Shown: positions 1 through 39,937 of the stretch, piece after piece | How the letters are laid out: each line of letters begins with the position of its first letter | Numbering within the stretch: position 1 is the stretch's first letter | From: Spongiibacteraceae bacterium | GTDB lineage: Bacteria; Pseudomonadota; Gammaproteobacteria; Pseudomonadales; Spongiibacteraceae | Assembly (NCBI GenBank): GCA_002710725.1 | Contig: PAKT01000088.1 | Span: 1 to 39,937 of the forward strand | Length of the DNA stretch: 39,937 nucleotides | Direction: 5' to 3' | Translations under genes and position numbers: made by a program | Notes under the pieces: generated by a model | The model's database searches: none | Told to the model about the DNA's origin: nothing | What the model saw: only the letters and a program-made list of their open reading frames with translations

Positions 1-34
1 GAGCCTGGGACTCAAAACACCCGAAGAAGTGCAC

Positions 35-64
35 AAAAAAGCCGCGTCCTATACGGAAGCGGCT
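35..64 (-). terminator. Putative rho-independent terminator read on the minus strand
   Basis: Minus strand reads AGCCGC-TTCCGTATAGGAC-GCGGCT followed by a T-run; no minus-strand gene immediately upstream is identified. Confidence 0.5.
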
Positions 65-72
65 CCTTGAAA

Positions 73-91
73 CCTGACAACCTATGTCAGG
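73..91. promoter_or_regulatory. Perfect 7-5-7 inverted repeat CCTGACA-ACCTA-TGTCAGG upstream of the TetR gene, candidate operator
   Basis: Direct reading of the palindrome; about 77 bp upstream of the regulator start. Confidence 0.4.
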
Positions 92-167
92 ACGGGACAG
101 GCAGTTTTTATGGACAGTCACACGTTAACATGGCACTTTCGAACGTTCACAGTCTGACCGGACATCC

Positions 168-809
168 ATGAAAACCCGCGATCGTATTCTGCAAACCAGC
201 CTCGAACTGTTCAACCTTGAAGGCGAACCCAACGTCACGACGGTGGATATTGCCAACGAGCTGGATATCAGCCCCGGCAACCTCTACTACCACTTCAAGG
301 GCAAGGAGGACATCATTGGTGACCTCTACGACCGCTTTCACAACGAACTCAGCGATATTCTGAGCGCCCCCATCAGCCAGATACTGAAACCCGATGACGC
401 CTGGTTCTACCTCTACATCGTGTTCGAGGAAACCTACAAGCAACGCTATTTCTATCGCAACCTGAACGACATCCTGCAGCGCTACCCCGCCATTGAAAAA
501 CGCTTTCGCCGCCTGCTTGCGCAAAAAGTGACCGCCGCGCAGGCTGTTGCCCGCCCACTGATAGAGCGCGGCGTGCTGGCCCTGGACGAAGGCCAGTTGG
601 GGCGACTGAGTGAGGCCGTGGCCATGCAGGTGACTTTCTGGCTGACCTATGACCTGCTGCGCAACAACAAGGCCCCCGAGCAGCTGCAGATCCACCAGGG
701 CGTGTTGCAGGTAATGTCACTGATTGCTCCCCACCTTACCGAGAACTACCGCAGTTTCTACGACGACTGCTGCAAGCTGTTCGACTCATTGACCGCAGAT
801 TTAATCTGA
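168..809 (+). CDS. TetR/AcrR family transcriptional regulator
   Basis: N-terminal HTH: RDRILQTSLELFNLEGEPNVTTVDIANELDISPGNLYYHFKGKEDI. Confidence 0.9.
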   Translation: MKTRDRILQTSLELFNLEGEPNVTTVDIANELDISPGNLYYHFKGKEDIIGDLYDRFHNELSDILSAPISQILKPDDAWFYLYIVFEETYKQRYFYRNLNDILQRYPAIEKRFRRLLAQKVTAAQAVARPLIERGVLALDEGQLGRLSEAVAMQVTFWLTYDLLRNNKAPEQLQIHQGVLQVMSLIAPHLTENYRSFYDDCCKLFDSLTADLI

Positions 810-935
810 ACTGTCCTCTCCCGCCGGGACAGGTGGGTACTTGTCACACTCCCTTGCTGTCAAGTCTCGCGGCAGCGCGGCACTTTCTGCATAATGCGGC
901 GCTCCCTTAACGAATAAGACTCAGGTTGTACACGA

Positions 936-3239
936 ATGAAGCAAATTCTCCAGACCATTGCCCAGGAACTGAACACCGCATTGCGCAATGTCGAAGCGGC
1001 TGTTCAATTATTGGACGAGGGCGCTACCGTGCCGTTTATTGCCCGCTACCGGAAAGAAGTCACCGGCGGCCTGGACGACACGCAAATGCGCGATCTGGAG
1101 AGTCGGCTGGGTTATCTGCGGGAACTGGAAGAGCGCCGCGAGGCCATCCTCAGAAGCATCCGTGAACAGGACAAGCTCACCCCGGAGTTGGAGCAGAAAA
1201 TTATTGAGGCCGACACTAAAAGTCGACTGGAAGACCTCTATTTGCCCTACAAGCCCAAGCGTCGCACCAAGGGACAGATCGCCATCGAAGCCGGGCTGGA
1301 GCCTCTGGCTGACGCCCTGCTGGGCAACCCCGAGCTCGACCCGGAGACCGAGGCCACCGGCTACCTCAACCCCGAGCAGAAAATTGAAAGCAGCAAAGAC
1401 GCCCTCGACGGTGCCAAATACATTCTGATGGAGCGTTTTGCCGAAGACGCAGACCTGATCCAGAAGCTGCGCAACTTTGTCTGGGAAGAAGGCAGACTCA
1501 CCGCTGCAGTGATGGCCGGCAAGGAAAAGGAAGGCGAGAAGTTCAGCGACTACTTCGAGCACAGCGAAGCTCTGAAAACCACGCCCTCGCACCGGGCGCT
1601 GGCCATGTTTCGCGGCCGCAATGAGGGCGTACTCTCCCTCAACATCCAGCTCGGCGACGAAGCCAGTGCCAGCCCCTGCGAGGCCATGGTGGCTGACCAC
1701 TGGAACCTCAGTTTCTCCAACCGCCCTGCCGACAAATGGCTCAGCGAAGTGGTGCGCTGGACCTGGAAGATCAAACTGTATATCCATCTCGAGACTGATC
1801 TGCTGGGCCAGCTGCGCGAGCGCGCCGAGGCCGATGCCATCCAGGTGTTCTCCTCCAACCTGAAAGATCTGCTGCTGTCGGCGCCGGCAGGCCCGCGCGC
1901 CACCATCGGATTGGACCCGGGCTTGCGCACCGGTGTCAAAATGGCGGTGATCGATGCCACCGGCAAGGTGCTGGACCACGGCGCCATCTTCCCTACCCCA
2001 CCGCAAAACAAACTGGCAGAAGCCGGCGCGGTACTGCTGAAGATGATCAAAACCTACAATATCGAACTGATCGCCATCGGCAACGGCACCGCCAGCCGGG
2101 AAACCGACAAATTTGTCGGCGATCTGCTGGCAGCACACCCCGAGCTGAACACGACCAAAGTGATGGTCAATGAATCCGGTGCGTCCATCTATTCCGCCTC
2201 CGAGTATGCCGCCAAGGAATTCCCGGATCTCGACGTCACCATTCGCGGCGCGGTTTCCATTGCCCGACGCCTGCAGGACCCGCTGGCCGAACTGGTGAAG
2301 ATCGAGCCCAAGTCCATCGGCGTCGGCCAGTACCAGCACGATGTATCCCAGACCGCCCTGTCGCGTTCACTGGATGCGGTAGTCGAGGACTGCGTAAACG
2401 CGGTCGGCGTTGATGTGAATACCGCCTCGCCGGCGCTGCTGACCCGCGTCTCCGGTTTGAATGCCAGCATCGCCGCCAATCTGGTCCAGTACCGGGATGA
2501 AAATGGCATGTTCAAAGATCGCGAATCTCTGAAGAAAGTCCCCCGCCTGGGCGATAAGACCTTTGAACAGGCGGCGGGCTTTCTGCGCGTCATGAACGGC
2601 GACAACCCGCTGGACAGTTCAGCGGTTCACCCGGAATCCTACAGCGTGGTGGATAAAATCGTGCAGCAGTGCGGCCGCCAGGTAGGTTCACTGATTGGTG
2701 ACAGCACCTTTCTGCGCGGTCTCAAACCCGAGCAGTATGTGGATGACAAATTCGGCCTGCCGACTATTCGCGACATTATCATCGAACTGGACAAACCCGG
2801 TCGCGACCCTCGTCCGGAATTCAAAACCGCCAGTTTCAAGGACGGCATCGAGAAAGTCAGTGACCTGCAGCCGGACATGATCCTGGAAGGCTGTGTAACC
2901 AACGTCACTAATTTTGGCGCCTTCGTGGATATCGGTGTGCATCAGGACGGCTTGGTGCACATATCCGCCCTGTCACACCAGTTTGTCAAAGACCCGCGCG
3001 AGGTGGTGAAGGCCGGTGATATCGTGAAAGTGAAGGTGCTCGATGTCGATATCCAGCGCAAGCGCATTGCCCTGAGCATGCGCCTCGACGACAAGGCAAC
3101 GCCCCAAGACAAGGCCTCTCGCGACAACAATAGGCGCAGTGGCGGCGGCAAGGCCAAGCAACCCCGCCAACAGGAATCTGAAAATAATAATGCGCTGGCT
3201 GCGGCCTTTGCCAAGGCAAAACAGGGCGGGCGTCTCTGA
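936..3239 (+). CDS. tex: Tex family transcription accessory / S1 RNA-binding protein
   Basis: 767 aa, Tex N-terminus, YqgF-like domain ([17 protein letters not shown]), HhH region and C-terminal S1 domain ([30 protein letters not shown]). Confidence 0.97.
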
Positions 3240-3263
3240 CGCCCTTGTGACCTGGCCGGCGGG

Positions 3264-4253
3264 TCAGTAGACCGGCAACCAGGACGCGCAGTTGCCGGGC
3301 TCGCTGACTGCCGTCGCTGCAGACAGTTCCTTTTCGCTGTTTTCCAGGCGGCTATCGAAAGGCGCCAGTGTGCGGGCCCGTTTTATTGCCTGCTGGGCCG
3401 TAAGCTGACACCCTGCCTCTGCCAGCGCAAAGGCAAAATTATTCCAGGCCAGTGCATTTCCCGGCTGCAATTGCAGGCTGCGTTGAAAATACGCCAGTGC
3501 ACCGTCGCGTTTTTTGTCCTGTAAATAATTGGCCATCATAAACTGGGCTGTGGCCGAGCGCGGCCAGTGCTCAGTGGCCTCTGACAGGGCATTTTCATAC
3601 TGCCGGTCTGACAGCGTGGCGGTCTCGCGCATTTTCTCGAGTTCTGACAGATACGTCAGCGCGCTTGCCGCTGCCGGATACTCTCCCAGCGGTACCGGCA
3701 CCAGCCCCCAGTAATCGCTGCGGTGCCAGGTTTTCATAAAGGTGCGGGCAGGTATCGCATAGTAAGCCTGCTTGCCGGAATGCAGCAGCAGGGTTGCCCC
3801 CGCATTTTCATAGCCAACCACAAGCGCGTAGTGCCATTGCGGCCACCAGTTGAAGGACAGATTCTGCAAAACCAGCACCGGGTTGCCTGCGTCCAGCTCG
3901 GCAACCACCGCGTCCAAGGTGGGCAGCGCTGGATAAGGCAATAAACCCTGACGGCGAACAGCGGCTGTCATTTCCAGCGTCAACGAACCTTCCCGCCCGG
4001 GCAGGTAAACCTGCCGAACCAGCTCATCGATAGCAACGTCCTGACCACGAAACTGCAACGCAGACGTGAGCGCCGCCGGACCGCAATGGGCCACCTCCTG
4101 TTCCACAAAGGGCACATCGAGCCTGACACTGTCACGCTCGGGTGGCGTGCTGGGCTTGACCGTTGCACAGGCGGATAAGACCAGCGCCATAGACACAACC
4201 AGCAGACGAAAAAAAACTCGCCTCAAAGAGGCGAGTTTATGAAGCAGAGCCAT
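3264..4253 (-). CDS. PA2778-like C39-type cysteine peptidase lipoprotein with TPR-like C-terminus
   Basis: Lipobox LVLSACA; C39-like motif VPFVEQEVAHCGPAALTSAL; TPR-like C-terminus; start taken at MALLHKLASL rather than the longer ORF start. Confidence 0.82.
   Translation of the reverse strand: MALLHKLASLRRVFFRLLVVSMALVLSACATVKPSTPPERDSVRLDVPFVEQEVAHCGPAALTSALQFRGQDVAIDELVRQVYLPGREGSLTLEMTAAVRRQGLLPYPALPTLDAVVAELDAGNPVLVLQNLSFNWWPQWHYALVVGYENAGATLLLHSGKQAYYAIPARTFMKTWHRSDYWGLVPVPLGEYPAAASALTYLSELEKMRETATLSDRQYENALSEATEHWPRSATAQFMMANYLQDKKRDGALAYFQRSLQLQPGNALAWNNFAFALAEAGCQLTAQQAIKRARTLAPFDSRLENSEKELSAATAVSEPGNCASWLPVY
4209..4238 (-). terminator. Strong rho-independent terminator-like hairpin inside the start of the C39-like peptidase CDS
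   Basis: Minus strand: AAACTCGCCTC-TTT-GAGGCGAGTTT followed by more T (8 T in total); perfect 11-bp stem, 3-nt loop. Confidence 0.75.
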
Positions 4254-4269
4254 AATCAACTCAGGCGGA

Positions 4270-4668
4270 TCAGTTAACCGGACGGATAAAGGGGAAGATA
4301 TCCGTCGCGCCAATCACATCGGTAATGACAAACACAATAAAGATCGTCAGAACCACACCGACCAGACCGGCACCGGCGGGCGCATCCTGCAGGTTGGCAT
4401 TCAGCTGCGCTAGCTCAGCGGCGGTCATCGCATTGATGCGTGCATCAACGTCAGTTGGCGAAACGCCCATATCCACCAGCTGCTGCTTCACATCGTCGCG
4501 ATCAAGAAAGGCTTTGACCGATTGCTTGTTCTCAAACTGGTGCTGCTCAACCAACATGTCAGAGGACGAAATAACCCCTGCGTTGGCGGATGACAGCAGC
4601 AGACCGCTCCACATGACCAAGGCTGACAGAATCAGGGACAGGGTCTTTCCGGTTTTTGTGCGATGCAT
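4270..4668 (-). CDS. PA2779-like small secreted/membrane protein
   Basis: Signal peptide, central helical region, C-terminal TM segment (GLVGVVLTIFIVFVITDVIGATDIFPFIRP); adjacent to C39-like peptidase. Confidence 0.75.
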   Translation of the reverse strand: MHRTKTGKTLSLILSALVMWSGLLLSSANAGVISSSDMLVEQHQFENKQSVKAFLDRDDVKQQLVDMGVSPTDVDARINAMTAAELAQLNANLQDAPAGAGLVGVVLTIFIVFVITDVIGATDIFPFIRPVN

Positions 4669-4755
4669 AAACTATCTCCAGTTGTTAGCTAAAAACTCAG
4701 CTCGATAGAAGCGCATTCTACTCCTGTTACCAAGGCGAGTTTAGCGCTTGTAAAT

Positions 4756-4767
4756 ATTCACGTGAAT
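4756..4767. promoter_or_regulatory. 12-bp perfect palindrome ATTCACGTGAAT between cobS and the PA2779-like gene
   Basis: Direct reading; lies about 88 bp upstream of the PA2779-like start codon. Confidence 0.3.
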
Positions 4768-4785
4768 TAAAGCCGTCGAACTCGC

Positions 4786-5562
4786 TTACAAGCTGACGGC
4801 CAGTATGCAGCTATAGACCAGCACTTCACTGATTTGTTGCGCCGCGCCCAGGGCATCGCCGGTAAAACCACCCAGTCGCTGTCGCAATTGTGCGGAAAAT
4901 CCCACTATGAATAGCGCAAGGATCACAATCAGCGCCAGGATCACGGCAATCTCCAGAAACAATAACAGCGGCAACAAAGGGGCTGCGCCGAGTAACAGCG
5001 CTGGTGGGTCAATGGATTCGGCCAGAGGCTTACTTTTACCTTCCGCTTTCGCATAGGGTGTATTCAGCATCAGACTGATCGCTGTCCAGCGGCTGAGGCC
5101 CGCGGTCAGAACAATAGCGATTAGCACAAGTTGCGAATCCAGTGAGGCGATCAGTGCGATCCGAAGCGCCAGCGCAAAAAACAAACCGGACACCCCGAAG
5201 GTGCCAAGGCGCGAGTCGGTCATGATTTTTAGGCGACTGGCACGATCCTGACCGCCAAAACTGTCGCAGTAGTCGGCAAAACCGTCTTCGTGAAAGGCGC
5301 CGGTCAACAAAATAACCGACATGACACTGAAGAGTGCTGCCAGCCAGACGTTGGAAAACAGACTAAGCGCCAGACTGTAGGCCAGCGCCTGCAACAATCC
5401 AAGCACCAGACCCACCCAGGGGAAAAAGCGCGCGGACCGATTCAATGCTTCCGGCGAGTACTGGATTTTCCCCAGCGCGGGCAACCGCGTCAGAAAAGTC
5501 CAGGCAAGCCAGAGTTCATTGAGCGCTGCTGACAGAGGTGTGCGTTCAGACATAGGGAGCAA
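4786..5562 (-). CDS. cobS: Adenosylcobinamide-GDP ribazoletransferase
   Basis: Multi-TM protein with FHEDGFADYCDSFGGQDRASRLKIMTDSRLGTFG motif. Confidence 0.93.
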   Translation of the reverse strand: MLPMSERTPLSAALNELWLAWTFLTRLPALGKIQYSPEALNRSARFFPWVGLVLGLLQALAYSLALSLFSNVWLAALFSVMSVILLTGAFHEDGFADYCDSFGGQDRASRLKIMTDSRLGTFGVSGLFFALALRIALIASLDSQLVLIAIVLTAGLSRWTAISLMLNTPYAKAEGKSKPLAESIDPPALLLGAAPLLPLLLFLEIAVILALIVILALFIVGFSAQLRQRLGGFTGDALGAAQQISEVLVYSCILAVSL

Positions 5563-5605
5563 GCCGGCAAAAGCGCAAGCTTAGCCGCTCCCCCCTGTGA
5601 GCGAA

Positions 5606-5629
5606 AGGGCCCCGCTGACGGAGCCCTGT
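5606..5629 (-). terminator. Putative terminator downstream of hsp20
   Basis: Minus strand AGGGCTCCGTCAGCGGGGCCCTTT hairpin with a mismatch and a short T run, just after the hsp20 stop. Confidence 0.5.
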
Positions 5630-5642
5630 TCAGTTCAGCCGA

Positions 5643-6056
5643 TCAATGGACATTGATGGCGATGCGGCGAGGCTCAGCATCTTTTGACTTCGGCAGATGG
5701 ATCGCCAGAACGCCATTGTTGTACTTGGCCTCTATGCTATCCACATCGGCAATTTTCGGCAGGGTAAACCGTCGCACGAAATCGCCGCGCCAGCGCTCAT
5801 TGCTGAGACTGGTGCGCTCGCCGTCGTCCCAATCGCGCTTGCCTTTCACCGTCAGCTGCTGGGCGTGCGTGGTGATTTCCACATCATCGGGATTCACCCC
5901 CGGCAGATCGACAGTAATGAAATAACCGCCTTCGTCCTCGGCCAGATCCACAGCCGGACTCCAGCTCTGCTGCTCTGCACCGGCATTGACGAAGCGGTTG
6001 AAATCCCGGCGGAAGTCATCCAGCCAGGCATAGGGTGTGTAAGTAAACGCAGACAT
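5643..6056 (-). CDS. Hsp20/alpha-crystallin family small heat shock protein
   Basis: ACD signature: VDLPGVNPDDVEITTHAQQLTVKGKR ... FTLPKIADVDSIEAKYNNGVLAIHLPKS. Confidence 0.95.
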   Translation of the reverse strand: MSAFTYTPYAWLDDFRRDFNRFVNAGAEQQSWSPAVDLAEDEGGYFITVDLPGVNPDDVEITTHAQQLTVKGKRDWDDGERTSLSNERWRGDFVRRFTLPKIADVDSIEAKYNNGVLAIHLPKSKDAEPRRIAINVH

Positions 6057-6103
6057 GATTCACCTCCAAATACTTACCAGGCGTAATGTGCCTGTTATTT
6101 CGA

Positions 6104-6131
6104 AAATGGGGATAAGTAATGATTTTTCAAG
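6104..6131 (-). promoter_or_regulatory. Sigma-32 (RpoH) type heat-shock promoter for hsp20
   Basis: Minus strand CTTGAAA - 13 bp - CCCCATTT; a second CTTGAAA lies at 6139-6145. Confidence 0.85.
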
Positions 6132-6197
6132 AGGGGCCTTTCAAGTACTGGCGCGCAAGGGGTAGACTTAGTCCCTCACTGACAGAAGGAGCCTCCA

Positions 6198-6677
6198 ATG
6201 ACGATTAAAACAGGCGATAAAATCCCCTCCGTAACACTGAAAACCATGGGCGGCGAAGGCCCTCAGGACATCACTACCGACAGTATTTTCTCCGGCAAAA
6301 AAGTGGTTCTGTTTGCCGTGCCCGGTGCCTTTACCCCCGGCTGCTCCATGACTCATCTGCCCGGCTTTGTGGTCAATGCGGAAAAAATCAAGGCCAAGGG
6401 CGTCGACACCATCGCCTGCCTGTCTGTTAACGACGCCTTTGTTATGGGCGCCTGGGGCAAGGATCAGAATGCCGATGAAATCCTGATGCTGGCGGACGGC
6501 AATGCCGAGTTCACCAAGGCCTGCGGCCTGGAAATGGATGGTTCAGGTTTTGGCATGGGCGTACGCTGCAAGCGCATGGCAATGATTGTCGACGATGGTG
6601 TGGTCAGCCACTTTGCCATCGAACCGCCCGGTGGCATTGTCGAAACCTCTGCCGAAAAGATCCTCGAACTTCTGTAA
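6198..6677 (+). CDS. Peroxiredoxin (Prx5/glutaredoxin-type)
   Basis: VVLFAVPGAFTPGCSMTHLPGFV peroxidatic Cys motif; 159 aa. Confidence 0.95.
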   Translation: MTIKTGDKIPSVTLKTMGGEGPQDITTDSIFSGKKVVLFAVPGAFTPGCSMTHLPGFVVNAEKIKAKGVDTIACLSVNDAFVMGAWGKDQNADEILMLADGNAEFTKACGLEMDGSGFGMGVRCKRMAMIVDDGVVSHFAIEPPGGIVETSAEKILELL

Positions 6678-6697
6678 TCACTCGCCCGGACAAGACC

Positions 6698-7507
6698 ATG
6701 AGCGCAGCACCAACCGTTCTGGTGTTTGATTCGGGCGTCGGCTCTCTCAGTATCGGCGGCGAAATCCATCGCCGCCTCCCCCAGCTCAATCTGATCTACG
6801 CCATGGACAGCGGCGGCTTTCCTTATGGTGAATGGGAAGAAGCGGCACTGAGCGCGCATATTTGCGCGACGATTACCTTACTGGTAGAACAAACCCGCCC
6901 CGACCTGCTGGTGGTTGCCTGCAACTCGGCGAGCACTACCGTACTACCCGCCTTGCGTTCCCAGCTGACCCTGCCCGTGGTGGGTGTTGTGCCGGCCATT
7001 AAACCCGCGGCCTCGCTCAGCCGCAGTCGCGTGATCGGCCTGCTTGCCACCCCCGGCACCGTGCGCCGGCAGTACACCGCACAGCTGATCAACGACTTTG
7101 CCTCAGACTGTTGTGTGATATCGGTGGGCAGCAGTGCGCTGGCGCCGGCCATCGAGCGTCAGTTCTGGGAGGGCACAGATCACCCGGAGCTTTACCAGAC
7201 ACTGGCGGCAGAATTCGCAGGCCACCCCCGCGCCCCTGACATGGATACCCTGGTGCTGGCCTGCACCCATTTCCCGCTGGTCGCAGCGCAGTTGCGTGAG
7301 TATTTTCCTGGGGTAAGCCTAGTGGACTCCGGCGAAGCAATTGCCCGCCGGGTAGAGTCTCTGCTCGGCTCAGCCCTGCCGACGGTAGGCCAGCCTGGTG
7401 AACAGCGCGTTATCGTGCTGGGAGAAAGGAGGGTCAGTGCGCACTTTCTGGAAAAACTTTCCGCGCAGGGAATATCCCAGAGGCCAACGCTGGTCGCTGC
7501 GGATTAG
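6698..7507 (+). CDS. murI: Glutamate racemase
   Basis: VFDSGVGSLSI, VVACNSASTTVLPALR and LACTHFPLV motifs. Confidence 0.95.
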   Translation: MSAAPTVLVFDSGVGSLSIGGEIHRRLPQLNLIYAMDSGGFPYGEWEEAALSAHICATITLLVEQTRPDLLVVACNSASTTVLPALRSQLTLPVVGVVPAIKPAASLSRSRVIGLLATPGTVRRQYTAQLINDFASDCCVISVGSSALAPAIERQFWEGTDHPELYQTLAAEFAGHPRAPDMDTLVLACTHFPLVAAQLREYFPGVSLVDSGEAIARRVESLLGSALPTVGQPGEQRVIVLGERRVSAHFLEKLSAQGISQRPTLVAAD

Positions 7508-7848
7508 CGGGTGTTGAAGGTATCCAGCTCGGCGTGCACCTTGCGCGATACAATATCCATGTTTTCCACCGTGCGGTTGTAGGCGTTCAGTCGCTCCAGC
7601 AGGATTTCCACATCCACGTCGGGTTCCGACACTTTGAGCGCATCGATACAGTCCAGAAAGCTCTGTGCCCGGGCCTGATAGGCGCGCATTTCCCGGTAAG
7701 CTTCGAGCATGGTCTGCTTGTCAGCCGCACTTCCATCCGGTACTGCAGGCATCGGAGGTTCTTTGCAATCGGCTATTGCCTGAGGCAGGCCTACTACCTG
7801 TAAAAGCAGCAGTACGGCCATTCCAATGGCCTTGTTATGTAATTTCAT
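7504..7848 (-). CDS. Hypothetical periplasmic protein
   Basis: Signal peptide (IGMAVLLLLQVVGLPQAIA) followed by a short helical domain; ends tail-to-tail with murI. Confidence 0.7.
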   Translation of the reverse strand: MKLHNKAIGMAVLLLLQVVGLPQAIADCKEPPMPAVPDGSAADKQTMLEAYREMRAYQARAQSFLDCIDALKVSEPDVDVEILLERLNAYNRTVENMDIVSRKVHAELDTFNTR

Positions 7849-7903
7849 TGCTACCGCACAAACAAAATTTCGGGCTAAACCTTAGCAGGTTTCCGAAAAA
7901 AAG

Positions 7904-7926
7904 AAAGGAGGCACCAGGCCTCCTTT
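7904..7926 (-). terminator. Rho-independent terminator downstream of the Rieske gene
   Basis: Minus strand AAAGGAGGC-CTGGT-GCCTCCTTT followed by CTTTTTTT. Confidence 0.75.
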
Positions 7927-7951
7927 CACGATCCAGACTGTTTGCCGGGAA

Positions 7952-8944
7952 TTACAGGGCTTTCGGGTCGAAACCGTCGGCGTAGAACTGGCTGTACCAT
8001 TTGCGGAATTTCGCAATCGGGCCATCACCGTCACAGAGGATCGGCAGCGGACGGTAGATCTTGTGCTCCCAGATAGGCGCGTCTTCTTCCAGCTGGCCGA
8101 CAATGTCTTTCACAATCGCCGCGTTCACGCCGCCTTTCTTCACTTCGCCATTGATTTTCGGTTGAGTGAAAGCAAAGCGGATCTGCACGGTTTCGTTGTC
8201 GATCGGTGTGGTCAAGCCCATCAGGCAGGTTTCAGCAATGCCCTTGAAGCGGGTATAGCCCTGACCGGGACCAAAACTGGCGGTGTGGATTTCACCCTTC
8301 ACTTCACCGCGCGGCGTCGGCATATTGGCCTTCTGAAGACCGCGTGACTTGGGGCCATCGTAGGTGGTTTCCCACTCGGGGAATGAAGCCGTGCCGTGAA
8401 CATAACGAAAGTGCGCCGGATCGGCGGCATTTTCAGCCATTTCCTGAGGATGGGTGTTCAGCGTCCAATCGTAACGGTCCTGAGGTGACCACTCGTCGCT
8501 GTTCATCTCTTCGTGGGTTTCAACTTCCCACAGTGGATCAACCCGCTCCGGGTGATACCAGGCCCAGATCACCTGATTGGTTTCACGGGTGGGGAAGGCG
8601 TACAGGCACTGTTTGCCCGCCACTTTCGGCGGCATGTTCTTGGCGTAAGGTACGTCGGTACACTCGCCTTTTTCATTGAACTTCCAGGCGTGGAAGGGGC
8701 AAACAATGGATTCGCCCTCAATACGGCCACCCTTGCCTTCATTTTCATGAATGCCGTAACCCAGGTGAGCACCCAGGTGCGGGCAGTAAGCTTCCAGCAG
8801 CACGGGCGTTCCGCTCTCGGTGCGAAACAGCACCAGATCCTGGTTGAAATAACGCACGGCACGGGACTCGCCCGCCGCCAGCTCATCGGCATAGGAAACG
8901 GCGTACCAGCCAAAAGGCATGGGCATGGGATAACGCTGTGACAT
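7952..8944 (-). CDS. Rieske 2Fe-2S aromatic-ring-hydroxylating/ketosteroid-type oxygenase
   Basis: Rieske motif CPHLGAHLGYG...CPFHAWKF and mononuclear iron site region ENAADPAHFRYVHG. Confidence 0.9.
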   Translation of the reverse strand: MSQRYPMPMPFGWYAVSYADELAAGESRAVRYFNQDLVLFRTESGTPVLLEAYCPHLGAHLGYGIHENEGKGGRIEGESIVCPFHAWKFNEKGECTDVPYAKNMPPKVAGKQCLYAFPTRETNQVIWAWYHPERVDPLWEVETHEEMNSDEWSPQDRYDWTLNTHPQEMAENAADPAHFRYVHGTASFPEWETTYDGPKSRGLQKANMPTPRGEVKGEIHTASFGPGQGYTRFKGIAETCLMGLTTPIDNETVQIRFAFTQPKINGEVKKGGVNAAIVKDIVGQLEEDAPIWEHKIYRPLPILCDGDGPIAKFRKWYSQFYADGFDPKAL

Positions 8945-9105
8945 GTCTCTCACCTCACTTGTCGGCCGGACAGGCCCGGCATTCGATTCTGAGCTGCAAC
9001 TCTACGCTCACTGGCCAGACAAACAATGACAAATGCTGTCATCTTGCTGTCGATAGCTGCCAATGGCGCAGTATTTTTGCTCTTATGACCGATTTTGCCA
9101 AGTAA

Positions 9106-10479
9106 TCAGTGAATCAGTGCAAAGCAGGTCAGCGCCGTGATCACAGCCCCCAGCACACTCAACACCACCCCGCGCCGGGCCATCTGCGGCACGCTGATCA
9201 TGCCGCTGCCGTAGACGATCGCATTCGGCGCGGTGGCAATGGGCAAGGTAAAGGCACAACTGGCACTGATCGCTGCCGGCACCATCAACAGCGCCGGGGG
9301 CAAACCGAGGCCCAGCGCGGCAGCGCCCAGAATCGGCAGCAACAGGGTGGCCGTGGCCATATTGCTGGTCGCTTCGGTGAGAAAGGTCACGCTGAAACAG
9401 AGCACCACTAGCAGCAACAGTACCGGCCAGTGCTGAAGAGCGGTTACCGCTCCGGCGACCTGCTCGGAAAGCCCCGAAGCGGCAAAGGCCTTGGCAATAC
9501 AGATCCCGCCACCGAACAGAATCAGAATGCCCCAGGGCAGTTCTCTGGTTGCCTCCCAGTCCAGCAGTCTGCCGCCCTTGCCGTCGCCGATGGCGAACAG
9601 GCTCGCCCCGGCCAGCAACGCCAAGGTGGCATCGTTGGCACCCGGCAGATTCAGCAAACCGGACCAACCCCCGAAAGGTTCACTGCGAGTGATCCACAGC
9701 AGCGCCGTGACCAGAAACACCCACAACACCCGCTTTTGCGCCACATCCCAGGGCTCCCTGTCGGGCAAGCTAGCCGACAGCGCGCTGTTCAAGCCTCGCG
9801 ACAACCACCACATGGCCACCGGCAGCAACAGCAGCACCACCGGCAGGCCCCAGCGCATCCAGCCTAGAAAACTGACTTCTTCGCCGGTCAGCTCGGTGTA
9901 GACCTGCATGAAAACGAGATTGGGCGGTGTGCCAATCGGCGTACCGATACCGCCGATACTGGCGGCATAGGCAATACCCAGCAGCAGGGGCACCGCCAGC
10001 GTCGGGCTTTGCAGGCGATCGAGAATGGCCAGCGCCACCGGCAGCAGCATCAGGGTGGTGGCGGTATTGGAAATCCACATGCTCAACAGGGCCGAGGCCA
10101 GCATGAAGCCTACAATCAAACGGCGCTCGCTGCCGGCACCCACCCAGTGCAGAGCCATCAGGGCCAGATGGTAGTGGGCACCGCGATAGGCCATAGCCCG
10201 GGACAGCAGAAAGCCCCCCAGCATCAGCAGCACGATGGAGGCGCCATAGGCCTCGGCAACCTCGGCTTTGCTGAGCACGCCAAACAGCGGGAAGACCGCC
10301 AGGGGGATCAGGGCGGTCACGGCGATGGGCACCGCCTCGGCGAACCACCAACCGAGACAGAACGCGGTGACCGCCAGGGTAACCGTGGCGTGCGGATTGA
10401 GCCCCATCGACCAGCCCAGCAGCACCGCCAGTCCGCCCAGTACCGGCCCCGCAAGGAGCCTCAGGTTCGCGTTACTCAC
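9106..10479 (-). CDS. SLC13/DASS family anion permease
   Basis: Multi-TM; conserved SNTATTLMLLPVALAI and GTPIGTPPNLVF, C-terminal ATAPNAIVYGSG. Confidence 0.93.
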   Translation of the reverse strand: MSNANLRLLAGPVLGGLAVLLGWSMGLNPHATVTLAVTAFCLGWWFAEAVPIAVTALIPLAVFPLFGVLSKAEVAEAYGASIVLLMLGGFLLSRAMAYRGAHYHLALMALHWVGAGSERRLIVGFMLASALLSMWISNTATTLMLLPVALAILDRLQSPTLAVPLLLGIAYAASIGGIGTPIGTPPNLVFMQVYTELTGEEVSFLGWMRWGLPVVLLLLPVAMWWLSRGLNSALSASLPDREPWDVAQKRVLWVFLVTALLWITRSEPFGGWSGLLNLPGANDATLALLAGASLFAIGDGKGGRLLDWEATRELPWGILILFGGGICIAKAFAASGLSEQVAGAVTALQHWPVLLLLVVLCFSVTFLTEATSNMATATLLLPILGAAALGLGLPPALLMVPAAISASCAFTLPIATAPNAIVYGSGMISVPQMARRGVVLSVLGAVITALTCFALIH

Positions 10480-10485
10480 GAGCCT

Positions 10486-11553
10486 TTACCGCCCGGCTTC
10501 AATACCGGCGGTAGGCGCAGGCACCCGCAACAGGCGGTCTCCCGCATAAGAGCCGATAAACCAGTAGTTGCCCCACTCCACTGCCACGGTTCCCGCACCC
10601 ATCGGCGCGCCCTTGTGGTCAAACAGGGTTTCCGCACCCATGGTCTCTGGATCGATGGCGATCAACTGAAATCGCGATTCGCAGGCGCCGCTATGGACAT
10701 CCCCACACAGGCCCGGCACCAGCTTGTCGCGCGGATGAGAGGCGACCAGCAAACGGCCATCCGGCAACCAGCTGCTGTTATCCGGATGCGCCACTTCCAC
10801 TTCACCGAGATGTTCGCCGCTGTCGCGCGCAATTTTGCGCACGCGGTTATTGGTGTAGAGATTCAGAAACAGGTTTTGGCCATCGTTGCTGATCTGAATA
10901 CCGTTGGGGAAGGAACCGAGACTGCCGGGCTGGATATCCACCCCTTCACCTTCTCGCCAGCGCCAGACATGACCGCGTTCCGCGCCAAAGAAGGTACGCA
11001 GCAGCGCCCAGATATTGTCCTTGGGAAACATGTGGGTCACCAGAAAGCCCCCTTCCGGGCTTGCCACCACGTCATTGAGGAAGGCGCCATCAGGCAGCAC
11101 CACGCAGCCCTGCCAGTGCAGCGAGCTGTCATCGCGCCATTCAAAAAACTCCACCGACTCGCGGCCACCGTGGTTTACCACCAGTAACTGCCAGCGACCG
11201 TCGCTGCGCTGGGAGAGATGAATGCCATGAGGGGAAATAGCAGCACCCGGCGCGCCCGGACAATCGGCATCGCCCCAGCCCTCCGGTTCTGCCGTTTGAC
11301 TGGCCAAAGGATACAGCGGCAGTGTGGTTTCGGTTTGCGGATCAAACAACATCAGGCTGCCCGAGTCCGAGCCGGTAATACCGCCGAACTGACTCAGGAT
11401 CAGGTGCTTGCCATCGGGGGTCGGTTCAATATCTTCCGGCGCCTGCAAGCCGCAGATTGGCACCCGGTCATCTACCGGCTCACAGGGAAAATCGCGCTGG
11501 GCATCGCACGCGGCCAACAGAAAAGGAAGTGAAAGAACCAACAGACGTGTCAT
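10486..11553 (-). CDS. Beta-propeller (SMP-30/arylesterase-like) lipoprotein
   Basis: Lipobox LLAAC; repeats such as EDIEPTPDGKHLILSQFGG, PHGIHLSQ, FPNGIQISNDGQNLFLNLYTNNRV. Confidence 0.75.
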   Translation of the reverse strand: MTRLLVLSLPFLLAACDAQRDFPCEPVDDRVPICGLQAPEDIEPTPDGKHLILSQFGGITGSDSGSLMLFDPQTETTLPLYPLASQTAEPEGWGDADCPGAPGAAISPHGIHLSQRSDGRWQLLVVNHGGRESVEFFEWRDDSSLHWQGCVVLPDGAFLNDVVASPEGGFLVTHMFPKDNIWALLRTFFGAERGHVWRWREGEGVDIQPGSLGSFPNGIQISNDGQNLFLNLYTNNRVRKIARDSGEHLGEVEVAHPDNSSWLPDGRLLVASHPRDKLVPGLCGDVHSGACESRFQLIAIDPETMGAETLFDHKGAPMGAGTVAVEWGNYWFIGSYAGDRLLRVPAPTAGIEAGR

Positions 11554-11635
11554 AGGTCACCCACGATTATGATTATTTGGTGGGCACCATACTACCTGCA
11601 CTGGAGTGACAAAAACCAGCGATGGCTGGCAGCCC

Positions 11636-12799
11636 TTAGACCTGACTCACGCTGCCGGGCGTCTGCGCCGGTGACTCCAGCTCGGCCTTTTCTTTTGCCT
11701 GCGCCTTGGCTGCCGCCCGGCGCCGCTGAGGACGTCGCTTCAGCCACAGACTGACGCCGGTAAAAGCAAGCACCGCAGGCGCAAGCCCGAACAGGCACCA
11801 GATAATGCGGCTCGGCAGCCCGGCAAAATCGCCGAAGTGAAGCCGGCGAAAGCTGTCAATGGTCTTTGCTGTCACACCCTGCTCGCGAATATCGTAAACC
11901 TCTTTCAGGTCGCCACTCTGGGCATCAAAGTGAACCGAACTGGCGTACTGGCTCAGCAAAGGGTTCGAGCTGTCGATGTCGCCAAAAAAGCGTATGCCCT
12001 GACCCGGCTCCCAGGGAAGCGAAATATAGGTGGCATCAAAAGCCGGAAGCGCCTGCTCGCTGCGATCGTGCATGGCCTGCAGTGACAGCTCGTCGTTGTA
12101 GAGCCGCGCCTGCATCTTATAGTGCTCCTGACCGCCGGCATGCTCCTCCACTTCATGGGCAAAGTGGGTGAGGTTCCAGTAAGCGCCGGTAACGCCCAGA
12201 ACCAACAGCACCGGCGACGCATAGGCGCCCACCAGTTTATGCAGGTCACTGTAGTAGAGCACGCGTCGCGCTTTTGTGCGCAGGGTAAACAGGTTCTTCC
12301 AGAAGCTGCGGTGCAGCCACAGGCCGGTAATACCCAGCAGACAGAGAATAACCGCGATCAGACCGCTGAGCAGCAGACCCGCATCGTGCAGCAGCAGGGT
12401 GTAGTGCAACTCCAGCAACCAGTCGGTGAGATAGTGGGTGGTGGAGACCACCGGCGCCAGTACATCTGCCCGGTACTGATCCAACAGCAGATACGACCAG
12501 TCGCTGCTGCCGTGGGCCATGACATACACAAGGTCCGCCCGCGAGGGATCTTCGAACAAACTCCAGCCCACCACTTCGTAGCGGGGGTAGGTCTCATTCA
12601 CCACATGGCGCAGGGTGTCGAGACTCTGCCGCTGCGGCAGTGGCTCTACCCTTACCTTGTCGTGCATCAGCAGGCTGTCGATTTCGTGCTTGAACACCAG
12701 CACGCTGCCGGTCAGACAGATCACAAGCAGCGGCAGGCAGACCGCCAGGGCCGACCAGCTGTGAATACGGAACAGCAGTTTATTACTCATATACGCCAA
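11636..12799 (-). CDS. PepSY-associated TM helix domain protein
   Basis: IHSWSALAVCLPLLVICLTGSVLVFKHEID; four TM segments; typical partner of TonB-dependent siderophore receptors. Confidence 0.9.
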   Translation of the reverse strand: MAYMSNKLLFRIHSWSALAVCLPLLVICLTGSVLVFKHEIDSLLMHDKVRVEPLPQRQSLDTLRHVVNETYPRYEVVGWSLFEDPSRADLVYVMAHGSSDWSYLLLDQYRADVLAPVVSTTHYLTDWLLELHYTLLLHDAGLLLSGLIAVILCLLGITGLWLHRSFWKNLFTLRTKARRVLYYSDLHKLVGAYASPVLLVLGVTGAYWNLTHFAHEVEEHAGGQEHYKMQARLYNDELSLQAMHDRSEQALPAFDATYISLPWEPGQGIRFFGDIDSSNPLLSQYASSVHFDAQSGDLKEVYDIREQGVTAKTIDSFRRLHFGDFAGLPSRIIWCLFGLAPAVLAFTGVSLWLKRRPQRRRAAAKAQAKEKAELESPAQTPGSVSQV

Positions 12800-12993
12800 A
12801 AAACTCGGGAAACAGTAAGCTGACTGTGACGCGGCGCACCGCAGCAGCCCTGCTCCCGGTAAAGGCTGGCGATGTACTTTTCATCCGTCACATTCTCGAT
12901 AGTCAATGCGGCACTGGGCTTATCGGGGATCGCGCATTCGGCGAACAGACCAACCAGCAGGCCTTCAACCTGTTGCCTTTCGAGGCTAAGCAA
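12787..12993 (-). pseudogene. C-terminal relic of a TonB-dependent (siderophore) receptor
   Basis: ALTIENVTDEKYIASLYREQGCCGAPRHSQLTVSRVF resembles the final beta strands of TonB-dependent receptors (N-DKKY-AS---QG--G-PR----S---F); the plug and most of the barrel are absent. Confidence 0.65.
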
Positions 12994-13015
12994 GCCGTCG
13001 CATTTAAACGCAAAC

Positions 13016-13034
13016 GCGAACCATTATCAATATC
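13016..13034 (-). promoter_or_regulatory. Fur-box-like site upstream of the TonB-receptor relic/PepSY genes
   Basis: Minus strand GATATTGATAATGGTTCGC matches 14/19 positions of GATAATGATAATCATTATC. Confidence 0.5.
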
Positions 13035-13105
13035 ATTTGCAGAAAAACACCCCGCCGCCGCGCTGAGGTACAATGCGCGCTTTGAACAAATGGGGACTCA
13101 GCGAA

Positions 13106-13876
13106 ATGCGGATAGCTTCGTGGAACGTCAACGGCATTCGAGCCGTGATGAAAAAGGACTTTGCCGACTCACTGGCCAGCCTGAATGCCGACATCCTCTG
13201 CCTGCAGGAAACCAAGGCCCAGGATGATCAGGTCGTGGCCGCCCTGGAAGGTGTCGAGGGCTACCACGTATACAGCAACTCCGCCGAACGCAAGGGTTAC
13301 TCGGGCGTGGCCATCCTGACCCGCAAGGAGCCGATCCGGGTTTTCGCCGATATCGGCATCGAGGAACACGACAAAGAAGGCCGCGTGCTTACCGCTGAAT
13401 TCGAGGGTTTTTACCTGCTGACGGTCTACACGCCCAATTCAGGAAACGAGCTGGTGCGTCTGCCCTACCGGGAAACCTGGGATCGGGACTTTATAAACTA
13501 CGTTAAAACCCTGGAACGGCAGAAACCGGTACTGATGTGCGGCGACTTCAATGTGGCCCACCGCGACATCGATATTGCCCGCCCCAAACCCAATTACAAC
13601 AAGAGCGCCGGTTTTACCCAGAAAGAAATCGATGGCATGGACAACATCGTGGCGGCAGGCTTTGTCGACACCTTCCGCCATTTTTACCCTGAAACAGTGA
13701 AGTACAGTTGGTGGAGCTACCGCGCCGGCGCGCGGGCTAAAAACGTAGGCTGGCGGATAGACTACTTTCTCGGCAGCGACTCACTGGTGAAGACACAGAT
13801 CAAAGATGCGACGATCTGGAATGATATTTTCGGTTCAGACCACTGCCCGGTCAGTGTCGACCTGAAGCAGGCTTAG
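13106..13876 (+). CDS. xth: Exodeoxyribonuclease III
   Basis: [47 protein letters not shown]. Confidence 0.95.
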
Positions 13877-16086
13877 CGCTGCCAGCGATGAAAGCGCTCT
13901 ACCCACTGCAGCAATTTTTGCGGCGCGTGGGCCTTGCTCCACTCCCCCGCCGCATACTTGTTGGCCTCGGCCAGCGTCGGGTAGATATGAATAGTGCCGA
14001 GTATTTTCTTCAGGCCAATGCCGTGCTTCATCGCCAGCACATACTCGGCAATCAGATCGCCGGCGTGGGCACCGACAATCGTCACCCCGAGAATACGATC
14101 TGAGCCTTTGGCGGTAAGCACTTTGACAAAGCCCTCATCGCTGCCGTCGGCAATAGCCCGATCCAGATCATCAATGCCGTAGCGGGTTACTTCATAGTCC
14201 ACACCCTGATCAATGGCGTCCTGTTCATTGAGCCCAACCCGAGCCACCTCCGGGCTGATAAAGGTCGCCCAGGGAATGACTGAATAGTCGACCTTGAACT
14301 TTTTGAACTTCCCGAACAGCGCGTTCACCGCAGCGTACCAGGCCTGATGCGCTGCCACATGAGTAAACTGGTAGGGGCCGGTCACATCACCACAGGCATA
14401 GATATTGGGGTAGCGGGTTTGCATATGCTCATTCACCGCCAGCGTACCGTTGTCGCGCGATTCAATGCCCAACGCTTCCAGCCCGAAGCCCTCCACGTTG
14501 GCCTTGCGGCCGATAGCCACCAGCACTTCATCAAACACCAGCCTGACTGTGCCTCCCTGATGTTCGGCGTAGAGCACTTTGTCATCGCCTTCCAGGGCGA
14601 AGCGCACCGCCTTGTGGCCCGTGAGCAGTTCAACGCCATCGCGGCGCAGGCCCTCTGTCGCGGCTTGTGCCACATCGTCGTCTTCTCGGGGCAGAATACG
14701 CGGCAGCATTTCTACCTGAGTTACCTGCGACCCCAAACGGGCAAAGGCCTGGGCCAGCTCGCAGCCGATCGGCCCGCCGCCAAGCACCAGCAGGCGACCG
14801 GGATTATTTTCAAGATTCCACAGTGAATCGGAGGTGAGATAACCCACCTCATCCAGGCCAGGAAACGGCGGCACCAGAGGCCGGGCGCCGGAGGCAACAA
14901 TAATGTTGCGCGCGCTCAAACGCTCCAATTCACCGTTCTCATTGCGGATTTCCACTTCCCAGGGCGATACCAGCTTCGCCTCACCCATGCGGCAATCCAC
15001 CCCCAGCTCGGAATAGCGCTCCACGGAATCGTGAGGCTCAATGCGGCTGATGACCGACTACACGCGCTGCATGATGGCGGCAAAGTCTGCTTCCGGCACG
15101 AGCGGTTTCAAACCATAACGCGGCGCCGTGTTGGCAAAGTGGTACACCTGCGCGCTTTTGATCAGGGCCTTGGAAGGTACACAGCCAGTATTGAGACAAT
15201 CTCCCCCCATACGGTGACGCTCGATCAACGTCACACTGGCTTTAACTGTCGCCGCGATATAGGCACTGACCAGGCCGGCGGAACCCGCCCCAATCACAAT
15301 CAGGTTTCGATCGAAGGTTTTCGGCTTTTGCCAGCCGCGATACACGCGCATGGCCTGCACCCGATTGACGATCGCCTTGCCAATCCAGGGCAGCAGTGCC
15401 AGCAGGGTGAAAGCAACAATCAGTTCGCTTGAGAGCAAGCCCGCCGGCGAGGAAATCTGTGCCAGTTGGGTACCGGCATTGACGTAGACAATGGTCCCGG
15501 CCAGCATGCCCACCTGACTGACCCAGTAAAACGTCCAGGTTCGAATAGGGGTCAGCGCCATCAGCAGGTTGATGACAAAGAAGGGAAAAATCGGCACCAG
15601 CCGAATGGAAAAAAGATACAGCGCACCATCGCGTTCGACGCCGCGATTGATGGCTTTTAAACGTTCTGAAAACTTTTCCTGCACCGCGTCGTGCAACAGA
15701 TAGCGCGTGACTAAAAAGGCAAGAGTGGCGCCCACACTGGCCGCGAAGGAGGCCAGCACAACACCTTTCAGCAAACCAAAAATCGCGCCGGCTGCCAGCG
15801 TCATAATCGCCGCCCCCGGCAGCGACAGTGATGTCACCAGCACATAAACGGCAAAGAACACAGCGCCGGAAATCAGGGGCTCCGCCGTGACATAGGCTCT
15901 GATGTCCGACAGCTGACTCTGCAGATACTGAAGGTTCAGATACTGTCCGACATCGAAAACAAATATTGCACCGCCCGACAGGATCAGCAGCAAGACCAGC
16001 AGAAGTTTCTTGGGCGTATTCAGAATCGTTCTCCTCAGGTGGTCTGCAATCAGATTTCGCTGCAGGAAGCACCGTGTTTGAAACAA
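13873..16086 (-). pseudogene. TVP38/TMEM64 (VTT) membrane domain fused to a mercuric-reductase-like pyridine nucleotide-disulfide oxidoreductase, interrupted by one in-frame TAG (15058-15060)
   Basis: ORFs 15058..16086 and 13873..15024 are in the same frame, separated by TAG plus 11 codons; redox-active motif GGDCLNTGCVPSKALI in the first part, NAD and dimerisation domains in the second. Confidence 0.85.
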
Positions 16087-16958
16087 CTGAAGCAGCGGTG
16101 ATGGCGCAACATAACCCGCGGCTCCAGGCTCTCCTTCAGGGTCGAACCGAGATTATAGTCCGGGTCATCATCAACCAGGGTGCAGGCATAAACGCCCAGT
16201 TTTCCGCCCTGTTTCACCACCATTCGGCTGAAGGCACACATGAACTGGGCCCGGCTTTCTGCGGTGTGATGTTCCGTCATGCAGTTTTCTGTAATCTCCG
16301 GCACCTCGGCCTGCGAGCCCGGCGGCAAAAAGTCCGGGAAGGACACCAGGCGAAGCGAATCAGGCAGGCCAAAGGCGCGCAAGTGTTTCTGAAATTCAGC
16401 CTCTACCTGATCAGTATTTTCATCTGCCTCCCACTGCCGGGCGATGGATACCTCAAAACCCTTTGCGTGCAATTGCTGTAAGGCCTCGAAGGACTCTTTA
16501 AACGTGCCTTCGCCTCGCCCTGCCTCATGACGTTCACGGTCCGGGTAATCGATACTGATGCGAAAACGCAGTGGATGGGGAGCGTCACGCAAGGGCTCTA
16601 TCTGCGCCATGCGCTGCAGCACTGGCCGCGTGCCGTTGGTCAGCACCAGACAGGGCCGAAACTGCAGGGCGTAGTCGAGTATCAGGTGAAACTCTCGCGC
16701 GACGAAGGGCTCGCCGCCGGTAAAGGAAAAGTTCTCCACACCCAGTTCAACCGCCTCATCAATAAAAGGTTTAACATCCGCCAGCGTCATCAACTGCAGG
16801 CGGTCATCGCCGGGCTTGGAACCCTCCAGACAAAAGGGACATTTCAGGTTGCAGGCGGTGCCGGTATGAAACCAGAGCTCGCGCAATGCCGGCGTGTCGA
16901 TATAGCCGCGCGGCTCACCGGCAGCGGTGGCAATCCAGCTGTTCGTTCGCGCCAACAT
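16050..16958 (-). CDS. Radical SAM enzyme, function unassigned
   Basis: CNLKCPFC (CX3CX2C), FSFTGGEPF, C-terminal Cys cluster CFSCFKHGASC; start overlaps the ArsM-like stop. Confidence 0.9.
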   Translation of the reverse strand: MLARTNSWIATAAGEPRGYIDTPALRELWFHTGTACNLKCPFCLEGSKPGDDRLQLMTLADVKPFIDEAVELGVENFSFTGGEPFVAREFHLILDYALQFRPCLVLTNGTRPVLQRMAQIEPLRDAPHPLRFRISIDYPDRERHEAGRGEGTFKESFEALQQLHAKGFEVSIARQWEADENTDQVEAEFQKHLRAFGLPDSLRLVSFPDFLPPGSQAEVPEITENCMTEHHTAESRAQFMCAFSRMVVKQGGKLGVYACTLVDDDPDYNLGSTLKESLEPRVMLRHHRCFSCFKHGASCSEI

Positions 16959-17998
16959 CAGCAGCAGGCTCCCGCTGCTGCGCTGTCGCCCCTGCGAAAG
17001 GGCATCAGGTCACCGCAATCCGGGAAGATGCCGTAGTGGGTGTCAAAGTTGCCGATAAACTCGAAATACGGGGCAAATCGAGATTCTCTCAGCATGCGGT
17101 AGGTATTGCCGCAAACCGGAAAAACCCGCCCTTTTTCGATCCTGTGGTGGCCATCAAGCACAAACACCGCGTCACTGCCAGAAACTCCACCGCGATAGAT
17201 GACGGCTTGGCCGTAGTCTTCGCAGGCCGGCTCAAGGCCGCTCAATTTAAACAGACGATAGGTCGCAGAAAAGAAAGCGGCCGGAGCCAGACGCTCGGCG
17301 ATGGCCGGGTTGTTGATGCCAAGAGGGCGATCTTCTACCAGACGCGGGTCGGCAAAACCGCTGCCTTTGGCCAGGTTCAGAAAATCATTCCAGTACAGCG
17401 CGCCGCCCAGACATTCACCGTAGAGCACAGGATCACTGCGCAGCGCATCCGGCAGGCGGCGATCGCAGTAAACGTCGGAGAAATAAAACTCTCCGCCCGG
17501 TTTCAACACCCGGTGAACTTCTCGCAGCACCGCGTCCTTATCCGGTGAAAGGTTGATTACACAGTTGGAAATGACGATATCAAAACTGTCGTCCTGCAAA
17601 CCAAGCTCGTCGAGTTTTTCGATATATCCTTCGAGAAATTCGACGTTGGATTGCGCGTAGCCAAACTGTTCCCGATGGTAGTCCTGGTGTTCGCGGGCGA
17701 CCGCGAGCTGCTCGGGCGTCATATCGACACCCACGACAAAACCCCGCTCACCCACGAGAGCCGACAGGGCGTAGACATCGCGACCACTGCCGCTGCCCAG
17801 GTCGAGGATGCGCATACCGTCCAGTACCGTCGGCGCCACCAAACCGCAGCCGTAATAGCGGCTCAGTACTTCCGGATGCAATTTGCCCAACACCGGTTTC
17901 AACCATTCCGGGGGCGCGACATCACAGCAGGCATCAGTCTGAAGATCACTGCTGGATTGAAGCTGCTTGCCGTAATAGTCTTTTACGTCGTTTTGCAT
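16958..17998 (-). CDS. arsM: ArsM/AS3MT-like arsenite S-adenosylmethionine methyltransferase
   Basis: VKDYYGKQLQSSSDLQTDACC, RYYGCGLVAP, ILDLGSGSGRDVYALSALVG, ISNCVINLSPDK, VLKPGGEFYFSDVY, YGECLGGALYWNDF, C-terminal GACC. Confidence 0.88.
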   Translation of the reverse strand: MQNDVKDYYGKQLQSSSDLQTDACCDVAPPEWLKPVLGKLHPEVLSRYYGCGLVAPTVLDGMRILDLGSGSGRDVYALSALVGERGFVVGVDMTPEQLAVAREHQDYHREQFGYAQSNVEFLEGYIEKLDELGLQDDSFDIVISNCVINLSPDKDAVLREVHRVLKPGGEFYFSDVYCDRRLPDALRSDPVLYGECLGGALYWNDFLNLAKGSGFADPRLVEDRPLGINNPAIAERLAPAAFFSATYRLFKLSGLEPACEDYGQAVIYRGGVSGSDAVFVLDGHHRIEKGRVFPVCGNTYRMLRESRFAPYFEFIGNFDTHYGIFPDCGDLMPFRRGDSAAAGACC

Positions 17999-18037
17999 AT
18001 CACCTCTTTTGATTTCGCAGACTGCGCCAGCGCTCGC

Positions 18038-18295
18038 TCAGCCACTCGGATTGGATTGACCTCCCATCGACTTATCGGCGTTTTTAACCGCCGTCATCAC
18101 TCTGCTGACTTCACTCTCACTGGCCTGCCCGTGCATACGTGGAATCGCCCTGAGCAGATGCCGAAACTGCTTCACATAGCGACGGCAATGGCGGCAGATG
18201 ATGATGTGCATACGCAGTGCAAAGCGCTCACGACCGCTCAACTCACCGGCCAGCAAGGCGTCGGCCTGATGTACGACCTCCCTGCATTTCAGCAT
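18038..18295 (-). CDS. Zinc-finger (zf-HC2) anti-sigma factor
   Basis: HIIICRHCRRYVKQFRHLL HxxxCxxC motif; overlaps the sigma factor stop. Confidence 0.85.
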   Translation of the reverse strand: MLKCREVVHQADALLAGELSGRERFALRMHIIICRHCRRYVKQFRHLLRAIPRMHGQASESEVSRVMTAVKNADKSMGGQSNPSG

Positions 18296-18894
18296 TCCCC
18301 GGTCTCCTGATAGTGATCTACCAACTTGAACAGTTGCGTGCGCGCCCGATGCAGAAGCACACGGGCATTGGATGCGGTGATCGTCAGTTCGTTACAGATT
18401 TCGTCGAACTCCAGCCCGCCCGCATCGCGCAGTTCGAGCATGGCCCGCTGCGGCGCGGGCATGGCCAGCAGCAATCGGCTGAGACAATCCGCCAGTTCGC
18501 GCTGCATCAACAGGCCATCCGGTGACTCATCGTGCCAGGTAACGGGCGGTTTGCTCCAGTGTCCACCCTCGCGGAAGCGGTCGGCCAGCGGGTGCTGATC
18601 CTCGTCCAACTGAAGTGACACCTCGCGGCGGGATTTTCGCAGCAACATACGAGCCTCGTTGATGACGATGCGCGTCAGCCAGGTTCGCAGCGCCGAACGC
18701 CCCTCAAAGCCCGGCAGCGCCTTGTGCGCTTTGATCCAGGCGTTCTGAACCACCTCTTCCGCGTCATCAATACCGACAATCGCCGTCGCGGTGGCCAGCA
18801 GCGCTCTGTGATGAGCCCTGACCAGAGCACTGAAAGCGCTGTCATCGCCGCGCCTCAGCGCCTGGATGTCGTCTGGAACGACCTCTGCTCTCAT
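18289..18894 (-). CDS. ECF-type RNA polymerase sigma factor (sigma-70 family)
   Basis: sigma2 region DDAEEVVQNAWIKAHKALPGFEGRSALRTWLTRIVINEARM; sigma4 region QRAMLELRDAGGLEFDEICNELTITASNARVLLHRAR. Confidence 0.95.
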   Translation of the reverse strand: MRAEVVPDDIQALRRGDDSAFSALVRAHHRALLATATAIVGIDDAEEVVQNAWIKAHKALPGFEGRSALRTWLTRIVINEARMLLRKSRREVSLQLDEDQHPLADRFREGGHWSKPPVTWHDESPDGLLMQRELADCLSRLLLAMPAPQRAMLELRDAGGLEFDEICNELTITASNARVLLHRARTQLFKLVDHYQETGEC

Positions 18895-18961
18895 GTTGTT
18901 ATCCTTCTCACGCTCCGCGGACAGAATCGGGTACTTCCTGTTCAGACCACAGAGCAGCGTA

Positions 18962-19258
18962 CTATATCCGGATTTTCTGTCGTGCGACCCACGCGAAGTG
19001 GCGCTGCAAGCCGGGATCAGCCCGCAAAGCGTCCAATGACGCGAATTGCTTCGCCAGGGTCATTTCATCGTATACCCGGTGTATCCCGTTGTGGCATTGA
19101 CGACAGATCAATACCCCTTCGTTCAGCTGCTCCCGGGAAAAATGCTTGCGGTAATAGGTGCGGCGATGCAGTTTGCGCGGAATCAGATGATGCAGGCTGA
19201 GCTGGCAGCGGCGCTCGCACAAGGGGCAGATGCCGAGTTTCTTATCTCTGCCAACCAC
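18962..19258 (-). CDS. HNH endonuclease-domain small protein
   Basis: CPLCERRCQLSLHHLIPRKLHRR...LICRQCHNGIHRV. Confidence 0.85.
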   Translation of the reverse strand: MVGRDKKLGICPLCERRCQLSLHHLIPRKLHRRTYYRKHFSREQLNEGVLICRQCHNGIHRVYDEMTLAKQFASLDALRADPGLQRHFAWVARQKIRI

Positions 19259-19260
19259 AG

Positions 19261-19839
19261 CTAACGGGGATCACGCCACATCAGAAACAGTGGCGGAGCG
19301 TCATCCGCCGCCCGCAACTCTTCCACGATTTCAAAACCAAAATGGCGATAGAAGCCGATATTGTCCTGCTTGGAATTTTCCAAATAGGCCGCCTGCCCTT
19401 CCTCATCCACGCGCTCGAGAGCCGCACGCATTAATTGCCCACCCAGGCCTTTGCCCCGGCAATCGGCGCGAGTGGCGATCGCAAACAGGTAATAGTGCGG
19501 CGTGGAAGGGTGCTTGCGCGTCATCAGGTCGTCGATTCGAAAGGCATTGCGAGCAGCTCTTAAGCCACCCTTGCCGACAATGTGCCGGGCCATGTTCAAG
19601 GTTGACCAGAAGCCAAAGTGTTTGCTCACGCCCGGGGGCAGCCAGAGCGAGCCGGCCTGATTGCCGAGATGGTGACCAAAACCCTGCGGCAGGTAGAGGT
19701 CTTTCGCCATCAGGGTATACAGCGGGCGCAGCACAGCAGTGTTGCGAAAGGCCCAGCAATTGACCGGGTCGTCGGCAAAGCCATCGGCAATAATATCGCC
19801 GATCAGTTCGTGCTGCCCGGGCTTCAGATCCCCAATCAT
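19261..19839 (-). CDS. GNAT family N-acetyltransferase
   Basis: YYLFAIATRADCRGKGLGGQLMRAALERVDEEGQAAYLENSKQDNIGFYRHFGF. Confidence 0.92.
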   Translation of the reverse strand: MIGDLKPGQHELIGDIIADGFADDPVNCWAFRNTAVLRPLYTLMAKDLYLPQGFGHHLGNQAGSLWLPPGVSKHFGFWSTLNMARHIVGKGGLRAARNAFRIDDLMTRKHPSTPHYYLFAIATRADCRGKGLGGQLMRAALERVDEEGQAAYLENSKQDNIGFYRHFGFEIVEELRAADDAPPLFLMWRDPR

Positions 19840-20246
19840 GCCCGCCCTTGCATCAGCGCTTCACACTGAGCTTTTGCATAGCGCTCCGCGTCCGGGCCGT
19901 ACTGCCAGGTTCGCCGACTGAGCCGGGAGCGGTAGCGCGGCCTGATAACGTAGGTTCCAGCCTCTGCGGTTGAACCGTCTGTCAGGGTCACCTCTACCTC
20001 CTCACGGCGGTAGTACTCCCCTTCATAGCGATCAATTCGCTGCCAGGCGCCAGGAGGAATATTGCGCACCAACTGCCCGACTACGCGCCCATTTTCGTCG
20101 GCGACGATTGCCGGATAGGCCGCCGCTTTTACGGCCAGACAGCTGTAACCGTCGAGCACAGCCTCTTCAACGCTCAGCTCTCTTTCTACCAGAGCCCGCA
20201 GCAGCGGCTGATACATCAGTGTTCCGTAGCAGAAAAGATTACCCAT
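19836..20246 (-). CDS. Gamma-glutamylcyclotransferase (AIG2-like) family protein
   Basis: LFCYGTLMYQPLLRALV ... RIDRYEGEYYRREEVEVTL. Confidence 0.9.
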   Translation of the reverse strand: MGNLFCYGTLMYQPLLRALVERELSVEEAVLDGYSCLAVKAAAYPAIVADENGRVVGQLVRNIPPGAWQRIDRYEGEYYRREEVEVTLTDGSTAEAGTYVIRPRYRSRLSRRTWQYGPDAERYAKAQCEALMQGRA

Positions 20247-20860
20247 TACTGAGCGAAGCCCCGGTAGCGGAAGCCTGCAATTCGCGGTGTTTTTGGCAGG
20301 TAATCGGCCTCCAGCTCGCGAATGGAAAAGCCGGCCTGACTTATCAGTTCAGGGATGTTCCGATTCAAGTGACAGCCGCCGGCAATCTTCTTCCACAGCG
20401 GATTAACGCGATTTTGCCAGCGAGCAACGGTCTCATCGGGAGCCGCACCGTGCTCGCAGAACAGCAGCTTGCCCCCAGGTTTGAGCACGCGTTTCATTTG
20501 CTTGAGTGCGGTTTCCCAATCCGGGATGGTACACAGGGTAAAAGTCAGCACAACCGTGTCGGCGCTGTGACTGTCCAGGGGAACCTCTTCCCCCGGCAGG
20601 CCGAGCCATTCCACCTGCACCGGAGACTGCTGAAGGTTTTTTTGCGCCTTTTTGCGCATACCGTCCGAAGGCTCAAGCCCCCACACGAAATCCACTTTAT
20701 CCGGATTGTAGTAGCGCAGATTCAGCCCGCTGCCCATGCCGACCTCAAGAACCCTGCCTTCGGCCGCGGCCAGCACGTGCTGACGCTGCTCCATAATGAC
20801 TTTGTCGCCGCAGGCGAAATCAATAACATGCGGCAGGATATGTTGCTCGTAGAAAGACAT
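20246..20860 (-). CDS. Class I SAM-dependent methyltransferase
   Basis: VLEVGMGSGLNLRYYN motif I; LKPGGKLLFCEHG. Confidence 0.9.
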   Translation of the reverse strand: MSFYEQHILPHVIDFACGDKVIMEQRQHVLAAAEGRVLEVGMGSGLNLRYYNPDKVDFVWGLEPSDGMRKKAQKNLQQSPVQVEWLGLPGEEVPLDSHSADTVVLTFTLCTIPDWETALKQMKRVLKPGGKLLFCEHGAAPDETVARWQNRVNPLWKKIAGGCHLNRNIPELISQAGFSIRELEADYLPKTPRIAGFRYRGFAQ

Positions 20861-20877
20861 GCGGCCCCCTGAGCTGA

Positions 20878-22314
20878 TTATTTTGGCCGGTTTTTTTCCA
20901 GCACTTTTTCTACTATGGCCGTGGTGGAGCAGTCATCAAAAAATGACAGCACTTTCACTTCACCACCGTAACTTTCAACTATCTGCCAGCCGACCACACC
21001 CTCCTTGTCGTAGTCGCCGCCTTTGACCAGCACTTCCGGCTTGAGCACTTCCAGCAGCGGCTCTGGGGTATCGTCATTGAAACAGACAACCCAGTCCACC
21101 GCTTCAAGACCCGCCAGCACCGCCATGCGTCGATCCTGAGGATTGATGGGTCGCCCGGGCCCCTTGAGCTTGGTAACAGACTGGTCGCTGTTGACCGCTA
21201 CCACCAGCCGGTCTCCCAGTTTGCGGGCCTGCTCGAGGTAGCCCACGTGCCCCGCATGAATAATATCGAAACAGCCATTGGTAAACACAATACGCTCACC
21301 GTGAGCACGGGCATCTTCCAACGCCAGCTGCAGCTGATCGACGGTAACGGCACCGCGCTCGCTGCCCTGTTCCCGCTGCACCGCACGACGCAACTCCGGC
21401 GCACTGATCGCCGCCGTGCCCAGTTTGCCGACCACAATGCCGGCGGCCAGGTTGGCCAGCGCCACCGCATTGGGCAGATCGTCTCCGGCGCCCAGCGCCG
21501 CCGCCAGCACCGATATCACCGTATCCCCGGCACCGGTTACGTCAAACACTTCCCGTGCCCGAGCCGGCAAATGAAATTCCGGCTCGCCGGGACGAATCAG
21601 GCTCATGCCGTATTCACCGCGAGTCACCAGCAACGCCTGCAATTCCAGCTCGTGAATCATCGACTGGGCCTTTTCCACCAGATCCTGTTCACTGGTGGTC
21701 TTGCCGACGATGGCTTCGAATTCATGAAGGTTGGGGGTGAGCAGTGTTGCCCCCCGGTACTTGCGAAAATCCGTGCCCTTCGGGTCGACCAGTATGGCGA
21801 TGCCCTGCGAACGCGCCGCCTGAATCAGCGGCTGAGGATCCTGTAAAGCGCCTTTGGCGTAGTCAGAGATCACCAGTGCTTTCGCATCTTTCATCGCCGC
21901 CAATGCGGTTTTTGACAGTGCCTCGGCGTCATCCGGCATAAAGGGGTCTTCAAAATCCAGCCGCAAGAGTTGCTGATGGCGGGAAATGACTCGCAGTTTG
22001 GTAATAGTCGGATGCGTTGGCGATACCTGAAGCTGACAGAGAATATTCGCGGCTTCCAGACGCTGCTGTAACACGCCGCCGGCCTCGTCACGACCGACAA
22101 TCCCGGACAGCACTGAGGCACTGCCAAGCGCCGCGATATTGAGGGCCACGTTGCCCGCGCCGCCCGGGCGGTCTTCGATCTGCTTTACATCCACCACCGG
22201 CACCGGAGCCTCCGGCGAAACCCGGGACGTATTGCCATGCCAGTAGCGATCCAGCATCAGATCACCCACCACCAGAACGCGGGACTGATCAAATCGCGGC
22301 ATATGTAATTTCAT
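20878..22314 (-). CDS. hldE: Bifunctional D-glycero-beta-D-manno-heptose-7-phosphate kinase / heptose-1-phosphate adenylyltransferase
   Basis: PfkB kinase domain (VVGDLMLDRYWHGNTSRVSPEAPVPVV; DVTGAGDTV) and nucleotidyltransferase domain (FTNGCFDIIHAGHVGYLEQAR). Confidence 0.97.
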   Translation of the reverse strand: MKLHMPRFDQSRVLVVGDLMLDRYWHGNTSRVSPEAPVPVVDVKQIEDRPGGAGNVALNIAALGSASVLSGIVGRDEAGGVLQQRLEAANILCQLQVSPTHPTITKLRVISRHQQLLRLDFEDPFMPDDAEALSKTALAAMKDAKALVISDYAKGALQDPQPLIQAARSQGIAILVDPKGTDFRKYRGATLLTPNLHEFEAIVGKTTSEQDLVEKAQSMIHELELQALLVTRGEYGMSLIRPGEPEFHLPARAREVFDVTGAGDTVISVLAAALGAGDDLPNAVALANLAAGIVVGKLGTAAISAPELRRAVQREQGSERGAVTVDQLQLALEDARAHGERIVFTNGCFDIIHAGHVGYLEQARKLGDRLVVAVNSDQSVTKLKGPGRPINPQDRRMAVLAGLEAVDWVVCFNDDTPEPLLEVLKPEVLVKGGDYDKEGVVGWQIVESYGGEVKVLSFFDDCSTTAIVEKVLEKNRPK

Positions 22315-22434
22315 GCAGACCTTCCTTATTCAGAGGGGGCAAATCATAGCATACGGCTGGCCCGAATCACCGTTGCCGCTCGGGGCGAAATTGGTTAATG
22401 TGCCCTGCCTTTCGCAACCACTACCGGGTATCTC

Positions 22435-23046
22435 ATGGATTTGCCGCTCAATATTGAATCAATCAAAGGCTTTCTGGCGGACGATGAAGCCGCAGCGCTG
22501 TATGACGCTGCGCTGGCCCAGGCCAACCGCGGCCCGGTACTGGAAATTGGCAGTTACTGCGGCAAATCCACTGTTGTACTGGGCAGCGCCTGTCAGCGGC
22601 AGGGCAGTATTCTGTACGCGGTAGACCATCACCGCGGCTCGGAAGAGCACCAGAAAGGAGAGTTTTTTCACGACCCGGAGCTGTACGACGAAAGCGAAGC
22701 GCAGTTTGACAGTTTTGGCGAGTTCCGGCGCAATATCGCCGCGGCCAGGCTGCACGATACGGTAGTACCCATCGTTGCCAGCTCAGAGGTGGCCTCGCGT
22801 CACTGGCAGACACCGCTTGCCATGGTCTTTATCGACGGTGGCCACAGCCTGGAAGCGGCACTGAGTGATTATCGCTGCTGGGCCGGGCATATCCTGCGCG
22901 GTGGCATCCTCGCCATCCACGACCTGTTTGACGAGCCGGAAAATGGGGGGCAGGCCCCTATCGCCATTTACCGGCTGGCACTGGCATCCGGTTTGTTTAG
23001 GCTGAACGTGCGAACCTCCTCACTGGCCTTACTAAAGCGCATTTGA
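22435..23046 (+). CDS. Class I SAM-dependent methyltransferase (Methyltransf_24-like)
   Basis: VLEIGSYCGKSTVVLGSA ... MVFIDGGHSLEAALSDYRCWAGHILRGGILAIHD. Confidence 0.85.
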   Translation: MDLPLNIESIKGFLADDEAAALYDAALAQANRGPVLEIGSYCGKSTVVLGSACQRQGSILYAVDHHRGSEEHQKGEFFHDPELYDESEAQFDSFGEFRRNIAAARLHDTVVPIVASSEVASRHWQTPLAMVFIDGGHSLEAALSDYRCWAGHILRGGILAIHDLFDEPENGGQAPIAIYRLALASGLFRLNVRTSSLALLKRI

Positions 23047-23192
23047 CACGGCAATTGGCGACTAGCAAAGCAGCCTCAAGACTCTGCACCCGACCCACTA
23101 GTTACTTTAAGCTTATCAGCATTTTCAAATAGTTTACTACTACCGATTTTGACAGTACTTTACTGCATGGCTGGGCGTCTATACTCGTCAGA

Positions 23193-24932
23193 ATGCATTC
23201 AAAGCCAATAGAAAGTCGTTTGTATTTCCGCCTAATGTCGGCAGTCACTCTTATTCTGACAGCCTTAACAGGCGGCTGCGATTCAGACTCTCGCGACGAG
23301 ATTGCCGAACGGCTTACGCGCGAAATCATCATTCACTCGCCTACGCCAAATGACAGTAACGGCAACCCGACCACAGCGATCACCGCATCCCTTTTTCTTC
23401 CCGATGAGCACCGGGAGGGAAAGACTTACCCGCTGATTATTAATAGCCATGGATGGGGCGGCAGCAGAGTCTCGTCTGACGAACTTCGCGCCATGGAGCC
23501 CGCAACCGCATCGTCACCGATAGCCTATGGTGCTCAGGTTGAATCCCAACTCGTTGCCCTGCGCGAAGCAGGCTATGCCATTATTTCTTTTGATCAACGC
23601 GGCTTTGGCCGCAATGGCGATGATGGCGACGAAGGTTCAGAAGGGGGCAGTCACGGCATGTCGCCGGACTTTGAAATCGAAGACGCCAAAGCCGTTGTCC
23701 AGTGGGGGGTGGATAACCTCAACCTGTTGACTGACGATGGCGACCCCCGTATCGGACTGCTTGGCAGTAGCTACGGCGGAGCCTTTCAACCCATGCTGGC
23801 GGCAGAAGACCCGCGCATTGATGCGATCGTGCCTTCCATGACCTGGCACAATCTAACAACGGCTCTAGCACCAAACGGAGTCCTAAAAAAAGCCTGGCTG
23901 ATTGGCATCTGTAACAAGGCCATTGAAGACGACGGCGCTGAGCTATCAGTAGAAATGGAACTGGCCTGCACGCAAGTCCGACTGGACGATTCCCGAGAGA
24001 TTAATGATGCTCGAGTCACCGAGTCCCTATTTTTCGACAACAGCCTTGCGTCCTACGAAGCCGACGCTACTTTCCAGATGCCAAAGGTCGATGCCTTGAT
24101 CCTCCATGGTGTGCGCGACACGCTATTTCCGCTGAACGAAGCCCTTGATATGCATCGCTACCTGAGCAGCGCCGGCGGTGACGTCAAAATCATTGCTCAC
24201 GAAAGCGGGCACGGCGCAGTTCGCTCCGGCGCGGGTTCTCAGGGGCCCATAGGGCAGGCCTACTGCGGAAGCATTGACGCTATCACCACTATTCGCCGCT
24301 GGTTTGACGAGAAACTCTATAAGCGCGCTGCGGTAGCACTGCCTGACATCTGTGTCGCGCTGGACAATCAGACGGGCGTGCACGTCACCAATGTAGCGCC
24401 GGCCACATCGGCACATCGGGTCGCGATTTCGCCTGTAGCCACGGTAACCGGAAGCAGCGAAAACAATGTGCGCTCACCCGCCAACGAAGCACTGTTTTTC
24501 GCCCTGAGCCAAACCATTACCCAGACCAATCAGATTCTGCTCGGCACCCCGATTGCCCGGCTAGCGGTCTCCGCGACCCCTTTCAACTCCGACCCGACGC
24601 CGTTCACCGGCCCCAATGCTGCCGGTGTTTTTATCGGCATCGGCATACAGAGAAACAATCAGGTTTATCTGGTGGATGATCAGGTCCAGCCGGTGCTGTC
24701 ATCGGATAATCGAACGGGGGCAACACCGGAGCCCATCGAGCTGGTGGCGGTTGCGGAAAAACTGGAGTTTGGTGACCGCGTGGGGGTATTGCTGTATGGC
24801 AAGCACGATATCTACGAAAACCACCCTATTGGCAGCGGCGGCGTCGGGACCAACTGGGACGGTAATGCGGCGACGGTTCTCGGCAGCGTTGACCTGCCCA
24901 TTATTGAAGTCGACAACCTCGACCGAAGATAG
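23193..24932 (+). CDS. CocE/X-Pro dipeptidyl-peptidase-like alpha/beta hydrolase, secreted
   Basis: GLLGSSYGGAFQPML nucleophile elbow; DALILHGVRDTLFPLNEA; N-terminal signal sequence with GGCDSDS. Confidence 0.85.
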   Translation: MHSKPIESRLYFRLMSAVTLILTALTGGCDSDSRDEIAERLTREIIIHSPTPNDSNGNPTTAITASLFLPDEHREGKTYPLIINSHGWGGSRVSSDELRAMEPATASSPIAYGAQVESQLVALREAGYAIISFDQRGFGRNGDDGDEGSEGGSHGMSPDFEIEDAKAVVQWGVDNLNLLTDDGDPRIGLLGSSYGGAFQPMLAAEDPRIDAIVPSMTWHNLTTALAPNGVLKKAWLIGICNKAIEDDGAELSVEMELACTQVRLDDSREINDARVTESLFFDNSLASYEADATFQMPKVDALILHGVRDTLFPLNEALDMHRYLSSAGGDVKIIAHESGHGAVRSGAGSQGPIGQAYCGSIDAITTIRRWFDEKLYKRAAVALPDICVALDNQTGVHVTNVAPATSAHRVAISPVATVTGSSENNVRSPANEALFFALSQTITQTNQILLGTPIARLAVSATPFNSDPTPFTGPNAAGVFIGIGIQRNNQVYLVDDQVQPVLSSDNRTGATPEPIELVAVAEKLEFGDRVGVLLYGKHDIYENHPIGSGGVGTNWDGNAATVLGSVDLPIIEVDNLDRR

Positions 24933-24952
24933 CCCTAGCGGTTCGAGCCAGC

Positions 24953-26029
24953 TCAGTGAGCCCGCTCTACATCCAGTGATTCAACAGATTCCGTTTCAAG
25001 CAGCGAAACCCGGTTAAACAGATGGTGGGCAGCGGTGTGTTCAGTCAGCGCATCGGCCGCCAGCAGGATAGCCCCCGCAGTCCAGGTGGGCTTCTCATCT
25101 GGCCACATCAGATCTTCGACAAACTGATAGCCGGTCCAGTACTCGCCGCTTTTCAGGCGCCACTGGTGCAACCAGCTGTATACCGTTACCGCGCGGGCGT
25201 GATCGCCAGCAGCCAGCAGGGCCATGACCAGCTCGCAGGACTCGGCTACGGTCACCCAGGGCTCATCAGCAACGCAGCGACAACCCATGTCCTGCTCGAC
25301 AAATTCCGACCAGCGCTTCTGCAAATGCTCTTTGGCACGCGCTTTGGGGTAGGCCCCGGACAAGACCGGGTAAAACCAGTCCATGGAGTAACGCGATTTG
25401 CTTTCCCAGGTGCGGTCAAAACGCTCGGGTTTGTTGCGCAGGGCATCACCCAGGCGCTCGCGCGCCGTTAACCAATGCGCTCTATTCTCGCCCAAGGTAA
25501 CGGCAATATTGTGCGCGCACTCCAGACTTTTGTAGATAGAACTGCAGCCCGTCACCAGCGCATCTTCCATCGATTGACCATCGGTATCGACAGCCCAGTT
25601 GATATCGCCGTGACGGCTCTGCTGCGACACTACAAAGCCTATCGCCTTATCAACAACCGGCCATAGCCTACGCAGAAAACCGTCGCGACGGGTGATCAGG
25701 TAGTGGTGCCAAACGCCGGTGGCAACGTAGGCGACAAAATTGGTTTCCCGCCGCTCACGGTTTTCGACTTCACCGTCGCGGTAGGCCGCCCACCAGCTGC
25801 CGTCGGCCAATTGATTTTCGGCAAGCCAGTCGTAGGCCGCCTCAGCAGCATCGTATTCACCGCCGATACTCAGCCCCATGGCCGCTTCTACGTGATCCCA
25901 GGGGTCTGCGTGCCCCCCCTCAAACCAGGGGATCAATCCGTCGGGGCGCTGAACGTGTTTGATAAAACCGACGGTTGAGTCAAAAAAGGATTTGGGGAAC
26001 AAGCCCTTGCTCAGGAAAACGCCACTCAT
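24953..26029 (-). CDS. Terpenoid cyclase/prenyltransferase-fold (alpha-toroid) protein
   Basis: HVQRPDGLIPWFEGGHADPWDHVEAAMGL...DWLAENQLADGSWWAAY repeats. Confidence 0.75.
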   Translation of the reverse strand: MSGVFLSKGLFPKSFFDSTVGFIKHVQRPDGLIPWFEGGHADPWDHVEAAMGLSIGGEYDAAEAAYDWLAENQLADGSWWAAYRDGEVENRERRETNFVAYVATGVWHHYLITRRDGFLRRLWPVVDKAIGFVVSQQSRHGDINWAVDTDGQSMEDALVTGCSSIYKSLECAHNIAVTLGENRAHWLTARERLGDALRNKPERFDRTWESKSRYSMDWFYPVLSGAYPKARAKEHLQKRWSEFVEQDMGCRCVADEPWVTVAESCELVMALLAAGDHARAVTVYSWLHQWRLKSGEYWTGYQFVEDLMWPDEKPTWTAGAILLAADALTEHTAAHHLFNRVSLLETESVESLDVERAH

Positions 26030-26757
26030 TGCGCCGCCCCCTGAGCGTCAGCCAGTTTGCGAAAATACATCACCACGCTCTTGCCCACGACCGGATTCAA
26101 GGCCCGTTCCAGCACTTGTGTGGTACGCGGTCGCTTCAGCAGATCCCAGACCAGCAGGCGGTGATACTGGCGAATCAGAAAATTGTTGTCCTGATTTTTC
26201 CAGAACAGGCACTTCAACCACCAGAACGGGGCGTGCAGTGCGTGCGCCCAGTGGCGATGATAGAACTGAAAACCCAGCGCCTGGATCTGCCCGCGCAACT
26301 TGCCGGCATCAAAGATCCGCACGTGACCGCCTTCCACCTTGTGGTAGGCCTCACTCAACGCCCAGCAGATGCGCTCCGGCCAGGCCCGCGGCACGCTTGC
26401 GCAAAACAGGCCACCCGGCTTGAGCACGCGCTCGATCTCTTTCAGCACAGACCGGTAATCCGGGATGTGCTCCAAAACCTCGGAGCAGATAATCTTGTCA
26501 AAGGTGTTGTCGGCAAACGGCAATTGCAGGGCGTTGGCCTGACTGAGACCAAAACCTTTGACCTCGTTGCCAGGCTCGGCGAAATCGGCAAATTTTGCTT
26601 TCGCGGTCTGCAGGTCTTTCAGGCAGAGATCCACCCCCACGGCCGTAACATCGGCCTCCACAAAGGCCGAAATCACATGTCGACCCTCACCGCAGCCAAG
26701 GTCGAGCACGCGGTCGCCGGATTGAAGAATAAAGTGTTTGAAGTCAACGGTTTGCAC
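26026..26757 (-). CDS. Class I SAM-dependent methyltransferase
   Basis: VLDLGCGEGRHVISAF; FDKIICSEVLEHIPDY; LKPGGLFCASVP. Confidence 0.92.
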   Translation of the reverse strand: MQTVDFKHFILQSGDRVLDLGCGEGRHVISAFVEADVTAVGVDLCLKDLQTAKAKFADFAEPGNEVKGFGLSQANALQLPFADNTFDKIICSEVLEHIPDYRSVLKEIERVLKPGGLFCASVPRAWPERICWALSEAYHKVEGGHVRIFDAGKLRGQIQALGFQFYHRHWAHALHAPFWWLKCLFWKNQDNNFLIRQYHRLLVWDLLKRPRTTQVLERALNPVVGKSVVMYFRKLADAQGAAQ

Positions 26758-28060
26758 GATCGATGACCTTCCAGTAAAAGTCCGTCATTTCCAGCGCAGC
26801 TTTGCGCCAACAAAAAATCTCTTCCATACGCGTGCGGCCTGCGCGAGCTATCTGCTCACGCAGCTCGGCATCATCGAATAAACGCGCTACCGCATCCGCG
26901 ATCGCCGCACTGTCACGCACCGGTACCTGTATACAGGCATCCCCCACCACTTCCGGCAGTGCCCCGCCGTTGCTGGAAACGACTGCCGTACCGCAGGCCA
27001 TCGCCTCGCCCGCCGGCAAGCCAAAGCCCTCGTAAACCGATGGCACCACGACTACTTCTGCTTCGTTGTAGTAGCGAACCAGTTCTTCAGTGCTGATACC
27101 GGTGACACAGCGAATGCGCTCAGACAAGCCAAGGCGCTCGATCAGTCGTTCGGTGGAACCGCCCGGCTTGGGCTTGCCGACCAACAGTAGCTCCAAATCG
27201 GGAAATTGCTCAACCAGAGCCGGCAGGGCGTTAATCAGGTAGTGAGCGCCCTTCAGCGGCGCATCGGCCGACACGGTAGCCATCAGCCGGTAGCGTTTTT
27301 TCACCACATCAGGCATGGGATGGAACACATCCGTGTCGATGCCGCAGTGGACCAGATCAATACTGTCCGGTGCGATTTCAAAAGCCTCGGCGATATCCTG
27401 CCGCGAGCACTCCGACACCGTCACCACATTGCGCAGCTGCCGTGCAACCTTACGCTGCATGGTAATAAAGGAATGCCAGCGGCGAATCAAAAAGCGCTGC
27501 CAGGCATTGCGCGCCGCATTCAGGGCGATATCCAGGTCGCTGGTGATCGGGTGATGGATGGTCGTCACCAGGGGGAAGCCTTCATCCTGAAGCTGCAACA
27601 TGCCCCAGCTAAGACTTTGATTATCATGAATAATGTCGTAGTGGCGGCCGTGCTTTCGCAGATACTTCACTACCCGCCGGCCAAAACAGTAGGGCTCGGC
27701 GAAACCACCGGTAAGCTTGCTGGTCCACTCGATAATATTCGTGGCCGAGGTCAGGTGATGCGGCCGCAGTGACGCCAACCCATTTTCAAACAGATTCAGG
27801 CCCGGCATTTTGATCAGCCGCACGCCTTCATCCAGATGGGGGTAAGGCTCCCCGGAAATAACATCTACCTCGTGACCCGCTTCCAGCAAGGCTTTGCTGA
27901 GATAGCGAATATAGATACCCTGCCCGCCCCCAAAGGGATGACTGCGGTATCCGAGGATACAGACCTTAAGCGAGTGCTGATGAAGCCCCTCGGCGATGGG
28001 CACGACGTCGGCAATTTGGGGCCGCGCCTGCTGGGATTTGGCTAGCTGCTCTGAACGCAT
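26744..28060 (-). CDS. Glycosyltransferase family 4
   Basis: FGGGQGIYIRYLSKAL; VVVVPSVYEGFGLPAGEAMACGTAVVSSNGGALPEVVGD. Confidence 0.95.
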   Translation of the reverse strand: MRSEQLAKSQQARPQIADVVPIAEGLHQHSLKVCILGYRSHPFGGGQGIYIRYLSKALLEAGHEVDVISGEPYPHLDEGVRLIKMPGLNLFENGLASLRPHHLTSATNIIEWTSKLTGGFAEPYCFGRRVVKYLRKHGRHYDIIHDNQSLSWGMLQLQDEGFPLVTTIHHPITSDLDIALNAARNAWQRFLIRRWHSFITMQRKVARQLRNVVTVSECSRQDIAEAFEIAPDSIDLVHCGIDTDVFHPMPDVVKKRYRLMATVSADAPLKGAHYLINALPALVEQFPDLELLLVGKPKPGGSTERLIERLGLSERIRCVTGISTEELVRYYNEAEVVVVPSVYEGFGLPAGEAMACGTAVVSSNGGALPEVVGDACIQVPVRDSAAIADAVARLFDDAELREQIARAGRTRMEEIFCWRKAALEMTDFYWKVIDRANR

Positions 28061-28439
28061 ATCCGATACTGGCTTGAATTTGTTATCCCCTGCACAGCCA
28101 GTAGCGGCTTTTTCGGCAGCAATGCCGAGGGGTTGTGAACCTAAAGACGTTGTATCTTACTGAAATCGACGGGGGAGTGTAGCGACAAAAACGGTCAAAA
28201 TCTAGTCACTATACGGTTGGATAGGGAGAGTTGCGCTGGCAAAGATGCCTCGCCAGCAACGCAACACATTAGCCCAAAGTATATTGTAGCGGCAAAAAAT
28301 ACCCACAAATGTGGACTGATAGGCACTATGCCCACCAGAAACTATAGATAAATCATAGACACTCGGTAAAATTACCAATCCTAAACTCGCCATCACCCCG
28401 TACAGAGCTCAAATGTCCGGCACAAGGCCCCTAATATAA

Positions 28440-29441
28440 ATGCTAAACCAGGCAGTCATACCTTTTTCGGATACTACTTCGAACAGCCAGTCGATCCGGG
28501 CTGACACACTGCAGCCTCGGGTAACCTATGTTATCTCCTGCCACAACCACGAGCGCTATATCGAAAGTTGCGTGCTAAGCGTTCTAGAACAGAACTACCA
28601 CAACATTGAGCTGCTTTGCTTTGACGATGGTTCCCGTGACCGCAGTGCCAGCATCCTGCGTAGACTGGCGAACGACTACGGCTTCTTCTTCAAGCAGACT
28701 GAAAACCGAGGCTTTACGGCCACTCTGAACGAAGCGCTCTCGCTCGCGACAGGTGAGTTTTTCTGCGTGCTGGGCTCAGATGACCTTGCACTGCCCGGTA
28801 AAACACTGCGCCAGGCAAGCTACCTGGCGACCCACCCGGAAAGCGTTGGCTGCACGGGTGCGGCACAAATCATTGACGAAAATAGCCACCTGGTTGACAA
28901 ACAACCACCGGCAGCAGAAGCAGATTTTGGCTTCTCCGACTTTTTCACGGGTCGAGGCCTGCCCTTCGTAGCCTCATCGGCTATGTATCGAACGCGCGCA
29001 CTGAGGATGATCGGCGGCTACAATGAGTCGATTCGACTCGAGGACCTTTATTTAGCACTCAAACTTACGGAGCAAGGCGATACTCTCCATAACCTCAGCG
29101 AGCCACTGGTCAAGTTTCGCTCCCACCGTAAAAACACCTCGAAGAAACTGGCGTATATGTATAACGCCATTCTCGAGACTCTCGCAAACTATGAAAGTCA
29201 CCCCGATTATCGGCGCGTTGTTAGCAGTTATTCAAAGCGCTTTTACAGAAGGGCCATGCGTACCGGCGATAGCACACTAGCACAGGCTGCCTTCCGCAAT
29301 ATTCGCAAATGCGATTTCGACTTGAAATTGCTGCGTAGAATGCTCAAGCATTGGATATTTGCAAAGTCAGCCAATAACGAGAGTGGCAGGGATCGTACGA
29401 CGAACGCATCGAATAGACGGCCACAAAACTCCAGGCTCTAA
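28440..29441 (+). CDS. Glycosyltransferase family 2
   Basis: TYVISCHNHERYIESCVLSVLEQNYHNIELLCFDDGSRDRSASIL; GSDD. Confidence 0.93.
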   Translation: MLNQAVIPFSDTTSNSQSIRADTLQPRVTYVISCHNHERYIESCVLSVLEQNYHNIELLCFDDGSRDRSASILRRLANDYGFFFKQTENRGFTATLNEALSLATGEFFCVLGSDDLALPGKTLRQASYLATHPESVGCTGAAQIIDENSHLVDKQPPAAEADFGFSDFFTGRGLPFVASSAMYRTRALRMIGGYNESIRLEDLYLALKLTEQGDTLHNLSEPLVKFRSHRKNTSKKLAYMYNAILETLANYESHPDYRRVVSSYSKRFYRRAMRTGDSTLAQAAFRNIRKCDFDLKLLRRMLKHWIFAKSANNESGRDRTTNASNRRPQNSRL

Positions 29442-29532
29442 AACAACCTTACTCAGCATATGGCGTGATCAAGCTGGCCGTGTTTGGCCACCGGATTCCC
29501 GGGATGACGCTTGCTCCTCAATTGGACACCCC

Positions 29533-30189
29533 ATGACCCCAGCAAAAATTGTATCCACGATTTGCCGCGCCATTTTGCCGCCAGTTCTCTTCAAACCAGT
29601 CGCGCGCTTGCAACGCAAATGCAACAAAATTCACGCCCGCAAGGCATTAACTGGCGCGACACGGCTACATCTAGGCTGTGGCAACCACGTCCTGAATAAC
29701 TGGCACAACGTCGACCTCGAAGGTCCCGCGGAGGTGATAAAGTGGGACCTGAGCAAAGCCCTGCCCATTGCGAGCAATAGTGTCGAGCTTATCTTCAGCG
29801 AACATTTTATCGAACACATTCCCAAGCCTAGAGCTCGAAAACTGTTACTCAGTTGCCACGACGCATTGCGGCCCGGTGGCATATTACGCCTATCGACCCC
29901 TGACCTCGATGCCTTGATCGCCGCCTATCAGCAGGAGCGTTTGCGTGACTGGGCAGACGTCGAATGGCTCCCCGCGACCCCCTGCCAGATGGTTAACGAA
30001 GGCATGCGCAACTGGGGGCATGAATTCGTCTACAACAAAAACGAGCTATTTGAATTACTTCGAGAGTGCGGCTTCACAGAAATCAAAAGCGTCGAGTGGC
30101 GAAAGAGCGACCATCCGGATCTCGACAAGCTGGAGTGCAGGCCTTTTCACCAGGAAATTATTGTGGAATGCCATAAAACCAGCCGATAA
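29533..30189 (+). CDS. SAM-dependent methyltransferase-like protein
   Basis: LHLGCGNHVLNNWHNVDLEG; SEHFIEHIPKPRARKLLLSCHDALRPGGILRLSTPDLD; start ATG at 29533 inside longer ORF. Confidence 0.88.
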   Translation: MTPAKIVSTICRAILPPVLFKPVARLQRKCNKIHARKALTGATRLHLGCGNHVLNNWHNVDLEGPAEVIKWDLSKALPIASNSVELIFSEHFIEHIPKPRARKLLLSCHDALRPGGILRLSTPDLDALIAAYQQERLRDWADVEWLPATPCQMVNEGMRNWGHEFVYNKNELFELLRECGFTEIKSVEWRKSDHPDLDKLECRPFHQEIIVECHKTSR

Positions 30190-30194
30190 ATCTT

Positions 30195-31616
30195 ATGCTG
30201 TTTAACTCTCTGGAATTCGCGCTCTTTCTACCCTTGGTGTTTGCACTTTACTGGCTGATACCGCGGCACTATATTTCCAGCCAGAACCTGCTAATACTCT
30301 GCGCAAGCTACGGTTTTTACGCCTGGTGGGACTGGCGCTTTCTCGGGCTGATACTACTCAGCTCGACAGCGGATTATGCTGTAGGTCTAGCCCTAAGCCG
30401 ATCTGAAAAGCCAGCACCGCGTCGCTGCTGGTTGGCACTAAGCCTTATCGTCAATCTCGGCCTGCTGGGCTTTTTCAAATATTACAATTTCTTTGTCGAC
30501 AGCCTGGTGACCGCCTTCCACGGCATTGGGGTCGAACTTTCACCCGCGTCGCTGTCAATCGTGCTTCCGGTTGGCATCAGTTTTTACACCTTTCAGACCC
30601 TCAGCTATACGCTCGACGTCTACCATCGAAAGCTCAAGCCCGAACGCAACGCCATTGCTTTCTTCGCCTATGTCAGTTTTTTTCCCCAGCTGGTAGCAGG
30701 GCCAATCGAGCGAGCCCGCCACCTGCTGCCCCAGTTCAAGCGCGCCCGGCAATTTACTTACGAGCAGGGGCGTGAAGGACTACAACTAATCGCCCAGGGC
30801 TTCTTCAAGAAAGTGGTCATCGCCGACAATTGCGCGCCTTACGTTGACGCGGTTTTCAGTAACTACCAGACGGCTTCCGCGCCAACACTGGCTCTGGGTA
30901 CGATCCTGTTTGGCTTCCAGATCTACGGCGATTTCTCTGGTTACTCGGATATGGCACGCGGTATAGCACGCCTGTTTGGCATGGACCTTATGCTGAATTT
31001 CCGGCGGCCCTTTTTTGCCCAGAACCCCGCAGAATTCTGGAACCGCTGGCATATCTCACTCTCGTCCTGGTTTCGAGATTACGTCTACATCCCCCTTGGC
31101 GGCAGTCGCCATGGAAAATTCACCACCTACCGCAACCTGCTCACAATTTTCCTGATCAGCGGACTGTGGCATGGCGCCCACGAAATCTACCTGCTCTGGG
31201 GGCTGATACACGGCATTAATGTCGTCGCCTACACGGCCATACGAAACAGTATCGGTACCGCTCACGGTCCCTTTCGCTACCCTCTGTTCAATATCGCTAT
31301 CACCTACGTAATAACCTGTTTGACGTGGATATTTTTCCGCTCAAGCTCAATCGATTCAGCCATGGAGTATCTTTCACGGCTGCTATCAACGTCGTGGCTC
31401 GTTCAGGCCGAGCCGGTACCGCTGCTCCTGATGTACGCCATTGGCGCACTTCTACTTTATGAAACAACACAGGAACGACCCGACTCCGCACTCAGTCGAA
31501 CATTGCGCGCACCTTTTAAGTTTGCACCTGTACGCTGGTGCGCCTATCTGGCGATTTTCAGCAGCGCCATGCTGGGCGGCGGTGACACCCAGCAATTTAT
31601 TTACTTCCAGTTCTAG
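30195..31616 (+). CDS. MBOAT family O-acyltransferase (AlgI-like)
   Basis: PVGISFYTFQTLSYTLDVYHRK; FPQLVAGPIERARHLLPQ; GLWHGAHEIYLLWGLIHG. Confidence 0.95.
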   Translation: MLFNSLEFALFLPLVFALYWLIPRHYISSQNLLILCASYGFYAWWDWRFLGLILLSSTADYAVGLALSRSEKPAPRRCWLALSLIVNLGLLGFFKYYNFFVDSLVTAFHGIGVELSPASLSIVLPVGISFYTFQTLSYTLDVYHRKLKPERNAIAFFAYVSFFPQLVAGPIERARHLLPQFKRARQFTYEQGREGLQLIAQGFFKKVVIADNCAPYVDAVFSNYQTASAPTLALGTILFGFQIYGDFSGYSDMARGIARLFGMDLMLNFRRPFFAQNPAEFWNRWHISLSSWFRDYVYIPLGGSRHGKFTTYRNLLTIFLISGLWHGAHEIYLLWGLIHGINVVAYTAIRNSIGTAHGPFRYPLFNIAITYVITCLTWIFFRSSSIDSAMEYLSRLLSTSWLVQAEPVPLLLMYAIGALLLYETTQERPDSALSRTLRAPFKFAPVRWCAYLAIFSSAMLGGGDTQQFIYFQF

Positions 31617-31619
31617 CCG

Positions 31620-32543
31620 ATGAAAAAATTTATAGTAAGAACCGGCCTTTTTCTCGCGCTTGCATCCACTCTCCTGATTGGCGGCGAGCTTTGGGTGCGA
31701 CAGGTCCCGAACGATTACTCCTACAAACACCGGCAACTGCTCGAACAGCGAACGGACACCGAAGTCTTGATACTGGGAAGCTCACACAGTCTCTTTGGAC
31801 TGAATCCCGAGCACTTTTCACAAAGGGCATTTAACTTCGCTTTGACAAGCCAGTCACTGAGTTACGACCGTTATCTATTTGAACGCTATCTGCCACGCCT
31901 ACCGAAGCTCAAGGCCATAGTCTTGCCTATTGGTTTTTTCTCCTTGGGTTATTCACTCGAAGATGGTATTGAAGCCTGGCGCAAACAACGTTATGTGCAC
32001 TACCTGGGTTACTGGAAGGAACTCGACGCCAGCGAATGGCTCGAACTGAAAAACTATAGCACGCTGTATCACAACGACGCGGGGCAGATGTTTGAGCAAA
32101 CAAAACGCTACCGTAAAAGAGGCACCTCACCGCTGACGGTCAATACACTGGGATGGAGCGAACTATTCGTTGAGCAAACTCCGGCCGGATTGGATACATC
32201 AGGCGCGGAAGCCGCCGCGCGACACGCGGCCGTTCCGCAGCGCAACCAACCTCGCCTCGACCTACTCGCCATGCTGGAGACAGCCAAAAAGCAAAACATC
32301 AAGGTTCTGCTTTTCATCCCACCGGCCTGGGAGAGCTATCGGCATGCGGTAGACAAGGGGCGCATGCAGCATACCCGGCAGTTTCTCGCCAGGCTTGCAG
32401 GACAGGAGCACGTAGAATTTATTGATCTGTTTGCCGACGATCGATTTACAGAAGAAGATTTCTACGATGGTGACCACCTTAATCACAAGGGGGCACAGAA
32501 GCTTTCTCGGATTATCAGTACGCAGATCGACAATAAGCTCTAA
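31620..32543 (+). CDS. SGNH-hydrolase-like/AlgJ-type accessory protein for O-acylation
   Basis: LILGSSHSLFGLNPEHFS (SGNH block I-like), C-terminal DHLNHKGAQKLS; directly follows MBOAT gene. Confidence 0.75.
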   Translation: MKKFIVRTGLFLALASTLLIGGELWVRQVPNDYSYKHRQLLEQRTDTEVLILGSSHSLFGLNPEHFSQRAFNFALTSQSLSYDRYLFERYLPRLPKLKAIVLPIGFFSLGYSLEDGIEAWRKQRYVHYLGYWKELDASEWLELKNYSTLYHNDAGQMFEQTKRYRKRGTSPLTVNTLGWSELFVEQTPAGLDTSGAEAAARHAAVPQRNQPRLDLLAMLETAKKQNIKVLLFIPPAWESYRHAVDKGRMQHTRQFLARLAGQEHVEFIDLFADDRFTEEDFYDGDHLNHKGAQKLSRIISTQIDNKL

Positions 32544-33163
32544 TCACTTTTCGCAACGAACATATCGTGTTCAATATGCCAATCAAGAGAACAACGGTTC
32601 GCCCACTCCACCAGATAATTCAACGAAGGATATTGAGAGTACTCAGGTAGAGCAGGATTAAAGCAGCGGACATCGTCTACGAGCACGACCAGCCTATCGA
32701 AATTCCCAAGATTTTTTTCTATACACGAGAGCTCATCAACTATAGGTGTATCCAAATCACCCTGAAAGGTGTCCCCTGCCGAATAGTGTCCATCTAGCCA
32801 AAAATTCACCTCCCCCTGAATATCTTGCAACAGTTGCGGGAAAACATCCTCACTGGCCGCATTCAGCAAAGTCACCTTTGGGTTGTCTTTAAACTTCTCT
32901 TTTGCACGAAGGTAAAGCGACTCTGCGGGCTCTAGACTGATGACATGACTGCCATGATCTGCCAAAAGCTCGGTTGTTTCACCAAGAAAAGTACCTGTTT
33001 CAACCCACTGGGCACCACGTCGACCATTTCGCAGAACACAAGCCTGCTTGATAAAATGCGGACTGGGAGCACAGTAGTCCACATCAGACCACTTTTTCAG
33101 AGCCTTCATTTTTTTCTTCTCAAGTTTTGATTTCTCAGATCTGAATATCGACGAAATTTTCAT
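32540..33163 (-). CDS. SAM-dependent methyltransferase-like protein
   Basis: WVETGTFLGETTELLADHGSHVISLEP; NFWLDGHYSAGDT. Confidence 0.75.
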   Translation of the reverse strand: MKISSIFRSEKSKLEKKKMKALKKWSDVDYCAPSPHFIKQACVLRNGRRGAQWVETGTFLGETTELLADHGSHVISLEPAESLYLRAKEKFKDNPKVTLLNAASEDVFPQLLQDIQGEVNFWLDGHYSAGDTFQGDLDTPIVDELSCIEKNLGNFDRLVVLVDDVRCFNPALPEYSQYPSLNYLVEWANRCSLDWHIEHDMFVAKSD

Positions 33164-33177
33164 TGAGTGTCCCTGTA

Positions 33178-34017
33178 CTAGAAAGTGTTTGAAGATGCCT
33201 TCTGGCTACCTTCCCGATAATGATATAGGAGTGCCTCAGGAAATCGCGCTGCATTTACACCAAGATGCTTGAATTTGCGAAAGCGATTCCAGTCTCCCGG
33301 CTCGCGATATCGGTATGACTGCAAGTCGAAGGGCAGCGTATTAAGCCACTGGTGGTAGAAAACGCCGGAGTTTGTGACCTGCCCATGAGTAAAGTGCTGG
33401 GCTTCGTTGACCTGCCAATCACCCGACTCGGTCTCTGTGTAAAAAGGATGCCAGATAAAATCCAGCTTTTGTGACTGCGCAAAATTCACCAGCTTTTCGA
33501 TGCGATCACTGGCATAGGCGTCGTCATCATCCAGATGGGTAACAAACCGCCCACGAGATAGTTCAAGTGCCTTGTTAAGTGGAACGCCGCCCGCAACCAT
33601 CCAGCGCAACTCCGGGTTCAGGGGATACTGACCACGCTCTGGCAGGTTGACGAAGTGAAACCTCGGGTCATCGATCTCCAGCAAGCTTTTATATGCCTGC
33701 TCATCAACACCATCACCGACCACAATATACTCAATATTTTTATAGCTCTGGTTCAACACCGACGGGAGTGTACGTTCCAGCAAAATGTCTGGTCGGTTAA
33801 AGGTAGCCGTACAGATGGAAACCAGAGGCTCACTTTCCGTAAACGCGGCCTGATATTCAAGTGATTCCCGAGCGCGCCAGAAACCATCGTAGAGCTCGAG
33901 GGGAATATCCTGAGCACTGCGTATGCTGTCTAAACCGTCGCTGATTTCACGCAGCATAAACTCATTGCTGCGCTGCATACGCCGAGCGAGCTTTTCCTGC
34001 GCCTTTTTACCAAACAT
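33178..34017 (-). CDS. Glycosyltransferase family 2
   Basis: LVSICTATFNRPDILLERTLPSVLNQSYKNIEYIVVGDG; THLDDDDAYA. Confidence 0.9.
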   Translation of the reverse strand: MFGKKAQEKLARRMQRSNEFMLREISDGLDSIRSAQDIPLELYDGFWRARESLEYQAAFTESEPLVSICTATFNRPDILLERTLPSVLNQSYKNIEYIVVGDGVDEQAYKSLLEIDDPRFHFVNLPERGQYPLNPELRWMVAGGVPLNKALELSRGRFVTHLDDDDAYASDRIEKLVNFAQSQKLDFIWHPFYTETESGDWQVNEAQHFTHGQVTNSGVFYHQWLNTLPFDLQSYRYREPGDWNRFRKFKHLGVNAARFPEALLYHYREGSQKASSNTF

Positions 34018-34020
34018 GTG

Positions 34021-34812
34021 CTATTTCCAATAATCGACAAAGCCGGATTGACCAAACCATTCACCCGGCATACGCGCATTCAGGCTTTTAAATTGCGCTT
34101 CAATCGTCTCAAAATCTTCTTCGAAAAAGAACCACAATCGCGATGGCAGATGATACAGCGAGCTTCGATAACCCCACTGCTGCAGCAATAGCTCCATACT
34201 TCGATTTGAGTAGAAAGCGCAATGTACTGCCAGATAGTAAAACCAGTCAGCGCTCTCGGGCACAGTCTCGCAGACCAGTGTGTGCATACCCATTACGCCA
34301 CGGGGCGCAAGCAGGCTACGAATACTTTCCAGACTTTCCCGGCTTCGAAGGTGCTCGAATACCGATGTGCTGATTACAAAGTCAAAGCTTCCAGGCTGCA
34401 TAACGCCGTCCTGAAGATAATGAGGCGCATGCATATAGCGATCATAGCACTCAAGGCTGATATCTGATGACTCTGCAAGCATCTCGGAAAGCTTGCCGTC
34501 GCCACAGGCATAGTCCAGGCGGCGCCCCGCAGGCAGCAAACCCGCATCATTTGCTGCTTGCAATGCCTGCGCTTGAGCACGCAATCGGGGAAGCCAGCGC
34601 GGGTCAACAGGATTGTCGTCACTGCCCTGATAGCTTTCATGGAAGTCACGGTTCAGCCCTTCCCAGCGTCTTTCGCTCATCTGGGCGTGAGTATCGGACA
34701 GTACAAAACCACAGTCACTACAACGGCTATAGTCCACTCTTCCTAGATCAAACTCGTGAAAGTGCTTACTTAAAAAAAACGCTGTTTTAGCACCGCAGAT
34801 AATACAATTCAT
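34021..34812 (-). CDS. Class I SAM-dependent methyltransferase with N-terminal zinc ribbon
   Basis: MNCIICGAK...YSRCSDCGFV; RRLDYACGDGKLSEML; start at MNCIICGAK (34812). Confidence 0.88.
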   Translation of the reverse strand: MNCIICGAKTAFFLSKHFHEFDLGRVDYSRCSDCGFVLSDTHAQMSERRWEGLNRDFHESYQGSDDNPVDPRWLPRLRAQAQALQAANDAGLLPAGRRLDYACGDGKLSEMLAESSDISLECYDRYMHAPHYLQDGVMQPGSFDFVISTSVFEHLRSRESLESIRSLLAPRGVMGMHTLVCETVPESADWFYYLAVHCAFYSNRSMELLLQQWGYRSSLYHLPSRLWFFFEEDFETIEAQFKSLNARMPGEWFGQSGFVDYWK

Positions 34813-35468
34813 CGCGATGCCGGCCTTTCCAGTTGCTTTACCACGCGGGCGGGTGCGCCAACCGCCAGCGATTCTGGCGGGATATCGGACAGCGCCACAG
34901 CGCCGGCAGCGAGCTTGGACCAAGAGCCGAACTCCACATGGGGTATGACTACACTGCCTGCCAGCAATTCCACGCCTTCGCCGACGCGGACATTGCCGGA
35001 TACATTGACCCCATGGCTGACAGTTGCAAAATCCTCGAACCTACAATCGTGGCCGACGGTGGCGTTTATGTTGATATTGACGTGCATGCCTGCATAAATG
35101 TCCGTCGTCATAGCGACGCCCGCGCACACAATACAGCCTGGTCCCAGCTTGATGTTGCGACCCAGCCACGCACGGGGATGAATCAATACTGGAAAATCAA
35201 ACTCGCCCATCCCTTCCAGGCGTTCAACCATGGCCAAGCGATGACGGGATTCCCCGTTAGCCACAACAACGGCATGCCCCGCCTTCCCCGCCAGCCATTC
35301 GGCACCGCCAAGCACTGGCAAGCCCTGAATGACGTTTTCTTCGCGATAATCTTCGTCAACCAGAAAGCCAAGGATTTTCCAGGTGGGCTGCTGCGCGTTT
35401 ATATCGAGCAGTACTTGCAACACCTCTCGGGCAAAGCCGCCACCACCATAGATAACAATATCGCGCAT
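34809..35468 (-). CDS. NeuD/PglD/VioB-like sugar O/N-acyltransferase (left-handed beta helix)
   Basis: IYGGGGFAREVLQVLLDIN; hexapeptide repeats ...NININATVGHDCRFEDFATVSHGVNVSGNVRVGEGVELLAGSVVIP. Confidence 0.92.
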   Translation of the reverse strand: MRDIVIYGGGGFAREVLQVLLDINAQQPTWKILGFLVDEDYREENVIQGLPVLGGAEWLAGKAGHAVVVANGESRHRLAMVERLEGMGEFDFPVLIHPRAWLGRNIKLGPGCIVCAGVAMTTDIYAGMHVNININATVGHDCRFEDFATVSHGVNVSGNVRVGEGVELLAGSVVIPHVEFGSWSKLAAGAVALSDIPPESLAVGAPARVVKQLERPASR

Positions 35469-36565
35469 CAGACAAGCTCCTTCTTAATGATGCTGACCAC
35501 CCGCTGCACATCGGAGGCTGTTAACTCTGCGTGCATCGGCAGACACAAAACCTGCTCCGCCATCCGGTTGGCAACTGGCAGTTTGTCACGCGCGGCACTC
35601 GCCAACCCACGATACATATCGAGATTGCTGAGCAGCGGATAGAAGTAGCGCCTACAGAGCACACCGCTATCTTTGAGTGCGCGGTATAGCTCGTCGCGCC
35701 CATTCTCAATCAGCACCGGAAAGTAGGAATGATTATGCCGATCGAGGGCCGCAATTGACGGCAGAGCCACAGCGGATACATCAGCCAGGGATTCGCGATA
35801 CAGTGCGTCCATTTGCGCCCGGTGCGAAATCGCACGATCAACATACTTGAGCTGCAGAAGACCGTAGGCCGCCTGCATCTCATTCATTTTAGCATTGATG
35901 CCTTTATCGACGATTTCGATCTCACCGGCAAAACCGAAGTTACGAAGATAATCTACACGCTGTTTCATCTCAGGCGTTGAACTGATTATCGCCCCACCTT
36001 CAAAGGTATGAAAAACCTTGGTTGCGTGAAAGCTCAGAACAGAGACATCGCCAAATGACAGCAGACTCTGCCCCCGGGTACGCTGACCGAAGCAGTGCGC
36101 CGCATCATAAATCAGTGGCAAGCCGTGGCGCTCCGACAGGGAGCGCAAGCCATCAATATCGGAAGGAAAGCCATAACAGTGCACTGCCAGAATTGCGCTG
36201 GTACGCGCCGTGATCGCCTGCTCCACGCACTTAACATCCAGAGAAAAAGTCTCTGCTGAAATGTCCGCAAAAACAGGCTCTATACCATTCCAAAGCAGGC
36301 TGTGGGGGGTGGCAACAAACGAATAAGGTGTTGTAATCACCTCACCCTTGATCTCCAGCGCCTGAATCGCCAGCAGCAAGGCGAGCGTACCATTTGTCAC
36401 CAGCGAGACATGCGGAACGTCAAGATAGTCCGCAATCGCCTGCTCAAATTCCTGGTGGAACTCGCCATTGTTGGTAAGCCATCGGCGCGCCCATATTTTT
36501 TCGAGGTAGGGTAGGAACTCGTCCAGCGGCGGCATATCCGGCTGACTGACACGTATATCCTTCAT
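35468..36565 (-). CDS. DegT/DnrJ/EryC1/StrS family sugar aminotransferase (VioA/FdtB-like)
   Basis: RRWLTNNGEFHQEFEQAIADYL; SFHATKVFHTFEGGAI PLP-lysine region; start at MKDIRVSQP (36565). Confidence 0.93.
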   Translation of the reverse strand: MKDIRVSQPDMPPLDEFLPYLEKIWARRWLTNNGEFHQEFEQAIADYLDVPHVSLVTNGTLALLLAIQALEIKGEVITTPYSFVATPHSLLWNGIEPVFADISAETFSLDVKCVEQAITARTSAILAVHCYGFPSDIDGLRSLSERHGLPLIYDAAHCFGQRTRGQSLLSFGDVSVLSFHATKVFHTFEGGAIISSTPEMKQRVDYLRNFGFAGEIEIVDKGINAKMNEMQAAYGLLQLKYVDRAISHRAQMDALYRESLADVSAVALPSIAALDRHNHSYFPVLIENGRDELYRALKDSGVLCRRYFYPLLSNLDMYRGLASAARDKLPVANRMAEQVLCLPMHAELTASDVQRVVSIIKKELV

Positions 36566-37536
36566 TGCAAGGCTCCCCCACCATCGCGAACACGCCGTGC
36601 ATAGCTGATGGTGCGCCGAAAATTTGAACGCGTGCCAGGCAGCAAGCGAAAGAAATCTCTGGCAATGCACCAGATTGCCAACAAAAGCACTGGGTCGCGA
36701 AATCGCCTGCGCGCGCCCGTTAAACGCCCCTCGATTATCGACAGGAGAAAGAAGTCCCAGCGAGCACGCAGACCAAGTTTGTCAGGCTTTCTTGCCAACG
36801 CGAAGCGAATCATGTCGAGTTCGTTTTTCCGCTGACGCTGGCGCATAAACTCTCGGTCTTCCTTAGGCTGTTCGTCACGGGATACCACAGCCAGCTTATT
36901 GTGGTGATTGCCGCCATGCTGGCGATGCAAGGTCAGCGCCTCAGGCACAAAATTGACTCCGCCTCGCATTGCGGCAACCAGTGCAATCTGCTGATCGTAT
37001 ACGCAGGCATCAACAAAAGGGAGTATATCCGGAAGCAATTTTCGGCGAAAAAGCAGCCCGTGACCTGACACGCTGTTTACGCGTATCAAGCGCAAAAAGT
37101 GACGGCCAATTTCAGGCCGGGATATCCCCAACTCCTTCATAAGTGACGGAGAAATAGGGGCATCATTTTCATCAATCAATGCGCTGTCACAGAACACGGC
37201 GTCGGCACCGGACAAGGCAGCGACCAGCGTCTGCAGCTTGTTAGGCAGCCAGATATCGTCCTGATCACTGATCGCAACCAGATCCGTGGTCGCCATCCTC
37301 AAGGCAGACGCCATATTGCAGTGAAGCCCGCGCTGCCCAGAATTCGTCGTAGTAATCAACCCCCTGGACTCATAGTCATCCAGAACCTCACGCGTGCCGT
37401 CAGTGGAACTATCGTCGGACACATAGAGCGCTACCGAGACCCCTTCCTGACTGAGTATGGAATCAAGTTGGCGCCGGAGATAGGCTGCACCATTGAAGGT
37501 TGGCATGACGACGCTAACACTAGGAAAATTGCTCAT
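36562..37536 (-). CDS. Glycosyltransferase family 2 (rhamnosyltransferase-like)
   Basis: SVVMPTFNGAAYLRRQLDSILSQEGVSVALYVSDDSSTDGT; ISDQDDIWLPNKL. Confidence 0.93.
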   Translation of the reverse strand: MSNFPSVSVVMPTFNGAAYLRRQLDSILSQEGVSVALYVSDDSSTDGTREVLDDYESRGLITTTNSGQRGLHCNMASALRMATTDLVAISDQDDIWLPNKLQTLVAALSGADAVFCDSALIDENDAPISPSLMKELGISRPEIGRHFLRLIRVNSVSGHGLLFRRKLLPDILPFVDACVYDQQIALVAAMRGGVNFVPEALTLHRQHGGNHHNKLAVVSRDEQPKEDREFMRQRQRKNELDMIRFALARKPDKLGLRARWDFFLLSIIEGRLTGARRRFRDPVLLLAIWCIARDFFRLLPGTRSNFRRTISYARRVRDGGGALQ

Positions 37537-37560
37537 GACGAACTCACGCAAGCCAGGTCA

Positions 37561-38238
37561 TTACTGACTTTTGCGCATCCAACACTCCCAGACAAAATCA
37601 TAATTCCAAAGCTCTTTGTGGGTATTTGCTAGAGCGATTCTCAATGAATCGCGCATCGCATCAGCGTTGTCCACAAAGTCGTGGAACTGAATTTGCAGCA
37701 CATTCACTTTATGGATCCAATCTGATTGGGTCAGCGCTTCGAGCAGGCCAAACTCGCCGCCCTCTATGTTGATCTTCATCAAGTCTATATGATCAACATT
37801 TGACGCCGCCAAAAAATCAACAATCCCTCGGATTTCTACGTCTTGCGTTTTTTCACCACCGCTTGCAAGCAAGGTGCTGGATGCATCCTCTAGCAGGGAA
37901 ATCTTCAGAATCTCATCCTTACCCGACAGCCCAAAAGGATAGCAGTGGACCTTGTCATCGCGGTCAAATCGACGTGAGCATTCATCATAGAAGTGCGGCA
38001 CAGGCTCAAAAAGATAACACTCACTATCGTAGCGCTTGCGAATTTCTGCGGTATAACCACCCATATAGCCGCCGATATCAAAGACAGTGCGGCACTCACT
38101 GATGGGAAGCTCGTATCTGAGAGTTTCTTCCCCCCGATCCTTTTTCCAGCGAATCTGACCAATTCTGACTTTATCTTTCTCAACATAGACTTTCTTGAAG
38201 TCCGAATACCATCTTCTCAGGTTGCGCCTCAAGCCCAC
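37561..38238 (-). CDS. FkbM family methyltransferase
   Basis: VFDIGGYMGGYTAEIRKRY; HIDLMKINIEGGEFGLLEAL. Confidence 0.88.
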   Translation of the reverse strand: MGLRRNLRRWYSDFKKVYVEKDKVRIGQIRWKKDRGEETLRYELPISECRTVFDIGGYMGGYTAEIRKRYDSECYLFEPVPHFYDECSRRFDRDDKVHCYPFGLSGKDEILKISLLEDASSTLLASGGEKTQDVEIRGIVDFLAASNVDHIDLMKINIEGGEFGLLEALTQSDWIHKVNVLQIQFHDFVDNADAMRDSLRIALANTHKELWNYDFVWECWMRKSQ

Positions 38239-38250
38239 AAAAATAATCCT

Positions 38251-39153
38251 CTATATAGTGTTACTGGCCGGACCACTGGGAACCATTGTCCAATGGCCAG
38301 GAAAAAAATCCCCTAAATCAATTACCGCATCAACGTACCAGCGATCCGGAGCGTAAATGCGCCCATCAGCATTCAAATAAGCACCCCACCAACTGTACGA
38401 GCTATTCGCTATAACCAGCTGGCTCGCCTTTGACATCAAATACATGTCTGTATACGGGTCATCCAGAGCCGAGCTGCACAAGATCACATTACTTAGGGAT
38501 AGACCAGGGAAATAGCTCAGCGGGGCTGGGTCATCGGAGAATATATAAAAGGTAAAGTCCTGCTCTCTTCCCGCAGTAATCTGATCGATGGCCGCATGAT
38601 AGTAGTGGGATAGATCTAAGCCATGCACAGCCTGCGAAGAACTGCTGGCATAGAAATCACCACGCCGTATATGCAGGGCAACACTCTGTGGCTCCGCAAT
38701 TCCCTGCAGGTAATCCTCGGTAGGTGCAGCCTTGCGCCCAAGAAAGCCACCCAGGGCATCACGCACTTCACGACTGCAGTCTTCGAAGTAAAAGGGGGAT
38801 TGCCAATAGCCCACGTAGTATGCTGCTCTTGATTCAGCAGCCGCCAGCGAGTACCCAGAGTACTTTTCAATCACCTGTTGCGCCTGACGGCACAACAAGC
38901 CAAAGCTCAATTTATTGATTCGCCTGCGCCATCGCTCTCGGCGCTTGAATTTCTTTTTACTGGAAGTCAGCAGTGTTTTTCCAGCCGGGTGAATCTCTCC
39001 CAGTTCATAACCGGTATGGTTGCTGCCACCGGAATACTGCGATGCATCCAGCCATAACTCCGCCTGCATTTGCTTACTTTTTGCAAAGCCAAACGCATAC
39101 TGGAAAAACTGGTTACCCATACCTCCGGCAATTTCAACGATGACTTTTCTCAT
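38251..39153 (-). CDS. GT11 family alpha-1,2-fucosyltransferase-like glycosyltransferase
   Basis: GGMGNQFFQYAFGFA; VALHIRRGDFY; YIFSDDPA; LVIANSSYSWWGAYLN. Confidence 0.93.
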   Translation of the reverse strand: MRKVIVEIAGGMGNQFFQYAFGFAKSKQMQAELWLDASQYSGGSNHTGYELGEIHPAGKTLLTSSKKKFKRRERWRRRINKLSFGLLCRQAQQVIEKYSGYSLAAAESRAAYYVGYWQSPFYFEDCSREVRDALGGFLGRKAAPTEDYLQGIAEPQSVALHIRRGDFYASSSSQAVHGLDLSHYYHAAIDQITAGREQDFTFYIFSDDPAPLSYFPGLSLSNVILCSSALDDPYTDMYLMSKASQLVIANSSYSWWGAYLNADGRIYAPDRWYVDAVIDLGDFFPGHWTMVPSGPASNTI

Positions 39154-39937
39154 TTAAGCGTCGACTCATCAGGGGCATATTTACGCAGATATTTTTTCTG
39201 CAACCGCTCTGATTCCTTTTTGATCCATTTAAGCTGCTGACGGTTTGACCGCAGGGTTTCCCGCAAGGGACTGTCAAAATAGTGTTTGAGAAAGCGCAAT
39301 TCATCCCGCCGCGACAGCTGGGCTGGAAGCGCCGAGAAATACAGCGATGCCAAGTCTTTAGCCAGCCACCGAGTTGGCACCTGCTCACGAAGCTGGGCGC
39401 GATGAAGATCAATCAAGGAGAGCTTTACCTCACCCTGAGCCAGCCTGTCTGTATGCAGCAGGAAATGACAGATATACAAGTCCCGGTGGTTCATTCCCGC
39501 CCGGTGCATCGCGCGGGTCATCGCAGCGACCTCAGCAATCAGTCGCCGCTTCATCGCGAGTCCTGTGCTCTCGCGCTCAGGGCCTTTAAAAAAATCTTCC
39601 AGACTAACTGTCGGCTTCAGCTCTTCCGTGATGACAAAAGACTCTCGACCCGCCGGGTTCCATCCCTGCTGACCGTAGGCCACCAAACGCATGGTGGGAA
39701 CACCCTGCTTTTCCAACAAGCGGATTGCGCGCCATTCATTTTCCGCGCCCAGCACCGGAAGCCTGAAAAACAGCAGATTCTTAACAATCTCTCGCCAACC
39801 GACGCCACGATGATACTTTAGAAAATAGGTATTGCCCTGCTGTTCAAAGCGCAGCGTTACGCGCTCAGCGACCTGGCGGAATATTTCGCCGCGAATAGCC
39901 CTGACCGCTGGAAACGGGTTTTCGTCAAGTTCAAACC
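39150..39937 (-). CDS. RfaP/InaA-family LPS core kinase, 5' end beyond window
   Basis: Frame is open to the window edge: ...YFLKYHRGVGWREIVKNLLFFRLPVLGAENEWRAIRLLEK...MNHRDLYICHFLL (HRD motif). Confidence 0.9.
   Translation of the reverse strand, partial: FELDENPFPAVRAIRGEIFRQVAERVTLRFEQQGNTYFLKYHRGVGWREIVKNLLFFRLPVLGAENEWRAIRLLEKQGVPTMRLVAYGQQGWNPAGRESFVITEELKPTVSLEDFFKGPERESTGLAMKRRLIAEVAAMTRAMHRAGMNHRDLYICHFLLHTDRLAQGEVKLSLIDLHRAQLREQVPTRWLAKDLASLYFSALPAQLSRRDELRFLKHYFDSPLRETLRSNRQQLKWIKKESERLQKKYLRKYAPDESTLK

Follow-up and report, generated by a model that had tools for sequence, protein, structure and literature searches.

A predicted intrinsic terminator within the signal-peptide codons of a PA2778-family peptidase gene is conserved as a structure across many PA2779-PA2778 gene pairs

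A PA2779-PA2778 gene pair carries a strong predicted terminator hairpin inside its second gene, where the same bases encode the signal peptide of a lipoprotein peptidase. We observe this arrangement in a 39,937-nt stretch of Spongiibacteraceae DNA, referred to below as the window, and find the hairpin kept across many families by compensatory changes in its stem. Our preferred explanation, to which we assign a probability of about 0.68, is that PA2779 transcripts receive their 3' end from this hairpin in the downstream gene, so that the peptidase would be made solely by readthrough and the PA2779:peptidase ratio would be fixed at a high value. Polymerase that has passed PA2779 would encounter the hairpin about 31 nt past the stop codon, barely out of reach of the terminating ribosome, and would mostly terminate there. 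The minority reading through would yield a bicistronic message as the source of peptidase translation, leaving the small PA2779 protein in constant large excess over its partner peptidase. Selection would retain the stem while its bases also code the positively charged n-region (K/R, A and G) and those of the U-tract the start of the hydrophobic segment (F, V, I and L). The ratio model draws on general knowledge of attenuators. The features concerned are collected in Table 1.

Table 1. Features of the PA2779-PA2778 locus in the window.
Feature	Position	Strand	Basis or remark
PA2778-family C39 cysteine peptidase lipoprotein, 329 aa	3264..4253	(-)	NF033920, 278 bits; PF13529
Predicted lipobox cysteine codon (LSAC)	4167..4169	(-)	sequence
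U-tract, eight consecutive T	4209..4216	(-)	first three T double as last stem bases
Predicted terminator stem-loop AAACTCGCCTC-TTT-GAGGCGAGTTT	4214..4238	(-)	11-bp stem, 3-nt loop; sequence, pattern scan, fold, score
Peptidase ATG start	4251..4253	(-)	weak GAG Shine-Dalgarno 6 nt upstream
PA2779-family protein (DUF6627), 132 aa, stop TGA 4272-4270	4270..4668	(-)	NF033919, 136 bits; PF20332
PA2779 leader motif GTGAATATTTACAA, possible promoter or regulator site	4748..4761	(-)	identical across the genus's three genomes (window, L002, L003)

The identity of the pair is established by the curated models NF033919 and NF033920, both of which score above cut-off, and the peptidase begins with a textbook lipoprotein signal (MALLHKLASLRRVFFRLLVVSMALVLSAC). 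Read directly on the minus strand, the stem begins 31 nt past the PA2779 stop and 15 nt past the first base of the peptidase start codon (A at 4253), the distance from that stop to the peptidase ATG being 16 nt. In the peptidase frame the stem reads K-L-A-S-L-R-R-V-F-F, and the U-tract codes part of V-F-F, where the hydrophobic segment begins. The initial annotation had placed an 11-bp stem with a 3-nt loop and eight T just after the peptidase ATG and just past the PA2779 stop, with the same bases encoding the signal-peptide n-region, and each of these statements is borne out by the direct reading. It had also allowed that the peptidase might truly start 3' of the hairpin, which we reject as not credible. 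The GTG and ATG past the hairpin sit merely 8-10 codons before the lipobox cysteine, too near for a lipoprotein signal peptide, and the sole alternative start is a TTG within the hairpin loop that lacks a Shine-Dalgarno sequence.

The hairpin has the stable GC-rich stem and short loop of an intrinsic terminator, with a predicted stability of about -16 kcal/mol and eight consecutive T directly 3' of the stem. It ranks first among 27 terminator-like sites found by pattern scan in 12 kb, its RNA fold has a z-score of -3.3, and none of 200 shuffles equals it. On our own implementation of a d'Aubenton-Carafa-type scale it scores 55, the top value in the 40-kb window; on the same scale the trp and his attenuators, taken as yardsticks, score 42.5 and 37. 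The window's second-best intrinsic terminator (7927-7903, minus strand, score 43) lies 3' of an ORF ending at 7952 and looks like an ordinary intergenic one. An origin of the hairpin from a repeat or an uptake sequence was rejected, as the stem motif has one copy in the 2.9-Mb genome and stems vary between families. A search of the window against Rfam returned no match to a known RNA family.

No sigma-70-like or promoter-like site was found between the two gene starts in the window. The PA2779 leader motif listed in Table 1 was not found in the loci beyond the genus's three genomes. The same leader holds a 10-mer, AAACTCGCCT (4742-4733, minus strand), equal to the left arm of the terminator (4238-4229, minus strand); long-range pairing through it was rejected, since it is not kept in either L002 or L003, and the match is probably due to chance.

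The initial annotation had proposed to look for the hairpin in orthologous PA2779-PA2778 loci. Searches at the family, order and class level yielded 164 usable loci, in all but one of which PA2779 lies directly upstream of PA2778, and 160 junctions were scored. Of the 160 junctions, 36 have a predicted terminator scoring above 30 in or next to the signal-peptide codons, against 0.4 expected from synonymous codon shuffling with each gene's own codon usage; 44, against 1.4, score above 20, and 109 hold a hairpin of -14 kcal/mol or better where 26.8 would be expected. The shuffles, like the E-values, ignore kinship, the orthologs being phylogenetically non-independent and including a few near-duplicates (L015 and L139 share a junction). 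Among the 62 families represented, a score above 30 is found in 22 and a hairpin of this strength in 44. The arrangement is often present even in family f238, outside the class and in the same phylum, as in GCAAATGCCCGCCTACTGGCGGGCATTTGCC, which reads ANARLLAGIC. Matched control regions behave differently: scores above 30 occur in 0/159 PA2779 5' ends, in 0/160 regions inside PA2778 (sampled twice) and in 0/160 PA2779 3' halves, and none of these four sets of about 160 holds a score above 20. Among 454 other ORF starts, taken from the window and from 26 segments of three related genomes, three exceed 20 and one exceeds 30. Where the score exceeds 20, between 15 and 49 nt (mostly 26-38) separate the end of the stem from the lipobox cysteine codon that follows, which places the stem within the coding sequence, where it must be translated. 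The distance of these terminators from the PA2779 stop is at least 7 nt, roughly the boundary of a terminating ribosome.

These data bear on two further readings. Signal peptides and terminators alike favour U-rich runs, and the hairpin might accordingly be chance or a by-product of signal-peptide codon use, or else truly intergenic with a misplaced start. We give this next to no credence: the first form is excluded by the synonymous shuffles, the matched controls and the covariation described below, and the second founders on a lipobox too near the hairpin for a later start. The hairpin could also be a translational element that slows ribosomes or restricts peptidase initiation, for example aiding secretion, as its position within signal-peptide codons in nearly all loci having one might suggest. 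Hairpins of -14 kcal/mol or better are, however, seldom found where the same genomes encode the PA2779 signal peptide (12/159) or at other lipoprotein-like starts (1/19), and the U-tract would be superfluous to such a role, which makes this reading quite improbable.

The pairing of the stem is maintained although its sequence varies from family to family. PA2778 signal peptides frequently contain the motif xARx(1-4)[ALS]G[VI], which results from translating a stem such as AACGCCCGC-TTT-GCGGGCGTT, and an alignment of 19 distinct sequences from about 15 families was selected by this peptide motif only. In it 84.8% of the cells are paired against 69.4% in shuffles (none of 500 as high), and 30 cells are double-changed against 12.8, with double changes in seven of the nine pairs; slid alignments reach 44% paired cells at most. 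Many of the compensatory changes are synonymous. Among the covarying codons, Asn AAC goes with Val GTT and AAT with Ile ATT, and Ala GCC, Thr ACC or Pro CCC is matched by Gly GGC, GGT or GGG. Such covariation shows signs, at the level of sequence, of selection on an RNA (or single-strand) structure added to the protein constraint.

The same tendency is visible among close relatives. Litorivivens (L002), whose peptidase is 72% identical, has AAGCTCGCCTC-TTT-GGGGCGAGCTT inside a T run; over the 33 nt of hairpin and T-tract its identity to the window is 91%, as compared with 33-36% in the codons on either side, and the hairpins differ in two pairs, one A-U having become G-C by a double change and another A-U having become G-U. 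In UBA5047 (L003; peptidase 56% identical) an unrelated stem, GACTTGCCACGCCACGGTGTGGCAGGTC, followed by T8 occupies the same location, and an upstream TTG start, with a GGAG Shine-Dalgarno sequence 7 nt ahead of it, puts this hairpin, too, within the gene. In the family's other genus, g2, the stem lies in the lipobox codons and three of its pairs show double changes, two of them being paired in all sequences.

Could the conserved element be something other than a terminator? A convincing U-tract is present in about a quarter of the junctions (44/160, score above 20), and at junctions without a good one hairpins are still enriched (46 where 13.6 are expected, and 20 where 5.9 are), so that intrinsic termination may not account for all of the conserved role. 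Strong hairpins without a U-tract occupy the corresponding codons in f23 (probably Pseudomonas; L051/L052) and in g2 (within L033-L040), the names for these taxa being guesses. Such loci would fit a hairpin that blocks 3' exonucleases or guides cleavage, so that the PA2779 message outlives that of the peptidase and termination is secondary or Rho-dependent. We regard this as unlikely to be the main role, given the good U-tract that follows the stem in the window and in 22 families, far above the synonymous expectation. The readthrough-limiting device suggested by the initial annotation is upheld in part: a strong predicted terminator does lie in the coding sequence and is conserved, but the many orthologs that have the hairpin without the U-tract imply that the word 'terminator' does not fully describe the element across the family. 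The common denominator across junctions is a 3'-end hairpin, and some lineages may use RNA stability or Rho; where a U-tract follows the stem, as in the window, intrinsic termination would be the straightforward reading.

A different possibility concerns the role of the ribosome. In a translation-coupled attenuator, a ribosome starting at the peptidase ATG, or reinitiating there after finishing PA2779, would cover or melt the hairpin, and peptidase output would track translation. The distance from start to stem mostly falls between about 13 and 38 nt, with 16-20 nt the commonest value, which is near the limit of the RNA covered by an initiating ribosome (the start codons of distant orthologs are inferred), and in most loci the PA2779 stop and the peptidase start are close or overlapping. 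Translation through a terminator is known to relieve it in S. gallolyticus pil1 (PMC3894217). This spacing may, however, simply reflect signal-peptide geometry. The U-tract lies merely about 45 nt past the ATG, so that polymerase leaves scant time for a ribosome to load there, although one coming from PA2779 could still be in place, and a 101-nt fold of the window revealed no strong competing antiterminator stem of the trp type. We consider translational coupling possible but doubtful, and continue to favour a fixed ratio set by readthrough. Still more tentatively, and against the odds in our judgement, PA2778-type signal peptides may in part be a translated ancestral terminator hairpin (xARxxAGVF) acting as a ribosome-sensitive attenuator, in which translation of the protein's own signal peptide decides its transcription.

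How does this arrangement compare with known systems? Partial terminators between rplL and rpoB and between rpsU and dnaG give unequal expression within one operon; these are intergenic, whereas the PA2778 hairpin overlaps codons and constrains the protein sequence. The attenuators of E. coli frd-ampC and B. pseudomallei nlpD1-penA are terminators of an upstream gene past which the downstream gene is reached by readthrough, as we propose for PA2778, but the penA hairpin lies in an untranslated leader, 25-73 nt before the ATG (PMC6045580), and that of PA2778 in the downstream coding sequence of many families. The likeness to pil1 is that translation across a terminator hairpin could relieve termination; there a repeat-bearing leader peptide precedes the operon (PMC3894217), while here the peptide would be the regulated protein's own signal peptide, which has no repeats. 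RNA 3' ends inside coding regions have also been mapped in E. coli by Term-seq, where no conserved family-wide hairpin at the gene start of a pair was found described (PMC7815308). Terminators embedded in signal-peptide codons or in a downstream coding sequence were not found described in the open-access literature.

Literature on the PA2779-PA2778 pair itself is almost nil, and no described function was found. A PA2779-family gene of P. stutzeri has been picked from RNA-seq data as a strong-promoter candidate, its promoter being identical to a gentamicin-resistance promoter (PMC10155442). This choice implies a high level of transcription of the upstream gene in that species, which agrees with the idea of a strongly transcribed first gene followed by an attenuated one. 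In 137 of 163 PA2779 proteins the C-terminal hydrophobic segment is preceded by PAG. It is speculation that PAG is the cleavage target of the partner C39-like peptidase; if it were, a surplus of substrate over enzyme would make sense.

The principle at work would be the familiar one of operon attenuation; the novelty would be a terminator inside the signal-peptide codons of the downstream gene. The same bases carry both an RNA signal and a signal for protein targeting, maintained by compensatory, often synonymous changes across many families, which suggests, as far as sequence comparison can, a general and undescribed way of making much of a first protein and little of a second. Annotation pipelines expecting terminators to be intergenic would miss or discard those located at the start of a gene. 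The arrangement predicts that PA2779 is far more abundant than the peptidase, which would offer a clue to an enzyme-substrate or partner relation between the two proteins.
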